Part shown: positions 1 to 64,000 of the stretch, piece by piece | Layout: the number at the start of each line of letters is the position of its first letter | Numbering within the stretch: the stretch's first letter is position 1 | Assembly: GCF_000166135.1 (NCBI RefSeq) | Contig: NC_014666.1 | Coordinates: 3,596,001 to 3,660,000, forward strand | Source: Pseudofrankia inefficax | Lineage (GTDB): Bacteria > Actinomycetota > Actinomycetes > Frankiales > Frankiaceae | DNA: 64,000 bases | Direction of reading: 5' to 3' | The notes under the pieces: generated by a model | The model's input: only the letters and a program-made list of their open reading frames with translations | What the model was told of the DNA's origin: nothing | Database searches by the model: none | Translations under genes and position numbers: made by a program

Positions 1-1
1 G

Positions 2-1420
2 TTCCGTTTCGCCGACGAGCTCGCGGCCGTGCTGCTGGCCGAGGTGGCGCGGTGCGCCTCCGCCGGCTCCGAGCCGGTGAAGCCGCCGAAGGCCGCGCGG
101 ACGCCACCCGCGACGGTGACCGAACCTGGTGCCGCGGCGACCGTTGCCCCGGACGACGGTGGCCAGGCCGCCGCCGCTGCCGCGGCCGGTGAGCTCGCCG
201 AGGCGACGAGGTTCCTGGACGCGCCCCAGCTGCTCGTGCCGAACCGGGCCGGGGCCGACTTCGTGCGGCTGTTCGGCCGTTCGACGCGGTTCCGCTCGAC
301 GGTGGGGGAGTACGCCGTCCCGGCCGGCGTGCCGCTGCTGGGCCGCTGGCTGACGTTCCTCGCCCAGCGAGCCGAGCATCCCGGGTCGTCCGCGCTGGTG
401 GCGATGACGGAGGCGCTGGCCAAGCACTGGGCTACCGGGCAGAGCGCGCTGGAGGACGCCAACCTGGCGGCGCTGCTGGCCTGGATCGACCCGCCGCCCG
501 GATGCACGGGTGCCGAGGCCGCCCGGCTGGCCGAGGATCCGGCCCGCTGGCCGCCGGCCGGGCCGACGACGGACCCGGGCTTCGACAACCGGGTGCTCGC
601 GCCCGCGATCCGCGCCTACGACGAGGCCGTCGCCCAGTCCGCCGCGACGACCGGCGGCGGGCCCGAGGACCTGCGGGTCGCCAGGGCCGAGGCCGCGGTG
701 GCCGACGTCCTGCGCGGTCAGCTCGAACCGACCTGGCGCCTGATGTGGCGGGCGGTCGACCTGCTGCGCGCGCTGCCGCCCGGCGCCTCCGTGGCGCGCC
801 GCTGGGAGCAGGACCGGGCCAGGTTCAGCTCCTACGTCGCCTACCTGGCCGCCGAGGACGGCGGGCTGCCGCAGGCACGGCGCGACGGTGCCGTCGCCGC
901 CGCCCGGCGCCTCGCCGTGCTGGAGCGTGAGCTCGCCGGCTACGAGGCCGACCAGGCCTTCGACGACCCGCTGGTGCTGGCGAACCAGCGGGTGACCGGC
1001 GAGGCGTTCGTCGGCCAGGTCGTCGGCGTCGAACGTGACCGCCGGATCGCGAACAGCCGCGGCACCCCGGTCACCCGGCCCCTGGTCGAGGTACTGACCG
1101 TCGACCCGGTCCGCCTCGCGCCGCGCGCGAAGGTCGAGTCGCCGGCGCGGCGTGGCCAGTTCGGCGAGATCGTCGATGTCCGGCCGGCCGCGGACGGGCT
1201 GCTGGTGACGCTGGAGCTCAGTGGCGGGATGGGGAGGTCCAAGGTTCCGCCCCCGGGCTCGGTCCCCGCCGAGGGCGAGACCCTCAGCTACACCAGCCTG
1301 CTGTCGGACGGCATGTTCTCGGCCGGGCTGCCGGCGCCGGAGGACACCCCGTGGACCCATGGTGGCCCGCCCAGCCCCTATGAGCCCACCGAGGACGACG
1401 TCCGGGAACGCTGGGAGTGA
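2..1420 (+). CDS. Hypothetical protein, 5' end outside the window
   Basis: The reading frame is open from base 2 with no start in view, so the gene begins upstream; 472 codons are visible. I do not recognise a family. The first 70 visible residues are alanine/proline-rich linker. A more ordered globular part follows, rich in LxRW and AxxLAxLLAWIDP-like helical stretches, and the last third (from about residue 320) looks like beta-rich OB- or SH3-like sequence around VGQVVGVERDRR and GEIVDVRP. No membrane segment or catalytic motif is seen. The next gene, an SF1 helicase-like ATPase on the same strand, starts 135 bp downstream, so the two may be co-transcribed and act together; that is inference from position only. 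Confidence 0.75.
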   Translation, partial: FRFADELAAVLLAEVARCASAGSEPVKPPKAARTPPATVTEPGAAATVAPDDGGQAAAAAAAGELAEATRFLDAPQLLVPNRAGADFVRLFGRSTRFRSTVGEYAVPAGVPLLGRWLTFLAQRAEHPGSSALVAMTEALAKHWATGQSALEDANLAALLAWIDPPPGCTGAEAARLAEDPARWPPAGPTTDPGFDNRVLAPAIRAYDEAVAQSAATTGGGPEDLRVARAEAAVADVLRGQLEPTWRLMWRAVDLLRALPPGASVARRWEQDRARFSSYVAYLAAEDGGLPQARRDGAVAAARRLAVLERELAGYEADQAFDDPLVLANQRVTGEAFVGQVVGVERDRRIANSRGTPVTRPLVEVLTVDPVRLAPRAKVESPARRGQFGEIVDVRPAADGLLVTLELSGGMGRSKVPPPGSVPAEGETLSYTSLLSDGMFSAGLPAPEDTPWTHGGPPSPYEPTEDDVRERWE

Positions 1421-1555
1421 TCCGGGTGCCGGACCCGGTGCCCGCCCCGTTCGCGGTCCGTCCCGGCGAGGCGCCGGCGGGAGCCTGGCCGGCCCGGGAG
1501 CGCGCGGGGTGGCCGGCGGTGGCACGGTCCTGGCAAGGAAGGAGCGGCGGCGCAG

Positions 1556-2962
1556 GTGACGGATGGTGAGCGGGTGACGGCGCCGAGGGCCGGCGGGGAT
1601 GACGACCCGAAGGCGGCGGCCGACCGGGCGACCGAGGAGATCCTGGCCGACTTCCGGTCGGGCCGGCACCGCGGGGTCGTCGTCGACTCCCCGCCGGGGG
1701 CGGGGAAGTCGACGCTGGTCGTGCGGGCGGCGACCGAGTTCGCCCTGGCCGACGAGCCGCTGATGATCGTCGCACAGACGAACGAGCAGGTGGACGACCT
1801 GGTCGAGAAGCTGGCCCGCACGCTGCTCGACCAGGCGCCGGACCTCCGGGTCGGCCGGCTCGGCCGCGCCGGCTACGTGCCGCCGCCCCGGATCGACGGC
1901 CTGCCGAACGTCACGGTGGGCACCGACATGAAGTCGCTGGGCGAACCGCGGGTCACCGTCGCGACCGCCGCCAAGTGGGCCTACGTGAAGGACGCCGCCT
2001 GGCGGTTCGCGATCGTCGACGAGGCCTACCAGATGCGTTCGGACGCCCTGTTGGCGATCGCCACGCGCTTCGAACGGGCGCTGTTCGTCGGCGACCCCGG
2101 CCAGCTCGACCCGTTCTCGACCGTCGAGAACGATCGCTGGCGCGGCCTGACCTGGGACCCCATGCAGAGCGCCGTGGCCGTGCTGTTGCGCAGCAACCCG
2201 GACCTGCCCGTTCACCGTCTGCCCGTGTCGTGGCGGCTTCCGCGCAGCGCCGAGCGGGTGGTGGCGGACGCGTTCTACCCGTTCACCGGCTTCCGGACCG
2301 GCAACGGCCCCGGCGACCGGCGTCTCACCTTCACCGGCACCGCCACCCGGCCGACCGGGCCGCGGCCGGCCGGCGGACCGGCGGCCGGCGTCGTCGACGA
2401 CGTGCTGGACGTGGCCGCGCGGACCGGGTGGGGGCTGCTGGAACTGCCCGCCCGTGGCACCGTGCGCACCGACGCCGAGGCCGTGCGCGCGGTCGCCGAG
2501 GTCGCCCGTCGGCTGCTCGCCCGTGGCCCCGTCGCGACCTCCCGTGACGGCGCCGGCGGCGAGCATCCGGTCACGGCGGCCCGCGTCGCGATCGGCGCGG
2601 CCCACCGCGACCAGGCCGCGGCGATCCGGGCCGCGCTCGGCGCCGACCTCGCCGAGGCTGTCGTCGTCGACACCGCCAACCGGCTGCAGGGCCGGGAGTA
2701 CGACGTCACCGTCGTGCTGCATCCGCTGTCCGGGCGCCGGGACGCCACGGCGTTCCACCTGGAGGCCGGCCGGCTGTGCGTGCTGGCCTCCAGGCACCGG
2801 CAGGCCTGCGTCGTCGTCGCCCGCGCGGGCATCCGCGACCTGCTCGACGCCCATCCGTCCAGCGGCTCGGTCCACCTGGACGAGCCGGTCCGTTTCCCGG
2901 ACGGCTGGGCCGCGAACCAGACCGTCCTCGCCCATCTGGAACGCCACGCCGTCCAGGCGTGA
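1556..2962 (+). CDS. Superfamily 1 helicase-like AAA ATPase
   Basis: A 468-residue protein with the SF1 (UPF1/DNA2-like) motif series in order: Walker A PPGAGKST at residues 46-53, Walker B IVDEAYQM near 155, a motif III-like VGDPGQLDPF near 180, VSWRLPRS near 223, TANRLQGREYD (motif V) near 377, and LASRHRQACVVV (motif VI) near 415. It should couple ATP hydrolysis to movement on nucleic acid; substrate unknown. GTG start chosen because an AAGGAAGGAG stretch lies about 12 nt upstream. It is shorter than most cellular helicases, and no accessory nuclease or zinc domain is visible. It follows the hypothetical gene at the left edge on the same strand. Confidence 0.85.
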   Translation: MTDGERVTAPRAGGDDDPKAAADRATEEILADFRSGRHRGVVVDSPPGAGKSTLVVRAATEFALADEPLMIVAQTNEQVDDLVEKLARTLLDQAPDLRVGRLGRAGYVPPPRIDGLPNVTVGTDMKSLGEPRVTVATAAKWAYVKDAAWRFAIVDEAYQMRSDALLAIATRFERALFVGDPGQLDPFSTVENDRWRGLTWDPMQSAVAVLLRSNPDLPVHRLPVSWRLPRSAERVVADAFYPFTGFRTGNGPGDRRLTFTGTATRPTGPRPAGGPAAGVVDDVLDVAARTGWGLLELPARGTVRTDAEAVRAVAEVARRLLARGPVATSRDGAGGEHPVTAARVAIGAAHRDQAAAIRAALGADLAEAVVVDTANRLQGREYDVTVVLHPLSGRRDATAFHLEAGRLCVLASRHRQACVVVARAGIRDLLDAHPSSGSVHLDEPVRFPDGWAANQTVLAHLERHAVQA

Positions 2963-3075
2963 CGCCGCCGGCGGCCAGCGCCGCCCGCGCGGCCGATCCG
3001 GCCAGGCGGGCAGGCGCGGTCGCCGTCGGAGAACCTGGGGGAGTCGTACGCGCCGTGCCCGCGCGGGGCCTCCCG

Positions 3076-3351
3076 TCAGCCGGCGCATGCGAGGACACCT
3101 GGCGCCGCGGCTGGCCGGTCCGGTCCGGGTGGCATCCGTGGCACCGGCCAGGCCCGCGCCACCGCGGTGGCGGCGAGGCCGGCCTCGGGCGCCGCGATCA
3201 GCGGCGACGTCGCCGCGGGCGCCGCCGTGCAGGTGCGGTAGGAGAGGGCGCCGGAGTCGGTGCACGCGGCCCAGATCACCGCGCCGGTGCCGACCGCGGC
3301 GACCAGCCACAGCAATCCGACGCCACGGCGGTCAGCACGGCCATTGGACAT
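3076..3351 (-). CDS. Small single-pass membrane protein, unknown function
   Basis: A 91-residue open frame. The ATG at 3351 is preceded by a strong AGGAGG six bases upstream, which is the main reason to believe it and to prefer this start over in-frame codons further out. Residues 10-28 (GVGLLWLVAAVGTGAVIWA) form one membrane helix; the rest is alanine/proline-rich with two cysteines (DSGALSYRTC). No family recognised. It lies alone between two genes on the other strand. Confidence 0.5.
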   Translation of the reverse strand: MSNGRADRRGVGLLWLVAAVGTGAVIWAACTDSGALSYRTCTAAPAATSPLIAAPEAGLAATAVARAWPVPRMPPGPDRPAAAPGVLACAG

Positions 3352-4049
3352 CTCGCCTCCTGGGAGAACGTCGTCGATTTCTGATTGCGCGCCAAGCAGG
3401 ACCACCTCGGCGCGCGAGGTCGCCGGCGGCCCCGCCGTTTCCCAGGCTCGGCGCCGGAGAGCCAGTGCACGCGTGTGAGGTGGTTCCGGTGGAATGGTTT
3501 CGGGAACGGCAAGCAGGCCGATTCAGGAGCTGAATGCCGCGTCCCGGAACAGCGGCGTCCAACGCCGTCAGTCGGTCCGCCGGCGTGCGGCCGCGGTGGC
3601 TTCACCAGCTCGCCTGGGATTGTGTCCACCGGTCGAATCTGGCGCCGCGGCGAACCATAGCCCGCGTGGCCGAACCGGACAACCGGGGGTGTAAATCACG
3701 GCCCGCCGGGTGAGAAGTCATCGGCTGATCCGAGGCGATCGGCCTCGGCGGCTGCCTTGGCCCGTGGGCGGCCCCGCGCGGGGTGCCCGGCCCCGCGGCC
3801 GACGACGACGGGAGTGCTCGCGGGGCGGAGGTGAGGACTGAGGGCGCGGCTGCGCTGGGGGACCGCGGAGCGCGGCCGTGTGGCAGTGTGTTATCCAGGT
3901 CACACAGAGCGGGCACGAGGTGGATCGAAGAGCCTGCTCGCGCGTGTGAGTGACCATTGGGCAACGGTGCGTGCCGACCGGATCGTTGGACCCAGGACCA
4001 GGGGCCGTAGTGCTTGGTCCGGGACGTTAGATCCGGCACGATAGCCGCC
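3352..4049. other. Intergenic region, about 700 bp, no gene recognised
   Basis: Open frames here are antisense or random high-GC frames without ribosome binding sites. The region must hold promoters for the small membrane protein on the minus strand and for the NYN-domain gene on the plus strand. I saw no convincing hairpin, repeat or RNA gene. Base composition is slightly less GC-rich near 3880-3960. Confidence 0.4.
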
Positions 4050-5711
4050 ATGAGCGCGTCGGGCGGGGGTCAGCAGAGCGCATTACGGGTCCGTAGTGCG
4101 CTCTTCGTCGACTTCGAGAACATCCACATGGGGCTGCAACGGCTCGACGCCGCGGCCGCGAACCGGTTCGCGGTCAACCCTCAGTGCTGGCTCAGCTGGC
4201 TGGAGACGCTCGCCTATCCGGCGCTGGGCGCCACCGACTTCCGCCGCGACCTGCTGATCCGGTATTGCTACCTCAATCCGGTGAGCTCGGCACGGTATCG
4301 CGCCTATTTCACCCGCGCGGGCTTCCACGTGGTCGACTGCCCGCCGCTGACCGCCGCCGGCAAGAACTCGGCCGACATTCACATCGTCATTGACGTCCTT
4401 GACATCCTCGGCCACCCGACCCGGTTCGACGAGGTCATCCTCCTGTCGGCCGACGCGGACTACACGCCGGTGATGCTGCGGCTACGGGCCCACGACCGCC
4501 GCACGGTCATCATCACGAGCGGACCATCGGCGCGGGCGTTTCGCGCGGCCTGTGACCACGTCGTCGGCGAGGACGCCTTCATCGACGACGCATTGACGCT
4601 CGAACCGCGGGTCACCCACCAGGCCGGAAACGGCGCCCACCTCGCAGGCGCGCCGGCCCTCGGCCAGGCCGGCGGAGCCGCCACCGCGGATCTCTCTCTC
4701 GACGGCACGGATACCGCCCGCGCGTCGGAGCCGGTGGCCTGCGGCGAGCTGTCCCCCGACGGGGTCGCCAGTCGGTCCGGCCGCCTCACGGAGCTGCCGG
4801 CGCGGTCCTTATCCGACGACCCGGCCACGAACGACGCCTTACCGCTCCGACGCGCGGCCGCCGGGGCCCCGACCTCACCCGAGCCCCCGGACTCCACCGC
4901 CCCTGCGGCCATGGCTGCCCCTGGCAACGCGGTCGCCCCCGCGACCGGACCGGGCCCGGCGGTTGCCCCGCCCTTCCCCGCGCCGCCTAGCACGCAGGAC
5001 AATCGTCTGCGCCACGCCATCGCGGAACAGGTCCGCGAGCTGGTCACCGTCTCGGAACGGCCGATCACCCTCGCATCGGCGGCCCAGCTGGTCCGGGCCC
5101 AGCTCGGCCCGGAGATCACCGAAGGCTGGGCCGGCACCGGCTCGTTCAAGAAGCTGCTCGCGCTCGTAGACCTCCCGGGGATCGCGATCTCCGCCGCCCC
5201 CGAGTACCTGTACGACCCGGCGAGGCACACTCTGCCCGCCGGCAGCCAGCCCGGCGGTGCCGGCCAGGGCGATCCGGCCGCCCCGCATGCCGAGCTGATC
5301 GCGCGGATCTCCCAGGTCACCGACATTCCGCGGCTGAGCTCGCACGAGTTCGGAGCCCTGTTCGAGGAGCTCGCCGCCGAGGTCACGGCTCACGGCTTCA
5401 ACCGGACCGGCACCTCGCGCGCGGTCCGCGACCGCTGCCTCGAACGCGGCGAGCACATCGGCCGCGGCGCCGTGAACTTCGTCCTCAACGGCCTGCTCTA
5501 CGCCGGCCGGCCGCCGCAGCCTGGTGACGACGCCCAGGCGCTCGCCAGCTCGTTCGCCGACAACGCCGTCCTGCTCTGCCAGAACGCCCGGATGGAGCTG
5601 TCAGGCGACGAGGTGAGCCACCTGCATGCCTGGATCACCGGAAACCCGGCCCTCGTCGTCGAGGTCGCGGTAGCCGCGGCACCCGGCCTGGTCAGCCGGG
5701 CCGGCGCGTAA
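4050..5711 (+). CDS. NYN-domain (PIN-like) protein with C-terminal OST-HTH/LOTUS-like domain
   Basis: A 553-residue protein. Residues 15-185 form an NYN/LabA-type nuclease-like domain: ALFVDFENIHMG at the start supplies the first acidic site (D21), KNSADIHIVIDVLD near 110 and LLSADADYTPVM near 132 supply the conserved aspartates of the PIN/NYN metal site. An alanine/proline-rich linker (about 190-320) leads to residues 325-395, which read like an OST-HTH/LOTUS domain (VRELVTVSERPITLASAAQLV...FKKLLALV). NYN proteins usually process or degrade RNA, and LOTUS domains bind RNA, so an RNA-processing role is inferred. ATG at 4050 is preferred over a GTG at 4014 because it opens directly before the domain. 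Confidence 0.85.
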   Translation: MSASGGGQQSALRVRSALFVDFENIHMGLQRLDAAAANRFAVNPQCWLSWLETLAYPALGATDFRRDLLIRYCYLNPVSSARYRAYFTRAGFHVVDCPPLTAAGKNSADIHIVIDVLDILGHPTRFDEVILLSADADYTPVMLRLRAHDRRTVIITSGPSARAFRAACDHVVGEDAFIDDALTLEPRVTHQAGNGAHLAGAPALGQAGGAATADLSLDGTDTARASEPVACGELSPDGVASRSGRLTELPARSLSDDPATNDALPLRRAAAGAPTSPEPPDSTAPAAMAAPGNAVAPATGPGPAVAPPFPAPPSTQDNRLRHAIAEQVRELVTVSERPITLASAAQLVRAQLGPEITEGWAGTGSFKKLLALVDLPGIAISAAPEYLYDPARHTLPAGSQPGGAGQGDPAAPHAELIARISQVTDIPRLSSHEFGALFEELAAEVTAHGFNRTGTSRAVRDRCLERGEHIGRGAVNFVLNGLLYAGRPPQPGDDAQALASSFADNAVLLCQNARMELSGDEVSHLHAWITGNPALVVEVAVAAAPGLVSRAGA

Positions 5712-5731
5712 CGGCCACAGCGCCGTGGCCG
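5712..5731. terminator. Hairpin between convergent genes
   Basis: CGGCCAC and GTGGCCG form a perfect 7-bp stem with a 6-nt loop, directly after the stop codon of the NYN gene and before the convergent racemase gene. No U tract follows, as is usual for actinomycete terminators. Confidence 0.5.
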
Positions 5732-5777
5732 CGGTCGGCACCCTCCCCGTGCGCAACCCAGCCGGGGACTGGTGGGA

Positions 5778-6617
5778 TCAGGGGCCTTCGGCCAGGCCGA
5801 ACGGCGCGAGGATGCCCGTATAGGGCTTGCGCGGGGGAGGGGCGTACTCACCCCGGGCGCTCGTTGACAGCCCGAGCCTGACCAGGCCCTCGACGAGCAC
5901 GGTCGCGGCGGCGACGCCGTCGATGACCGGGACACCCAGCTCACCGGTCAGCCAGGAGCAGAGCTCGGCCATGCCGGCGCACCCGAGCACGATCACCTCC
6001 GCCTCGTCCCGCTCCACCGCCGCGCCGCACTCGGCGAGGATCCTGGACCTCGCCAGTGGGTCGGTGTCCAGCTCGAGGACCGGCACCTCGCAGGCGCGGA
6101 CGCTGCGGCACAGCACCCGCACCCCATACCGGTCGGCGAGATCCCAGGCCCGCCCGCGGGTCCGGCCCAGGGTCGTGACCACGCTGAACGACCGGCCGAG
6201 CAGGCTCGCCGTGTGCATCGCCGCCTCGGCGATCCCGACGACGGGGCCGCGGGCCAGTTCCCGCGCCGCGTCGAGCCCGGGATCGCCGAAGCAGGCGATG
6301 ACGTAGCCGGCGCTGCCCGCCGCCTCGGCGCGGGCGATCTCGGCGAGCACGCCGGGGACGGCGAGCGCCTCGTCGTAGTGGCTCTCGATCGACGCGGGCC
6401 CCATCCGCGGGTTGACGGCCTCGATCCGGGTGTCCGGCCCGGCCACCAGCCGCGCCGACGCACCGACCAGCGCGGTCATCGCCGCCGACGAGTTCGGGTT
6501 GATGAGCGTGAGGAGCGGCCCGGCCCGCCTGGGCAGGCCGGGCGCCGGCTCCGGCGTGGCCGCCGCGGCCCCCTGGGTCAGGGTGGGCCGCGGCGTGCTC
6601 GCGCTCGCGCGTGTCAT
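5778..6617 (-). CDS. Hydantoin/allantoin racemase, Asp/Glu racemase superfamily
   Basis: A 279-residue protein of the HyuE/allantoin racemase group, which interconverts enantiomers of hydantoins or allantoin without a cofactor by a two-base cysteine mechanism. Both expected cysteines are present: IACFGDPGLD (C109) and VLGCAGMAEL (C213). The substrate-carboxylate region LINPNSS is at residues 38-44. About 30 Ala/Pro-rich residues precede the core, so the true start may lie further in. It begins 12 bp after the stop of the NCS1 permease gene on the same strand, so the two form an operon for uptake and racemisation of a hydantoin-like or purine-breakdown compound. The hydantoinase itself is not in the window. 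Confidence 0.88.
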   Translation of the reverse strand: MTRASASTPRPTLTQGAAAATPEPAPGLPRRAGPLLTLINPNSSAAMTALVGASARLVAGPDTRIEAVNPRMGPASIESHYDEALAVPGVLAEIARAEAAGSAGYVIACFGDPGLDAARELARGPVVGIAEAAMHTASLLGRSFSVVTTLGRTRGRAWDLADRYGVRVLCRSVRACEVPVLELDTDPLARSRILAECGAAVERDEAEVIVLGCAGMAELCSWLTGELGVPVIDGVAAATVLVEGLVRLGLSTSARGEYAPPPRKPYTGILAPFGLAEGP

Positions 6618-6629
6618 CGCCGGGCTCGG

Positions 6630-8255
6630 CTAGACCTCCGGCGAGACCGGCGCGCCCTCGGGCGCCGGCTGTGCCGGGATGGTCGCGAGCGCCGGGTCGG
6701 CGTGGTCGGTCACCGGCCGCAGCGAGGTCGCGGTGATCGCGGAACGGCTGCCGATCAGGTAGTACGTCACGAGGCCGATGCCCATGCCGATGAACCAGCT
6801 GTACTGGGCCACCGTGCCCATCCAGTGCACCGCCGAGTCCGGCACCACCACCGGTATGACGGCCAGCACGGCGCCGAGCGCGGTCGCGATGACCGCCGGT
6901 GGGTTCACGCCCCTGCGGTACCAGTAGGTCGCGGTCGGTTCCAGCGTGAACAGGTCGTCGACGACCACGACCCGCTTGCGGATGAGGTAGAAGCCGGCGA
7001 TGAGGACGCCGAACAGCGGCCCGATGAAGGCGCCCAGCGTCTCCAGCGTGTAATGGATGACGTCGGGGTTGTTGTACAGGTTCCACGGGGTGATGAGAAA
7101 CGACCCGACGGCCGCGATCATGCCGCCGGCGCGCCAGCTGATCCGCTGCGGGCTGACGTTCGAGAAGTCGAACGCGGGCGAGATGAAGTTCGCCACGATG
7201 TTGATGCCCATGGTGGCGATCGTGAACGTCAGCGCGCCGAGGATGATGGCCGTCGTCGAGTCGATCCGGGCGACGGTCTGCACCGGGTCGGTGATGAGCT
7301 CGCCGTAGACCGGAATGGTCAGTGAGGCGGTGAACACCACGAGCACCGAGAACAGCAGGAAGTTCACCGGGAGACCGAGCAGGTTACCGGTCTTCACCGC
7401 CTTGAAGCTCCTGCCGTACCGGGCGAAGTCGCCGAAGTTGAGCATCGGCCCGGAGAAGTAGGAGACCACCAGCGCGATCGAGCCCAGCATGATGGACACC
7501 GTCGACCCGTGGTGCTTCCCGCCGAGGTTCAGGCTGAGCGCGCCCCAGCCGGCCTTGTAGAGCAGGTAGCCGGTGAGCGCGAACATGACGACGTAGACGG
7601 CCGGGCCGCAGAAGTCGATGAACCGGCGGATCGTCTCCATGCCGGTCCAGAACACCGCCGCCTGCAGCACCCACAGCATGGCGTAGCTCGCCCAGCCGAG
7701 CGTCGGCAGGCCCAGGAAGCCGTGCTGGTGCACGTCGGCGTACGGCGCGAGGCCCGGCCAGAGCTTGACCAGCACGACGTCGAGCGCGGACGACGCCAGG
7801 AAGGTCTGGATGCCATACCAGGCGACCGCGATCAGGCCACGGATGATGGCGGGCACGTTCGCGCCGAGCACGCCGAAGGGCGCCCGGCAGATGACCGGGT
7901 AGGGGACGGCCGCCTGCTGGCTGGGCCGGGCGACCAGGTTGCAGAAGAAGTTGACGATCGTGATGCCGACGACCAGCGCGACCAGCACCTGCCAGCCCGC
8001 GAGGCCGAGGGCGAACAGGCTGCCCGCGGTCACGTAGCCGCCGACGCTGTGCACGTCGGACATCCAGAACGCGAAGATGTTGTACCAGGACCAGGACTGC
8101 CGCCGCAGCGGCGCCAGGTCCTCGTTCGCCAGCCTCGGGTCGTAGCCGGGCTTGACGAGGCCCGAGCCGATCGGCCGGCCCGCGGCCTCGACGAGGTCCT
8201 CGTTGCCTGCGGCCAGGCCCGGCGCCACGCCGGGCACGGCGGTGAACTCGGTCAT
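6630..8255 (-). CDS. NCS1 family permease (allantoin/hydantoin/nucleobase transporter)
   Basis: A 541-residue polytopic membrane protein with about 12 hydrophobic segments. The N-terminal signature LRRQSWSWYNIFAFWMSDVHS at the first helix and GVLGANVPAIIRG are characteristic of NCS1 (Mhp1/PucI-type) cation-coupled transporters of nucleobases, allantoin and hydantoins. ATG at 8255 has GCAGGAG eight bases upstream; the longer in-frame extension is charged and unlike the family. The racemase directly downstream makes hydantoin or allantoin the likely substrate. Expression is probably controlled by the GntR/FCD gene upstream on the same strand. Confidence 0.92.
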   Translation of the reverse strand: MTEFTAVPGVAPGLAAGNEDLVEAAGRPIGSGLVKPGYDPRLANEDLAPLRRQSWSWYNIFAFWMSDVHSVGGYVTAGSLFALGLAGWQVLVALVVGITIVNFFCNLVARPSQQAAVPYPVICRAPFGVLGANVPAIIRGLIAVAWYGIQTFLASSALDVVLVKLWPGLAPYADVHQHGFLGLPTLGWASYAMLWVLQAAVFWTGMETIRRFIDFCGPAVYVVMFALTGYLLYKAGWGALSLNLGGKHHGSTVSIMLGSIALVVSYFSGPMLNFGDFARYGRSFKAVKTGNLLGLPVNFLLFSVLVVFTASLTIPVYGELITDPVQTVARIDSTTAIILGALTFTIATMGINIVANFISPAFDFSNVSPQRISWRAGGMIAAVGSFLITPWNLYNNPDVIHYTLETLGAFIGPLFGVLIAGFYLIRKRVVVVDDLFTLEPTATYWYRRGVNPPAVIATALGAVLAVIPVVVPDSAVHWMGTVAQYSWFIGMGIGLVTYYLIGSRSAITATSLRPVTDHADPALATIPAQPAPEGAPVSPEV

Positions 8256-8481
8256 TGTCACTCCTGCGGGTCGCGTCGACTGGCCGCCCGTCTGGCGGAT
8301 TCCCCCGGGCCGGGGCCTGTTTCTACGCGCGCAAAGAAGAACAACCGCGCGTGCGGGCGCCCGGGGAAAGGGAGAAAGACGGGGGCGGGGGCTGAATACG
8401 CGGGTGCGGACAGTCGTTCGGAAGCCGGCCGGGCCTTCCCTCAGGAGGCTAGGCTCGCGCTGTTTCACCGGAGTGACCGGA

Positions 8482-8493
8482 CAGATATATCTG
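8482..8493. promoter_or_regulatory. Palindrome between GntR regulator and permease, possible operator
   Basis: CAGATATATCTG is a perfect 12-bp palindrome and an AT-rich island in GC-rich sequence, placed 227 bp upstream of the permease start and just after the regulator gene. FCD-type GntR proteins bind short palindromes of this size. Assignment to the neighbouring regulator is inference. Confidence 0.35.
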
Positions 8494-8540
8494 GCCTGGA
8501 CGCTCGCGGTGCTCGTTCGCCCGGCGCGGGAGAAGTGTCC

Positions 8541-9254
8541 TCAGGCGGGAAATCGGCCGGGCTCCGCCGGCAGCGCGGCGATGAACGTCTGTAGCCGGGA
8601 ATGGTGCACCCGTGACGCGGCGAGGAGTTCCTCGCCGTCCCGGGCAATGAACGCGCGCAGCATCCGCTCGTGATCGGTGACCAGCGCCTCGACGGCGTCC
8701 CGGGAGGCGTAGTCCATCGGTCGGGCGGGTTCGGTCACGTTCCAGGCCGACTCGTACATATGCCCCAGCCTGGCCATCCCCGAGGCGTTCACCAGCGCCA
8801 GGTGGAATCGCCGGCTCTCCCGGTGATGGCCGCGCGAGTCGCCCGCCGTCACGGCATTCGCCATCGCCTCGTGCGCGGCCAGCGCGCGGGCATCGTCCGA
8901 CGCCGTCGCGCGCCGGACGGCCGCGGCAAGCGCGGCGGCCTCCAGCGCCTCCCGGACCAGATAGAACTCCCGCATCTCGGCGGGTGTCAGCGTCGCGACC
9001 GTGTAGCCGCCGCGGGCCCGATGCGTGACCAGGCCCTCTCCGACGAGGCTCATCAGCGCCTCGCGGACCGGTATCCGGCTGACCTGGTAATGCGCGGCGA
9101 TCTCGTCGACCGGAACCGTCGAGCCGGGCGCGGCCGCGCCATCGAGGATGACCCGCTTCACGTCCCGCAGAATCGCCTCGCGCAGGGAGCCGACGTCCTG
9201 GGTGTTGGTGGTCAGCGACGCGATCCAGCTCGCGTTCGGCCGCAGGCTCCGCAT
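8541..9254 (-). CDS. GntR family transcriptional regulator, FCD (FadR-like) subfamily
   Basis: A 237-residue regulator. Residues 22-90 are the winged helix-turn-helix (LREAILRDVKRVI...YQVSRIPVREALMSLVGEGLV), followed by an all-helical FCD ligand-binding domain with the usual metal/ligand histidine and aspartate context (FYLVREALEAAAL, HRESRRFHLALV, DHERMLRAF). It sits upstream of the NCS1 permease and racemase genes in the same orientation, so it probably controls them in response to a hydantoin- or allantoin-pathway metabolite. About 30 residues precede the winged helix, so the start could be slightly internal. Confidence 0.9.
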   Translation of the reverse strand: MRSLRPNASWIASLTTNTQDVGSLREAILRDVKRVILDGAAAPGSTVPVDEIAAHYQVSRIPVREALMSLVGEGLVTHRARGGYTVATLTPAEMREFYLVREALEAAALAAAVRRATASDDARALAAHEAMANAVTAGDSRGHHRESRRFHLALVNASGMARLGHMYESAWNVTEPARPMDYASRDAVEALVTDHERMLRAFIARDGEELLAASRVHHSRLQTFIAALPAEPGRFPA

Positions 9255-9737
9255 CTCGTCCGCCCTTCCGCTCGGGCTGTCCCGCTCACTTCCCGCCCGC
9301 CGGACACGCCCCGGGGACCGGCGGGCGCCGTCGCCGCCGAGCGCCCGCCGCCGCCGATACGGCCCGGATGGGCCGCGACGATAGTCGTTGTCTGTTTCGG
9401 ACAGTCGCCCCGGCGATATCGCCTGTTTGACATCGGAGCCGTGCCCCGTCGCGGCGGCGGTAACGTGCCGGGGCCTGTGCCGCCATGGATGGGCGAGAGC
9501 GCTATGGGGCGCCGGTTCCGGGCGGGGCGGGCGGCCTTTCCGGGTGCGTGCGGGGATTCACGCTGGGCCGGCGATGACCCGGCCGCCCCCGGGCCGTGCG
9601 GGCGCGCCGACGGTAGTCTGGCGGCGGAACGGGGCATAGCGGGTCCGAACGCAGCGGAGCGGTGACGCGCCGGGGCGAGACGGGACAGCGGCGGGCCTTG
9701 ATATTGGCGGGCCTAGACAGCATCGGAGAGCGGTCGC
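9255..9737. other. Divergent intergenic region, no gene recognised
   Basis: It separates the GntR gene (minus strand) from the kinase gene (plus strand) and must carry both promoters. The short interrupted palindrome CTGTTTCGGACAG at 9392-9404 is the only regulatory-looking motif noticed; it is too short to assign. Open frames here lack ribosome binding sites. Confidence 0.4.
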
Positions 9738-12203
9738 GTGCAGGACATCGCGTTGCCGGTGCGGCTCGGGCCCACGACGCTGACCGCGCGGATCGGTGCC
9801 GGCGGAATGGGCATCGTCTATTACGGGCTGCTCGGGCCCACCCCGGTCGCGGTCAAGGTGATCCGGTCCGAGCTCGCCGACTCGGCCGAGTTCCGGGCCC
9901 GGTTCCGGCGCGAGATCGAGCTGATGCGCCGGGTCCGCGGGGTGTGCACCGCCCGCGTCTACGCCGCCGACCCCGACTGGTACCCGCCCTACCTGGCGAC
10001 CGAGTTCCTGGCCGGCCCGACCCTGGCTGACTGGATCCTGCGCAACGGGCCGATCGTCGGCCCGTCGCTGCGCACCCTGGCCCTCGGCCTGGCGGAGGCG
10101 CTGCTGGCCGTGCACCGCGCCGGTGTCGTGCACCGCGACCTCAAGCCGGGCAACGTGCTGCTCACGCAGGCAGGCCCGAAGGTCGTCGACTTCGGGATCG
10201 CGGACGCCACCGACGTCACCGTGCTCACCAGGGTGGGCACTCCGGTCGGCACCCCCGGCTACATGAGTCCCGAGCAGCTCAACGGCCTGGAGGTCGTCGG
10301 CCCGCCCGCCGACGTCTTCGCCTGGGGCTGCACGGTCGCCTACGCGGCGACGGCGCGTACCCCGTTCGGCGCCGGCCCGACGGACGCGGTGCTCTTCCGG
10401 GTCCGGCACGACCCGCCCAACCTGGCCGGCATTCCCGAGGACCTCGCCGGCCTCGTCGAGGAGACGCTGCGCAAGGACGCGGCGACCCGGCCCGACGCCG
10501 CCGAGCTGGTGCGCCGCCTGCTGCGGCTCCTCCTGGGCGCCCAGTGGGCCGCCGAGGCCGCCGGCGTCGGCGGTGCCAGCCAGGGCGCCGACGCCCATCT
10601 CGTCGCGGCCCGCGGCGCGGACGGCGGGCCCGCCGAGGCGGCCGGGACCTCGGACGACGGCGTCGGCAGGCCCGACCGCCGCGGGCCGGACAGCGAACGC
10701 TCGGACGGCGAACTGGCCCGTGGCGTCGCCTACGCGCTCGACCGGCACTGGCCGATCCGGGCCTACCTCCCGCCGCCACCGACGGTCTCGCCGCCGGCAC
10801 CCGGCGCGCCAGGCGCTCCCTCTTCCCTCCGCCCAGGACCCGCCGCGGGTCCGCCTGCGCCCCACCTGGCGCCGGCGGCGATGCCCTCGGCTCCGGCCGG
10901 CGCGGGCTCCGGGGCCCGGCCGCCGCTGCCGCCCGTCGGGCCGGGTGGGCTGGCTCCCGCGCCGTGGCCCGCGCCCCAGTGGCCGCCGCCGGCCGGCCCG
11001 CCGGTGGGCTCGCTCCCGGTCCTCGGCCGCCCGGCCGCGCCGATGCCGACCGGCCTGCGACACCCCGCCGCACCCTCCATGCCGGCCGCACCCTCCATGC
11101 CGGCCGCACCCTCCATGCCGGCCGCACCACCGATGCCAGCCCCGCCCCCGATGGCGCCCGTGGCGTCGAGGCCACCTCTGACGTCCCTGCCGCCGGGCGC
11201 GGTGCGGGCACCGGGGGCGGCCGGCGCGGGGATGCCGGCCGGGCCGCGGGGGCCGGCCGGCCCACCCACCGGCGCGGCGGCCCCGCCCGCGCGCGGCCCG
11301 GCGCCGGCCGGCCACACCGGGCCCCTCGCCGTCATGCGCCCGCCCGCCCCGCCGGCCAGGGGCGGCTGGCGCGCCCGCCACAGCGGTTTCGCCGCCGCCA
11401 GCCTGACCGCCGGCATCGTGCTGCTCGTCGTCGTCCTCGCCGTCACCTCGCTGCTGGTCTTCCGCTTCGTCACGCGAGGCGACGACTCCTCGGGGGCGCC
11501 CGGGACCGGCCCGACGAGTGTCAAGCCGCCGGCCACGGGCCGCGCCGCGGTGCCGACCACGGCGGGCGGCGCCGGGGCCAAGGCCACCACGGTGCCGGCG
11601 TCCGCCGCGACGACGGTGGCCGGCCGCTGCCGCTACTGGGCGACCGCCGCCGCCGGGCCGGCTCCGGGCCTGCCGCCGGCCGCGACGAGCGTGCCGACCG
11701 GGCCCTCGACGATGGTCGTGCGGACCAACTACGGGACGCTGTCCGCCGAACTCGATGCCGCCGCCGCCCCCTGCGCGGTCTACGCGCTGCACCACCTCGC
11801 GACCGCCGGGTACTACGACGGCAGCTTCTGCCCGCGCGAGACGATCGGCCCCGACGCGATGGTCTCGGTCCTGCAGTGCGGTGACCCGACAGGCAGCGGC
11901 GCGGGCTCGCCCGGCTTCGCCTACGCCGCCGAGCACACCGCCACCAACGACTTCGGTCCCGGAACGCTGGCGATGGCGACGACCAGCCGGCCGGACACCA
12001 ACGGTGCCCAGTTCCTGATCAGCTACGACGACCCGACCCCGGCGGGCCTCGCCGCCGTGGCCGCGCACTACACGGTCATCGGCCGGATCACGAGCGGCCT
12101 CGACGTCCTCGACCGCCTCGTCGGCAAGGGTGTCGAGGGCGGCGGGAGCGAGGGGCCGCCGGCCAGCGAGGCCCGGATCGAGTCCGTCACCATTGCCGAA
12201 TGA
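9738..12203 (+). CDS. Membrane Ser/Thr protein kinase fused to a cyclophilin-type peptidyl-prolyl isomerase
   Basis: An 821-residue four-part protein. Residues 10-265 are a PknB-type kinase with every key element: glycine loop GAGGMG (20-25), VAVK (K40), HRDLKPGN (D134), DFG (151-153) and SPEQ. A long Pro/Ala linker (about 350-540) follows, including tandem PSMPAA units. One membrane helix lies near 553-575 (GIVLLVVVLAVTSLLVF). The outer part, about 657-821, is a cyclophilin fold: NYGTLSAELDAAAAP, QCGDPTGSGAGSPGF and NGAQFLISYDD match the family, while the catalytic loop (FCPRETIG) diverges from the usual FHRV. Bacterial kinases of this type normally carry PASTA or NHL sensors outside; a PPIase there is unusual and may sense or fold cell-wall proteins. 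GTG start. Confidence 0.9.
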   Translation: MQDIALPVRLGPTTLTARIGAGGMGIVYYGLLGPTPVAVKVIRSELADSAEFRARFRREIELMRRVRGVCTARVYAADPDWYPPYLATEFLAGPTLADWILRNGPIVGPSLRTLALGLAEALLAVHRAGVVHRDLKPGNVLLTQAGPKVVDFGIADATDVTVLTRVGTPVGTPGYMSPEQLNGLEVVGPPADVFAWGCTVAYAATARTPFGAGPTDAVLFRVRHDPPNLAGIPEDLAGLVEETLRKDAATRPDAAELVRRLLRLLLGAQWAAEAAGVGGASQGADAHLVAARGADGGPAEAAGTSDDGVGRPDRRGPDSERSDGELARGVAYALDRHWPIRAYLPPPPTVSPPAPGAPGAPSSLRPGPAAGPPAPHLAPAAMPSAPAGAGSGARPPLPPVGPGGLAPAPWPAPQWPPPAGPPVGSLPVLGRPAAPMPTGLRHPAAPSMPAAPSMPAAPSMPAAPPMPAPPPMAPVASRPPLTSLPPGAVRAPGAAGAGMPAGPRGPAGPPTGAAAPPARGPAPAGHTGPLAVMRPPAPPARGGWRARHSGFAAASLTAGIVLLVVVLAVTSLLVFRFVTRGDDSSGAPGTGPTSVKPPATGRAAVPTTAGGAGAKATTVPASAATTVAGRCRYWATAAAGPAPGLPPAATSVPTGPSTMVVRTNYGTLSAELDAAAAPCAVYALHHLATAGYYDGSFCPRETIGPDAMVSVLQCGDPTGSGAGSPGFAYAAEHTATNDFGPGTLAMATTSRPDTNGAQFLISYDDPTPAGLAAVAAHYTVIGRITSGLDVLDRLVGKGVEGGGSEGPPASEARIESVTIAE
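11073..11126 (+). repeat. Three tandem 18-bp repeats inside the kinase linker
   Basis: The unit CCCTCCATGCCGGCCGCA occurs three times in a row (11073, 11091, 11109) and encodes the repeated PSMPAA of the proline-rich juxtamembrane linker. Identical units suggest recent slippage expansion. Confidence 0.85.
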
Positions 12204-12445
12204 ATCTCGGCGCGGGAAAGTTCATATCCGAGTAGAAGGTGACGCCGTCGTAGAAGCCGGCATCCTCGCGTGCGCGGGCCGCATTTCCCTTGTGGTGCGG
12301 GTGATCGCCCAACGCGACGGCAACGTTTTCCCGCCTTAACGGCGGCTAAACCACATTTAAGGCATCGCACAGGCGGTCTCCCTAATGTCCGGACCGCTCC
12401 GTCCTCCGCGGGGCGCCCCGGACCACGTACCTCCCAGGGAGACCC

Positions 12446-14023
12446 ATGCTGTTGACGTATGTCCGCCGCGAGCTGAGAGGGCGCATGCGGCAGACTGTGA
12501 TCGTGGCGGTGGGGCTCGCCCTCGCCGTCGCTCTCATCCTGGCTGTGACGGCGGCCTCCTCCGGGGTGCGTAACGCGCAGTCGAACGTGCTCGGGGCGAT
12601 CTACGGGGTCGGCACCGACATCACGGTGACCCAGGCCGACCAGCCCGGCCAGGGCAGCGACCAGCAGTTCCAGTTCGCCGGCCAGGCCCCCGGCAGCACC
12701 TCCCAGAGCTCCACCACGAACGTCTCCTCCGGGAACCTGCGGGTCGCGCCGGGCTCGGCCGCCATCAAGGACACCGCGGTCACCACGATCAGCAGGACGG
12801 CGGGCGTCGCCGACGTGACGGCGACGCTGATGCTGCGCAACACCACGTTCAGCGGCCAGCTCGCCGGCCAGAGCCTGCAGGACCTGCGGGGGCAGTTCCG
12901 GGCCCAGCGCGGCGGTCAGGTCAGCGGCAACAGTGGGTTCACCGGCTTCGGCGGCGGCAACTTCAACATCGCCAGCACCACTGTCGAGGGTGTCCAGCCC
13001 GGCGCGGCCGCTCTCGGGCCGCTCTCGGGCGCGGCGGTCAGCAGCGGGCGCGGCTTCACCGCCGAGGACGTCAAGGCCGACGTGGCGATGCTGTCCAAGA
13101 GCTACGCCGACACGAACAAGCTCGCCGTCGGCGGCACGGTCACCGTCAAGGGCACCGCGATGAAGATCGTCGGGCTGCTCGACGCCACCACCTCGGGCAC
13201 GACGCTGTCCGACGTCTACATTCCGCTCGGCGTCGCCCAGAACCTGGCCGGCCTGTCGGGCGAGGTCACCAACGTCTACGTGAAGGCGACGTCGTCCAGC
13301 TCCGTCGACAGCGCCGCGGCCGCGATCAAGAAGGCGCTGCCGAGCGCGACCGTCGACACCCAGTCCGATCTCGCCAGCGGCATCTCCGGCTCGCTGTCGA
13401 GCGCGTCGTCGCTGGTGAAGAACCTCGGCACCTGGCTGTCGATCGGTGTGCTGATCGCCGCGTTCGTGCTCGCGATCCTGTTCACCATCTCGGGCGTCAC
13501 GCGGCGTACCCGTGACTTCGGGACACTGAAGGCGATCGGCTGGAGCAACGGGCGCATCGTCCGCCAGGTCGGCACCGAGTCGGTGTTCCAGGGCCTGATC
13601 GGCGGGGTCGTCGGGCTCGGCATCGGGCTGCTCGGCATCCTGTGGATCAACTCGTCGCACATCAAGCTCGCCGGCACGACGGCCAGCACCGCGGCCGGCG
13701 CGGCCAACACGGCCCGGCGGGCGGCGTTCGGTAACGGTGGTGGCGGCGGCGGTTACGGCGGCCCGTTCGGCGGTGGCGCCGCGGGCGGCTTCCCCGGCGG
13801 CGCGGCCGGCGGCACGGGTACTGGCGCCGGTACCGGAACCGGTGGCGCGGCGCGCCGGACCGCGAGCAGCACCGTCGACGTCGTCCTGCACGCGCCCGTC
13901 CACTGGAGCGTGATCCTGCTCGGCATCGGGCTCGCGGTGCTCGGCGGCCTGCTCGCCGGCGTCTTCGGTGGCTGGCGGGCCTCCCGCCTGCGTCCGGCGG
14001 CCGCGCTGCGCAGCCTCGACTGA
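12446..14023 (+). CDS. ABC exporter permease, MacB/FtsX family
   Basis: A 525-residue permease. A first helix at about 15-37 is followed by a large extracytoplasmic MacB-like domain (about 40-320) and three C-terminal helices (about 330-355, 375-400 and 490-515) that form the FtsX domain, with the typical VTRRTRDFGTLKAIGWSNGRIVRQVGTES coupling segment split across 350-380. A Gly-rich insert (about 430-465) lies between the last two helices. ATG at 12446 has GGGAG six bases upstream. The ATPase gene follows 57 bp later, so the pair is one MacB/LolCD-type exporter or mechanotransmission complex; substrate unknown. Confidence 0.9.
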   Translation: MLLTYVRRELRGRMRQTVIVAVGLALAVALILAVTAASSGVRNAQSNVLGAIYGVGTDITVTQADQPGQGSDQQFQFAGQAPGSTSQSSTTNVSSGNLRVAPGSAAIKDTAVTTISRTAGVADVTATLMLRNTTFSGQLAGQSLQDLRGQFRAQRGGQVSGNSGFTGFGGGNFNIASTTVEGVQPGAAALGPLSGAAVSSGRGFTAEDVKADVAMLSKSYADTNKLAVGGTVTVKGTAMKIVGLLDATTSGTTLSDVYIPLGVAQNLAGLSGEVTNVYVKATSSSSVDSAAAAIKKALPSATVDTQSDLASGISGSLSSASSLVKNLGTWLSIGVLIAAFVLAILFTISGVTRRTRDFGTLKAIGWSNGRIVRQVGTESVFQGLIGGVVGLGIGLLGILWINSSHIKLAGTTASTAAGAANTARRAAFGNGGGGGGYGGPFGGGAAGGFPGGAAGGTGTGAGTGTGGAARRTASSTVDVVLHAPVHWSVILLGIGLAVLGGLLAGVFGGWRASRLRPAAALRSLD

Positions 14024-14080
14024 CGTCGGCCCCGCCAGACCACCGGACGCCGCCAGACACCGGATGCGAGAAGAGACGAC

Positions 14081-15013
<933 letters not shown>

Positions 15014-15022
15014 TCCCCGCGT

Positions 15023-15047
15023 GGCCCGCCGGCGGGACCGGCGGGCC
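15023..15047. terminator. Strong hairpin between convergent ABC and efeB genes
   Basis: GGCCCGCCGG and CCGGCGGGCC form a perfect 10-bp stem with a 5-nt loop, 10 bp after the ABC ATPase stop codon and ahead of the convergent efeB end. It can serve both strands. Confidence 0.65.
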
Positions 15048-15155
15048 GCTCAGACCCCGCCGTGCGCCAACGGCGCGGGCACCGGCCCCGCGGCCCGCCC
15101 GGTCACCTCCCCCAAGCCGGGCCGGGCCGCGGGGCCAGCGTGTCGCCGGCCGCCG

Positions 15156-16523
15156 TCACGCGAACGCGCTCTGGCCCCAGTGCTGGCCGGGCTGGACGCC
15201 CGGCGGGCAGGCGAACAGACCGCTGCCGACGTGCTGGATGTACTCGTTGAGGGCGTCGTTGACCTTGCCCGCCAGCGACCGTTGGATGGTGACGAACTGG
15301 GTGCGCGGGTCGCGCTGGTACGCGAGAAAGAACAGCCCCGCCTCGAGCCGGCCCAGCTCGTCCGTGCCGTCGGTGAACGAGTAGCCGCGCCGCAGGAGCA
15401 CGGCGCCGTTGTTGTGGGAGGAATGGGCGAGGCGGACGTGGGCCTTGGCGTCGATGAGCGGCTCGCCGTCGGGGCCCTTCGCCGTCAGATCCAGCGGATC
15501 GAACTCGGCCCGCAGGCCGAGAGGCGCTCCTGTTCCCTTGAAACGGCCGATGACCCGTTCCTGCTCGGTCAGCGGGGTCGAGTCCCAGGGCTCGATGAGC
15601 ATCCGGATGCGGCGGCTGACCAGGTAGCTGCCGCCCGTCATCCAGTCCGGCCCGTCGCCGGGCTGGACCCAGACGTGGGCGTTCATCTCGGCCGGGTCGT
15701 CGGCCGTGATGTTGTTGGTGCCGTCCTTGAAGCCCATCATGTTGCGCGCGGTGGCCTGGCTCGTCGAGGTCGAGCTGGTCCGGCCGAACCCGAGCTGGGA
15801 GTAGCGCACCGAGGCGGTGCCGCGGGCGAGCCGGGCCAGGTTGCGGATCGCGTGCACGGCCACCTGCGGGTCGTCGGCGCAGGCCTGCACGCACAGGTCA
15901 CCGCCGCTGGCCGCCGGGTCCAGCGCGTCCCCGGGGAAGGCCGGCAGCTCGGCGAGCTGAGGCGGCCGGGACCCGGCGAGGCCGAAGCGGTCCTTGCCCG
16001 TGGCGTCGGTGAACAGGCTGGTACCGAAGCCGACCGTGAGAGTCAGCCGGGCGGCCTGCAGGCCGAGCGCCTCGCCGGTGTCGTCGGGCGGCGAGTCCGG
16101 CGGCCCGGTGACCGCGCCGGTCCCGACGTCGTTCCCGGCGGTCAGGTGGGAGGCCGCGTTGGTCCAGGCGGTCAGCAGCGCGACGAGGTCCGCGCGGGTG
16201 GCCGCCGGGCTGAGGTCGAACGCGGCGAAATGCAGCCGGTCCTGGACCGGCGTCACGATCCCGGCCTGGTGCTGGCCGAAGAACGGCACCACCTGCCCCG
16301 CCTGCGAGCGGCCCGGCCCGGAGTCGGAGTCGGTGGCGGCGGTGACCGCGACTGCCCCGCCGGCGCCGGCGGCGGCCCCGAGCGCCGCGGCGCCGCCGAT
16401 CAGACCGAACACGCGGCGGCGGCTCAGGGTGCTGACGCCGCCTGCCGGGCGGGCGGCGTCGGAGCTGGGCGGACCATCCTCGGCGGCCGTCACCGGGGAG
16501 TCGGGGCTGTCGGGCTGGCTCAC
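15156..16523 (-). CDS. efeB: EfeB, Tat-exported DyP-type haem peroxidase of the ferrous/ferric iron uptake system
   Basis: A 455-residue secreted DyP peroxidase. The Tat signal is clear: SRRRVFGLIGG followed by a hydrophobic alanine stretch at residues 34-62. The DyP family GxxDG motif is present as GFKDGTNN, and RLAHSSHNNG supplies the proximal haem histidine region. In the EfeUOB system EfeB oxidises ferrous iron or handles haem iron outside the membrane for delivery through EfeU. GTG start; its first four bases overlap the efeO stop (GTGA), consistent with translational coupling. It is the last gene of the efeUOB operon. Confidence 0.95.
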   Translation of the reverse strand: MSQPDSPDSPVTAAEDGPPSSDAARPAGGVSTLSRRRVFGLIGGAAALGAAAGAGGAVAVTAATDSDSGPGRSQAGQVVPFFGQHQAGIVTPVQDRLHFAAFDLSPAATRADLVALLTAWTNAASHLTAGNDVGTGAVTGPPDSPPDDTGEALGLQAARLTLTVGFGTSLFTDATGKDRFGLAGSRPPQLAELPAFPGDALDPAASGGDLCVQACADDPQVAVHAIRNLARLARGTASVRYSQLGFGRTSSTSTSQATARNMMGFKDGTNNITADDPAEMNAHVWVQPGDGPDWMTGGSYLVSRRIRMLIEPWDSTPLTEQERVIGRFKGTGAPLGLRAEFDPLDLTAKGPDGEPLIDAKAHVRLAHSSHNNGAVLLRRGYSFTDGTDELGRLEAGLFFLAYQRDPRTQFVTIQRSLAGKVNDALNEYIQHVGSGLFACPPGVQPGQHWGQSAFA

Positions 16524-17704
16524 TTGGTGGTCACGGCTCCGGCCAGCTGGCCGAGCGGCTCGGAGATGGCGTCGACCTCGACCGCGAGGGCCCTGACCTG
16601 CTCGGGCGTGAGGGAGTCATAGGAGACGTAGGGACTGCCCGCGATGTATCCGGCGTCGCCGGGCTTGCCGAGATGGGTGCCGAGGAGGCTGATCAGCGCG
16701 GGGAACCGCTGGTCGAGCGTCGTCACCAGCTCCGGCTTCTTCTCCTGCAGGGCCGGGCGCAGCGTGGTGTACACGTACTTCGCGCCGTCGACGTTGCCGG
16801 CGAAGTCGACCAGGTCGATGCGGGAGTAGCGCTCCTCCTCGCCGGTCACCTTGGACTTGGCGACCTCGTCCAGCAGCGACTTCGCGCCGTTCGCCATGAT
16901 CAACGGGGTGAAGTCCACGGTCGCGACGAGCGTGTTCAGCTTTCCGACGTTGGTGGTCAGCGCGGCCGTCAGCGGCTTCGCTCCGTCGACGGAGTTCTTC
17001 TCGAAGAGCTGCTGTTCGATGGCGTGGAAGCCGACGAACGGGGAGTCCGGGGTGACGTCGTCGGCGCGCATGTCGATGAGCGGGTCCAGGTCGCCGAAGG
17101 ATTCCGCGATCGGCTCGATGCGCTCGTAGTGCAGCCGCGCGGTCGGGTAGGTCTCCTTGGCCTTGGCCAGGTCACCCGCGTCGACGGCCGCGACGAACGT
17201 CGCTGTGGTGTCGACCAGGGCCTTGGTCTCGGTCTCGACGTAGGTGCGGTAGGAGGTGACCGCGGTCCGCAGGTTCTGGTCGAGGCTCTGCGCCGGCGCC
17301 GCGGCGCCGGTGACGGTCAGGGGCGTGCGGATGCCGTTGCCGACCATTCCGGGCTTGCACGCCACCTGGTAGGCACCGGCCGGCAGGTCGACGATCAGGT
17401 TTCGTTTCGTCGCGGGGCCGATGTTCTCGACCTCGCCCATGATCCGGTCGCCCGTCGCGTAGACGTAGACCTCGGTCACCTGCGAGGCGGTGTTGGTGAT
17501 CTCGAAGGTGTGCCGGCCGGCTGGCAAGGACACCCGGGCCACCTGGCAGTTCTTGTCGCCGGCCTGCACCGTGACCGGGCCGCCGCTGGCCCCGGACGTG
17601 CCGGAACTGGAGCTTGGGCCCGACGACGAGCAGCCGGCGATCAGCGTCGCGGCCGCGACCGCCGGACAGGCCAGGCGCCAGATACGGATGGCGGGTGAGG
17701 TCAC
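16520..17704 (-). CDS. efeO: EfeO, iron-binding lipoprotein with cupredoxin and M75 domains
   Basis: A 394-residue exported lipoprotein: a short signal ends in LIAGC, with C25 as the predicted lipidated cysteine. It is followed by a Ser-rich tether, an N-terminal cupredoxin-like domain (about 40-130) and a C-terminal imelysin/M75-like domain (about 140-390) containing the HxxE metal motif as FHAIEQQLF and the conserved YERIEP. It binds and passes iron to EfeU. GTG at 17704 is chosen because AGGAGA lies seven bases upstream; a GTG at 17725 would place that site inside the gene. It overlaps efeB by 4 bp. Confidence 0.95.
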   Translation of the reverse strand: MTSPAIRIWRLACPAVAAATLIAGCSSSGPSSSSGTSGASGGPVTVQAGDKNCQVARVSLPAGRHTFEITNTASQVTEVYVYATGDRIMGEVENIGPATKRNLIVDLPAGAYQVACKPGMVGNGIRTPLTVTGAAAPAQSLDQNLRTAVTSYRTYVETETKALVDTTATFVAAVDAGDLAKAKETYPTARLHYERIEPIAESFGDLDPLIDMRADDVTPDSPFVGFHAIEQQLFEKNSVDGAKPLTAALTTNVGKLNTLVATVDFTPLIMANGAKSLLDEVAKSKVTGEEERYSRIDLVDFAGNVDGAKYVYTTLRPALQEKKPELVTTLDQRFPALISLLGTHLGKPGDAGYIAGSPYVSYDSLTPEQVRALAVEVDAISEPLGQLAGAVTTK

Positions 17705-17785
17705 CGGTTCTCTCCTATGGTTCACGAGCTGCGTTGACGGCGGGTGTTCACAAGCCGCGTTGACGGCGGAGCGAAACGGAATGCG

Positions 17786-18670
17786 TTATCGGGCGGGTGA
17801 CTGCTGGGCTTCGTCCGCCGCCGGGTTTCTCACGGGAGCCGGCGGCGCGCTTGGCTGGCTGGCCCGCGTCCGCCCGCCGAGGAAGAAGATCGTCATGACG
17901 GGGACGAGGTAGGCCACCCAGGCGACCGCCTGGACGACCGTCGTCTGCGGGGTGAAGTTGAAGACGCCCTTGAGCAGCGCCCCATACCAGGAACCGAGTG
18001 AGATCTGGTTGCTGACGTCGAAGGCGAGGGCGTTCAGGCCGCCGATCGCGCCGCCTTCCTGCAGGTCGTGAACCGCGTAGGCGAGCACGCCCGCGGCGAT
18101 CACGATCAGGCCGGCGCCGGTCCAGGTGAAGAACCGGGCGAGGTTCAGCTTCACCGAGCGGCGATACAGCAGCCAGGCCAGCACCACGGCGGTGAGAATG
18201 CCGAGCGAGAACCCGACGACCGGCGCGGTCGTGCTGCCCGCGGCCTGCACGGCCGACCAGAAGAACAACGCCGTCTCCAGGCCCTCGCGGGCGACGGCGA
18301 GGAATGCCGTGAGGGCGACGGCGAGAACGCCCATCTGCAGCGCGGAGGCCATCCGCCCGTCCAGCTCCGCCCGCATGCCCCGGGCGGTGCGGCGCATCCA
18401 GAACACCATCCAGGTGACGAACACGACAGCGAGCGCGGACATCGTGCCGCCGAAGAGCTCCTGGCTTCGGAAGTCCGACAGCAGGCTCGTCGAGGTGTAG
18501 GTCAGCAACGCGCCGAACGCGATGCTGACCGCGACCGCGAGAGCCACCCCGCCCGAGACGACGACCAGCCGGTCGCGCCGGCCGGCCTTGACCAGGTAGG
18601 CGACCAGGATGCTCACGACCAGCCCGGCCTCCAGGCCCTCACGCAGGCCGATCAGGTAGTTGGCAAGCAC
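17786..18670 (-). CDS. efeU: EfeU/FTR1 family iron permease
   Basis: A 294-residue membrane protein with about seven helices. Both REXXE iron-binding motifs of the FTR1/EfeU family are present: REGLE at residues 10-14 and REGLE again near 128-132. GTG at 18670 gives the family-typical N terminus (LANYLIGLREGLEAG) and has GAAGGGAC upstream; the longer frame would bury that site. It is the first gene of the operon, followed by efeO after 81 bp. The upstream region shared with the divergent blaI-type gene contains an IdeR-like iron box and a BlaI-like palindrome. Confidence 0.95.
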   Translation of the reverse strand: MLANYLIGLREGLEAGLVVSILVAYLVKAGRRDRLVVVSGGVALAVAVSIAFGALLTYTSTSLLSDFRSQELFGGTMSALAVVFVTWMVFWMRRTARGMRAELDGRMASALQMGVLAVALTAFLAVAREGLETALFFWSAVQAAGSTTAPVVGFSLGILTAVVLAWLLYRRSVKLNLARFFTWTGAGLIVIAAGVLAYAVHDLQEGGAIGGLNALAFDVSNQISLGSWYGALLKGVFNFTPQTTVVQAVAWVAYLVPVMTIFFLGGRTRASQPSAPPAPVRNPAADEAQQSPAR

Positions 18671-18695
18671 GGGTGGTCCCTTCTCGGCCTTCATC

Positions 18696-18713
18696 AACTA
18701 TCGGACGATAGTT
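18696..18713. promoter_or_regulatory. Perfect palindrome, candidate BlaI-family operator
   Basis: AACTATCGGACGATAGTT has perfect 8-bp arms and a 2-bp centre. BlaI/MecI/CopY repressors bind ACTA...TAGT-type dyads of this size, and a BlaI-family gene starts 108 bp away on the other strand. The site sits just upstream of the efeU start, so it could control efeUOB, blaI or both. Confidence 0.55.
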
Positions 18714-18717
18714 TGTT

Positions 18718-18736
18718 GAAGGTAAGGCATACCTAA
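18718..18736. promoter_or_regulatory. IdeR/DtxR-type iron box upstream of efeU
   Basis: Read toward efeU the site is TTAGGTATGCCTTACCTTC, matching 14 of 19 positions of the actinobacterial IdeR/DtxR consensus TTAGGTTAGSCTAACCTAA, including both TTAGGT and ACCT half-site cores. Iron-loaded IdeR would repress efeUOB, as expected for a high-affinity iron importer. Confidence 0.65.
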
Positions 18737-18821
18737 CGGGCGGGGCAAGCGCAAGTCGGGAGTGCTGCCACAATTGGTGGAGCAGGGCAGGTCTCAGCGG
18801 GAGCGGGCGCGGGGAGGCGAC

Positions 18822-19241
18822 ATGGCGGGCCGGTTGCACCCGCGCCCCAGTGGGGGGCTGGAGAGCGAGGTCGTCGCCTGCCTCGCCGCGGCCGGCGAGC
18901 CGTTGACCGCGGCGCAGGTCCAGGCCGAGCTCGGCGCCGACCTCGCCTACACGACGGTGCTGACCACCCTCACGCGGCTGCACGCCAAGGGAGCGCTGAA
19001 CCGAAGCCCCCGAGGCCGGGCCTACGCCTACGAGCTGGTCGGTAGCCAGACCGAGGCCCAGGCCGGTCTCACCGCCCGGCAGATGCAGAAGCTGCTCGCC
19101 GCCGGCGTCGACCGGGCCAGCGTCCTGTCCCGGTTCGTCGACAGCCTGGACGAGGACTCCGAACGCATCCTGCGCGAGCTGCTGGCCCGCCACCCGGCCA
19201 CGGGCGAGGAGCCCCGAGGCGGGGACCAGGCGCCCTCGTGA
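18822..19241 (+). CDS. BlaI/MecI/CopY family transcriptional repressor
   Basis: A 139-residue winged-helix repressor: residues 10-75 carry LESEVVACLAAAGEPLTAAQVQAEL and the recognition helix region YTTVLTTLTRLHAKGALNR, and the C-terminal half is the helical dimerisation domain (SVLSRFVDSLDEDSERILRELL). In BlaI proteins, cleavage between these parts by the partner protease relieves repression. ATG at 18822 has GGGGAGG five bases upstream. It overlaps the M56 protease gene by 4 bp (GTGA). It is divergent from efeUOB across a 151-bp region with a palindrome suited to this repressor. Confidence 0.92.
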   Translation: MAGRLHPRPSGGLESEVVACLAAAGEPLTAAQVQAELGADLAYTTVLTTLTRLHAKGALNRSPRGRAYAYELVGSQTEAQAGLTARQMQKLLAAGVDRASVLSRFVDSLDEDSERILRELLARHPATGEEPRGGDQAPS

Positions 19242-20155
19242 TCGTTCTGGGTGTCCTGCTCGCGCTGGCGCTGGTCCCGCCGCTGGTCGGGGCCACGGGT
19301 GGCCGGCCCGCGGCCCGGGTGGCCCGCCGGGTCCCACCGGCGGCGGCCACGGTGCTGCTGACCGGGTTCGCGCTGACGGTGTCGCTCGCCACCGGGATGA
19401 TGCTGTGCCTGGCGGCCTTCCTCGGCACGGTCGAGCTCTTTCCGTTCGCGCACCCGAGCGACTGGTCGGCCGGGACGCTGCGCGCGAGGATCCCGGTTCC
19501 GAGCGCCGCGGGGCTGGCCGCGGGAACCCTCGCGGTCGGCCTGCTCGGCCGCGCCGGCCTGCACCTGGTCCGGGTTGTCGCGGGCGCGCGCCGGGCCTCG
19601 GCCGCGGTCGCGGTGTTGCCGGCGGTGGGCGAGCTGGCCGTCGTCGACGACCCGGCGGCGCATGCCTACGCCGTCGCGGGCCGTCACCGCCGGGTCGTCG
19701 TCTCGACCGGGATGCTGCGGTCGTTGACCGGGCCGCAGCGCCGGGCACTGCTCGCGCACGAGCACGCCCACCTGCGTCATCACCATCACCGGTACACACG
19801 GCTCGCCTGGCTGGCCGCGGCGGCCAACCCGCTGCTGACGCCGGTCGCCCGCGCCGTCGACCAGGCGGCCGAACGGTGGGCCGACGCCGTCGCGGTCCGC
19901 GCGGTCGGTGACCCGGCCACGGTGGCGCACGCCCTCGGCCGGGCCGCGCTTGCCGGCCCGCCGTCGTCGCACGGCCTGGGCGCCGCCGGGCACGACGTCG
20001 TCGACCGGATTCGGGACCTCCTGGAGCCGCCGCGCCGGCAGGCCAGCGCGGGGCTCCTGCTCGGGGCCGCGGCGGTGGTGTGCTGGGCCAGCACCGCCGC
20101 GGTGCTGTTCCACACCTACAACGTCATCGAGTTCGCGGAGACCGTCGTCCGCTGA
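19238..20155 (+). CDS. M56 family (BlaR1-like) membrane metalloprotease
   Basis: A 305-residue membrane protein: helices at about 1-20, 30-62, 85-105 and 275-300, with the zinc protease motif HEHAH (HExxH) near residue 174 followed by a His-rich LRHHHHRY. It lacks the C-terminal penicillin-binding sensor domain of BlaR1, as most actinobacterial homologues do, so its signal is unknown. Translational coupling with the BlaI-type gene makes it the likely protease that inactivates that repressor. Confidence 0.9.
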   Translation: MIVLGVLLALALVPPLVGATGGRPAARVARRVPPAAATVLLTGFALTVSLATGMMLCLAAFLGTVELFPFAHPSDWSAGTLRARIPVPSAAGLAAGTLAVGLLGRAGLHLVRVVAGARRASAAVAVLPAVGELAVVDDPAAHAYAVAGRHRRVVVSTGMLRSLTGPQRRALLAHEHAHLRHHHHRYTRLAWLAAAANPLLTPVARAVDQAAERWADAVAVRAVGDPATVAHALGRAALAGPPSSHGLGAAGHDVVDRIRDLLEPPRRQASAGLLLGAAAVVCWASTAAVLFHTYNVIEFAETVVR

Positions 20156-20213
20156 CGAGGGCGACCTCAGGCGAACGGGACGCGGCCGAGACGGGCTGAT
20201 GGCCAACGGGGCG

Positions 20214-23200
20214 TCAGGCGAACAGGTGGCGGACGTCCTCGGCGGTCAGGCTCGCGCCGAACGCGTCGCCGTCGTCGATGACGCCGCTGAACAGCCGCGC
20301 CTTGCGGGCCTTCAGCGCCATCACCTTCTCCTCGATGGTGTCGCGGGCGACGAGCCGGTAGACCAGCACGTTGCGGGTCTGGCCGATGCGGTGCGTCCGG
20401 TCGACGGCCTGCGCCTCGGTCGCCGGGTTCCACCACGGGTCGAGCAGGAAGCAGTAGTCGGCCTCGGTCAGGTTCAGCCCGAAGCCACCGGCCTTGAGGC
20501 TGATCAGGAAGACGCTGGCCTTGCCGGACCTGAACCGCTCGACGACGTCGGCCCGGTCGCGGGTCCGGCCGTCCAGGTAGCAGTACTCGACGCCGGCGTC
20601 GCCGAGCTCGGCGCGGACCTTGCCGAGGAAGCCGGTGAACTGGCTGAAGACCAGGGCGCGGTGGCCACCGGCCACGACGTGGGTGAGCTGCTCCAGCAGC
20701 GTGTCGATCTTGGCTGACGGCAGCCGCGCCTGGCCGTCGTCGACGAGGCCGGCGTGCAGGCTCAGCTGGCGCAGCAGCGTGAGGGAGCGCAGGATCGTCA
20801 GCCGGTTGCGGTTGAGGTCGTTGACCAGGCCGAGCACCTTCTGCCGCTCGCGCTGCAGCTGGGTCTGGTAGAGCCTGCGGTGGCGCGGATGCAGGTCGAT
20901 CTCCAGGACCTGCTCCTGCTTCGGCGGCAGCTCGGGCGCCGCCTGCTCCTTGGTGCGGCGCAGCAGCAGCGGGCGGATCCGGGCGCGCAGGCGGGTGAGC
21001 AGCTCGCGGTCGTGGCGCCGTTCGATCGGGAGCGCGTAGTACTCCCGGAACCGCGTCGGGTTCGGGAACAGCCCCGGCGCCGTGATCGACAGCAGCGACC
21101 ACAGCTCCATGAGGTTGTTCTCCATCGGGGTGCCGGTGATCGCCAGCTTGAACGGGGCTGGCAGGAGACGGGCGCACTGGTAGGCCTTGGACAGGTGGTT
21201 CTTCACCATCTGCGCCTCGTCGAGGACCAGCGCCGACCAGGTGAGCGCGGCGTAGTCGTCGAATTCCAGCCGGAACAGGGTGTACGACGTCAGGACGACG
21301 TCCGCCTCCGCGGCGAGGTCGCGCAGCGCCACTCCGCGGCGACGTTCGGTGTCGACGATCACGGCGGTCCGCAGCCCGGGCGCGAAGCGATGTGCCTCCG
21401 CCGCCCAGTTCGACACCACGCTCGTCGGCGCGACGACGAGGAACGGAGCGAAGGCGGAGCCCGCCGTCCCGGTGGGACGGTCGTCCTCGTCGGCCCCGGC
21501 GGCGTCGTCGGCCCCGGCGGGCTCCCTGGCCCCGGCGGGCCCGGTGACCCCGGCGGTTCTGTCGGCACCGGTAGATCCCCTGGCCGTGGCGGACTGCTTG
21601 GCGTGGCAGATCAGGGCCAGAGCCTGCAGGGTCTTCCCGAGGCCCATGTCGTCGGCCAGGATTCCGCCGAGCTGGTTCTCCCAGAGGAACGCGAGCCAGC
21701 GGAAACCGTCGAGCTGGTAGGGGCGCAGCGTCGCGGCGAGCGTCGCGGGCGGGCGCAGGCCGGGGTTGGGCGTCGTCAGCGCCAGCAGCCCGCCGACCTG
21801 GCGCCGCCAGGCCTCGGCCTGCCGTTCGACGACGCCGAGCGCGGCGAACTCCGCCCACAGCCCGGCCTGGAACCGGCTGATCCGCAGCCCTCGGCCCGGC
21901 TGCTCGGTGAGGGCCCGAGCCTCCTCGATGAGCCTGCGCAGCGCCGCCAGCTCCGGTACGCCCAGGCTGAAGTACGCGCCGTCGGGCAGCAGCAGGTACT
22001 CCTCACCACGGCCCAGCGCGAGGAACAGCTCGCGGAACGGCACCTCCCGCCCGTCGACGGTGACCGTGACACCCAGGTCGAACCAGTCGGTCTCCCCGTC
22101 GGCCTGGTCGGTCGTGACCGTGATCCGCAGTGAGTCGCCGACCTCGCGGTAGTCGGCCGCGGCCCCGGCGACCTCGACCCGCAGCCCGGCCTGGCCGGCC
22201 AGCAGCGGCAGCACCTCGGTCGTGACCCGCATGGTCTCGGCGCCCTCGAAGCGGGACGGCGCGGGGGTCGGCAGGGTGGGCTGGTCACCGGGGTGGGCGG
22301 CCGGAGCGGGGTGGGCGGCGCCGTCGCGCGCGGCGTGCAGCAGGTCGGCAACGGCCGGCGGCAGGTCCAGGGCGGCCAGCACCTGCCGCTCGGCGTGCGG
22401 ATCGCGCCACGCCGGGCCGTCGTCCCCGCCGGCCGGCCGCAGTGGGACGCGCCTGGACTCGCCGCCGATCTCGTAGGCCCACTCCCAGGCCAGGTCAAGC
22501 TCGTGCGCGTCACCGTAGGAGGCCCGCAGCACCAGGGCCGGCGCGACCGGTTCGGGCACGTCGAACGACTCGTCGCCGGAGACGACGGGCGCGAGCCGGC
22601 GCAGCCGGGGAAGGAACTCCTCGCGGAACCGCTCCTCCGCCGCGGCCGGGACGGCCAGTGACCGCCCGTCCGCCGCGAGGCGGCGCAGCGCCGGCGCGGC
22701 CGGCTCGCTGAGGCTGGCCAGCCGAATCCGCCAGTCGCGGTGATGGGCGCGGCCATCGAGCTGGGCGCGCTCGACACAGACGACCCCGTGGCCGTCGGCG
22801 CCCACGAACGCGACCGGCACCAGGTCCGGCGCCAGCACGCCGTCGAACCGCAGGACGGAGCCGATCGTCAGTGTCGCCCCGTCGTCACCCTCCTCGCGGC
22901 GGGCGATGTCGACGACGAGGTCGGCCGCGCGGGGCGGCGCGATCGCTCCCAGGCGCTTGCGGCCGTGGACGAGACCCACCCCGAGCTGCGCGGCCTCGGC
23001 CAACATCGGCCACAGGTGCCGGCTGCCGAACGCCGTCAGGTCGATCCGCCTGCCCTCGCCGGCCTGGTAGCCATAGCCGTGGCCCTGCTGGCCGGCGCGG
23101 TAGAGCGCGAACACCTCCCGCAGCAGCCGTACCTGCTCCGGGACGAACTCGACCACGTGATGCCAGGCGGTCAGCTGGTCCCAGCCGACCGCGCCGACCC

Positions 23201-23948
23201 ACCCGGTCCGGCCCGGCCTGACCAGGCGGGCAGTCACCCGCGGATCGGATCCTCCCGGCGGTCCGTCCACCTCCAGGCTCAGCTCGATGGCCAGCGGTGT
23301 CGCGCCGCCACGGGCACGCGGCTCCCCGTGATCGCCGGACCCGCCGTCGGCGGCCAGGCCGAGCAGGTCGCCCAGCGAACGTGCCCAGCCAGGGGCAGCG
23401 AGCCGCGTGGCCCCCTCCAGCGCCCGCGGGCCTGCCGACGGTGTCCGACCCTCCAACGCCGGCGCCGCCGCCCCGGCCTTCGCCGTGCCTCGGCGACCGG
23501 GCCCGGATGCCCCGCGCAGGGCCGTCGCGCCGACCGTGACCGGTCCGGCCCTGCGGGCGGCCGCGGCCACGTGCTCCAGGGCCTGCAGCGCCGCGTCGTG
23601 CGCCGCCGACCCGCGCGCGGCCGGATCCGGCGCGTCCGCGTCGTCGAGCCCGCCACCGGCGACGGCGAGCACCAGCGCGACGACGTGCTTGCAGTTGACC
23701 CCGACGGGGCACGAGCACCGGCCGGAGACGAACCGCCAGGACGCGGGCCCGGCCCCGGCCCCGGCCGTGTGATCGTCCGGCTGGACCCGCGCGATCGTCG
23801 TGTACCGCTGGCCGCCGCTGCCCCGGACCAGCCCGCGCAGCTCGCCGAGCTCGCCCTTCCAGGCCGCCTGGTCGACGTTCCCCCGCAGCGCGTAGGACGT
23901 GCCGCGAGCATAGGTCGCGCTCGACACGGCCTGCCGCAGGCCGGTCAC
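20214..23948 (-). CDS. SNF2-family DEAD/DEAH helicase with N-terminal SWIM zinc finger
   Basis: A large protein (1,244 residues from this start). A SWIM zinc finger, CSCPVGVNCKH, lies near residues 73-86. A long middle part carries the bacterial SNF2-associated domain. The C-terminal half is the Swi2/Snf2 motor: LADDMGLGKTLQ near 764, LDEAQMVKN near 910, ITGTPMENN, and the helicase C motifs SLKAGGFGLNLTEAD and DRTHRIGQTRNV near 1184. It should remodel protein-DNA complexes or translocate on duplex DNA. GTG at 23948 is preceded by GGGAGGG and opens at the conserved region; an ATG at 24062 would add 38 Gly/Pro-rich residues and cannot be excluded. Convergent with the M56 gene. Confidence 0.88.
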   Translation of the reverse strand: MTGLRQAVSSATYARGTSYALRGNVDQAAWKGELGELRGLVRGSGGQRYTTIARVQPDDHTAGAGAGPASWRFVSGRCSCPVGVNCKHVVALVLAVAGGGLDDADAPDPAARGSAAHDAALQALEHVAAAARRAGPVTVGATALRGASGPGRRGTAKAGAAAPALEGRTPSAGPRALEGATRLAAPGWARSLGDLLGLAADGGSGDHGEPRARGGATPLAIELSLEVDGPPGGSDPRVTARLVRPGRTGWVGAVGWDQLTAWHHVVEFVPEQVRLLREVFALYRAGQQGHGYGYQAGEGRRIDLTAFGSRHLWPMLAEAAQLGVGLVHGRKRLGAIAPPRAADLVVDIARREEGDDGATLTIGSVLRFDGVLAPDLVPVAFVGADGHGVVCVERAQLDGRAHHRDWRIRLASLSEPAAPALRRLAADGRSLAVPAAAEERFREEFLPRLRRLAPVVSGDESFDVPEPVAPALVLRASYGDAHELDLAWEWAYEIGGESRRVPLRPAGGDDGPAWRDPHAERQVLAALDLPPAVADLLHAARDGAAHPAPAAHPGDQPTLPTPAPSRFEGAETMRVTTEVLPLLAGQAGLRVEVAGAAADYREVGDSLRITVTTDQADGETDWFDLGVTVTVDGREVPFRELFLALGRGEEYLLLPDGAYFSLGVPELAALRRLIEEARALTEQPGRGLRISRFQAGLWAEFAALGVVERQAEAWRRQVGGLLALTTPNPGLRPPATLAATLRPYQLDGFRWLAFLWENQLGGILADDMGLGKTLQALALICHAKQSATARGSTGADRTAGVTGPAGAREPAGADDAAGADEDDRPTGTAGSAFAPFLVVAPTSVVSNWAAEAHRFAPGLRTAVIVDTERRRGVALRDLAAEADVVLTSYTLFRLEFDDYAALTWSALVLDEAQMVKNHLSKAYQCARLLPAPFKLAITGTPMENNLMELWSLLSITAPGLFPNPTRFREYYALPIERRHDRELLTRLRARIRPLLLRRTKEQAAPELPPKQEQVLEIDLHPRHRRLYQTQLQRERQKVLGLVNDLNRNRLTILRSLTLLRQLSLHAGLVDDGQARLPSAKIDTLLEQLTHVVAGGHRALVFSQFTGFLGKVRAELGDAGVEYCYLDGRTRDRADVVERFRSGKASVFLISLKAGGFGLNLTEADYCFLLDPWWNPATEAQAVDRTHRIGQTRNVLVYRLVARDTIEEKVMALKARKARLFSGVIDDGDAFGASLTAEDVRHLFA

Positions 23949-24401
23949 GCTGGCCGGGGTCCCTCCCGGCGGACCGTCAACCGGCGAGCCGCTACCCGAA
24001 AGGCCGTGGCCCACCGGGCCGTTGCCCGGCTCGTTCCCGCGGTCCCCTGGCGCAGGCGACATGTCCGGCAACCTAGCAGCCGGCACCGACCGTCCATCGG
24101 CGTGCGCGGCTCCCTGCCGCGACGGGCTACCGGAAGGACACGCGACGCCGGCCGGCTGGCCGAGCGGCTTCGCGAGGAGGCCGACCGGCTTCCGTCGCGC
24201 CCGGAGCCCAGGCACCCGGATTCTGTCGATTCGGCCGCCAGGCGGTGGCCGACCGGGGTCGTGCCGCCTCCGGTTGGCTCCCGGATCCGCTGGGCCGCAG
24301 GGAAACCGGGCTCCCAACCGCGACCCCGGTCGACAGGTGAGGCGCCCGCGGTGACCATGACCTCGCGCCAGCCGTACTGACCCGACACGGGAGCGTGAAC
24401 C

Positions 24402-24905
24402 ATGGTCAACCTGGAGCAGGTCGTCTGGGGGCTTCCGCTGCGCCCGCCGCCTGGCGAGGCCGCCGGCGCCGGCCAGCCGACCCGGCGCCACGACCCGATC
24501 GAGCTGTGGGGCTGGTTGTGCCACACGATCGTTCCCGCGTTGCTCGCCACGGCCGGGACGCCGTGGGAGCGGGCCCGGGAGGTCGGCCGGGACATCGAGA
24601 CCCGCGGCCAGCACTTCGCCGGGTGCGGCGTCGCGGCCCGCGACCGGCTGGTGGCGCCGCTCCTCGACGAGGCGGCCGGCCACGAGCCGGCGGCCGCGCG
24701 GCTGTGGCTGCGGGCCGCGGTGCTCGCCGTCGTCCGCGACGGGCTGCTCGGCCGGGAGCGCGACCTCGGCCGGCTCACGAGCACGGACGTGGTCGCGCTG
24801 ACCAGGGCGATGACCTGGCCGCTGAGCCTGTACCTCGCGCTGCACCCCTGCCCGCTCGACGACGACCATCTCGAAGGCGTGTTCGCCGCGTCGGGGACGA
24901 CGTGA
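24402..24905 (+). CDS. Hypothetical protein, paralogue of the next gene's N-terminal half
   Basis: A 167-residue protein of no recognised family. From about residue 45 it aligns with residues 30-120 of the following gene: both read AREVGxDIxxRGxxFAxCGxxARDxL, then EAxxHxP, AVxxVVRxxLxxRxxxLGxL and a final MTxxLxxxLxxxP. It stops there and lacks the long C-terminal half of its neighbour. Its TGA shares one base with the ATG of that gene, so the two are translated together. The start region (MVNLEQVVWGLPLR) is preceded by GGGAGCG. Two cysteines and several histidines are not obviously arranged as a metal site. Confidence 0.7.
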   Translation: MVNLEQVVWGLPLRPPPGEAAGAGQPTRRHDPIELWGWLCHTIVPALLATAGTPWERAREVGRDIETRGQHFAGCGVAARDRLVAPLLDEAAGHEPAAARLWLRAAVLAVVRDGLLGRERDLGRLTSTDVVALTRAMTWPLSLYLALHPCPLDDDHLEGVFAASGTT

Positions 24906-25894
24906 TGTCCGGCCGGCAGACCGAGCTGGACGCCTGGTGGGAGCACGCCTGCCGCGAGCTGGTCCCGCGGGCGATGGCCGCGACGACTGGATGCGACCCG
25001 GGCTGCGCCCGGGAGGTCGGCGCGGACATCGCCTCCCGCGGCCGGGTCTTCGCCCGCTGCGGCCCGTCGGCCCGGGACGTGCTGATCACCCCGTTCGTCG
25101 AGGAGGCGATCCATCACCAGCCGCTGGACGCGCCGCTGTCGGTCCGGTCGGCGGTCGTGGTCGTGGTGCGCAACAGCCTGGTGGAGCGGGACCACGCGCT
25201 CGGCCACCTCGCCGACGTCGACATCCGCGCGATCACCAAGGTGATGACGGAGCTGCTGCACGCGTTCCTCGTCATGCAGCCGCGGCCCCGCCAGGGTGGG
25301 TGGCTCGCCGGCGAGTTCGCCGGCCTGCCCGGCCGCTACCCGCGGGCGTGGAGCGCCTTCGCCGCGCTGTTCCAGGTCCTCGTCCGGGGCGGCGGAAGCG
25401 CGACCTACAAGGTCGACTACAGGGTCGGCCCGCTGCCCAGACCGCGGCTGCCCGGACCGGGCGAGATCGCCGCGCCCCGTGGCACGACCGTCCCGGGCCA
25501 GCGGGTGTCGGCCGGCCCGGCAGGGCCCGAACGGGCCGGTCCGGGCCCGTTGGCGGGCTCGGGGCTGGATCCCCGTTTCGGCGCGAGGCTGGTCGCGCGG
25601 CTGACCGACCTGGCGGCGGGGCGCGACGAGGTGCTCGCCGTGCCCAGCCTGTCGCGGATCTCCCGGCGGCACGACAAGCTGTTGCGGGTCGTCGAGTTCG
25701 CCCTGGCCCAGGGCGCTTCGGTCCTGACGAGCAACTATCTGCTGCGTCCCGGCGCCGTCTACGCGCGGTCCGGGCGGCTGGCCGTCCCGGACCACCGGAA
25801 CCACGCGGCGAGCTTCGCCGACCAGCGCGGCCTCGCCGACGTCCACCGCGCCTGCGCCGAGGCCGCGCTCGCCTCCCTCGCGGACGCGTCATGA
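24905..25894 (+). CDS. Hypothetical protein with resolvase-like C-terminal segment
   Basis: A 329-residue protein. Residues 1-125 are paralogous to the upstream gene. A Gly/Pro-rich linker (about 180-225) separates this from residues 230-329, where DEVLAVPSLSRISRRHDKLLRVVEFALAQGASVLT reads like the second half of a serine-recombinase catalytic domain (the DxLSRxxR helix region and the following strand), then LLRPGAVYARSGRLAVP. No catalytic-serine strand precedes it, so it is at best a partial or repurposed recombinase fold. This resemblance is by eye. Function unknown. Confidence 0.65.
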   Translation: MSGRQTELDAWWEHACRELVPRAMAATTGCDPGCAREVGADIASRGRVFARCGPSARDVLITPFVEEAIHHQPLDAPLSVRSAVVVVVRNSLVERDHALGHLADVDIRAITKVMTELLHAFLVMQPRPRQGGWLAGEFAGLPGRYPRAWSAFAALFQVLVRGGGSATYKVDYRVGPLPRPRLPGPGEIAAPRGTTVPGQRVSAGPAGPERAGPGPLAGSGLDPRFGARLVARLTDLAAGRDEVLAVPSLSRISRRHDKLLRVVEFALAQGASVLTSNYLLRPGAVYARSGRLAVPDHRNHAASFADQRGLADVHRACAEAALASLADAS

Positions 25895-25956
25895 CGCGCG
25901 GCGGGTGGCTTCGGCGGGCGTTGGTCCGGCTGCGCTCGGGGTGCCGCGGCAGGGCG

Positions 25957-26859
25957 TCAGGCGCTGCGGGGGCCGGCCACGGGTGCCTGGTCAGCGGCCA
26001 GGTCCTGCGTGCCGAGCACGCGCAGCAGCGCGAGGGCCTCGGCTTCGCGGGTGCCGGGCGGGGCGGAGTAGACGATCACAGCCTGGTCGACGTCGGGCAC
26101 GTGCAGGGTGTCGCAGTCCAGGGTGAGGGCGCCGAGCGACGGATGCTCGACCGTTTTGCGGGCGCTGCGCCAGCCGCCCGCGGGCTCGCTGTCCCACAGC
26201 CGGCGGAACTGGGCCGAGCCGGCGAGGAGGTCGGCCAGCAGCGCCGCGAGGCCCGGGTCGCGTGGATAGCGCGCGGCCGTCGACCGCAGGGCGGCGGCCG
26301 CCTGGGCCGCGGTGGCCGCCCGTTCCGCTTCGGTCGCGCCGACCGGGTGGCGGACGCCGTCCCGCGCCGGATCGGGCAGGAAACGCAGCAGGTTGATGTT
26401 GCGCCGCTCGACGGGAACGATCGACCAGTCCCCGAGCAGCGCGCTGGACATCGCGTTCCAGGCCAGGACGTCGCCCTTCGCGCTGACGACCATCGTGGGC
26501 AGATCGACGAACCGGTCGATGAGGCGCAGTACGCTCGGCCGCACGTGCAACTCGATCGCCCCCGGAGCGGGCGGTGCCCCGCCGGCCAGATGGAACAGCT
26601 CGTCGCGGCCGGCGGTGTCGAGCCGCAGCGCCCGGGCGAGGGCCGCCAGAACCTGCGTCGAGGGCCGTGGTCCGCGGCCCTGCTCCAACCGGACGACGTA
26701 GTCGACGCTGATGCCCGCGAGCATCGCCAGCTCCTCGCGGCGCAGGCCCGGCACCCGCCGGTTGCCCCGCGGGCCCGCGGGCAGCCCGACCTCCTCCGGC
26801 CGGACCCGTTCCCTGCCGCGGCGGACGGCTGCCGCCAGGCCCGCGCGATCGATGCTCAC
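25957..26859 (-). CDS. XRE family regulator with MmyB-like ligand-binding domain
   Basis: A 300-residue regulator. Residues 10-75 are the helix-turn-helix with the hallmark LRREELAMLAGISVDYVVRLEQGRGPRPS; residues 110-280 are the MmyB-type PAS-like domain (MVVSAKGDVLAWNAMSSALLGDW, INLLRFLPDP, FRRLWDSEPAGG, HPSLGALTLDCDTL). Members of this actinobacterial family typically repress an adjacent divergent oxidoreductase gene, as here, where an SDR gene starts 122 bp away. GTG start at 26859 is taken because upstream codons are Pro/Arg-rich and unlike the family. A perfect 19-bp palindrome lies in the shared promoter region. Confidence 0.9.
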   Translation of the reverse strand: MSIDRAGLAAAVRRGRERVRPEEVGLPAGPRGNRRVPGLRREELAMLAGISVDYVVRLEQGRGPRPSTQVLAALARALRLDTAGRDELFHLAGGAPPAPGAIELHVRPSVLRLIDRFVDLPTMVVSAKGDVLAWNAMSSALLGDWSIVPVERRNINLLRFLPDPARDGVRHPVGATEAERAATAAQAAAALRSTAARYPRDPGLAALLADLLAGSAQFRRLWDSEPAGGWRSARKTVEHPSLGALTLDCDTLHVPDVDQAVIVYSAPPGTREAEALALLRVLGTQDLAADQAPVAGPRSA

Positions 26860-26914
26860 CCGTCCAGCATGCGCGCGACGGCGCCCGGTGGGGGCGCCTC
26901 CCGCCCTGCGCCGG

Positions 26915-26933
26915 GTGGGACTGACAGTCCCAC
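26915..26933. promoter_or_regulatory. Perfect palindrome, candidate operator of the MmyB-type regulator
   Basis: GTGGGACTGACAGTCCCAC has 9-bp perfect arms around a single A, midway between the divergent regulator and SDR genes. Its position 49 bp upstream of the SDR start suits repression of that gene and autoregulation. Confidence 0.7.
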
Positions 26934-26981
26934 GATCGGCTGGTCCTCCCGCCGCCCCGGCCGCGGGCCCAGGCTTGGGCC

Positions 26982-27692
26982 ATGACAACCGTGCTGATCA
27001 CCGGGGCAAACAAGGGCCTCGGCCTCGAATCCGCTCGCCGCCTGGCCGCGCTCGGCTGGACGGTCTGGCTGGGCGCCCGTGAGGCCGACCGCGGCAAGAC
27101 GGCGGCGGCAGAGATCACCGCGGAGCAGCCCGGCGCCGACGTCCGGGTCCTCGCGTTGGACGTGACCCGCGATGACTCGGTCGCGTCGGCGCTGGAGACC
27201 GTCCGCGCCTCCGGCACCGGTGTTGACGTGCTGGTCAACAACGCCGGCATCGCCGGAACCCGCAAGGCGCCGGCCGAGACCGTGCCCGCCGACTTCCTCG
27301 GGGTGTTCGGCGTGAACCTGCTCGGCCCGGTGCGGATGACCCACACGTTCCTGCCGCTGCTGCGCGAGTCGGCCGCGCCCCGCCTGGTGATGGTGTCCAG
27401 CGGGATGGGTTCCTTCGGGATCACCAACGACCCGGACCGCCTGGAGTCGACGCTGCACGGCCTGGTCTACCCGTCGTCGAAGGCAGCCCTGAACATGGTC
27501 GCGACGATGTACGCGAAGTCGCTGCCCGACATCCAGGTGACGGTCGTCGACCCCGGCTATACGGCCACCGACCTGAACGGCTTCTCCGGATTCCAGACCG
27601 TGACCGAGGGATCCGACGCGATTGTCGAGGCCTGCACCGCCACGACCAGGCTGGCGCCTTTCATCAGCCGCTCCGGCCCCATTCCATGGTAA
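26982..27692 (+). CDS. Short-chain dehydrogenase/reductase (classical SDR)
   Basis: A 236-residue NAD(P)-dependent oxidoreductase. Cofactor-binding TGANKGLG is at residues 7-14, NNAG near 86, the catalytic serine in MVSSGMG, and YPSSK supplies the Tyr and Lys of the active site. PGYTATDLNGF matches the family's C-terminal substrate loop. NADP preference is suggested by ARE after the second strand. Substrate unknown; SDRs under MmyB-type control often handle small carbonyl compounds. It is divergent from its likely regulator. Confidence 0.93.
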   Translation: MTTVLITGANKGLGLESARRLAALGWTVWLGAREADRGKTAAAEITAEQPGADVRVLALDVTRDDSVASALETVRASGTGVDVLVNNAGIAGTRKAPAETVPADFLGVFGVNLLGPVRMTHTFLPLLRESAAPRLVMVSSGMGSFGITNDPDRLESTLHGLVYPSSKAALNMVATMYAKSLPDIQVTVVDPGYTATDLNGFSGFQTVTEGSDAIVEACTATTRLAPFISRSGPIPW

Positions 27693-27771
27693 ATCACCCG
27701 GCTGAATGAGGCCCGGGCAGGACCATGCCCGAGGCGTTCGCGTCGGTCCTGTGGCGTTTCCGAGTGTCTCC

Positions 27772-27846
27772 TGATCGCCGTTTTAGCCCTCCGGTGGTCC
27801 CTACCGGGCCTGTTTCGTAGCCACCAGAGGGCGAAAACTGCGATCA
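27772..27846. repeat. Dispersed palindromic element, copy A
   Basis: A 75-bp imperfect palindrome whose 27-nt arms differ at four positions; the outer arm begins TGATCGCCGTTTTAGCCCT. It lies between the convergent SDR and AlkB-like genes and can fold into a long hairpin that could end transcription from both sides. Similar elements occur at 37511, 51733 and 57365. Confidence 0.8.
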
Positions 27847-27876
27847 AGAGGACGGGCGGACCTGGCGGTCACGGCG

Positions 27877-28668
27877 CTAGCGGACGTCGTGGGGGCGGAA
27901 CTGGACGCTGATGCGGGGGCCGACGGGGCGGGCGGTCTTGGGGACGGCGTGCTCCCAGGTCCGTTGGCAGGAGCCACCCATCACGAGCAGGTCGCCATGG
28001 CCCAGCTCGAACCGGATCGTGGTGGCCGCGCCTCCGGCGCCAGAAGGGCTGCTGAGTCCGGTCGGGCTGATGGTCGAGGCGCCGGCACCGGGCGGTCTGG
28101 TGATGGCCGATGGGTCGCCGGTGAAGAGGCTGGGGGCCGCCGGGCCGCCGGGGGCGGAGCGCGAACCGGTCCGGGCCGGGGGAGTGCCTGGCCGCGGGCG
28201 TAGGAGCAGCGTTCGCGGGGCGCCGAGCACGAGGATCGCGACCATGGTGTCGTGGGTGGAGCCGCGGCCCAGGCGGTCGCCGTGCCAGGCGACGCTGTCG
28301 CGGCCGTCCCGGTAGAAGGCGAGCCCGACGGTGGTGAACGGCTCGCCGAGCTCGGCGGCATAGTGCTGGTCGAGTGCCCGCCGCGCCTCGTCGAGGGCCT
28401 GGTCGGGCAGTGGCTCACCCGCCGCGTAGAAGGACAGCAGCCGCGGGACGTCGACGGTCCGGTCGTACATCGGCCGCCGTTCGGCCCGCCACGGGACCTC
28501 GGCGCGCAGGCGTTCGAACAGGGAGTCCGCCCCCGTCACCCAGCGCCGCCGGACGTCGACCCAGGCGCCGCCGGCCAGCGGGCGCCGGGACAGCCCGGCC
28601 GCGACAGGGCCGATCTCCACCGACGCCGCCGTGTCCAGGAGTGACGCCTGAAACGGGGTGCCAGCCAC
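27877..28668 (-). CDS. AlkB-like 2-oxoglutarate/Fe(II)-dependent dioxygenase
   Basis: A 263-residue member of the AlkB family, which repairs alkylated bases in DNA or RNA by oxidative demethylation. The iron triad is visible: HGD at 129-131 and WEHAVPK (H240). RISVQFR near 252 provides the 2-oxoglutarate-binding arginine. The N-terminal RPMYDRTVDVPR region forms the nucleotide-recognition lid. An unusual Ser/Pro/Gly-rich insertion of about 55 residues (160-215) separates the two iron ligands, probably a surface loop. GTG start. A LexA-type box ends 13 bp upstream of the start, so the gene is probably SOS-induced. Confidence 0.88.
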   Translation of the reverse strand: MAGTPFQASLLDTAASVEIGPVAAGLSRRPLAGGAWVDVRRRWVTGADSLFERLRAEVPWRAERRPMYDRTVDVPRLLSFYAAGEPLPDQALDEARRALDQHYAAELGEPFTTVGLAFYRDGRDSVAWHGDRLGRGSTHDTMVAILVLGAPRTLLLRPRPGTPPARTGSRSAPGGPAAPSLFTGDPSAITRPPGAGASTISPTGLSSPSGAGGAATTIRFELGHGDLLVMGGSCQRTWEHAVPKTARPVGPRISVQFRPHDVR

Positions 28669-28680
28669 CCGGCCAGGCTA

Positions 28681-28696
28681 TCAAACATGTGTTCGA
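28681..28696. promoter_or_regulatory. LexA (SOS) box upstream of the AlkB-like gene
   Basis: TCAAACATGTGTTCGA matches the actinobacterial SOS box TCGAAC-N4-GTTCGA at all but one defined position. It lies 13-28 bp upstream of the AlkB-like start, so LexA bound here would block its promoter. The divergent UvrD-type gene starts about 300 bp away and could share control. Confidence 0.7.
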
Positions 28697-28994
28697 TCCG
28701 TGCGTCCGTGACATGCGGGCCGAGGACGGGTCTGGGCGGGTCACCGGCTGTCAAGCGGCGCGGACCACGGTGGACCGGCACGGACCGGAGACCCGGGGAA
28801 CTGCGTGCCGAATCGCTTGATCAGACAGCGACGTTGACTGAGATGGCACGTCCGGTGGGGAAACGAGGGTTCCGCTCGTATGGTCTCAGGGAACCCGCCC
28901 GGATCGGCGCGCGATGGCCGTCATGAGGTCCTGCCCGCAGGCTGATCCGCGCCGGGCGTGGACCTGCCGATGACGAGACCAAAGGGGACGCGCG
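28697..28994. other. Divergent intergenic region, no gene recognised
   Basis: Apart from the LexA box at its left edge I see only GC-rich sequence that must hold the promoter of the helicase gene. The short open frames here have no ribosome binding sites. Confidence 0.35.
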
Positions 28995-31199
28995 GTGGCT
29001 CGGCTGGGCATCGACAAGGACTTCCTGTTGGACTTCGCGCGACTCGACAAGCCCGTTCAACAAAAGGTCTCCGACACATTCGCGAAGTTTCAGCAGGCCA
29101 CCCATGCCGGCCTGCACCTGGAGAAGATCAGCAATGCCCGGGACGACCGGTTGCGCACCATCCGAATTGACCAGTTCTGGCGCGGTGTCGTCCTCGCACC
29201 GGACCACGGCGACCATTACACGCTGCTGAAGGTGCTGCCGCACGAGGAGGCCTATGCCTGGGCCCAGCGCCGCAGGGTGTCGGTGAACTCGGCCACCGGC
29301 CGCATCGAGATCCGCGACAGCGTCGCCTTGGACGCCACGCTGCCCGAGCTGGACCGATCGGCGCGGCGCGGGCGCGGCGGGACGCGTCCCCTGTTCGCCG
29401 ACGTCGACGCCACGACGCTGCGCCGGCTCGGCATCGACCAGCAGACCCTCGCCTTCGCCCGAGCCGTCACCGACCTCGCCCAGTTGGAGACCGCGCAGGC
29501 CTTCCTGCCCGAAAGCCAGTGGACCGTGCTCTACGGCCTGGCCGCCGGCCTGTCGCCGGACGACGTCTGGCAGGAGATCGCCGCGGCCGTCCTGACCGTC
29601 AGCGGGCCGGACGAGCCGGTGAGCCCGGCGACCGTCGGGGCCGGCGCGTTCGACCCGGATGACGTGGCCGCCGCCGTGGAACGCAGCCAGGACCGGGTGG
29701 TGCTGGTCTCCGGGCCGGCCGAGCTTCTCGAGGTGCTCAACCACCCGTTCGACCTGTGGCGGGTCTACCTGCATCCGGTCCAGTTCAAGGTCGCCCACGC
29801 CCGGTATCGCGGGCCGGCAAGGGTCACCGGCGGCCCAGGCACAGGCAAGACCGTTGTCGCGCTTCACCGGGCCCGCCACCTGGCCGCCGCCGGAGCGGGG
29901 CCGGTCCTGCTGACGACCTTCACCGGGACCCTGACCGCGACGCTGCAGACGAACCTGGCCCTGTTGGAGGCTGAGGCGGCCATCCGGGACCGGGTCGCGG
30001 TCCGCACCGTCGACCAGGTCGCCAACCAGATCTGGCGGTCCGTCCACGGCGCGCCACCGCCGCTCATCCAGGGCGACGACGAGCGTGACCTCTGGAAGGA
30101 GCTCATCGACGAGCGGGGGCTGGCGTTCGGGGACCGGTTCGTCGCCGACGAATGGCGCCAGGTGATCCTCGGCAACGGGATCAACGACCTCGCCGGCTAC
30201 CAGGCGGCGTCCAGGGCCGGCCGTGGCAAACCTCTGACGGCGGCGCAGCGGAGCCGGGTCTGGGCGGCCGTCGAGGCGTTCGAGGCCCGGCTGCGCGAGC
30301 AGGGCGTCCTCACCCACGCGCTGGTCTGCGCCGAGGCGACTCGGCTGCTCGACCAGGGCGCCGTGGCACCCAACCTCTTCGGCCACCATCCCGACGCGGC
30401 GGGCCGCCGGCCGTTCCGGCATGTCGTCGTCGACGAGGCGCAGGACCTCAGCCCGGCGCAGTGGCGGCTGCTGCGCGCCGCCGTGGCCCCCGCCGAGAAC
30501 GACCTGTTCCTCGCCGGCGACGCCCACCAGCGCATCTACGGCCACCGGGCGAGCCTGCGCGACCACGGGATCGTCGTCACCGGCCGGGCCAGCCGGCTGA
30601 CCGTCAACTACCGCACGACCGCCGAGATCCTCGCCTGGAGCCTCGGCATGCTGCGTGACGAGCGGATCGACGACCTGGACGGTGGGCTCGACAGCATCGC
30701 CGGCTATCGCTCCGAGCTGCACGGCCGCCGCCCGGTCCTCGCCGGGGCGCCGACGCCGTCGGACGAGGCCAAGGGCCTCATCGACGTCGTGCGCGGCTGG
30801 ATCGACGCCGGTGTCGAGCCGGCCGAGATCGGCGTCGCCGCGCGCACGAACGCCGTCGTCGACGAGACCCTCACCGCGCTGCTGGACGCCGGCCTGCCCG
30901 CCCGGTCACTCGCGAAGCCGAAGCCCCGGGGCCGCAAGGCGGGAACGGGCAGCCAGGTCGCCGTCGGCTCGATGCACCGGATGAAGGGCCTGGAGTTCCG
31001 CTGCCTGGCGGTCACCGGCGTCGGGGCGGGCCAGGTCCCGTCGAGCGCGGTCACGCCGGCCGACGAGGACCCGTACGCGCACGCGCTGGACCTGCAGCGG
31101 GAACGCTGCGTGCTGTTCGTCGCCTGCACCAGGGCACGCGAGCAGCTCTACGTCTCGTGGCACGGCGCACCCAGCCCGTTCCTCACCGCGGTGCGCTGA
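28995..31199 (+). CDS. UvrD/Rep-type SF1 DNA helicase with RelE-like N-terminal domain
   Basis: A 734-residue protein. The motor has Walker A TGGPGTGKT near 277-285, VVDEAQD near 479, GDAHQRIYG, a motif IV-like VNYRTT, GSMHRMKGLEF near 658 and VACTRAREQLYVSWHG near 712, i.e. a UvrD/PcrA-type 3'-5' helicase. Residues 1-95 are separate: FARLDKPVQQKV, GLHLEKI, DDRLRTIRI and YTLLKVLPHEEAY follow the strand and helix order of RelE/ParE-type toxins, suggesting a fused RelE-like domain that may bind RNA or protein. GTG at 28995 has AAGGGGA seven bases upstream. Transcribed alone. Confidence 0.87.
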   Translation: MARLGIDKDFLLDFARLDKPVQQKVSDTFAKFQQATHAGLHLEKISNARDDRLRTIRIDQFWRGVVLAPDHGDHYTLLKVLPHEEAYAWAQRRRVSVNSATGRIEIRDSVALDATLPELDRSARRGRGGTRPLFADVDATTLRRLGIDQQTLAFARAVTDLAQLETAQAFLPESQWTVLYGLAAGLSPDDVWQEIAAAVLTVSGPDEPVSPATVGAGAFDPDDVAAAVERSQDRVVLVSGPAELLEVLNHPFDLWRVYLHPVQFKVAHARYRGPARVTGGPGTGKTVVALHRARHLAAAGAGPVLLTTFTGTLTATLQTNLALLEAEAAIRDRVAVRTVDQVANQIWRSVHGAPPPLIQGDDERDLWKELIDERGLAFGDRFVADEWRQVILGNGINDLAGYQAASRAGRGKPLTAAQRSRVWAAVEAFEARLREQGVLTHALVCAEATRLLDQGAVAPNLFGHHPDAAGRRPFRHVVVDEAQDLSPAQWRLLRAAVAPAENDLFLAGDAHQRIYGHRASLRDHGIVVTGRASRLTVNYRTTAEILAWSLGMLRDERIDDLDGGLDSIAGYRSELHGRRPVLAGAPTPSDEAKGLIDVVRGWIDAGVEPAEIGVAARTNAVVDETLTALLDAGLPARSLAKPKPRGRKAGTGSQVAVGSMHRMKGLEFRCLAVTGVGAGQVPSSAVTPADEDPYAHALDLQRERCVLFVACTRAREQLYVSWHGAPSPFLTAVR

Positions 31200-31314
31200 C
31201 CGAGCCGCTGACCGAGCCGCCATGTGCTGACCGACGCCCGGAACGCGCCGCCTCTCCCGACCGTGAGCGCCCCGGCCGGGAGACAGCCGCGCGGAGAACC
31301 GGGAAGACCGCCGC

Positions 31315-32094
31315 TCAGAAGCCAGGGAAGACGGCGCGCAGGGTGTCCAGCTCGATGCCTTCCGCGGAGACCCCCGCCGGGGTGTGGGCGGCGTCGAGGC
31401 GGCCGTAGGCGAGCCGCAGGAACGCCTCGGCCGGCGCGGTCAGCGTCGCGTCGGCGGAGGTCGCGCCGTCCCAGGGGGCCAGGGTCACGGCGTCACCCAC
31501 CGTCAGCGCCAGCTCCCGGGCGGGTTCGGTCAGGACGACGTGGACGACGGCCTTGTCCGCGCCGGGCCGGCCGAGGAAGCCGATCAGCAGGCCGACCCCG
31601 TCGACCAGCTGCGCGACCGCGTCGGCGTCGACCGTCACCGCCGGGTCGAGCGCGACCTTGACGTCCCAGGTGTGCAGGGCGTGCTCGGCCAGCCGCAGCC
31701 GCATCATCGTCACCCCGTCGAGCTTCATCGGCCCGAGCGGGAGCTGGAGCGCGGTGAGCGTCTCGGCCGGGACGGCGGCGTAGGTGTCGATCAGCGCCTG
31801 GTCGGCGGGCAGCACGTCGGCGGCCTGCGCCTCGGGCGTCTTCGCGTTCCAGACGTCCCAGACACCCTGGAAGACGGCCATCTCGGGGAACGGCGCGTCG
31901 GCGAGCCCGGCGTCAAGGTTCAGCTTGCCGATGACGGCGCCGGAGCCGAGGTGCGACAGCACCTGCGCGATGGTCCACTCGGACGCGTAGGACGGCCCAC
32001 GCAGCGCCGGGCCGTCGAGTCCCGCCGTCGCGGCACTCAGCAGGTCGTGCGAGCGGCGAAGCGCCGCGAGTACGGAGCTGGCCTCGTCGGACAT
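31315..32094 (-). CDS. Maleylpyruvate isomerase family (mycothiol-dependent) enzyme
   Basis: A 259-residue DinB/MDMPI-fold protein. The N-terminal four-helix bundle carries the expected metal histidines: QVLSHLGSGA (H49) and RLAEHALHTWDV near 140, preceded by the helix with WTIAQ. The C-terminal part (about 185-259) is the SCP2-like sterol-carrier fold often fused in these actinobacterial proteins. They use mycothiol, the actinobacterial thiol, in isomerase or S-transferase reactions; the real substrate is unknown. ATG at 32094 has AGGGAAG seven bases upstream. Convergent with the helicase gene. Confidence 0.85.
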   Translation of the reverse strand: MSDEASSVLAALRRSHDLLSAATAGLDGPALRGPSYASEWTIAQVLSHLGSGAVIGKLNLDAGLADAPFPEMAVFQGVWDVWNAKTPEAQAADVLPADQALIDTYAAVPAETLTALQLPLGPMKLDGVTMMRLRLAEHALHTWDVKVALDPAVTVDADAVAQLVDGVGLLIGFLGRPGADKAVVHVVLTEPARELALTVGDAVTLAPWDGATSADATLTAPAEAFLRLAYGRLDAAHTPAGVSAEGIELDTLRAVFPGF

Positions 32095-32171
32095 CGAGAT
32101 GCTTCCCTTCGTTGGGTCAGCCTGGTCGAACCGGCGGCCGGGCCGCCACGCGGGCCGCCTCGTGGAACCGC

Positions 32172-33230
32172 TCAGCCGGGCGCGGGCCCGGGGACGGCCG
32201 CCAGCCTGGGGCTCCAGGCCGGCCGTCGGCCACCGATCGGCATCCTGCCCGGTGGGTGCGCCGCCACCGCGGCCAGCCCCTGCGAGGGCACCTGCGCGCC
32301 GGCCTGCTGGGGCGCCGCCGGCCCGGCGCCGGCACCGGGCTCGGGAGTCGGGCGCCGCCGCGCGACCCGGCCGACCAGCAGCACGATGCCGGCGGCCAGC
32401 ACCAGGTCGACGATCCCGCCGACGGCGTCGAAGAAGTAGTGGTTACCCGTCGACATGACGACCAGCGTCGTCAGCACCGGGTAGGAGGCGCCCAGCACCC
32501 GGATGACCGGCCGGCGGGCGTGCCGTGCGATGAGGAAGCCGCACCAGAGCGCCCAGGCGCAGTGCAGCGAGGGCATCGCCGCGTACTGGTTGGTCAGGCC
32601 GCCGAGCCCACGCGGCGCGCTCGCGTCGTCGTCCCACCAGCCCCAGTCGCTGACCTGGGCCATCGTGTCGTGGAAGCCGGCGCCGTGCAGCAGCCGCGGC
32701 GGCGTCGTCGGCAGCAGCCAGAAGCCGACCAGGCCGAGGATCGTCGTCAGCAGGATCGTGCTGCGGGCCCGCCGGTAGTGCGCCGGGTTGCGGCGGTACA
32801 TCCAGGCCAGCACGACGGGCGTCAGGATGTAGTGCAGCGTCGCGTAGAAGTAGCAGGCGGGCACCGCGAGGACCGTGGCGTGCACGAGGAAGTTGTTGAG
32901 CGGGTGCTCCGGGTTCAGGTGCGTGACCTGCTCGAGGTGCAGCAGCCGTCGGGCGGTGCGATCGGCCCCGGCCAGATCGTCGCTCTTGAGGCCTCGGATG
33001 CCGGTGTACAGCCCGTACAACGAGGCGATGGCCGGGATCTCCACCCACCAGCGCGGCAGCCGTTCCGCCGCGACCCGGTCGGCCGCGGCGGGCGTGGCCT
33101 TCGGATCGGGCCGCTCGCCTGGTTTCTGTCCGGGCTCACCGGCCGGCGCCGGCCCGCTGCCGGCCCTGGCGCCCTCGGGGCGCGGCGGAGGCTGCGCCGA
33201 ACCGGCGACGTCGTTCGTCGCGATGACCAC
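32172..33230 (-). CDS. PAP2-family membrane phosphatase or inositol-phospholipid synthase-like enzyme
   Basis: A 352-residue membrane protein with about six helices between residues 60 and 300. The PAP2 phosphatase signature is visible: PSLHCAWAL (motif 2, catalytic His) and STGNHYFFDAVGG (motif 3, His and Asp). RRNPAHYRR may give the basic motif. The AUR1-like spacing suggests a lipid-head-group transferase or phosphatase acting on the outer face. The first 50 and last 55 residues are Pro/Ala-rich and disordered. GTG at 33230 is chosen because GAGGAGGT lies six bases upstream. Confidence 0.83.
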   Translation of the reverse strand: MVIATNDVAGSAQPPPRPEGARAGSGPAPAGEPGQKPGERPDPKATPAAADRVAAERLPRWWVEIPAIASLYGLYTGIRGLKSDDLAGADRTARRLLHLEQVTHLNPEHPLNNFLVHATVLAVPACYFYATLHYILTPVVLAWMYRRNPAHYRRARSTILLTTILGLVGFWLLPTTPPRLLHGAGFHDTMAQVSDWGWWDDDASAPRGLGGLTNQYAAMPSLHCAWALWCGFLIARHARRPVIRVLGASYPVLTTLVVMSTGNHYFFDAVGGIVDLVLAAGIVLLVGRVARRRPTPEPGAGAGPAAPQQAGAQVPSQGLAAVAAHPPGRMPIGGRRPAWSPRLAAVPGPAPG

Positions 33231-33577
33231 TGGGGACCTCCTCAGGACTGCGGCAGCGGGCCGGAGCGACCCGCCCGACGGCGAGGTGGGCATGGCAGAG
33301 GACTTAACAAAGCTAAAGACCGGCCATCGGCCGATTTAGTCCCAGCAAATCCCCTCGATCCGCGGTCGCCCATGGGGCTAGGCCCACCTCCCGGTGTGGC
33401 CTACGCGACAGGGCCGTGGGCTTCCCCCGTGGCTGCCAGGGGCATCCGGCCTGGTTACCGGCCCGGAACGAGCGGGCTGCGCCGGGTCGGACGGTCCGGC
33501 GGCGCGTCCCGGCAAGTCGGGTGCGGGGCCGGATGTCGCTGGAGGTCCGGCGTGGCCACGCGGTAAGGTCGAACACA
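33231..33577. other. Divergent region between PAP2 gene and metH leader
   Basis: No gene recognised. The metH promoter should lie near its right end: TAAGGT at 33564-33569 is a plausible -10, placing transcription start just before the riboswitch. Open frames here are unsupported. Confidence 0.4.
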
Positions 33578-33690
33578 GGTCGAGAGGCGCTGCGACGGGC
33601 CGGCTGCTGGTGGGAATCACGAAGCCGGGGCCCGCCACGCTCGGCTGGTTCCACATCCCGAAGGGCGCCTCCCACACAGTCTGCGGGAGG
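33578..33690 (+). ncRNA. S-adenosylhomocysteine (SAH) riboswitch in the metH leader
   Basis: The leader has the SAH riboswitch order: P1 CGAG (33581-33584) with CTCG (33640-33643); AGGCGCTGCGAC right after the 5' P1 strand, close to the family's GAGCGCUGCRAC; a GC-rich P2 hairpin (GGGCC 33597-33601 with GGCCC 33629-33633); CCACGCTCG on the 3' side of P1; and a pseudoknot in which GAGGCGC (33584-33590) pairs perfectly with GCGCCTC (33665-33671). The family consensus there is GAGCGC with GCGCUC, so the pairing is kept by covariation. CCTCCC at 33668-33673 is complementary to the metH ribosome binding site GGGAGG at 33685-33690, so pseudoknot formation on SAH binding would free it and turn translation on. 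Confidence 0.78.
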
Positions 33691-33695
33691 TCTCG

Positions 33696-37406
<3,711 letters not shown>

Positions 37407-37510
37407 GCCCCCCGCGGCTCTGCCGGCCGGTCGGGCCGGCTCTGCCACAGGTCGGGCCGGATGATCGGCCCAGCGTAGGCCGCGGTGGCTCTGCCGGCCG
37501 GTCAGGTTGC

Positions 37511-37587
37511 ATGATCGGCGTTTTGGCCCTCGGGTGGTTGTTGTCCGGCCTGGTTGGCAACCACTGGAGGGCCGAAACGGCGATCAT
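37511..37587. repeat. Dispersed palindromic element, copy B
   Basis: A 77-bp imperfect palindrome with 30-nt arms beginning ATGATCGGCGTTTTGGCCCT, sited 100 bp after metH and before the small kinase gene. It matches the elements at 27772 and 57365 in core and layout. Confidence 0.82.
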
Positions 37588-37660
37588 GCGCCTCGCCGGG
37601 AGCCGCTCGCGGCTCGCTGGGGCGGGCCGGCTGGGGCCGCCGGGCCGGTATCGTCGTTCG

Positions 37661-38263
37661 GTGCCGTTGCTGGATGCCGATGACCCGTTGCCGCGCCTGC
37701 CTCGGCGGGTGGTCGTCGCCGGCACGTCGGGCTCCGGCAAGACGACGCTCGCGCGCCGGGTCGGCGCGATCCTCGACATCCCGCACGTCGACATGGACGG
37801 GCTTTTCCACGGCCCGAACTGGGTACCGCGGGAAAGTTTCCTCGACGACGTGGAGGCTTTCACCAGCCAGCCCACCTGGGCGACCGAGTGGCAGTACAGC
37901 TCGGTACGCGGACTGCTCGCCGACCGGGCCGACCTCGTGCTCTGGCTGGACCTGCCCCGCAGAACCGTCATGCGCCAGGTCATCTTCCGTACGGTGCGTC
38001 GCAGGCTGCGGCGGGTGGAACTCTGGAACGGCAACTACGAGCCCCCGCTGAGTGCCTTCTTCACCGACCCTGAGCACATCGTCCGCTGGGCCTGGCGAGG
38101 GCATCACAAGACCGCGGCGCGGATCGCGTCACTGCGTGAGCGGTGCCCCGACCTGACCATCGTGCGCTTTCCCAACAACTCCGCGGTCGACCGCTGGTGC
38201 GACGGCCCGTTACGGGCCTCTCAACAGGAGAAACCGGCGCCGGATCCGCCCCAGTCATCCTGA
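37661..38263 (+). CDS. Small P-loop kinase (adenylate kinase/FlaR-like)
   Basis: A 200-residue P-loop NTPase. VVVAGTSGSGKTTLARR at residues 17-33 carries the Walker A motif, DMDGLFHGPNWVPRE follows as the nucleotide or substrate-binding segment seen in FlaR/topology-modulation-like kinases, LVLWLDLPR is the Walker B strand, and the Arg-rich VRRRLRRVELWNGNYEPP forms the lid. Members probably phosphorylate a small molecule or nucleotide; the substrate is unknown. GTG at 37661 is preferred: the longer frame runs through palindromic element B and is not credible. No strong ribosome binding site is seen. Confidence 0.75.
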   Translation: MPLLDADDPLPRLPRRVVVAGTSGSGKTTLARRVGAILDIPHVDMDGLFHGPNWVPRESFLDDVEAFTSQPTWATEWQYSSVRGLLADRADLVLWLDLPRRTVMRQVIFRTVRRRLRRVELWNGNYEPPLSAFFTDPEHIVRWAWRGHHKTAARIASLRERCPDLTIVRFPNNSAVDRWCDGPLRASQQEKPAPDPPQSS

Positions 38264-38395
38264 AACGGGCACCCGCCGCCCGAGTGCCCCTGACGGTTTG
38301 ATCCCCGTCCGCGGTCGACCACGGTGTCTTCGCGACCCGCGGCGGTGACGAGCTGTGACCTATGAGCGTCCATTTCAGTCTGGCAAGCTGTGCAT

Positions 38396-38845
38396 ATGGG
38401 CTCGGGTGGGGAGTCGGGCGGCTCGCCCCCCGCGCGGATCGACTTTTTCGTGTCCTATACCGGTGCTGACGAGGCGTGGGCGACCTGGGTCGCCGCGGCG
38501 CTGGAGAAGGCCGGCAGGACGGTCTCCCTGCAGGTGTGGGACTCTCCCGCCGGGACCAACGTCGTCGTCTGGATCAACGAGCAGATGACGGCCGCGAAGT
38601 GGACGATTGCCATCTGCTCGCCGGCCTATTTCGACGCACACTGGTCCACCTACGAGTGGGCCGGGGCGCTGGCCGGAATGAAGCTGATCCCGCTGCGGGT
38701 CGCCGACTGCCCGCTGCCTCCGATACTGGCCGCAGCGAAACGGCGAACTATAGTGCGAATGGTGACCCAGGTCACATGGCGCTACGCCCGTGCCGGTGCG
38801 CTGATCTTCGGGGGTTCGCGTCGCTGTTCGTTGCTTGCGAGGTGA
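38396..38845 (+). CDS. TIR-domain protein with truncated C terminus
   Basis: A 149-residue protein that is almost entirely TIR domain. FFVSYTGADEAWATWVAAAL opens it at residue 17, QVWDSPAGTN follows, and YFDAHWSTYEWAGAL provides the catalytic glutamate (E87) typical of NAD-cleaving TIRs. The match ends at CPLPPILA near residue 112; the last 37 residues (KRRTIVRMVTQVT...) are unlike any TIR C terminus and unlike the intact TIR at 53.1 kb, so the 3' end has probably been lost by rearrangement next to the cassette leader. No adaptor domain is present. It may be inactive or a free effector remnant. Confidence 0.68.
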   Translation: MGSGGESGGSPPARIDFFVSYTGADEAWATWVAAALEKAGRTVSLQVWDSPAGTNVVVWINEQMTAAKWTIAICSPAYFDAHWSTYEWAGALAGMKLIPLRVADCPLPPILAAAKRRTIVRMVTQVTWRYARAGALIFGGSRRCSLLAR

Positions 38846-39052
38846 GCACCCGCGTCCGGGCTTGGTCGGCTCGGGTTGGCGTGGACCTGGTGGCCCTCGA
38901 CGCGCATTGTCCCCGGGTCGGTTCGGCCTTTCATTTGGGCGGCGGTGCATTCCACGGTAGCGGTCGAATTCGCGCCGTATTGGCTCCACTGTATTCCGTG
39001 AATCGACGGTTTTCGGCGGCCGGCTCGACTAGAATCAGAGGTAACTAAATAA
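38846..39052. other. Non-coding stretch between truncated TIR and cassette 1 leader
   Basis: A less GC-rich stretch without a credible gene. It probably contains the promoter for cassette 1, since AT-rich sequence (AGAGGTAACTAAATAAGG) lies directly before the conserved hairpin. Confidence 0.3.
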
Positions 39053-39055
39053 GGC

Positions 39056-39127
39056 GGCCCGGAGCGGTGGTGGAACACCAACTCCGGGCCTTGACCCAAA
39101 CCTTGATGCAACCAAGGAGTGGACCCA
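39056..39127 (+). ncRNA. Structured leader of cassette 1 (candidate RNA switch)
   Basis: GGCCCGGAG (39056-39064) pairs perfectly with CTCCGGGCC (39082-39090), with an inner TGGTG/CACCA stem in the loop. Downstream CCTTG occurs at 39089-39093 and again at 39101-39105; either can pair with CAAGG (39113-39117), which overlaps the Shine-Dalgarno AAGGAG of the next gene. The same layout precedes cassette 2 at 46105, where the main stem differs by compensatory changes. This is a candidate RNA element with no name I know. Confidence 0.6.
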
Positions 39128-39526
39128 ATGGTGATTGTGCCAGATGGGGTGCGGGCGCTGTCCTTCACCCGTCATGCGGTTGGTTCGATGCGGGAGTTGC
39201 CGGTTCAACGGGCGGTGTTCACGGCGGCGTGTGAGGCGCATGGCTGGTCGGCGGGTGGCTCGGTCTGCCAGATCGGCCGGGGGCTGCGGGCCTGGTGGTC
39301 GGTGGTGCGGATGGTCCGGTCGGGTGCGTATGACGTGGTCGTGGTCGACACCTGGGAGCGGATGTCCGCGACCGAGGCCGGTCAGCTCTGGGTCTTGTCG
39401 CTGCTCCAGCGCTCGGGGGTGCGGCTGCTGGTGGCCCGGGACGGCATCGACACCGGTGAGCCGGTCGGCTACGGCCTGGTGGGTGCGCTGCTGGACATCT
39501 GGGGCCGTGAGGCGGTGGCCCGGTGA
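39128..39526 (+). CDS. Catalytically dead serine-recombinase-like protein (cassette 1, gene 1)
   Basis: A 132-residue protein with the fold pattern of a resolvase catalytic domain only: RALSFTRHAV at the first strand, QRAVFTAACEAHGW helix, AYDVVVVDTWERMSATEAGQ, GVRLLVARDGIDTGEPVGYG and the start of the E-helix. The catalytic serine position of resolvases (Y-x-R-x-S) is F13-T-R-H-A17 here, so serine is replaced by alanine, and the second catalytic arginine of the DRLxR region is also missing (ERMSA). No DNA-binding domain follows. ATG at 39128 has AAGGAG nine bases upstream. GTGA overlap with gene 2. A paralogue lies at 46176. Confidence 0.72.
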   Translation: MVIVPDGVRALSFTRHAVGSMRELPVQRAVFTAACEAHGWSAGGSVCQIGRGLRAWWSVVRMVRSGAYDVVVVDTWERMSATEAGQLWVLSLLQRSGVRLLVARDGIDTGEPVGYGLVGALLDIWGREAVAR

Positions 39527-40041
39527 GCGGGTCGGGTGAGCGTCCGGGCGTGCGGCTGGTGGAAGTGTCGGCCGGGGATGACGGCTGGCATTTCCTGACG
39601 GTGCGCTCGGGTGCGACGACACCGGAACTCGTCGCGGGTGTCGCGGCGCTCCCGGCGTCGATCCTGGTCGACGCGCTGTCGATGGACCGGGCCGGCTCGG
39701 GCGTGGTGATGACGTTCCGGGACTTCCCACCCGGCGTGGTCATCGACTCGGCGCCCTGGCCCGGCCAGACTGCTCCGGAAGATCCGGCAGACGCGATAAC
39801 GGCCGCACCGGTCGAGGGCTCCGGTTGGGTTCCGGAGGTCGGTCAGGCGGTCGGTCCGGATCGGGGCCTGACGCCGTTCGAGCAGGCGGTGTGGGAACTT
39901 GTCTCGGCGGCCCGCGACGGCGCGGCGGCGGCCTGGATCGCCGTGCTGATCCGCCGCGTTCCCCCACAAGGCGTCGTGGCCCTGGCCGACCTTGCCCTCG
40001 GCCGACACTGCGGCTGCCGAAACGGCGGTCGGCACTCGTAG
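39523..40041 (+). CDS. Cassette partner protein, unknown function (cassette 1, gene 2)
   Basis: A 172-residue protein of no recognised family. It overlaps gene 1 by 4 bp and is clearly related to the product of the frame at 46580: both share RSGATTPELVAGVAALP-like and FRDFPPGVV-like segments (GATxxE, VAxLP, FRxFPxGV), then GWVPEV and PDRGLTPFEQAV. The C terminus ends in VVALADLALGRHCGCRN, with a CxC pair that is also kept in the other copy beyond its stop. No membrane segment. Always next to the recombinase-like gene in this window, so the two products probably act together. Confidence 0.65.
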   Translation: MSGSGERPGVRLVEVSAGDDGWHFLTVRSGATTPELVAGVAALPASILVDALSMDRAGSGVVMTFRDFPPGVVIDSAPWPGQTAPEDPADAITAAPVEGSGWVPEVGQAVGPDRGLTPFEQAVWELVSAARDGAAAAWIAVLIRRVPPQGVVALADLALGRHCGCRNGGRHS

Positions 40042-40480
40042 GCGGGGGCGTACCGTCGAGGACGGCCGGCAGCTTCCATCCCCCCGTTGGAGGCCGCCGG
40101 CCCTTCGCATCGCCGGGGCCTCGGGGCTTTGCCCCTGCATTCCTCGGGCTGAGCGGGGCTCCTCCGGCGGGCAGGCAAGCCTTGCTTTGCTCCAGGGTTC
40201 TCGGCCGCGCAAGACCCGCCGTCGCCTCTCGCGCCGATCGACGCGGGTGCGGGTCTTGCGCGGTCGGGGTTCCTGGAGCAACCCTCCGGGTGCCTGCCTG
40301 CCTGCCGGAGGAGACACGCGGACTCCCGCCGTCCCTCCCCCTCCTCTGGTGGAAGGGCCGGGGTCCGGGGCAGAGCCCCGCTCGTCTTTGTTCCGCTCTG
40401 CGAGGTCATCGGCGCGCCCGCTTTCCGCTGGCTCCGGGCCTGGCTGACCGGCTGGGTCCGTCCGCTGTCATGCTGCGGGT
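40042..40480. other. Non-coding region with a large imperfect inverted repeat
   Basis: No gene recognised. Open frames on both strands are byproducts of the GC-rich inverted repeat at 40159-40313. It probably ends transcription of cassette 1 and holds the promoter of the DUF4240 gene. Confidence 0.4.
40159..40313. repeat. Long imperfect inverted repeat
   Basis: Arms 40159-40219 and 40249-40313 can pair: the inner 15 bp (CCGCGCAAGACCCGC with GCGGGTCTTGCGCGG) are perfect, the outer CTCCTCCGG/CCGGAGGAG ends match, and CAGGCA/TGCCTG and TTGCTCCAGG/CCTGGAGCAA match between. The loop is about 29 nt. It may act as a strong terminator, or be a relic of an insertion. Confidence 0.7.
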
Positions 40481-41080
40481 ATGCAGGTGGACGAGTTCTG
40501 GTCGATCATCGAGGATTCGGCCGGCGCGGTCGATCTCGGTAAGGAAGACCGAGCCGACGGGCTGGTGGCTGACGCGGTCGAGGCGCGGCTTGCCGGGCTG
40601 ACGTTGGACGACATCCTTCAGTTCGACACGCACTTCCGGCTCGCGCACATCCGCGCCCATACGTGGAGCCTCTGGGCGGCTGCCGACCTCATGCTGCGGT
40701 TCTGCTCGGACGACAGCTTCATCGACTTCCGCGCGGGTGTTATCGCACTCGGTCGCGAGACCTATGAGCAGGTCGTCACGGCGCCGGACACGCTCGCCGA
40801 GCATCCACTGGTGATCCGGATCGCCAGCGGGGAGGCGGACAGGTACGCCTTGCAGATGGAGCAGCTCAACTATGCGGCGGGGAAGGCTTACGACCGGCTC
40901 GCGGGCAAGGAACACGCCTACTGGGACAGAACAGCCGACGAGCCGCGCGGACCGTTCGCCGCCGCGTACGCGCCGGGTGAGAAATTCCAGTTCCAAGACC
41001 CAGCACAGCAGCAGGCTCGCCTTCCGAGACTCTGGAGGTTGTTCCGCGGCTCCGATGGCGCGCCGGCCGCCCTCAGATAG
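40481..41080 (+). CDS. DUF4240 domain protein
   Basis: A 199-residue protein. Residues 1-130 fit DUF4240: MQVDEFWSIIEDS at the start, LDDILQFDTHF, HTWSLWAAADLMLRFCSDDSFIDFRAGVIALGRETYEQVV and a closing DTLAEHP. This domain is common in actinomycete accessory DNA, sometimes beside immunity or toxin genes, but its role is not known. The tail after residue 150 is variable and charged. No strong ribosome binding site is visible before ATG 40481. The 163-bp inverted repeat begins about 50 bp downstream. Confidence 0.78.
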   Translation: MQVDEFWSIIEDSAGAVDLGKEDRADGLVADAVEARLAGLTLDDILQFDTHFRLAHIRAHTWSLWAAADLMLRFCSDDSFIDFRAGVIALGRETYEQVVTAPDTLAEHPLVIRIASGEADRYALQMEQLNYAAGKAYDRLAGKEHAYWDRTADEPRGPFAAAYAPGEKFQFQDPAQQQARLPRLWRLFRGSDGAPAALR

Positions 41081-41131
41081 CGAGACGACCTCTCGCCGGC
41101 CAAGGCGCGCAGCGATCATCGTTTTCAGGTG

Positions 41132-41294
41132 CGACGGGGCGACGCTCCGACAGGCGCGGGCGGGGTGGCAGGCCGACACGCCCGGGGTGCCGAGCGAAGC
41201 GAGGCGGGGCCCCGGGGCGTGTCGGCCTGCCGGGGCCCCGGCCGTGCGTGGCGCGTGCGGCGGCACGGCGCGGCGGCCGAAGGCCGCCCTTGAA
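41132..41294. repeat. 163-bp inverted repeat, left copy
   Basis: Reverse-complement partner of 45012-45174, with seven differences over 163 bp by hand alignment. Within it, GGCAGGCCGACACGCCC and its near-perfect complement around 41208-41231 form a stem of about 21 bp. It brackets the NB-ARC gene and two small genes. It holds no convincing gene although random frames run through it. Confidence 0.85.
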
Positions 41295-41374
41295 CCCGTA
41301 CAGATTTTTGGCGACGATCTTTGGTGTCGGCGTTTGGTGTCGGCTTCGGGTGGGCTCGGGATGCCGGGGGGCGT

Positions 41375-43654
41375 GTGAGCGTGGGGTTGTCGGTGGTGGA
41401 GGTCGCGGAGTTCGCTGAGGTGTTCGCGGATGTGGTGGCGGCGCGGGTGGTGTTGGAGTCGGCGGGGTTGGTGCGGTCGCGGCATCCGGGGTGGACGACG
41501 GCGGTGGAGTTCTGGTCGGAGGCCGGCCGGCTTTTGGCTGCCGGCGTGGTGGTGGATGGTCGGGCGCGGTTGATGGGGGTGGCGGCGGGTCTTTTCCCGG
41601 GGAATGAGGTGTTCGCCGCGGGTGTGGCCGGCGGACTTGGTGATGGTGGGCGGGGTTTGTCGGTGTGGGGCGTGCCGGAGCGGCTGGTGCGGTTCGTGGG
41701 TCGTGAGGATTTGTTGGAGGAGGTGCATGCGGCTGCTGGGGCGGCGGCTCGGGTGTCGCTGGTTGCGTTGGATGGGCTGGGGGGTGTGGGGAAGACGGCG
41801 TTGGCGCTGGAGTATGCGCATCGTCATCGGGCGGAGTTTGACGTGGTGTGGTGGGTGGTGGCGGAGCGGGCAGAGTTGGTGGAGGCGCGGCTGGCGGAGT
41901 TGGCGGGGCCGTTGGGGTTGCCGGCCGAATCGGATGCGGATGCGGTGTGGGCGGCGTTGCGGGGGGTGGCTTCTTGGCTGGTCGTGTTCGACAACGTCGA
42001 GGAGGTAGCGGCGGTGGCGCGGTTTCGGCCGTCAGGGGGTGGTCGAGTGCTGGTGACGTCGCGGAATCGTGCGGTGCGGGGATTGGGGTCGGCGTGGATC
42101 GAGGTGCCGACGTTGGAACGGTCGGCGTCGTTGGAGCTGCTGGAATCAGGGCCGGCTGGGGCGGATCACGTGGGTGCGGACCGGGTGGCGGCCTTGTTGG
42201 GGGATTTGCCGTTGGCGGTGGATCAGGCGGCGGGTTACTTGGCGAGGACGGGGATATCGGCGCAGCGGTATGCGCGCCTGGTGGAGGCCCAGCCGGGGGT
42301 GATGTTGGGTCGGGGTCAGGTGGTGGATCGGCCGGACACGGTGGCGTCGGTGTGGCAGGTGTCGGTCACGTGGTTGCGGGCGGAGAATCCGGCGGCGGTG
42401 GGGCTGTTGGAGCTGTGTGCGTGGTGTGGGCCGGAGCCGATCCCAGTGGATCTGTTCACGGGGGACCACGTCGACTGGCCGGAGACTGCCGGCGATCGGG
42501 GTGGTCTGGCGGCGTTGCGGGTGGCGGCGGGTGATTCGGTGGCGTGGGAGGAGGCTGTGGGGGCGCTGGTGGGGTATAGCTTGGCGCGCCGTGATGGGGA
42601 TGCGCTGGTGGTGCATCGCCTGGTGGCGGCGGTGACCCGGGAGGACGCGCCGGACGGGCGGTCTGACGAAGCGTTGCGGGTGCTGGCAGGTTTGCTGTGT
42701 GAGGTGCTGCCTGGTGACGTTTGGGGGAATCCCGGGGGTTGGCCGGCGTGGCGGGTACTGCTTCCGCACGCGCTGGCCGTGGCCGAGAGTGCACGTGGTG
42801 GAGAGGGCCAGTTGTTCGCGGATGGTTGCTGGCTGGCGGACCGGACAGCGACCTACTGGCAAGGTCATGGCCAACTCCCGGCCGCGATCGGCCTGTTCGA
42901 GCAGACCCTCACCGACCGGGAGCGGGTGTTGGGCGCGGAGCACCCGGACACGCTGATCTCGCGGAACAACCTGGCCTACGCCTACCGGGCGGTGGGGCGG
43001 GTGGAGCAGGCGATCGGTCTGTTCGAGCAGACCCTCACCGACCGGGAGCGGGTGTTGGGCGCGGAGCACCCGGACACGCTGATCTCGCGGAACGACCTGG
43101 CTGGCGCCTACGAGACAGCGGGGCGGGTGGAGCAGGCGATCGGCCTGTACGAGCAGACCCTCACCGACCGGGAGCGGGTGTTGGGCGCGGAGCACCCGGA
43201 CACGCTGATCTCGCGGAACAACCTGGCCGGCGCCTACGAGACAGCGGGGCGGGTGGAGCAGGCGATCGGCCTGTACGAGCAGACCCTCACCGACCGGGAG
43301 CGGGTGTTGGGCGCGGAGCACCCGGACACGCTGATCTCGCGGAACAACCTGGCCGGCGCCTACGAGACAGCGGGGCGGGTGGAGCAGGCGATCGGCCTGT
43401 ACGAGCAGACCCTCACCGACCGGGAGCGGGTGTTGGGCGCGGAGCACCCGGACACGCTGATCTCGCGGAACAACCTGGCCGGCGCCTACGAGACAGCGGG
43501 GCGGGTGGAGCAGGCGATCGGCCTGTACGAGCAGACCATGGCTGTTGCGCAACGGGTGTTGGACCAAGAGCATCCATGGTTGGCGACGTTTCGCGCGAAT
43601 CTAAAGCGGGCTCGGGAGGCTACCGCCACATGCGACAGTTCGGCGCCTAGCTGA
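41375..43654 (+). CDS. EAD-NB-ARC-TPR protein (bacterial NLR-like STAND ATPase)
   Basis: A 759-residue STAND protein. Residues 10-82 form an effector-associated domain (FAEVFADVVAARVVL..., FWSEAGRLLAAGVVVDG, FPGNEVF). The NB-ARC ATPase starts at WGVPERLVRFVGRE near 98, with P-loop LGGVGKT at 135-141, Walker B WLVVFDNVEE at 201-210, VLVTSRNRA and GDLPLAVDQAAGYL. Residues from about 505 are TPRs of 42 residues (LxEQTLTDRERVLGAEHPDTL...), five full units nearly identical at DNA level. Such proteins sense phage or stress and activate an effector recruited through the EAD. It has more TTG/GTG/GCG codons than its neighbours, a sign of transfer. GTG 41375 chosen near GGGGG; an earlier codon at 41321 is possible. 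Confidence 0.88.
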   Translation: MSVGLSVVEVAEFAEVFADVVAARVVLESAGLVRSRHPGWTTAVEFWSEAGRLLAAGVVVDGRARLMGVAAGLFPGNEVFAAGVAGGLGDGGRGLSVWGVPERLVRFVGREDLLEEVHAAAGAAARVSLVALDGLGGVGKTALALEYAHRHRAEFDVVWWVVAERAELVEARLAELAGPLGLPAESDADAVWAALRGVASWLVVFDNVEEVAAVARFRPSGGGRVLVTSRNRAVRGLGSAWIEVPTLERSASLELLESGPAGADHVGADRVAALLGDLPLAVDQAAGYLARTGISAQRYARLVEAQPGVMLGRGQVVDRPDTVASVWQVSVTWLRAENPAAVGLLELCAWCGPEPIPVDLFTGDHVDWPETAGDRGGLAALRVAAGDSVAWEEAVGALVGYSLARRDGDALVVHRLVAAVTREDAPDGRSDEALRVLAGLLCEVLPGDVWGNPGGWPAWRVLLPHALAVAESARGGEGQLFADGCWLADRTATYWQGHGQLPAAIGLFEQTLTDRERVLGAEHPDTLISRNNLAYAYRAVGRVEQAIGLFEQTLTDRERVLGAEHPDTLISRNDLAGAYETAGRVEQAIGLYEQTLTDRERVLGAEHPDTLISRNNLAGAYETAGRVEQAIGLYEQTLTDRERVLGAEHPDTLISRNNLAGAYETAGRVEQAIGLYEQTLTDRERVLGAEHPDTLISRNNLAGAYETAGRVEQAIGLYEQTMAVAQRVLDQEHPWLATFRANLKRAREATATCDSSAPS
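42901..43530 (+). repeat. Five tandem 126-bp units encoding identical TPRs
   Basis: The unit starting GCAGACCCTCACCGACCGGG recurs at 42901, 43027, 43153, 43279 and 43405; a diverged sixth begins at 43531. Units 3-5 appear identical by eye. Homogeneous repeats point to recent duplication or gene conversion and could change in number between strains. Confidence 0.92.
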
Positions 43655-43925
43655 GTCGATCAGGTGGTATTGAGCGCGCGCTGACCTTGTCGTGCGCGAG
43701 AAGGGGCGAGTTCTCGCGCACTAGAGAACGGACATCACGGACACGCCTGTGACCGGCCTCGGTAGATGGCAGGGTCGCCGGCGTGCCCTGGCCTGGGCGT
43801 CCTGTCCTCGTCTAGGCCCTCGATGACAGCGGAACGAAGAGTCCCGGCAGTCGACGGCGTACGGGTGGCTTAGCGGGACTGGCTATGCGGCCGCTTCGGG
43901 GACCGATCCTGTTGGAGCGTCCGTG
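43655..43925. other. Gap between NLR gene and the next convergent gene
   Basis: Apart from the terminator-like hairpin at 43692-43721, no gene or motif is recognised in these 271 bases. Confidence 0.4.
43692..43721. terminator. Hairpin downstream of the NB-ARC gene
   Basis: GTGCGCGAGAA and TTCTCGCGCAC form a perfect 11-bp stem with an 8-nt loop, 38 bp after the stop codon. Confidence 0.65.
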
Positions 43926-44342
43926 TCACCACTGGACCCCCATCCCCTGTACAAGCGCCGTTAGTAGCGCGATCGCCGCCCCGGCACCGACCCCAACCAG
44001 CAGGTAGCTGCGTAGCCAGGATGGCGATTGTTCGCCGCGCATTTCCACCGAGTAGCCAGGACTACGTGGCAGGTAGAGGACCGCGATCCTCACGCCGATC
44101 GGCAACGCCCGCCCGACGGTGATCTCATGTGTCCCGCCGTCGGCATCGGCGTAGACGCAGACAGTCTCAGTCCGCCAGAGGGCGGGCGCGCGCCGCACGA
44201 GAACCTCCCTGCGACTCTGCGCGACGGCGACCGCCCGTAGGCCGTGGCGCAGAAAACGCCCGTAGGAGCCGACGTCCGCAGCGCCGACCAGGCCGAAGCC
44301 GAGGACAGTCGCGCCGAACACGATCAGCGGTACCCAGCTCAC
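43926..44342 (-). CDS. DUF3592-like small membrane protein
   Basis: A 138-residue protein with one helix at residues 4-24 (VPLIVFGATVLGFGLVGAADV) and one at 112-132, flanking a beta-rich outer domain with YADADGGTHEITVGRALPIG and VLYLPRSPGYSVEM. This two-helix frame with a short dyad of strands is what DUF3592 proteins look like. GTG at 44342 has AAGGGG eight bases upstream. It lies inside the inverted-repeat bracket with the NB-ARC gene, on the opposite strand. Function unknown. Confidence 0.68.
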   Translation of the reverse strand: MSWVPLIVFGATVLGFGLVGAADVGSYGRFLRHGLRAVAVAQSRREVLVRRAPALWRTETVCVYADADGGTHEITVGRALPIGVRIAVLYLPRSPGYSVEMRGEQSPSWLRSYLLVGVGAGAAIALLTALVQGMGVQW

Positions 44343-44514
44343 CGCGCCACCCCTTACAGTCGGCGACGATCACCAGTCTTGATCTCGGGATGACATGTCA
44401 GTCGAGTACAAATCCGCCGAACCACCGTTGACGACACCCTCCCTCACCCGCACCCACGAAGATCGTCGCCGATGCGCGATCGACCGCGCGGTCTACGGCA
44501 ATGAGGACGTTGTT

Positions 44515-44955
44515 TTAGTCCGCTCGGACCGTCAAGGCGTCCTCGGACCGCACCAGCATCCACCGGTGATCGGTCGCCCGCCAAACGTTGCCGCGTCCAG
44601 GCGCGGTCGCCGCCCAACGGCAGGCCTCGGGCAGCCACCGATCCACGATCCGCGGCGCTAGGGCGGATCGAACACCGGCGGGCACGGCATTCCATCGCAT
44701 CAGGAGCCGGTCACGATCCAGGGCTGGGCCGCGAGTGCGCGACCTGCCGTCCCCGAGCCAGTACACGTCGAAGACCATGGAGAAGCGCTCGCCGGCTTCG
44801 GACCAGGGCGGCCCGGGCCCTCCAAGACTCAGGGATCCGATCTCTGCACCGGCGCTACGGAGAGCCTGCTCGACCCTGTCGCGGCCCACCGCGTGCGAGA
44901 AGCCGCCCGGCAAGCGATCCTTCGTGTACTCCGACCAGGGCAGCCCGGCTTCCAT
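44515..44955 (-). CDS. Hypothetical protein
   Basis: A 146-residue soluble protein of no recognised family, rich in tryptophan and arginine (LPWSEYTKDRLPGGFS, MVFDVYWLGDG, LMRWNAVPAGVR, WRATDHRWMLVRSEDALTV). The content is protein-like and not a byproduct of the opposite strand. The start ATG at 44955 lacks a clear ribosome binding site. It ends the gene set inside the inverted-repeat bracket; the right repeat begins 57 bp upstream of its start. Confidence 0.55.
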   Translation of the reverse strand: MEAGLPWSEYTKDRLPGGFSHAVGRDRVEQALRSAGAEIGSLSLGGPGPPWSEAGERFSMVFDVYWLGDGRSRTRGPALDRDRLLMRWNAVPAGVRSALAPRIVDRWLPEACRWAATAPGRGNVWRATDHRWMLVRSEDALTVRAD

Positions 44956-45011
44956 GTGCCCGAATACTAGCTATTGCCCGGTAGGCCGTCGCAGACTTTC
45001 TCTTCACTTTT

Positions 45012-45174
45012 TTCAAGGGCGGCCTTCGGCCGCCGCGCCGTGCCGCCGCACGCGCCACGCACGGCCGGGGCCCCGTCAGCCCGCCACGCCCCGGGGCCCC
45101 GCCTCGCTTCGCTCGGCACCCCGGACGTGTCGGGCTGCCACCCCGCCCGCGCGTGTCGGAGCGTCGGCCCGTCG
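45012..45174. repeat. 163-bp inverted repeat, right copy
   Basis: Reverse complement of 41132-41294 with seven differences. Some changes in the central hairpin are paired, e.g. CAGGCC/GGCCTG in the left copy becomes CAGCCC/GGGCTG here, so base pairing is kept. A GGCGGCCTTCGGCCGCC hairpin at its left end, after a run of T residues, looks terminator-like. Confidence 0.85.
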
Positions 45175-45203
45175 CTGAGGTCGTCGGTCTCCGTCAGCCC
45201 GCA

Positions 45204-45659
45204 TCAACCGCGACTGGCCCTCTCGGCGTCCGGTGCGTCCGACACGCCGCCCGCCCGCGAAGGCTCGATTGCCGCAGCCTTGCGTGCCTCGCGCCGTCGG
45301 ATCAGCTCCGGGCCGACCACGACGAAGGGAGATACGACGGCCATGCCTATGCCCCCCCAGACCCCGACCCCTATGAATGCCACGGGTATCAGGAGGGCGC
45401 TCACGGCGATCCGTAGGACCGTCAGCGTCCACTCACCAGCGCGCTCCCCGTACCGGTTCCGGAACAGCACCGCCATGACATAGCCAACCACGTTCACGAA
45501 AGCGAACACGACGATCAGCAGGGGAAGCACGACCCGATCGTCCCACACCGCAGCGCCCTGACGTCCCGCTGTCCCCATGAACGCGCGAACCAACGGAACG
45601 GCGAGGCCAGGCGCAGCCGACAGCCGGCGTCGCACGGCGGCTGTCTGTGGGTTGCCCAT
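45204..45659 (-). CDS. Small multi-pass membrane protein
   Basis: A 151-residue protein with helices at about 43-68 (VVLPLLIVVFAFVNVVGYVMAVLF) and 82-118 (a long hydrophobic stretch around LLIPVAFIGVGVWGG and VVSPFVVVG), with charged termini. No family recognised. ATG at 45659 opens a clean frame; the preceding bases show GGGGAATGG but no classic ribosome binding site. It lies just outside the right inverted repeat. Confidence 0.58.
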   Translation of the reverse strand: MGNPQTAAVRRRLSAAPGLAVPLVRAFMGTAGRQGAAVWDDRVVLPLLIVVFAFVNVVGYVMAVLFRNRYGERAGEWTLTVLRIAVSALLIPVAFIGVGVWGGIGMAVVSPFVVVGPELIRRREARKAAAIEPSRAGGVSDAPDAERASRG

Positions 45660-46104
45660 TCCCCGGCTGTGCCGATGATCTAACGGCCTGGCACCGGCAT
45701 CACGGGCGGGCTACGCCCGTCGGCTGCGCCGATCACCCTTCGGGCGACCCTTGACACCGCCACCATGCCGCTAAGTGCGGCACCCATGGGGGATGGGGGA
45801 GGAAAAATGGGAGGGCCGAAGACAGCCGCTCCAAGCCGTCTACCTGGGCAGCACCGGAAGGAGTCGGACGCTATTAGCGCGTGAAGAAAGAAACGCCAAG
45901 CGGTCACGAAACCCCACGTCGCACGGCACGGAGAGTACCGTCGGAGAATACAGGAAAGGTTCCACGTGAAACCAGGAAAGCACGCGGAGGCCATGTTCAC
46001 CCAGCCGGTAAATGTTCGCTTTTCGGCCGCTCGAATTTGTCGAATCGGCTGCATTCCACGGCCTGGCCAGGTTTTCTGAGAAGCGAAGTACAAATCAATA
46101 GGGC
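45660..46104. other. AT-richer non-coding stretch before cassette 2
   Basis: Composition drops in GC and codon bias vanishes, so open frames on both strands here (e.g. 45775-45969 plus, 45680-46093 minus) are not believed. The promoter of cassette 2 should lie at the right end. Confidence 0.4.
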
Positions 46105-46175
46105 GGCCCGGGAAGGTGCGCTAACACCAATCCCGGGCCTTGACCCAAACCTTGAGCGAACAAGGAGTGGACCCA
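46105..46175 (+). ncRNA. Structured leader of cassette 2 (candidate RNA switch)
   Basis: GGCCCGGGA (46105-46113) pairs perfectly with TCCCGGGCC (46131-46139), with an inner GGTG/CACC stem. Compared with the leader at 39056 the last two pairs are swapped (A-U and G-C become G-C and A-U), two compensatory changes. CCTTG at 46138-46142 and 46150-46154 can each pair with CAAGG at 46161-46165, which overlaps the ribosome binding site. The segment TTGACCCAAACCTTGA is identical in both copies. Confidence 0.6.
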
Positions 46176-46583
46176 ATGGCGAGTATGTCAGATGGGGTGC
46201 GGGCCGTGTGCTTCGCCCGTCGCGGAGTCGGAGCCGCTTCGCTGGCGGACCAGCGGGCGGCGTTCGAGACCGAGTGCGCCCAGCGCGGCTGGATCGCGGA
46301 CACCGGGATCTGCCAGCTCGGACGCGGCGGAGGCGACGGCCGCACGTGGGCAGCGGTCCGCCGACTGGTCCGGACCCGCCGGGCGGACGTCGTCGTGGTC
46401 GACAAGCTGGAGACGATCGGCAGCACGGAGCGGGAGATCGCCCAGGAGTTGGTGTTGCTGCGGCACGCCGGGGTCCGGCTGCTGATCGCCGAGTTCGGGT
46501 CGGACACCGCCGACGCCGCCTCGTTCGGCCCCCTGGTCGCCGAGTTCGGCGCGAGCGTCTCCCTGACGGCGGTAGCCGCATGA
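46176..46583 (+). CDS. Catalytically dead serine-recombinase-like protein (cassette 2, gene 1)
   Basis: A 135-residue paralogue of the protein at 39128. It aligns from DGVRAVCFARRGV through QRAAFETECAQRGW, RRADVVVVDKLETIGSTE and GVRLLIAEFGSDT. The serine position of resolvases is glycine here (F-A-R-R-G17), and both arginines of the DRLxR motif are absent (ETIGS). The two paralogues have therefore lost the same catalytic residues by different substitutions, which argues for a non-recombinase role. ATG at 46176 has AAGGAG eight bases upstream. Overlaps the partner frame by 4 bp (ATGA). Confidence 0.72.
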   Translation: MASMSDGVRAVCFARRGVGAASLADQRAAFETECAQRGWIADTGICQLGRGGGDGRTWAAVRRLVRTRRADVVVVDKLETIGSTEREIAQELVLLRHAGVRLLIAEFGSDTADAASFGPLVAEFGASVSLTAVAA

Positions 46584-47032
46584 GTAGTTGGCCGCTTGTC
46601 CGCGTCGTCGTCCTCCCGGACAACGGCTACGGCCTGGAGATCCTCATCGGAGCGACCCCCGCCGAGATCGCCACCGTCGCGGCAGGACTACCCCCGGCCG
46701 CGTTCGTCGGTCACACCTCGCTGGACGGCGGGACCACGCTACTGTTCCGCCGGTTCCCACGCGGCGTCCCCGACCCCTCCGCACCCGACACCACCTACCA
46801 GGCCGACCCGGACGCGCCGACCGTGGCCGACGGCTGGATACCCGACGTCACCGGCATGCCCGACCGAGGACTGACCCCCTACCAGGTCGCGGTAGGAACA
46901 CTCATGACCGCCACCAACGACCCAGCACTCGGCGCCCGCCTCTAAGGCCTCATCCAACGCGAAGACCCCAACGCCGTCATCGCACTCGCCAGCATCACCC
47001 GGCCACCAGGCTGCACCTGCCCACCCCCGTAG
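46580..47032 (+). pseudogene. Cassette partner gene with premature stop (cassette 2, gene 2)
   Basis: The frame from ATG 46580 ends at a TAA at 46943-46945 after 121 codons and aligns with the partner protein at 39523 (GATPAEI, AAGLPPAAF, FRRFPRGVP, GWIPDV, PDRGLTPYQVAV). Beyond the TAA the same frame continues for 28 codons with homology intact (GLIQREDPNAVIALAS, then GCTCPPP) and stops at TAG 47030, matching the AVLIRRVPPQGVVALAD...CGC end of copy 1. So a single nonsense change removes the conserved CxC tail. It may still make a shortened protein. Confidence 0.65.
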
Positions 47033-47116
47033 ACCAACCCTCACACCAGGTCACATGTTCTAAATGAAAGATGGGTACGGGAATTGGCCTCAAGAGCTGC
47101 CGCGAGGAGGCCGCGA

Positions 47117-47371
47117 TCAGCCGGTCCCGCGGTTTCCGCTGGTCCTGCGGGCGCGGCGGTGGGGCCGTAGCGCGGCGAGCCAGCCGGCGGTGGCGATCGC
47201 GCCACCGACCGGGTTCCCGGGGTTCGCGATCGCCCCGGCAGCGGCCGCGTCGAGTTGGTCCGAGCAGTCCGGGCACAGCCGCCGGCCGGTGACGGTCAGC
47301 GTGCTCGCGCCGGTCCTTCGCTGGTGGCAGCTCTCGCAGACGAAGGCCGGTTTCGCGTTGCCCATCGCCAT
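47117..47371 (-). CDS. Small zinc-ribbon-like protein
   Basis: An 84-residue protein. FVCESCHQRR and RLCPDCSDQL give two CxxC pairs 20 residues apart, a probable zinc ribbon; the C terminus is Arg-rich. ATG at 47371 has GAGGGG upstream; a second ATG at 47365 is possible. No family recognised; nucleic-acid or protein binding is a reasonable guess. Confidence 0.6.
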   Translation of the reverse strand: MAMGNAKPAFVCESCHQRRTGASTLTVTGRRLCPDCSDQLDAAAAGAIANPGNPVGGAIATAGWLAALRPHRRARRTSGNRGTG

Positions 47372-47476
47372 GACGTCACCCCTCGCGAGCCGGCCGTGCG
47401 GCGGGCCCGCGCCGGACGGCGCCTTCAGTGTGCGGCCATCCGCGCCGCGCGGGAGAGGATTTCGACAGCGGCCGAC

Positions 47477-47914
47477 TCAGCGCAGGGCGTCGACTACGAG
47501 AACGGCCAGCGCCATGGACGTGAAAAGGCTGTAGGCGAACAGCGCACCGCCGCGGTCGCCGGCGCGAAGCTGCCGAAACAGCACCCACCCGAACACGGCG
47601 GCCTCCAGAGCGGCGCCCGCGACGCCGACGGCGGGCAGCCAGATCCCGACGATGACCGCGGCGCCGCCGATCAGGTGGACCGTGCCGAGGGCCGGGAGGA
47701 CCCAGAGGTGACGGCCGTCCGCCAGACCCAGCCGGGTCAGCTCGTCCAGCCGTTTCAGCCCGACCTCGAACCGCCCGAGCTGGGCGCCGGCCGACGGGAG
47801 AACCTCCAGCAGCAACAGAACCGTCAGCGCGATGCTGAGAACGAAGATTTCTCCTCCTCCTCGGCAGCCGCCCTCGCCCGCCGCGAAACGCGACAACTGC
47901 CGCCTTACCGGCAT
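47477..47914 (-). CDS. DoxX-like membrane protein
   Basis: A protein of up to 145 residues with four hydrophobic segments: SIALTVLLLLEVLPSAGAQL, WVLPALGTVHLIGGAAVIVG, a third at VGVAGAALEAAVFGWVLF and a last at ALFAYSLFTSMALAVLVV. This four-helix pattern fits the DoxX/DoxD-like superfamily. The start is uncertain: ATG 47914 lacks a ribosome binding site, while a strong GGAGGAGGAG at about 47848 points to an internal start for which no standard codon is evident. Confidence 0.6.
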   Translation of the reverse strand: MPVRRQLSRFAAGEGGCRGGGEIFVLSIALTVLLLLEVLPSAGAQLGRFEVGLKRLDELTRLGLADGRHLWVLPALGTVHLIGGAAVIVGIWLPAVGVAGAALEAAVFGWVLFRQLRAGDRGGALFAYSLFTSMALAVLVVDALR

Positions 47915-48013
47915 CGTATGGCCGCGCGCGTCCGACGGGATGACGTACGGAAGCCGACCGCGCGTCCGGCGGAATGGTGGCGGCCCGCCGCGAGAGTTCC
48001 CGGCGGGGCCGTT

Positions 48014-48982
48014 CTAGGACCGCGTCGCCGGGAGGTCGGCGGCGAGCAGTTCGGTACGCAGCTCGTGGGTCCCGTCGGGCCGGCTCGCCTCGTAGAAGAG
48101 CCGGTGGGCGCCGCCGGGCAGGTCGACGACGGTGACGTAGCGCAGCGCGCCGTCGCCGTCGGGGGAGACCGCGTGCGGGGCGGTGCCGACCGCGACGAAC
48201 CGGCCGAGGCCGCCGCCCTGCGCGGGCACGCCGGTGGCGAGCCCGGTGCGCTCGTACCAGTTCTCGGCCGCGCTGGCCCGGCCGTCGTAGAGGGCGACCG
48301 GGGTCGGGCCCTCCAGCAGCACCTCGCTGATCCGGACCCCGCGGGCGTCCCAGTGGCCGGGGCGGGGCGCGAGCGCGACGCCCTGCCAGGTCCAGCTGAT
48401 GCCGTCGGGGCTGGTGGCGTACTGGCTGTCCATCCGGTCCGTGGCGGCCGGGTCGTCGAGCGGGTGGCAGGACGCCCACAGATGCCAACCGCCGTCATGC
48501 CAGCGGACCACGGGGTCCTTGACGGCGGTCGACGCGTCGCCGGGCAGCACGGTGCGCCGCTGGCTCGGGTCGAAGGACTCCGGGTCGTCGGCCTCCAACA
48601 GGTCGACCCACCAGTGCGGGCTGCCGGGCGTGGCGCAGCTGACGTACAGCCGCCAGCGACCGTCCGGGGTGTGCACCAGCGCGGGGCGCTCCAGCGACTC
48701 GGCGCCGAAGGGCTCGCGGTCGATACGCGCGATCTCGGTGAAGTGCTCACCGTCCGGCGAGCGTGCGATCACCACCGCGTGGCCACGGCCGGCGCCGACG
48801 GGCCGGCGTAGCCGATAGGCCAGGTAGAAGATGCCGTCGACCAGCAGCGCGCTGGGCGCCCCGGCCCAGTAGCCAGGACCGTCCCCCTCGGGGGCGGCCA
48901 CGGTCACCGCCGCCGCGAGACGGGGGAGCGGCACGCCGGGCGGGGGTGTCGTTGCGTCCAGGACTGGCGAGGCGGTCGGCAC
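48014..48982 (-). CDS. Glycosyl hydrolase-like beta-propeller protein
   Basis: A 322-residue soluble protein built of repeating blades: [90 protein letters not shown] and [17 protein letters not shown]. This matches five-bladed propellers of the GH43/GH32/GH130 superfamily, where acidic residues at the blade centres act in catalysis, but I cannot name the family. No signal peptide, so it is probably cytoplasmic. GTG at 48982 is chosen because residues upstream are not family-like; weak ribosome binding site. Confidence 0.62.
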
Positions 48983-49207
48983 CCCGGAAACTCTACCGCC
49001 CGGGTGAACAATGCTGTCCCGGTCACTTATCACAAGTTTTCCCGTCGAAATGATGGGTTATCGGTTACGGTTCGGAGGTCGCTGCCCCGGCACTGGCGCC
49101 CGGGCGGGGACGTTGATCCGTCGCCGCGCCCGAGGCTGACACCGTCGGCGCTCCGCAGCGGCCGTCGGCTCGTGACCGTCCTCATCCGTGCCAGGAGCGT
49201 GCCGACG

Positions 49208-50152
49208 ATGGCCCTACCCGACTTTCTCGTGATCGGCGTGCCGAAGGCCGGGACGACCGCGCTGCACGCCGCCCTCAGCCGGCATCCCGGGTTGTTCCTT
49301 CCGGCGGTGAAGGAGCCGAAGTTCTTCCTGTCCGAGGGCCCGCCGCCGGCGCGGGGCGGCCCCGGCGACGCGCAGACATACCAGGAGCACGTCTGGCGGC
49401 GCGCCGACTACGAGGCCCTGTTCGACCCGGCGGCGGAGGACGCGCTGCTGGGCGAGGCCACGCCGTTCTACCTGTACGACCTGGACGCGCAGAACCGGAT
49501 CCGGCGGCTGCTGCCGAAGGCGCGGCTTGTCGTGCTGCTGCGCAACCCGGTGGACCGGGCGCACTCGAACTGGACCCATCTGTGGGCGGCCGGACTCGAG
49601 GCGGAACGGGACTTCGTCCGGGCCTGCGCGCTGGAGGAGCAGCGTCGGGCCGCCGGCTGGGCGCACTTCTGGCACTACGTCTCCCAGGGCCGGTACGGCG
49701 CCCAGCTCGCGCACCTGTTCAGCCTGTTCTCCCGGGATCAGGTCCTGCTGCTGCGCTACCGCGAGCTACGCGAGGAGCCCGTCGCGACCCTGGACAAGGT
49801 GTGCGACTTCCTCGGGGTGGCCACCGGCCAGCTCGGGGTGGTGCCGTCGGAGAACGTGACGCCGTTCGTCGCGGACACCCCGGTCAACGCGGTCCTGCGG
49901 GCCTTGCTGCGCACGGGCGGCCAGATCGGCCACCACTTCCCGGTCCCCGTCCGCCAGGTCGCGCGTGGCCCGCTGCTCACGGCGCTTCAGCGGCAGAAGG
50001 GCGGACGGCCGGCCCTCACCCCGCGACAGCGGGCCGCCGTGCTGCCCTACTTCGTCGAGGACATCGCGCTGCTGGAGGAGGTCACCGGCCTGTCCTACGC
50101 CGACTGGCTGACCACCGGCGTCGAGCCGGACACCATCGACGACGGCTCCTGA
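49208..50152 (+). CDS. Sulfotransferase domain protein
   Basis: A 314-residue PAPS-dependent sulfotransferase. The 5'-phosphosulfate loop IGVPKAGTTAL is at residues 9-19, and the 3'-phosphate-binding segment VVLLRNPVDRAHSNW is near 107-121; LLRYRELREEPVATL and the C-terminal ...FVEDIALLEEVTGLSYADW match the family. It transfers sulfate to a carbohydrate or small-molecule acceptor, unknown here. ATG at 49208 has AGGAG ten bases upstream; a GTG at 49199 is too close to that site. Confidence 0.9.
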   Translation: MALPDFLVIGVPKAGTTALHAALSRHPGLFLPAVKEPKFFLSEGPPPARGGPGDAQTYQEHVWRRADYEALFDPAAEDALLGEATPFYLYDLDAQNRIRRLLPKARLVVLLRNPVDRAHSNWTHLWAAGLEAERDFVRACALEEQRRAAGWAHFWHYVSQGRYGAQLAHLFSLFSRDQVLLLRYRELREEPVATLDKVCDFLGVATGQLGVVPSENVTPFVADTPVNAVLRALLRTGGQIGHHFPVPVRQVARGPLLTALQRQKGGRPALTPRQRAAVLPYFVEDIALLEEVTGLSYADWLTTGVEPDTIDDGS

Positions 50153-50258
50153 CCGGCGGAACACGTGGCCCGCCGCGACCACCGCGCCGGCGGCTGCCGC
50201 GCGGTTGGGGAGCAGGCGGGACGCTCCGCCGCCGTGCTTCAGGCCCGGCGCGCTCAGG

Positions 50259-50272
50259 CCGGAGCGCTCCGG
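50259..50272. terminator. Palindrome between convergent sulfotransferase and acyl-CoA dehydrogenase genes
   Basis: CCGGAGCGCTCCGG is a perfect 14-bp palindrome lying 18 bp from the acyl-CoA dehydrogenase end. Convergent position suggests a terminator, but the lack of a loop in the core makes it weak. Confidence 0.3.
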
Positions 50273-50289
50273 GGCCGGTGTTCGCGGCC

Positions 50290-51453
50290 TCAGTAGCGGT
50301 CGCCGGCCGCGTCGCGGGCGATGACCTGGGCCGCGATGACGTTGCGCTGGATCTCGTTGGTGCCCTCGCCGAGGATCATCAACGGGGCGTCGCGGAAGTA
50401 GCGCTCGACGTCGAACTCCTTGGAGTAGCCGTAGCCGCCGTGCACCCGCATCGCGTCGAGCGCCACCTTCATCGCGGTCTCGGAGGCGAACAGCTTCGCC
50501 ATCCCGGCTTCCAGGTCGCAGCGGGCGCCGGAGTCGAACCGGTCCGCCGCGTCGGTGGTCAGGAGCCGGGCCGCCCGCATCTGGGTCGCCATGTCCGCGA
50601 TCAGATTGCCGACGCTCTGATGCTTCCAGATCGGCTGGCCGAAGGTCTCCCGCTGCTGCGCGTAGGCGATCGCGGCCTCCAGCGCGGCCTGGCCGACCCC
50701 GAGTGCCCTGGACGCGACCTGGATGCGGCCGACCTCAAGCCCGCGCATCATCTGTCCCCAGCCCTTGCCAGGCGCTTCGCCGAGGACCGCGGTGCCAGGC
50801 ACCCGCATGTCGTCGAACGACAGCGTGCAGGCCTCGACGCCCCGATAGCCGAGCTTCGGGATCTTCGCCGAGATGTCGAGCCCGGGGCCCGGCTCGACCA
50901 GGATCACGGACATGCCACGGTGCGCTGGCCGCGCGTTCCGGTCGGTCCGGCACAGCAGGCCGATCAGCCCGGAATGGGCGGCGTTCGAGATCCAGGTCTT
51001 GGCGCCGTTGATGACCCAGTCGTCGCCGTCCTGGACGGCGTAGGTGCGCATGCCCTGAAGGTCGGAGCCACCGGATGGCTCGGTCAGCGCCATCGTCGCG
51101 CGGACCTCACCGGTCGCCATGCGGGGCAGGTAGGCATGCCGCTGCGCGTCGGTCCCGAACGTCCTGATCAGATAGGTGATGACGGAGTGGCCGCCGATCG
51201 CCCCGGCCAGGCTCATCCAGCCGCGGGCGAGCTCCTCGGTGACCCGGGCGAACCCGGCCATCGAGATGTCGACGCCACCGAACTCCGCGGGGGCCAGCAG
51301 GCCGAAGAACCCGAGCTGCTGCATCTCCTCGATGAACGCGGCGGGATAGGTGTCGGACGCCTCGAACTCGCGTACCCCGGGCCTGACCCGCTCCTCGACG
51401 AACTCCCGCACCAGCGCGACCATGTCCAGCTCGTCCTGGGTCAGCCCGCTCAC
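50290..51453 (-). CDS. Acyl-CoA dehydrogenase
   Basis: A 387-residue flavoenzyme of the acyl-CoA dehydrogenase family, which oxidises acyl-CoA to the trans-2-enoyl form. MALTEPSGGSDLQGMRT near 125-140 and KTWISNAAHSGL match the FAD and substrate signatures; RETFGQPIWKHQSV and MRVHGGYGYSKEFDVERYFRD follow, with the catalytic glutamate region in ILGEGTNEIQRNVIA near 360. GTG at 51453 has GGGGAGGAG five bases upstream. Substrate chain is not predictable. Confidence 0.95.
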   Translation of the reverse strand: MSGLTQDELDMVALVREFVEERVRPGVREFEASDTYPAAFIEEMQQLGFFGLLAPAEFGGVDISMAGFARVTEELARGWMSLAGAIGGHSVITYLIRTFGTDAQRHAYLPRMATGEVRATMALTEPSGGSDLQGMRTYAVQDGDDWVINGAKTWISNAAHSGLIGLLCRTDRNARPAHRGMSVILVEPGPGLDISAKIPKLGYRGVEACTLSFDDMRVPGTAVLGEAPGKGWGQMMRGLEVGRIQVASRALGVGQAALEAAIAYAQQRETFGQPIWKHQSVGNLIADMATQMRAARLLTTDAADRFDSGARCDLEAGMAKLFASETAMKVALDAMRVHGGYGYSKEFDVERYFRDAPLMILGEGTNEIQRNVIAAQVIARDAAGDRY

Positions 51454-52142
51454 CCGACTCCTCCCCACCGTCCACCCGCGCCACCGGTCCTCGCCGGACG
51501 TTAGTAGCCCCAACCGCCTCGTGCCGACGCTGGTGGGCCCGTCCAGTGGCCATCCCGAACCGGGCAGGTCGGCGCGCGGGTGCGCCAAGCCGCCTCCGGC
51601 AGATCCTGAGGTCGGCCGCGGCGCCGATTCCCATACCCGGTCACGGATCTTCAGCGGCGTCTGGTCGCCGCAATCGGCAAGATTGCAAACCTGGTATCGA
51701 AATCGTCAGTTCGTGACCGTTATGCGCCTTTGATCCATACCAAACTGGCGATCACCGCGTCCAAGCGGGCTGCCGACCGCCGATGATCGCCGTTTTGGTA
51801 TGGATATCGGCGTCGAGCCGATCCGCGAGAGGTACATCTGTCGCCGATTGTGCGATGCCCCGACCCGCAACGTCACCGCCATGGTGTTGATCGCGGTTTC
51901 GGCCGGTGGATCCTCCCGGCCAGTTCCGGCCTTGATCCCCTGCGACTCCTGCCTGGAAGACGATCCCGGCTCGCGGCCGTCGGCGGCCCCGGCAGAGACG
52001 CCCGCCGGCGGCGGTGTGGTGAGCGGCGCTCCGGGGCAGGTTGACCGGCCGAACGGGCCGCGGCTAGCGTCGGGAGCGTTCTCGGGTATCACCTCCAGCG
52101 TCGGAACGGCGGCCCGGTGTCTGCCACCGACCTGGAGACGTG
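51454..52142. other. Divergent intergenic region of about 690 bp
   Basis: It contains palindromic element D (51733-51805) and otherwise no gene that I believe. Promoters for the acyl-CoA dehydrogenase and the oxygenase must lie here. Confidence 0.4.
51733..51805. repeat. Dispersed palindromic element, copy D (inside-out variant)
   Basis: ATCCATACCAAACTGGCGATCA and TGATCGCCGTTTTGGTATGGAT form 22-nt inverted arms with two mismatches around a loop of about 29 nt. Here the TGATCGCCGTTTTGG core faces the loop, the reverse of copies A-C. Confidence 0.75.
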
Positions 52143-53090
52143 ATGGCTGCCGTTCCCGCGGCGCGGGTACCCGTGCTCGATTTCCCGACCACCTCCGCCG
52201 GCGCGCTGGTCGAGGCCCTGCGCGCGCATTCGTGCGTGTTCCTCACCGGGCTGGACCGATTCTCAGCAGCAGGCTCCTTCGGCGCGGATCTCGCGGCGAT
52301 GGTCGAGACGTCCCAGGAGTTCTTCGCGCTCGACCCGGAGGAGAAGGCGCGGGTGCGCTGGTCGGGCACGGGGGAGTGGGCCGGCTGGCAGCCGTTGTAC
52401 GAGGGTGGCGCGGATGCCCTGCTGTTGGAGCGTTACGAGCTCGCTCTGCCCGACCCCGCCGGGTTCTCCGGCGATGCCGCCTGGGCGGCGGCCTTCTCCC
52501 CGTGGCCGGCGAATCCGGCCCGGCTGGCGCCGGCCTGGACCGCCTACTACCGAACGGCGCGGGCGCTGACGATCCGGCTGGTCGAGATGATCGCCGAGGC
52601 GCTCGGGCTGCCCGCCGCCGACCTGCCGGCCTGGACGTCCCGGCAGCACTCGAACCTGTGCGTGAACCACTACCTCGCCCAGCCCGACGAGCCGGGGCCG
52701 GGCCAGACCCGGCAGCGCGCCCACGCCGACATCGGCGGCCTCACCCTCCTGTGGGCCGACGGCCGAGGCGGCCTGGAGGCCGCGATCGGCCCGGACGGCG
52801 GGTGGGCGTCGGTCGAGTTCCCGCCGGGCGCGGTCCTGCTCCAGGCCGGCGACCTGCTCCACCTGTGGACCCGCGGCCAGATCCCGAAGAACCTCCACCG
52901 CGTCGTCAACCCGCCCCGCACCCCCGGCGTCCCGCAGACCGACCGGTTCTCGGCGGTGTTCTTCCACCACCCGGATCTCGACACGTGGGTCGCCCCGGCC
53001 GCCGTCGGCACCGACGAGGTCGACAGCTCCGGCGTCGCCGCCCGCGACCACGTCCTGGCCCGCCAGCGCGCCGCGTACACCGCGACCTGA
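52143..53090 (+). CDS. Isopenicillin N synthase-like 2-oxoglutarate/Fe(II) oxygenase
   Basis: A 315-residue member of the IPNS/2OG-Fe(II) dioxygenase family. The N-terminal DIOX_N part starts at VPVLDFPT; the C-terminal jelly roll supplies the iron ligands H194 and D196 (RAHADIGG) and H252 (KNLHRVVNP), and the 2-oxoglutarate-anchoring DRFSAVFF near R268. Substrate unknown. ATG at 52143 has GGAG five bases upstream. It may belong to secondary metabolism or amino-acid modification, but no biosynthetic neighbours are present. Confidence 0.9.
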   Translation: MAAVPAARVPVLDFPTTSAGALVEALRAHSCVFLTGLDRFSAAGSFGADLAAMVETSQEFFALDPEEKARVRWSGTGEWAGWQPLYEGGADALLLERYELALPDPAGFSGDAAWAAAFSPWPANPARLAPAWTAYYRTARALTIRLVEMIAEALGLPAADLPAWTSRQHSNLCVNHYLAQPDEPGPGQTRQRAHADIGGLTLLWADGRGGLEAAIGPDGGWASVEFPPGAVLLQAGDLLHLWTRGQIPKNLHRVVNPPRTPGVPQTDRFSAVFFHHPDLDTWVAPAAVGTDEVDSSGVAARDHVLARQRAAYTAT

Positions 53091-53121
53091 GGCGCCCGCG
53101 CCGACGCCCGGCCGGCCGGCG

Positions 53122-53148
53122 CACGCTGACGTCTGGCTCGTCAGCGTG
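53122..53148. terminator. Hairpin between convergent oxygenase and TIR genes
   Basis: CACGCTGACG and CGTCAGCGTG form a perfect 10-bp stem with a 7-nt loop; the stop codon of the TIR gene lies in the right arm. Confidence 0.6.
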
Positions 53149-54445
53149 ACGGCGGGGCGCCTCCCGTGCTCGGCGGGAAGCTGGGCTTCGTGTTGGGCTT
53201 CGTGCGGCCGCCGAGCGCGGCCGCGACCCCGGCCAGCAGGCGGGCAGCGGTCTCGTCCTCGGGCAGATCGAACAGGTCGACGCCGACGACGGTCGCCAGC
53301 AGCGTCGGCCGCTCGCAGTCCTCGACCCGCACCGGGATGACCTTGCGCTTGAACCCGTCCGGGTCCGCGCGCAGCGCCGCCTGCCATTCGGCCGTTCCCC
53401 ACACCGAGTCGATGTAGGCGTGGGAAAGCACGGTGATCGTCCGGTTGGCGCGCTGGATTCCCCGCGTCATCATGTTCATCCAGTTCGAGCCCGGGACGAA
53501 GTCCCACGCCTGGATGTAGACCGTGTAGTCGGCCTCCTCCAACTGCCAGGCGATCCACTCGGCCCAGCCCTTGTCGGCGGCGGTATAGGAGACGAAGAAG
53601 TCCCACGGGCGTTCCGTGGCCGGTCCCGCCCCCGCGACCACGCCGGTCGTGGGAGAAGAGCCGCCGGCCGACGGGACGCCGGGTCGCGCATCGTCCCGAG
53701 GCACGCTTGTTGTGCCTGTCGCGGCCGCCGGGGGAGCGGTCTGCCGCTCAGGTCCGGCGGCGGCCGACGTGGCAGGGTCGGTACCGCCCTGCGCCGGCGG
53801 TGGGGATTCCGCCCGCGGCGACGATGCCGTGGCGTCGGCGACCCCGGCGGCGAGCGCCGCCGCGCGGATGATCGGGTTGGCTGGCCGTTGGAGATACGCC
53901 TCCCGCAGCACCAGCGGCCAGCCACCGACGACCGCGCCGCCCTCGTAAAGGCGGTAGACCTCGGACCAGAAGAGTTCGGCGTTCCCCACCTGCCAACTCG
54001 GCTGTCGCGCGGGCCGCAGGCGCGCCGCCGCGATCAGTGTCTTCGCGGCCGTAGGGTCCGAGAACTCGTCCGCCAGCGCGCCGATCACCGTGCGTACATC
54101 GGGCGGACTGATCACCTCGGTAACGGGATTGGCGGCGTCCGGACCTTCAGTGACGCGGTAACCGATCACGACGTCCGATAGCAGCCGGTTTCCGGGATTT
54201 GCCCGAGCGGCCTCGTCCAGGAGCTGGGTAAGCCAACCTTCGGCGAGCGCGCCCTCGACGACGGCATACACCACATCCGGCAGTGGTGTGCGCTCGGCCC
54301 CGAAGTCGGTGATCCTGCGGTTGATGCGGTCGAGCAACTCCGCGAACCGTCCCCAGGATGGGAAGGCCGCCCCCAGTGCCTCTCTGACGGCGCGCCGTTG
54401 TCGCCCGTCCATTCCCTGGACCCGCGCGTCATCCAGCCCTGCCAC
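53141..54445 (-). CDS. TIR effector with two effector-associated domains (EAD-EAD-TIR)
   Basis: A 434-residue protein. Residues 12-90 fit EAD1 (RQRRAVREALGAAF, WGRFAELLDRI, VVYAVVEGALAEGWLTQLL, ARANPGNRLL). Residues 119-197 form a second domain (LADEFSDPTAAKTL, FWSEVYRLYEGGAVVGGW, RPANPII) that aligns with the N-terminal domain of the NB-ARC protein at 41375. A Ser/Pro/Thr-rich linker leads to the TIR domain (281-425): DFFVSYTAADKGWAEW, IQAWDFVPGSNW, and SVWGTAEWQAAL with the catalytic glutamate E353. TIRs of this kind cleave NAD to kill or arrest the infected cell. GTG at 54445 has GGGGAGG eight bases upstream. Confidence 0.87.
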   Translation of the reverse strand: MAGLDDARVQGMDGRQRRAVREALGAAFPSWGRFAELLDRINRRITDFGAERTPLPDVVYAVVEGALAEGWLTQLLDEAARANPGNRLLSDVVIGYRVTEGPDAANPVTEVISPPDVRTVIGALADEFSDPTAAKTLIAAARLRPARQPSWQVGNAELFWSEVYRLYEGGAVVGGWPLVLREAYLQRPANPIIRAAALAAGVADATASSPRAESPPPAQGGTDPATSAAAGPERQTAPPAAATGTTSVPRDDARPGVPSAGGSSPTTGVVAGAGPATERPWDFFVSYTAADKGWAEWIAWQLEEADYTVYIQAWDFVPGSNWMNMMTRGIQRANRTITVLSHAYIDSVWGTAEWQAALRADPDGFKRKVIPVRVEDCERPTLLATVVGVDLFDLPEDETAARLLAGVAAALGGRTKPNTKPSFPPSTGGAPPSR

Positions 54446-54639
54446 CAACAGCCGCCTCCCCGTCATCGCTGCCGCGGCTTCTCACGTTTCCAGAACGGGC
54501 ATTGCCGGGCGCTGGTTCCGGATCCGAAGCCGTGCGGTGACTGTAACGACATCGCGGTGGGGAGGCAGCCCGACGCCCTCGCGGCGACACGCGTCGACCG
54601 GCGCCCTGGGCTGCCGGCCAGGGCGCCGGCCGGCAGCGC

Positions 54640-55827
54640 TCAGGCCGACGGAACTGGCTGGGGCGGGGGCGGGCCCACGTAGCGGGCCGCCGGGCGGATG
54701 ATTTTGCTGTCCGCCGCCTGTTCGAGAATGTTCGCGCTCCAGCCGACGACCCGTGCCGCCGCGAAGGTCGGCGTGAACATCTCGCGGGGCAGCCCGCACA
54801 GTTCCATCACGACGCCGGCGTAGAACTCCACGTTGGTGTAAAGCTCCCGGCCCGGCTTCAGCTCGGCGAGAATCCCGAGCACCTGCTTCTCGACCTCGAC
54901 GGCGAAATCGACCTGCCCGCCGCCGATACCCTCCGCGATCTCCCGCAGCATCCGGGACCGCGGGTCCTCGGTCCGGTAGACGGCGTGGCCGAAGCCCATG
55001 ATCCGGTCGCCGGTGAGGACTCGTTCGCGAATCCAGCCGTCGATCCGGTCCGGGGTGCCGATCGCGTCGAGCGTGTCCAGGGCCCGGCTCGGGGCGCCGC
55101 CGTGCAGGGGCCCGGAGAGTGCGCCGAGGCCACCGACCAGGCAGGCGACGAGGTCCGCGCCGGTGGACGCGATCACCCGGGCGGTGAACGTCGAGGCGTT
55201 GAAGCCGTGGTCGACCGTCGAGATCAGGTACTGCTCGATCGCGCGGGCCTGCTCGGGACGAGGCGCCTCGCCGGTCATCATGTAGAGATAGTTCGCCGCG
55301 TGCGGAAGGTCGTCGCGGGGCTCGACCGGCGCCAGCCCTCGCCCGAGCCGGTAGAGCGTGGTCAGCAGAGTCGGGACCAGCGCCGTCACGAACAGCGCGT
55401 CGGCCCGGCGTTCCTCGGGCGTGAGGTCGTACAACGGCCGGATTCCGCGTTCCCCCGCAGCGGCCGTCAGCGCCGCGCCGAGCACGGACAGCGGATTCGC
55501 GCCGTTCCCGGACCTGGCCAGTGCCGGCAGGATCTCCGCCAGCGAGCCGGGCAGATGGCGAAGCGGCGCCGTCCGGGCCTGGAAGGCGGCCCGCGTCGTG
55601 GCGTCCGGCAACTCGCCGAACAGCATCAGGTGCCACACGTCCTCGAAGGTCCGCCGCTGGGCCAGCTCGATCGCCGAGTACTGGCGGTAGTGGTAGAAGC
55701 CCTCGCGTCCCCGGACGTCGCCGAGCTCGGTCTCGGTCACGACGACCCCGCTCAGGCCCCGGGGAACCGTGACCGTCTGCGTCCCGCGGCCGGCCGAGCT
55801 GGGGGCCGGTTCTGTTGCGATCGACAT
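54640..55827 (-). CDS. Citrate synthase
   Basis: A 395-residue citrate synthase, which condenses acetyl-CoA with oxaloacetate. DHGFNAST supplies the first active-site histidine and MGFGHAVYRTEDPR the second with its binding arginine. The third catalytic position, normally Asp in NVDFYSG, is Glu here (TNVEFYAGVVM), as I recall in several actinomycete homologues. ATG at 55827 has GGAGG eight bases upstream. It is divergent from a second citrate synthase gene fused to a helix-turn-helix, and the pair share a promoter region with a perfect palindrome. Confidence 0.93.
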   Translation of the reverse strand: MSIATEPAPSSAGRGTQTVTVPRGLSGVVVTETELGDVRGREGFYHYRQYSAIELAQRRTFEDVWHLMLFGELPDATTRAAFQARTAPLRHLPGSLAEILPALARSGNGANPLSVLGAALTAAAGERGIRPLYDLTPEERRADALFVTALVPTLLTTLYRLGRGLAPVEPRDDLPHAANYLYMMTGEAPRPEQARAIEQYLISTVDHGFNASTFTARVIASTGADLVACLVGGLGALSGPLHGGAPSRALDTLDAIGTPDRIDGWIRERVLTGDRIMGFGHAVYRTEDPRSRMLREIAEGIGGGQVDFAVEVEKQVLGILAELKPGRELYTNVEFYAGVVMELCGLPREMFTPTFAAARVVGWSANILEQAADSKIIRPAARYVGPPPPQPVPSA

Positions 55828-55872
55828 CGTTATCGCCTCCGGCGACCACTTTCGATCGGGTGTATCAATGCT

Positions 55873-55896
55873 GTCAACGTTGACTACAATCAACGT
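55873..55896. promoter_or_regulatory. Palindrome plus half-site between the two citrate synthase genes
   Basis: GTCAACGTTGAC (55873-55884) is a perfect 12-bp palindrome; a second TCAACGT follows at 55890-55896, and TACAAT at 55885-55890 could be a -10 for the plus-strand gene. The HTH-citrate synthase protein is the obvious candidate to bind here. Confidence 0.5.
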
Positions 55897-55957
55897 GAGC
55901 GGAGCCACCGGACGGGCCGTGCCAGCTGGTCAGCCGGCTGACCAGGGGAGTGGGACT

Positions 55958-57274
55958 GTGGCGGACGAGGCGCGGCTGACGACCCAGGAGGTCGCCGAGC
56001 TGCTCGGGGTCAAGACGCAGACCGTCTACGCGTACGCCAGCCGAGGCCTGCTGACCAGCGAGCCGGCACCCGACGGACGGGGCAGCACGTTCGACGCCCG
56101 CGAGGTCGACGCCCTCGCGGCCCGGCGTGGGCGGGCCCGCCCGCGCCCCGCCGAAGCCTTTGACGACACGTTTCCGATGCGGTCTGGAATCACGCTGAGT
56201 GAGGGAGGCCGGCTCTACTACCGTGGCCGTGACGCCGTCCAGCTCGCCGAGAGCCAGGGTTTCGAGGCCGCCGTCGCCTGGCTCTGGGAGGTCGGTTCCG
56301 GCGCAGGCAGCGACGGCCGGCCCGTCGTTGGGCCGTCCTCGGGGGAGCTGCCCGCCGTCGAGCTGCGGGCGCCGGAGGAGCTGGTGGCCGCGGTGCGCCG
56401 GACGACCGAGACGCTACCGGCCCAGGCACGGCTCAACGACCGGCTCCGGGTCGCGGTGGCCGTGGCCGCGTCCGCCGACCCGCTGCGGTTCGACCTGCGC
56501 CGGCAGAACGTGCTGGCCATGGGCGCCGGTCTGATCGCCGTCCTGGTCGACGCCCTGCCGCCGGCGAGCGAAACGCAGCCAGCCGGCCCGGCCAACGGCC
56601 CGGCCACCGGGTCGGTCGCCGAGCGGCTCTGGCCGAAGCTCACCCCGGTGCCGGCCACCCCGGGGGCCGTCGCCTGCCTTGACCAGGCACTGGTCCTGCT
56701 CGCCGACCATGGCCTGGCCGCCTCGACGCTGGCCGCCCGAGTCGCGGCCTCGGCCCGGGCCAGCCCCTACGCGGTGGTCTCGGCCGGCCTCGGCCCCCTT
56801 GACGGCCCCCTCCACGGTGCGGCGAGCGGCCTGGCCCACCGGATGCTCGCCGAGGTCGTCGCCAGCGGGAACGCCATCGGGGTGATCTCCGAATACCTGC
56901 GCTCCGGCCGACCGATCCCAGGCCTGGGCATGCGCCTCTACCCGGACGGCGACCCCCGGGCCCGGGCCCTGCTCGCGTCGCTGCGCGGGCTCCCGGGCGC
57001 TGCGGAGATCCTGGACGCGGCGGCCTCGGTCGTCCGGGCCGCGTCCGGCCGTGCCCTGACGCCGGTGCCGGCCACGCGCGCCGAGACCCACGCCAACATC
57101 GACCTTGCCCTGGCCGCGCTGACCCTGCACGCCGGAATGCCCGCCGAGGCCGGCGAGGTCATCTTCGCCGTCGCCCGCACCGCCGGCTGGATAGCCCACG
57201 CCCTGGAGGAATACGCCGAACCCGCCCTGCGCCTGCGCCCCCGCGGCACCTACACCGGCCCCCGCCCCGCCTGA
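55958..57274 (+). CDS. Citrate synthase-like protein with N-terminal DNA-binding helix-turn-helix
   Basis: A 438-residue fusion. Residues 5-50 are a MerR/excisionase-type helix-turn-helix (LTTQEVAELLGVKTQTVYAYASRGLL). Residues 60-430 are a citrate synthase fold: ITLSEGGRLYYRGRDAV, LAASTLAARVAAS, GPLDGPLHGAASG and ETHANIDLALAALT. The histidine of the first active-site loop is not evident (GLAASTLAA in place of HGFNAST), and the second (GLGMRLYPDGDPR) lacks the histidine of GFGHAVYR, so it may bind substrate but not catalyse, acting as a sensor-regulator. GTG at 55958 has AGGGGAG seven bases upstream. Divergent from the intact citrate synthase. Confidence 0.87.
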   Translation: MADEARLTTQEVAELLGVKTQTVYAYASRGLLTSEPAPDGRGSTFDAREVDALAARRGRARPRPAEAFDDTFPMRSGITLSEGGRLYYRGRDAVQLAESQGFEAAVAWLWEVGSGAGSDGRPVVGPSSGELPAVELRAPEELVAAVRRTTETLPAQARLNDRLRVAVAVAASADPLRFDLRRQNVLAMGAGLIAVLVDALPPASETQPAGPANGPATGSVAERLWPKLTPVPATPGAVACLDQALVLLADHGLAASTLAARVAASARASPYAVVSAGLGPLDGPLHGAASGLAHRMLAEVVASGNAIGVISEYLRSGRPIPGLGMRLYPDGDPRARALLASLRGLPGAAEILDAAASVVRAASGRALTPVPATRAETHANIDLALAALTLHAGMPAEAGEVIFAVARTAGWIAHALEEYAEPALRLRPRGTYTGPRPA

Positions 57275-57364
57275 CGCCCCTCCACCAACCCGGCCCAGCC
57301 GTCAGCCGCTCCGCAAAGCCGCCGCCGACCCCTTACTGGCCTCGCGGGGCGCTCCACCCTTTCA

Positions 57365-57439
57365 TGATCGGCGTTTGGGCCCTGGGGTGGTCGTGGAAAC
57401 GTCGCGACTACGACCACCCCAGGGCCAAAACAGCGATCA
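57365..57439. repeat. Dispersed palindromic element, copy C
   Basis: A 75-bp palindrome with 30-nt arms (TGATCGGCGTTTGGGCCCT at the outer end), only three mismatches between arms. It lies between the convergent HTH-citrate synthase and FAD/Fe-S dehydrogenase genes and may act as a bidirectional terminator. Confidence 0.82.
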
Positions 57440-57464
57440 AGACAGGGCCCTCGCGGTCGTGGAG

Positions 57465-60317
57465 CTAGCCGGGCGGCTCGGTGTGGCCGGTGGCCTGGTC
57501 GAGGAGTTGGGCCAGGTGGTGGGACTCGGTCGCGGCCAGCTGGGTCAGCTGGGTACGGCAGGAGAAGCCGTCGGCGAGGACGGTCGGGTTCGGGCCGGCG
57601 GCTCGGACGGCCGGGAGAAGGGCGGTCTCGGCGACGGCCACCGAGACGTCGTAGTGGCCCTTCTCCGCGCCGAAGTTGCCGGCCAGGCCGCAGCAGCCGC
57701 CGACCTGGGTGACCTCGGCGCCGGCCTTCGCCAGCAGCGCCGCGTCCGGCGCCCAGCCGAGGACCGCGTGGTGGTGACAGTGCGGCTGCGCGACGGCGCG
57801 GACGCCGTCCAGGCGTGGCGGCGACCAGCCCGGCGTCGCGGTGAGCAGCTCGGCGAGGGTCCCGGTGGCGGCCGCGGCCTGGGCGGACCGCGGATCGTCC
57901 GGCAGCAGCTCCGTGACGTCGCGGCGCAGCACTGCCGTGCAGGACGGTTCCAGGCCGACGATCGGGATTCCGGCGCTCAGCGCGGGTTCCAGGGCGTCGA
58001 GGCTGCGGCGCAGCTGGCGCTTCGCGGTGTCGAGCTGACCGGTGCTGATCCAGGTCAGGCCGCAGCAGACCGACTGACCGACCACGCTGACCTCGTACCC
58101 GGCGGCCTCCAGCACCCGGACCGCCGCCTGGCCGACCTCGGGCGTGAAGTGGTTGGTGAACGTGTCGACCCACAGCAGCACCGGGCGAGCGGTCCCGTCG
58201 GCGCCCGCCACCCGGGCCCGCTTCGCGAACCACTGGCGGAAGGTGCGCGAGGCGAAGACCGGGAGGTCGCGGCGGGGGTCGACGCCACCGGCGGCCTTGG
58301 CCAGCCGGGCGGCGCCCGGGGCGCGCAGCGCCGCGTTGGCCAATCGGGGAGCCCGGGCGGCGGCCCGGGCCAGCCGGGGCAGCCAGCCCAGGCTGTAGTG
58401 CGAGGCGGGCCGCAGCCGGCGGCGGTACTTCTGGTGCAGCACCTCGGACTTGTAGGTGGCCATGTCGATGCCGGTGGGGCAGTCGGAGGCGCAGCCCCGG
58501 CATGACAGGCACAGGTCCAGGGACTCGGCGAGCTCCTTCGACCGGTAGCCCGAGACGAGGCCGCCGTTCGCGAGCTCCTGCAGGACGCGGGCCCGGCCGC
58601 GCGTCGAGTCCTTCTCGTCACGGGTCGCGAGGAACGACGGGCACATCACGCCGCCGACCCCGGTGTTGTCCGAACGGCAGCGCCCGACGCCGACGCAGCG
58701 ATGGACCGCGACGGACAGGTCGCCCTGGTCGTGCGGGTAGGCGTAGGCGAGGCCGGCGCGCAGCGGCTTCGCGGCCGGGACGCGCAGGTCGGCGTCGACG
58801 GGCGCCGGGTCCACGAGAATCCCGGGGTTGAGCAGGTTGTCCGGGTCGAAGACGTGCTTGACGGCGCCGAAGGCGGCCAGCGCGTCGGGCGAGTACATCT
58901 TGCTGAGGAGCTCGCCGCGGGCCCGGCCGTCGCCGTGCTCGCCCGACATCGACCCGCCGTGCGCGGCGACGAGGTCGGCGGCGGCGAGCATGAACTCCCG
59001 GAACGGCCCGGCGCCGTGCCCGTACGTGAGCGGGAAGTCGATCCGGACGTGCACGCAGCCGTCGCCGAAGTGCCCGTAGAGCAGCCCGTCCAGCCGGTGC
59101 GCCGCGAGCAGCGCCTTGAACGCGCGCAGGTAGGCGGCGAGCCGCTCGGGCGGCACCGCCGCGTCCTCCCAGCCCGGCCAGGCGGGGTCACCCGACGGCG
59201 TGCGGGTGCCGAGCCCGGCGCCGTCCTCCCGGATGCGCCACAGCGCCCGCGCGGTCGCCCCGGTCACGACCGTCGCGTCCAGGCAGCCGGAGTCGGCGAC
59301 CAGCCGCCGGGCGGCGGCGACCGCCTCGGCCTCGGTGGCTCCGGCGGTTTCGACGAACAGCCAGCCGCCGCCGCGCGGCAGGTCCGGCACGGCCGCCGCC
59401 CCGCGCCGGGCCCGCAGCACGTCGACCATCTGGGCGTCCATGCCCTCCAGCGCCACCGGCGCGTGCGGGCGCACCGCCGCGACAGCCTCGGCCGCGGTGA
59501 AGATGTCCTCGTAGCCGAGCACCGCCAGGGCGACCGCTGCCGGTGCCTCGACCAGCTCGACGGTCGCCGCCGTGACGAGGCCGAGCGTTCCCTCGGTGCC
59601 GACCAGGAACCGGGCCAGGTCGGCCCCGTTCTCGGCCAGGAGGTGCTCCAGTGAGTAACCGGACACCTGGCGGGTGAAGCGGCCGAACTCGGTGCGGATC
59701 AGCCCGAGGTTCGCGTGGACGACCTGGTCGAGGGCCTTGCCCAACGGACCGGCCGCCGCCAGCCCGTCCCGCCCGAACCGCCGCGCGGTGAGCCGCTCGC
59801 CGGACGAGGTGAGCAGGTCGAGGGCGACGACGTTGTCCGCGGTCCGCCCGTAGCGCAGCGCGCGGGAGCCGCAGGCGTTGTTGCCGATCGCCCCGCCGAT
59901 CGTCGCCCGGCTGTGCGTCGACGGGTCGGGCCCGAACCGCAGCCCGTGCGCGGCCGCGGCGGCCGTGACGGCGTCGAGGACCACCCCGGGCTGGACGAGC
60001 GCGGTCCGCGCCGCCGGGTCCAGGGACAGCACCCGGTTGAGGTGCCGGGAGAAGTCCAGCACCAGGCCCGGTCCGACGGCGTTGCCCGCGATCGAGGTTC
60101 CGGCGCCCCGGGCCGTGACCGACGCGCCGACCTCGCGGGCCGCCGCGAGCGCCGCGGCGACCTCGTCGGCGTCGCGCGGGTAGGCGACCGCGGTCGGCAC
60201 CACCCGGTAGTTCGACGCGTCGGACGAGTACTCGGCCCGCCGCCGGGCCGAGCCGTCCACCTCGGTGACGCCGGCCCGGGTCAGCGCCTCGACCAACGCC
60301 TGCTGATCTTTGCCCAC
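57465..60317 (-). CDS. FAD- and Fe-S-binding dehydrogenase (D-lactate/glycolate dehydrogenase type)
   Basis: A 950-residue fusion of a GlcD-like flavoprotein and a GlcF-like iron-sulfur protein. FAD-binding PCMH domain at about 35-210 (TARGAGTSIAGNAVGPGLVLD, GGAIGNNACGSRALRYG); FAD-oxidase C-terminal domain to about 530 (LYGHFGDGCVHVRIDFP, SGEHGDGR). Then two 4Fe-4S clusters (CVGVGRCRSDN with MCPSF; CLSCRGCASDCPTGID) and two CCG domains (VCCGLTWI, CCGLAGNFG). Such enzymes oxidise D-lactate or a related 2-hydroxy acid and feed electrons to quinone. GTG at 60317 has AGGA about ten bases upstream. Confidence 0.93.
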   Translation of the reverse strand: MGKDQQALVEALTRAGVTEVDGSARRRAEYSSDASNYRVVPTAVAYPRDADEVAAALAAAREVGASVTARGAGTSIAGNAVGPGLVLDFSRHLNRVLSLDPAARTALVQPGVVLDAVTAAAAAHGLRFGPDPSTHSRATIGGAIGNNACGSRALRYGRTADNVVALDLLTSSGERLTARRFGRDGLAAAGPLGKALDQVVHANLGLIRTEFGRFTRQVSGYSLEHLLAENGADLARFLVGTEGTLGLVTAATVELVEAPAAVALAVLGYEDIFTAAEAVAAVRPHAPVALEGMDAQMVDVLRARRGAAAVPDLPRGGGWLFVETAGATEAEAVAAARRLVADSGCLDATVVTGATARALWRIREDGAGLGTRTPSGDPAWPGWEDAAVPPERLAAYLRAFKALLAAHRLDGLLYGHFGDGCVHVRIDFPLTYGHGAGPFREFMLAAADLVAAHGGSMSGEHGDGRARGELLSKMYSPDALAAFGAVKHVFDPDNLLNPGILVDPAPVDADLRVPAAKPLRAGLAYAYPHDQGDLSVAVHRCVGVGRCRSDNTGVGGVMCPSFLATRDEKDSTRGRARVLQELANGGLVSGYRSKELAESLDLCLSCRGCASDCPTGIDMATYKSEVLHQKYRRRLRPASHYSLGWLPRLARAAARAPRLANAALRAPGAARLAKAAGGVDPRRDLPVFASRTFRQWFAKRARVAGADGTARPVLLWVDTFTNHFTPEVGQAAVRVLEAAGYEVSVVGQSVCCGLTWISTGQLDTAKRQLRRSLDALEPALSAGIPIVGLEPSCTAVLRRDVTELLPDDPRSAQAAAATGTLAELLTATPGWSPPRLDGVRAVAQPHCHHHAVLGWAPDAALLAKAGAEVTQVGGCCGLAGNFGAEKGHYDVSVAVAETALLPAVRAAGPNPTVLADGFSCRTQLTQLAATESHHLAQLLDQATGHTEPPG

Positions 60318-60446
60318 CGGTCCATCCTGTCGCAGGCCGGCGGTCGGCTCACGCCCGCGTCCGGCGAACCGCCACATCGCCGGCCTGGCACGTGACGAGC
60401 AGCGGCCCGCCGCGGCGGAGCGGAGGCGGGCCGGGCGCGGCGCGCC

Positions 60447-61328
60447 TCAGAGCTGGGAGATCGACCAGTCGACCTTCTGCGGCGCTGGGGTGGTCGAGCC
60501 CACGTCGAGCTGGATGTCGGCGCGGCTGGTCAGCGGGATCGTCGCCGGGTCGCCGGTGAACAGCTTGCCGTTGACGTAGGCGGTGACCTTGCCCGAGGCC
60601 GAGCCGACCTGGGTGGCGCTCAGCGTCTGCTTCCAGATCCCGAAGAAGTTGCCCAGCGTGTAGGTCGCGCTGTTCGGGGCCTCGATGTGGATGACGCCGT
60701 CCTGGGCGTGCGTGTGCAGCCAGTAGTAGCACTGGGTGGCCGAGTCCATCTCGGGCTCACCGGCGCCGGACGAGTTCTGCGGCTCGACGATGCCGATACC
60801 CGGTGGCACCGGCCGCAGCGCCCCGTTGACGTAGATCGTCAGGTGCGCGTGGATGTGGTAGACGACCTGCTCCTGGGCCTCGCACTTGACGCCGTCGACC
60901 GTCTCGCCGTTGGCCGCGGCGGTGACGGGCGCGAGCACCGTGCCCTGTTCGAGCACGATCCCCTCCGGGCCCTGCGGGCCGGTCAGCGTGCTCGTCGCGA
61001 CGTCGGCGCTGGTGCTGGTCGCCGACGGCTTGTCGTTGCCGACGGTGACGACCAGGACGATCACGACGACGGCGAGCACGACGATCGAGCCGATCCCGGC
61101 CGACCAGCCGAGGACCTGGCGGCGCTTCTCGCGCCTGGCCTGCTCGGCCCGCAGCGCCGCGGCCTTCTTGCGGGCGGCGTTGGTCTTGGCGTTCTGCTGG
61201 CCGCCGGACGGCCCGCCCGAGCCGCGCGGCGCGGCCGGGCTCGGCCGTGACTTGCCCTCCGACGAGGACGGGCCGGCAGCGGACTCCTGCGCGGTCGTCG
61301 AGCCGGGTCGCGGGCGCTTGTTGGCCAT
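60447..61328 (-). CDS. Membrane-anchored protein with His-rich outer domain
   Basis: A 293-residue protein. Residues 1-75 are a charged, disordered cytoplasmic stretch (KKAAALRAEQARREKRRQ), residues 76-97 one membrane helix (GSIVVLAVVVIVLVVTVG), and the outer part (150-293) is beta-rich with HIHAHLTIYVNG and YYWLHTHAQDGVIHIE, a dense set of histidines that could bind a metal such as copper. No family named with confidence. ATG at 61328 is preceded by AAAGGCC only. It is divergent from the sugar ABC transporter operon. Confidence 0.78.
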   Translation of the reverse strand: MANKRPRPGSTTAQESAAGPSSSEGKSRPSPAAPRGSGGPSGGQQNAKTNAARKKAAALRAEQARREKRRQVLGWSAGIGSIVVLAVVVIVLVVTVGNDKPSATSTSADVATSTLTGPQGPEGIVLEQGTVLAPVTAAANGETVDGVKCEAQEQVVYHIHAHLTIYVNGALRPVPPGIGIVEPQNSSGAGEPEMDSATQCYYWLHTHAQDGVIHIEAPNSATYTLGNFFGIWKQTLSATQVGSASGKVTAYVNGKLFTGDPATIPLTSRADIQLDVGSTTPAPQKVDWSISQL

Positions 61329-61637
61329 CAGGTGGGCCTTTCCGGTGGTCGGCCGGCGGGCACGGAACAGCGGCGCCGGCGGGCACCGAGTCGAACGGCA
61401 GGTCAGGCGTGGGACGACGCGCCGCGGCTGGCGCCTCGTCACGACACAACGGTGATACCAGCGGAACCTGTGAGACGTCCTGCCTACTGTGACAAACGGG
61501 CCGCCGCCGACGCTCGTCAGGGTGCTGAACCGCCCGAGATGTCGGTGTACGGTGCAGTCTCGCCGCGCCCCGCGCGGGGCGCGGATCTCACTTCACTACG
61601 GATCGTCCGGCACGTGCCTGCCGGTGAAGGAGAACCG
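61329..61637. other. Divergent intergenic region, about 310 bp
   Basis: Holds promoters for the His-rich protein and the ABC ATPase. The frame that continues upstream of the ATPase start is not conserved in character. No repeat or RNA seen. Confidence 0.35.
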
Positions 61638-62732
<1,095 letters not shown>

Positions 62733-62741
62733 CCCGCGGCT

Positions 62742-62779
62742 GACGAGTGGCCGTCCGGTCGTCCGGGCGGCCACTCGTC
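62742..62779. terminator. Terminator after the sugar ABC ATPase gene
   Basis: GACGAGTGGCCG and CGGCCACTCGTC form a perfect 12-bp stem with a 14-nt loop, 10 bp after the stop codon. It implies that the binding-protein gene has its own promoter; TTGACT at 62818 is a possible -35. Confidence 0.75.
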
Positions 62780-62915
62780 GCATCTCGTTACGTTCCGGTG
62801 AATCCGGGTCAAACGTCTTGACTCGAATAAGTAAGGCTGCTGAACTAACAAAAATTCTGGGCGGCCGGGGCGACTGGGCGGCCCGGACCACCTCCATGGC
62901 AGAGATGAGGGGCCG

Positions 62916-64000
62916 ATGAACAGAAGGCTCACCGGTCGGGTCGCGGGCGGGGTCGCGTTCGCGGCCGCCGCCGCGCTCGCGCTGGCCGCGTGCGGGAGCA
63001 GCGGCGGTGGCTCGTCGTCCGGCGGCGCGACGACGCTGAAGCTCGTCGTCGCCGACTACGGCACCGGCCCGTCCAACACCAGCACCAAGTACTGGCAGGA
63101 CATCGCCGACGCCTTCCACACGGCGCACTCCGACATCACCGTCAAGATCACGACGATTCCCTGGACCCAGTTCGACCAGCAGGTCCAGACGATGATCCAG
63201 AACAAGCAGTACCCGGACATCACCGAGGGCGACTACTTCTCGAACTACGCCCAGGACGGCCTGCTCTACTCGGCCTCCGACGTCCTCTCGAACCCGGGCA
63301 ACCTGCTGCCAGCCTTCAAGGACCAGGGCACCTTCGAGGGAACCCAGTACGGCCTGCCGTTCACCACGTCGAGCCGGACGCTGTTCTACAGCAAGAAGCT
63401 CTTCGCGCAGGCCGGCATCACCGACGCGCCGAAGACCTGGGCCGACGTCCAGGCCGACGCCGAGAAGATCAAGGCCACCGGCAACATCGGCTTCGGGCTG
63501 CCGCTCGGCTCCGAGGAGGCCCAGGCCGAGTCGCTGCTGTGGATGCTCGGCGCGGGCGGCGGCTACCAGACCGGCGGCAAGTACACCATCAACAGCGCGG
63601 CCAACACCGAGGCCTTCACCTTCCTCAAGGGCCTCGTCGCCGCCGGTGACACCGAGCCGAACCCCGGCACGGTCAACCGCACCGACCTGTGGCAGAAGTT
63701 CGCCCAGGGCCAGGTCGGCATGGTCAACGGCTCGCCGGCGCTCATCCCGATCATCCAGGCGGCCGGCAAGCTGACCGACAGCGGCTGGACCTCGGTCCCG
63801 ATCGCCGGCAAGTCCGGACCGCTCTCGACCACCCTCGGTGTCTGCGACAACGTCGCCGCGTTCAAGCCGAACGGTCACCAGACCCAGATCAGGCAGTTCC
63901 TGGACTTCGCCTACCAGGACAAGTACCAGCTGCAGTTCGACAAGGAGTACGACCTGCTGCCGGCGACCAGCACGGCCAGCACGGCGCTTTCCTCGGACCC
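62916..64000 (+). CDS. Sugar ABC transporter substrate-binding lipoprotein, 3' end outside the window
   Basis: The frame is open to the window end (361 codons), so only the 5' part is seen. The signal peptide ends in LALAACGSSGG with a lipobox cysteine at residue 27, then a Ser/Gly tether. The rest is a CUT1 solute-binding protein: WQDIADAFHTAHSDITVKI, QYPDITEGDYFSNYAQDGLL, EGTQYGLPFTTSSRTLFYSKKLF, GQVGMVNGSPALIPI. It captures a sugar outside the membrane for permeases that should follow to the right. ATG at 62916 has AGGGG five bases upstream. Confidence 0.93.
   Translation, partial: MNRRLTGRVAGGVAFAAAAALALAACGSSGGGSSSGGATTLKLVVADYGTGPSNTSTKYWQDIADAFHTAHSDITVKITTIPWTQFDQQVQTMIQNKQYPDITEGDYFSNYAQDGLLYSASDVLSNPGNLLPAFKDQGTFEGTQYGLPFTTSSRTLFYSKKLFAQAGITDAPKTWADVQADAEKIKATGNIGFGLPLGSEEAQAESLLWMLGAGGGYQTGGKYTINSAANTEAFTFLKGLVAAGDTEPNPGTVNRTDLWQKFAQGQVGMVNGSPALIPIIQAAGKLTDSGWTSVPIAGKSGPLSTTLGVCDNVAAFKPNGHQTQIRQFLDFAYQDKYQLQFDKEYDLLPATSTASTALSSD

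Follow-up and report, generated by a model that had tools for sequence, protein, structure and literature searches.

A covarying leader that probably controls translation precedes operons of a dead serine-recombinase fold and other small genes of actinomycetes

Described systems and the two units of the window

Leader RNAs that act in cis by hiding the Shine-Dalgarno sequence are familiar as riboswitch expression platforms and as ribosomal-protein leaders. The leader described here resembles them in having a conserved 5' element and the ribosome site in a hairpin, but it serves many unrelated genes, reaches past the start codon and has no match in Rfam. In the window (the whole stretch of 64,000 nucleotides analysed here) it is followed by two genes. 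The first encodes a protein sharing the fold of serine integrase and resolvase catalytic domains (PF00239; N-domain of TP901-1 integrase, PDB 3bvp), yet unlike active serine recombinases the first-gene proteins, with 132–135 residues in the window, lack both the catalytic serine and the second arginine of the DRLxR motif in all 22 aligned family members, and carry no DNA-binding or recombinase domain. The second gene, here called the partner, is linked to TIGR03917 (Frankia-40) by a weak match of its N-terminal part and by the leader, which precedes partner-type and Frankia-40 genes alike; it differs in an additional C-terminal domain, and the window partners fall below the TIGR03917 cut-off. 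Finally, leader-Frankia-40 genes are surrounded by RepSA, Xis, integrase and a tRNA gene (in locus L215 also FtsK), as in actinomycete integrative and conjugative elements (AICEs), insofar as these are set out in the accessible part of Ghinet 2011 (PMC3218068), where neither the leader nor Frankia-40 is mentioned. In contrast to AICEs, the two window copies show no such core: among the clustered genes of 36–50 kb there is no integrase, Rep, Xis or tra gene.

The unit of leader, first gene and partner occurs twice in the window (Table 1), and its two genes overlap by 4 bp in both cases (GTGA in copy 1, ATGA in copy 2), just as an earlier note on this DNA had described. The first-gene proteins P0001 and P0003 are 44% identical (E 3e-27), the partners P0002 and P0004 37% (E 2e-16). 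A third copy of the unit, with a broken partner, lies at 308 kb. The note was also right that the catalytic serine is replaced by A17 and G17; its claim that the DRLxR arginines are lost holds in full for copy 2 (LETIGS), but copy 1 (WERMSA) keeps the first arginine and lacks only the second. What found no support is the view of the three-part unit as a system, since 12 partner genes without a first gene, a finding named beforehand as counting against it, occur in the same genus, all preceded by the leader, and elsewhere the leader stands before unrelated genes. In addition, of 28 loci just 14 have the partner no more than about 1.5 kb from the first gene. The gene-pair layout is one operon type within a broader group of leader-controlled genes, often borne on mobile elements.

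Table 1. Features of the two units, in window coordinates.
Feature	Position	Strand	Evidence and remarks
Leader RNA, copy 1	39051..39130	+	R2 72.0 bits; fold z -3.75; covariation
Hairpin 1, copy 1	39056..39090	+	
Hairpin 2, copy 1	39096..39122	+	
Shine-Dalgarno AAGGAG, copy 1	39114..39119	+	AAGG within hairpin 2 3' strand; sequence and predicted fold
Start codon, copy 1	39128..39130	+	
First-gene protein P0001 of 132 aa, copy 1 (dead serine-recombinase fold)	39128..39526	+	PF00239 E 0.00098, below curated cut-off
P0002, partner, copy 1, 172 aa	39523..40041	+	Frankia-40-like N-part and C-terminal domain; family A4
Leader RNA, copy 2	46100..46178	+	R2 79.8 bits; fold z -4.61
Hairpin 1, copy 2	46105..46139	+	
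Hairpin 2, copy 2	46145..46170	+	
Shine-Dalgarno AAGGAG, copy 2	46162..46167	+	Partly within hairpin 2; sequence and predicted fold
Start codon, copy 2	46176..46178	+	
First-gene protein P0003 of 135 aa, copy 2 (dead serine-recombinase fold)	46176..46583	+	PF00239 E 0.00016, below curated cut-off
P0004, partner, copy 2, 121 aa	46580..46945	+	Stop-shortened; in-frame homology on to about 47032

The dead recombinase fold and its partner

PF00239 matches every one of the 22 aligned first-gene family members at E ≤ 0.1 (best 1.3e-9); the window proteins reach 19.7 (P0001) and 22.2 bits (P0003) against a curated cut-off of 23.3. Where the catalytic serine should stand, two positions beyond the first active-site arginine, family members have A, G, T or D, and in L033 and L034 a serine follows one residue later. 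The first DRLxR arginine is kept in 12 of the 22. The predicted model of P0001 forms a single domain whose last helix ends at residue 131, with no separate DNA-binding domain, and it fits serine-integrase catalytic domains, one of which is its best fold match. Its long C-terminal helix corresponds to the dimerisation helix of its relatives. Weak recombinase matches in a profile search of the PDB are consistent with this fold; RecA matches in that search were short, repeated and without passing stretches and were rejected, and HflX and ribose-binding proteins, which rank under the recombinases in the structure alignment, were taken as common arrangements. Together with a dN/dS of 0.15–0.35 in six comparisons, these data bear out the earlier proposal that catalysis was lost and the fold kept, for which a comparison of predicted structures with resolvase-type catalytic domains had been suggested and homologues with an intact serine and a DNA-binding domain beside att sites named as contrary evidence; none of the 22 aligned members has the serine. 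P0003 has relatives of 83–93% identity in three other genomes. A tblastn search of plasmids and phages with P0001 gave no match, and in viral contigs searched with A3 none of 64 pattern matches was a relative.

Partner relatives were counted within Frankiaceae, the only family in which TIGR03917 was found. Six of 13 members match TIGR03917 weakly in the N-terminal part, with E 1.5e-4 at best; against the curated cut-off of 40 bits, P0004 scores 14 bits and P0002 has no match. The partner dN/dS is 0.13–0.26 (five comparisons). A stop codon ends P0004 28 codons earlier than L028 (149 aa), the relative nearest to it, in which the frame stays open. The predicted partner model is poor (pLDDT 55.7) and had no fold match at E ≤ 0.001; profile search yielded no convincing solved relative.

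Three of the 14 first-gene/partner loci have a large serine recombinase nearby (about 0.3 kb away in L088, 1.2 kb in L089 and 2.9 kb in L087), always upstream and on the same strand as the cassette, and other large serine recombinases occur near leader-WWD or leader-F40 genes (L156–L159, L106, L108, L190). Taken with the best fold match to a serine integrase catalytic domain, this arrangement would suit a dead domain that serves as directionality factor or dominant-negative partner of the adjoining large recombinase. We regard this explanation as rather unlikely, given that the retrieved stretch holds no large recombinase at the remaining 11 loci, both window copies included, and that L156–L159 have a large recombinase and no first gene seen there. 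Weak first-gene profile matches in L106 and L108 fall within large serine recombinases and were left out of the first-gene count.

The leader RNA, its reach and the patch after the start codon

Judged from its sequences, the leader is a coding-strand element of about 80 nt that has two covarying hairpins and ends with the start codon. The model R2 was built from 58 leaders, both window copies included, and its next best match on the 64 kb scores 15.7 bits; R2 E-values are rough. For each window leader, none of 200 shuffles folded equally well; against this, two further leaders folded singly gave only z -0.87 (35 of 200 shuffles equal) and -2.00 (8 of 200). In alignments fitted to R2, and hence biased towards it, 88.5% of cells pair among 57 distinct Frankiaceae sequences with a covariation score of 0.254 (shuffled 0.116, 0 of 500 reaching 0.254; slid at most 0.126), and 91.3% pair among 23 non-Frankiaceae sequences from 20 regions, which were not part of model building, with a score of 0.276 (0.075 when shuffled; 0.068 at most when slid). 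Just 73% of cells are paired in helix 3, which forms the outer stem of hairpin 2. The start codon occupies the last three model positions in 22 of the 23 non-Frankiaceae leaders. The conserved elements are an inner GGUG..ACACC loop, a UUGAUC linker and a patch just after the start. As in structured cis-regulatory leaders, the helices covary, and occlusion of the ribosome site is predicted from the fold alone. Rfam had no match at E ≤ 1 in 36–50 kb of the window and none on the leaders of eight regions outside Frankiaceae, where one 6C RNA and two tRNAs lie separate from them. A shared -10 box at one distance was rejected; TAnnnT is scattered from about -55 to -12 without a single peak.

The hairpins could instead be conserved as DNA, namely as a recombination or attachment site or an operator; leaders often lie near integrase and Xis genes, hairpin 1 is GC-rich, and palindromic stretches can be read directly upstream of some leaders. 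We consider this improbable because the element occurs in one orientation and its distance to the start codon hardly varies, the Shine-Dalgarno sequence lies within hairpin 2, G-U pairs are tolerated (13 of 57 Frankiaceae leaders at one hairpin 2 pair), and both hairpins covary.

By its nucleotide pattern, the constraint runs past the start codon into a conserved patch at the beginning of the reading frame. The codon-3 serine is AGT in 21 cases, AGC in 4 and TCN in none, counts that are not independent since the genes are related; the background of serine codons in the loci is 4.6% AGT and 27% AGC. Outside Frankiaceae, TA occurs within +5 to +15 in 21 of 23 sequences versus 2–3 of 23 in three later windows, and GTA appears in two frames (8 and 6); the TA signal is weaker in Frankiaceae (33 of 95 versus 9–13 of 95). 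A conserved N-terminal peptide (M-x-[IMS]-[hydrophobic]-[PSA]) was considered as the cause of the shared starts and ranked secondary, because the serine codon choice and the occurrence of GTA in two frames speak for a constraint on nucleotides.

The leader was found in 33 of 35 Frankiaceae genomes and in 98 of the 393 genomes of the class sample, 65 of them among the 358 other actinomycete genomes, where in other genera it precedes many unrelated genes. Beyond the class it is rare (7 of 396 phylum-sample genomes, this one included; three of the seven lie outside the class). Such breadth suggests a layer of translational control that has so far gone uncatalogued and is linked to conjugative elements in Frankiaceae; the leader also gives a way into the Frankia-40 proteins and an RNA open to direct tests.

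A putative translation gate and its mobile setting

On balance, we think it probable that the leader is a cis-acting RNA controlling translation, which here drives operons of a dead domain and its partner and elsewhere often lies on mobile elements. By default, hairpin 2 would partly pair the Shine-Dalgarno sequence and keep the ribosome away, until a trigger (an RNA-binding protein, small RNA or ligand) opens it, presumably by reading the inner loop, the linker and the post-start patch. Since the two genes overlap by 4 bp, their translation should be coupled, and one gate would therefore set both. The leader appears to be placed before small, probably regulatory genes on mobile elements and genomic islands of actinomycetes; in the window it would drive two operons, in each of which a Frankia-40-like partner follows a dead catalytic domain of the serine-integrase type. 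The dead domain, without a DNA-binding domain but with its long C-terminal helix, would work through contact with other proteins; its likeliest role is that of an accessory or inhibitory subunit which, with the partner, modulates an integrase or some other function of the element. The suggestion of integrase tuning draws on three of the 14 first-gene/partner loci, L087–L089, where a large serine recombinase lies nearby. Such a domain would be another enzyme fold retained for a different role; it might also regulate integrases, enzymes used as genome tools, in nature.

More tentatively, this RNA family, new to the catalogue, may be a translation gate common to actinomycete mobile elements, with one trans-acting host signal opening the leaders of many elements simultaneously and the dead recombinase and other new genes captured behind the leader and its post-start patch. 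If so, unrelated elements would have their genes for integration, spread and regulation induced together.

A toxin-antitoxin-like reading, in which a translation gate precedes two small overlapping genes carried on mobile DNA, would account for gene size, overlap, multiple copies and broken partner copies, but is quite unlikely: leader and partner occur without the first gene, the leader occurs with unrelated genes, and PADLOC, with a library made for defence genes, gave no hit for P0001–P0004. Very unlikely, too, is a functionless, decaying recombinase remnant, as the loss of catalytic residues and the broken partners of copies 2 and 3 might suggest, given the dN/dS values of both genes and the 14 first-gene/partner pairs across 7 genomes, 12 with a strong leader match (at least 71.5 bits) and two with a weak one.

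For the preferred reading, a translation-controlling leader on mobile elements, the mobile link is firm for Frankia-40 loci only, because models built from Frankiaceae found an integrase in just 2 of 20 regions outside this family. In 48 of 99 leader loci the retrieved stretch contains no integrase, Rep or Xis gene. A tRNA gene was present in 16 of 17 scanned leader loci of the RepSA/Xis/integrase type, and at the leader gene of L215 the AICE components rep, xis, int and tra are linked.

The leader RNA: structure and distribution

The leader, an element of about 80 nt with two hairpins that ends at the start codon, is the weightier finding here. Hairpin 1 reads GG-stem-GGUG-loop-ACACC-stem-CC and is joined by the linker UUGAUC to hairpin 2, in which CCUUG or CCUG pairs with the Shine-Dalgarno bases CAAGG or CAGG; ACCC comes next, and then the start codon. 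When single leaders were folded by themselves, those of the window were clearly distinct (z = -3.75 and -4.61) and two others less so (z = -0.87 and -2.00).

A first covariance model, built from 24 hand-picked leaders, found matches in 33 of 35 Frankiaceae genomes, with as many as 13 in a single genome at E≤0.1. A second model revealed matches at E≤0.001 in 98 of the 393 genomes of the class sample (33/35 Frankiaceae and 65/358 others), distributed over 37 of 137 genera; in the phylum sample, 7 of 396 genomes had matches. One listed match each from 20 of the 65 genomes outside Frankiaceae provided a set of 23 leaders, none of which had been used in training. Since the alignments were fitted to the model, covariation scores are biased towards it, which slid and shuffled controls limit yet do not remove: 57 distinct sequences scored 0.254 versus 0.116 shuffled and at most 0.126 slid, and the 23 leaders outside Frankiaceae, with 91.3% of cells paired, scored 0.276 versus at most 0.068 slid. 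No Rfam family matches the leader, nor was it found in the literature searched, names of TIGR03917 (Frankia-40) included; the passages available from Ghinet 2011 (PMC3218068) do not mention it. We are highly confident that the leader genuinely exists as a structured element.

By a lenient rule, all 107 leaders from 99 Frankiaceae loci, including the window, have within 12 bases of their end a start codon that begins an open frame of 40 codons or more. Outside Frankiaceae, the start codon occupies the last three model positions in 22 of 23 leaders, two of the frames having only 43 and 46 codons. The leader signal extends past the start codon into the coding sequence. Position +6 is occupied by A in 99% of Frankiaceae leader genes (n=95), and serine at codon 3 is encoded by AGT 21 times, AGC 4 times and TCN never, with AGT making up 4.6% of serines in the same loci. 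TA lies within +5 to +15 in 21 of 23 leader genes outside Frankiaceae, and in 13 of the 14 having GTA this triplet starts at offset 9 or 10, i.e. in two reading frames; the post-start TA is weaker in Frankiaceae (33/95 versus 9–13/95). Serine codon choice, base +6, the TA and the GTA in two frames together argue for a constraint that would act on nucleotides rather than on the peptide.

Genes and cassettes behind the leader

When assigned by profile, the 107 leader genes comprise 48 Frankia-40, 18 partner-type, 16 dead recombinase (the first gene of the cassette, of serine-recombinase fold) and 13 WWD-motif genes, the latter followed by a dead recombinase in some loci, and 12 that are none of these. 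Ten leader genes outside Frankiaceae gave one match each to DUF2637, HATPase, GntR and, weakly, HTH_36, and six had no family; DUF2637 is a family that we take to include spread proteins of conjugative plasmids.

The P. inefficax genome is one contig of 8,815,781 bases. The earlier note had described two units in the window, and both its coordinates and the 4-bp gene overlaps in each were borne out. At 308,160 lies a third copy, whose DNA is 93.7% identical to that of copy 1 across 39048-40381. Its partner gene is frameshifted, and that of copy 2 stops 28 codons earlier than its closest relative; hence, one of the three cassette partners in this genome is intact. Named relatives of the first gene come from Frankia sp. 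AgB1.9, Pseudofrankia sp. BMG5.36, Pseudofrankia asymbiotica, Frankia sp. EI5c and Frankia sp. CIT1, which is why the sampled family and class are termed Frankiaceae and Actinomycetes.

Of the 28 loci with a first gene, 14 have the partner next to it (7 genomes; three loci in P. inefficax). The N-terminal part of the partner bears a weak resemblance to TIGR03917, with matches in 6 of 13 members and a best E of 1.5e-4, and is joined to a C-terminal domain. Partner-profile matches, many of them short, occur at E≤0.01 in 32 of 35 Frankiaceae genomes, and TIGR03917 itself at E≤1e-5 in 33 of the 393 class-sample genomes, every one Frankiaceae. Four genomes that belong to another genus (L110-L113) have matches to the two partner parts in separate frames, upstream of a first-gene relative preceded by its own leader. 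The leader is also present in front of partner genes that lack the first gene, in 12 of 14 fetched loci; no leader match was obtained in L096, where we read a transposase-like sequence immediately upstream, and L109, which holds only the C-terminal part.

Mobile-element setting and proposed mechanism

Among the 99 Frankiaceae leader loci, 40 have a tyrosine integrase, 33 Xis, 32 RepSA and 10 a large serine recombinase, with at least one of these in 51. An arrangement seen repeatedly is RepSA, Xis, divergent HTH, leader, Frankia-40, small ORF, integrase; a tRNA gene was found in 16 of 17 scanned loci of this type, in L161 104 bases beyond the integrase. This matches the modules of actinomycete integrative and conjugative elements (AICEs; Ghinet 2011, PMC3218068). 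Loci with first gene and partner are unlike the Frankia-40 loci: 1 of 10 scanned has a tRNA gene, and 3 of 14 have a large serine recombinase. In three loci outside Frankiaceae (L219, L220, L229), a tRNA gene on the same strand precedes the leader by about 200 bases and is a possible attachment site.

We propose, with moderate confidence, that the leader controls translation: it would gate the gene behind it, and the 4-bp overlap would hand this gate on to the partner. The dead domain would most likely work through protein contact, because it has neither a DNA-binding domain nor an active site. A role in tuning an integrase is plausible, from few loci, and we place low confidence in the exact role proposed for the protein pair. 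By eye, palindromic or repeated operator-like sequences lie upstream of the leader in L161, L162, L164, L104 and L108, in several cases adjoining a divergent HTH gene, which suggests that a transcriptional repressor may act on top of the RNA gate.

Neighbourhood of the window copies

No AICE-type core was found near copies 1 and 2, among the genes clustered in 36-50 kb; a STAND protein, a DUF4240 protein and TIR-like proteins are among the products encoded around them.

Coordinates of features in the window and in fetched loci
Feature	Position	Remark
TIR-like fragment	38396-38845	immediately upstream of leader 1; weak PADLOC matches
Large imperfect palindrome	40153-40319	after copy 1
Two ~190-bp stretches	41131-41319; 44987-45176	opposite orientations
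EAD1 - NB-ARC - TPR protein	41321-43654	STAND-type conflict protein, between cassettes 1 and 2
EAD1 + TIR_2 protein	53141-54466	
WWD-motif small protein	L115 4251-4553; L116 4182-4490	first behind leader, overlapping dead-recombinase gene
tRNA genes	L219 5321-5395; L220 5122-5196; L229 5298-5374	

In L087, L090 and L104, proteins clustering by BLAST with the TIR-like fragment are encoded close to leader genes. The stretch with the palindrome is found again after copy 3 and after cassettes L051 and L031, and is possibly a Frankiaceae repeat element. Each ~190-bp stretch is about 89.5% identical to one located some 0.4 kb after the third cassette. The skew of G over C is 0.18–0.21 in 40001-44000, and is at most 0.092 in the rest of the window.
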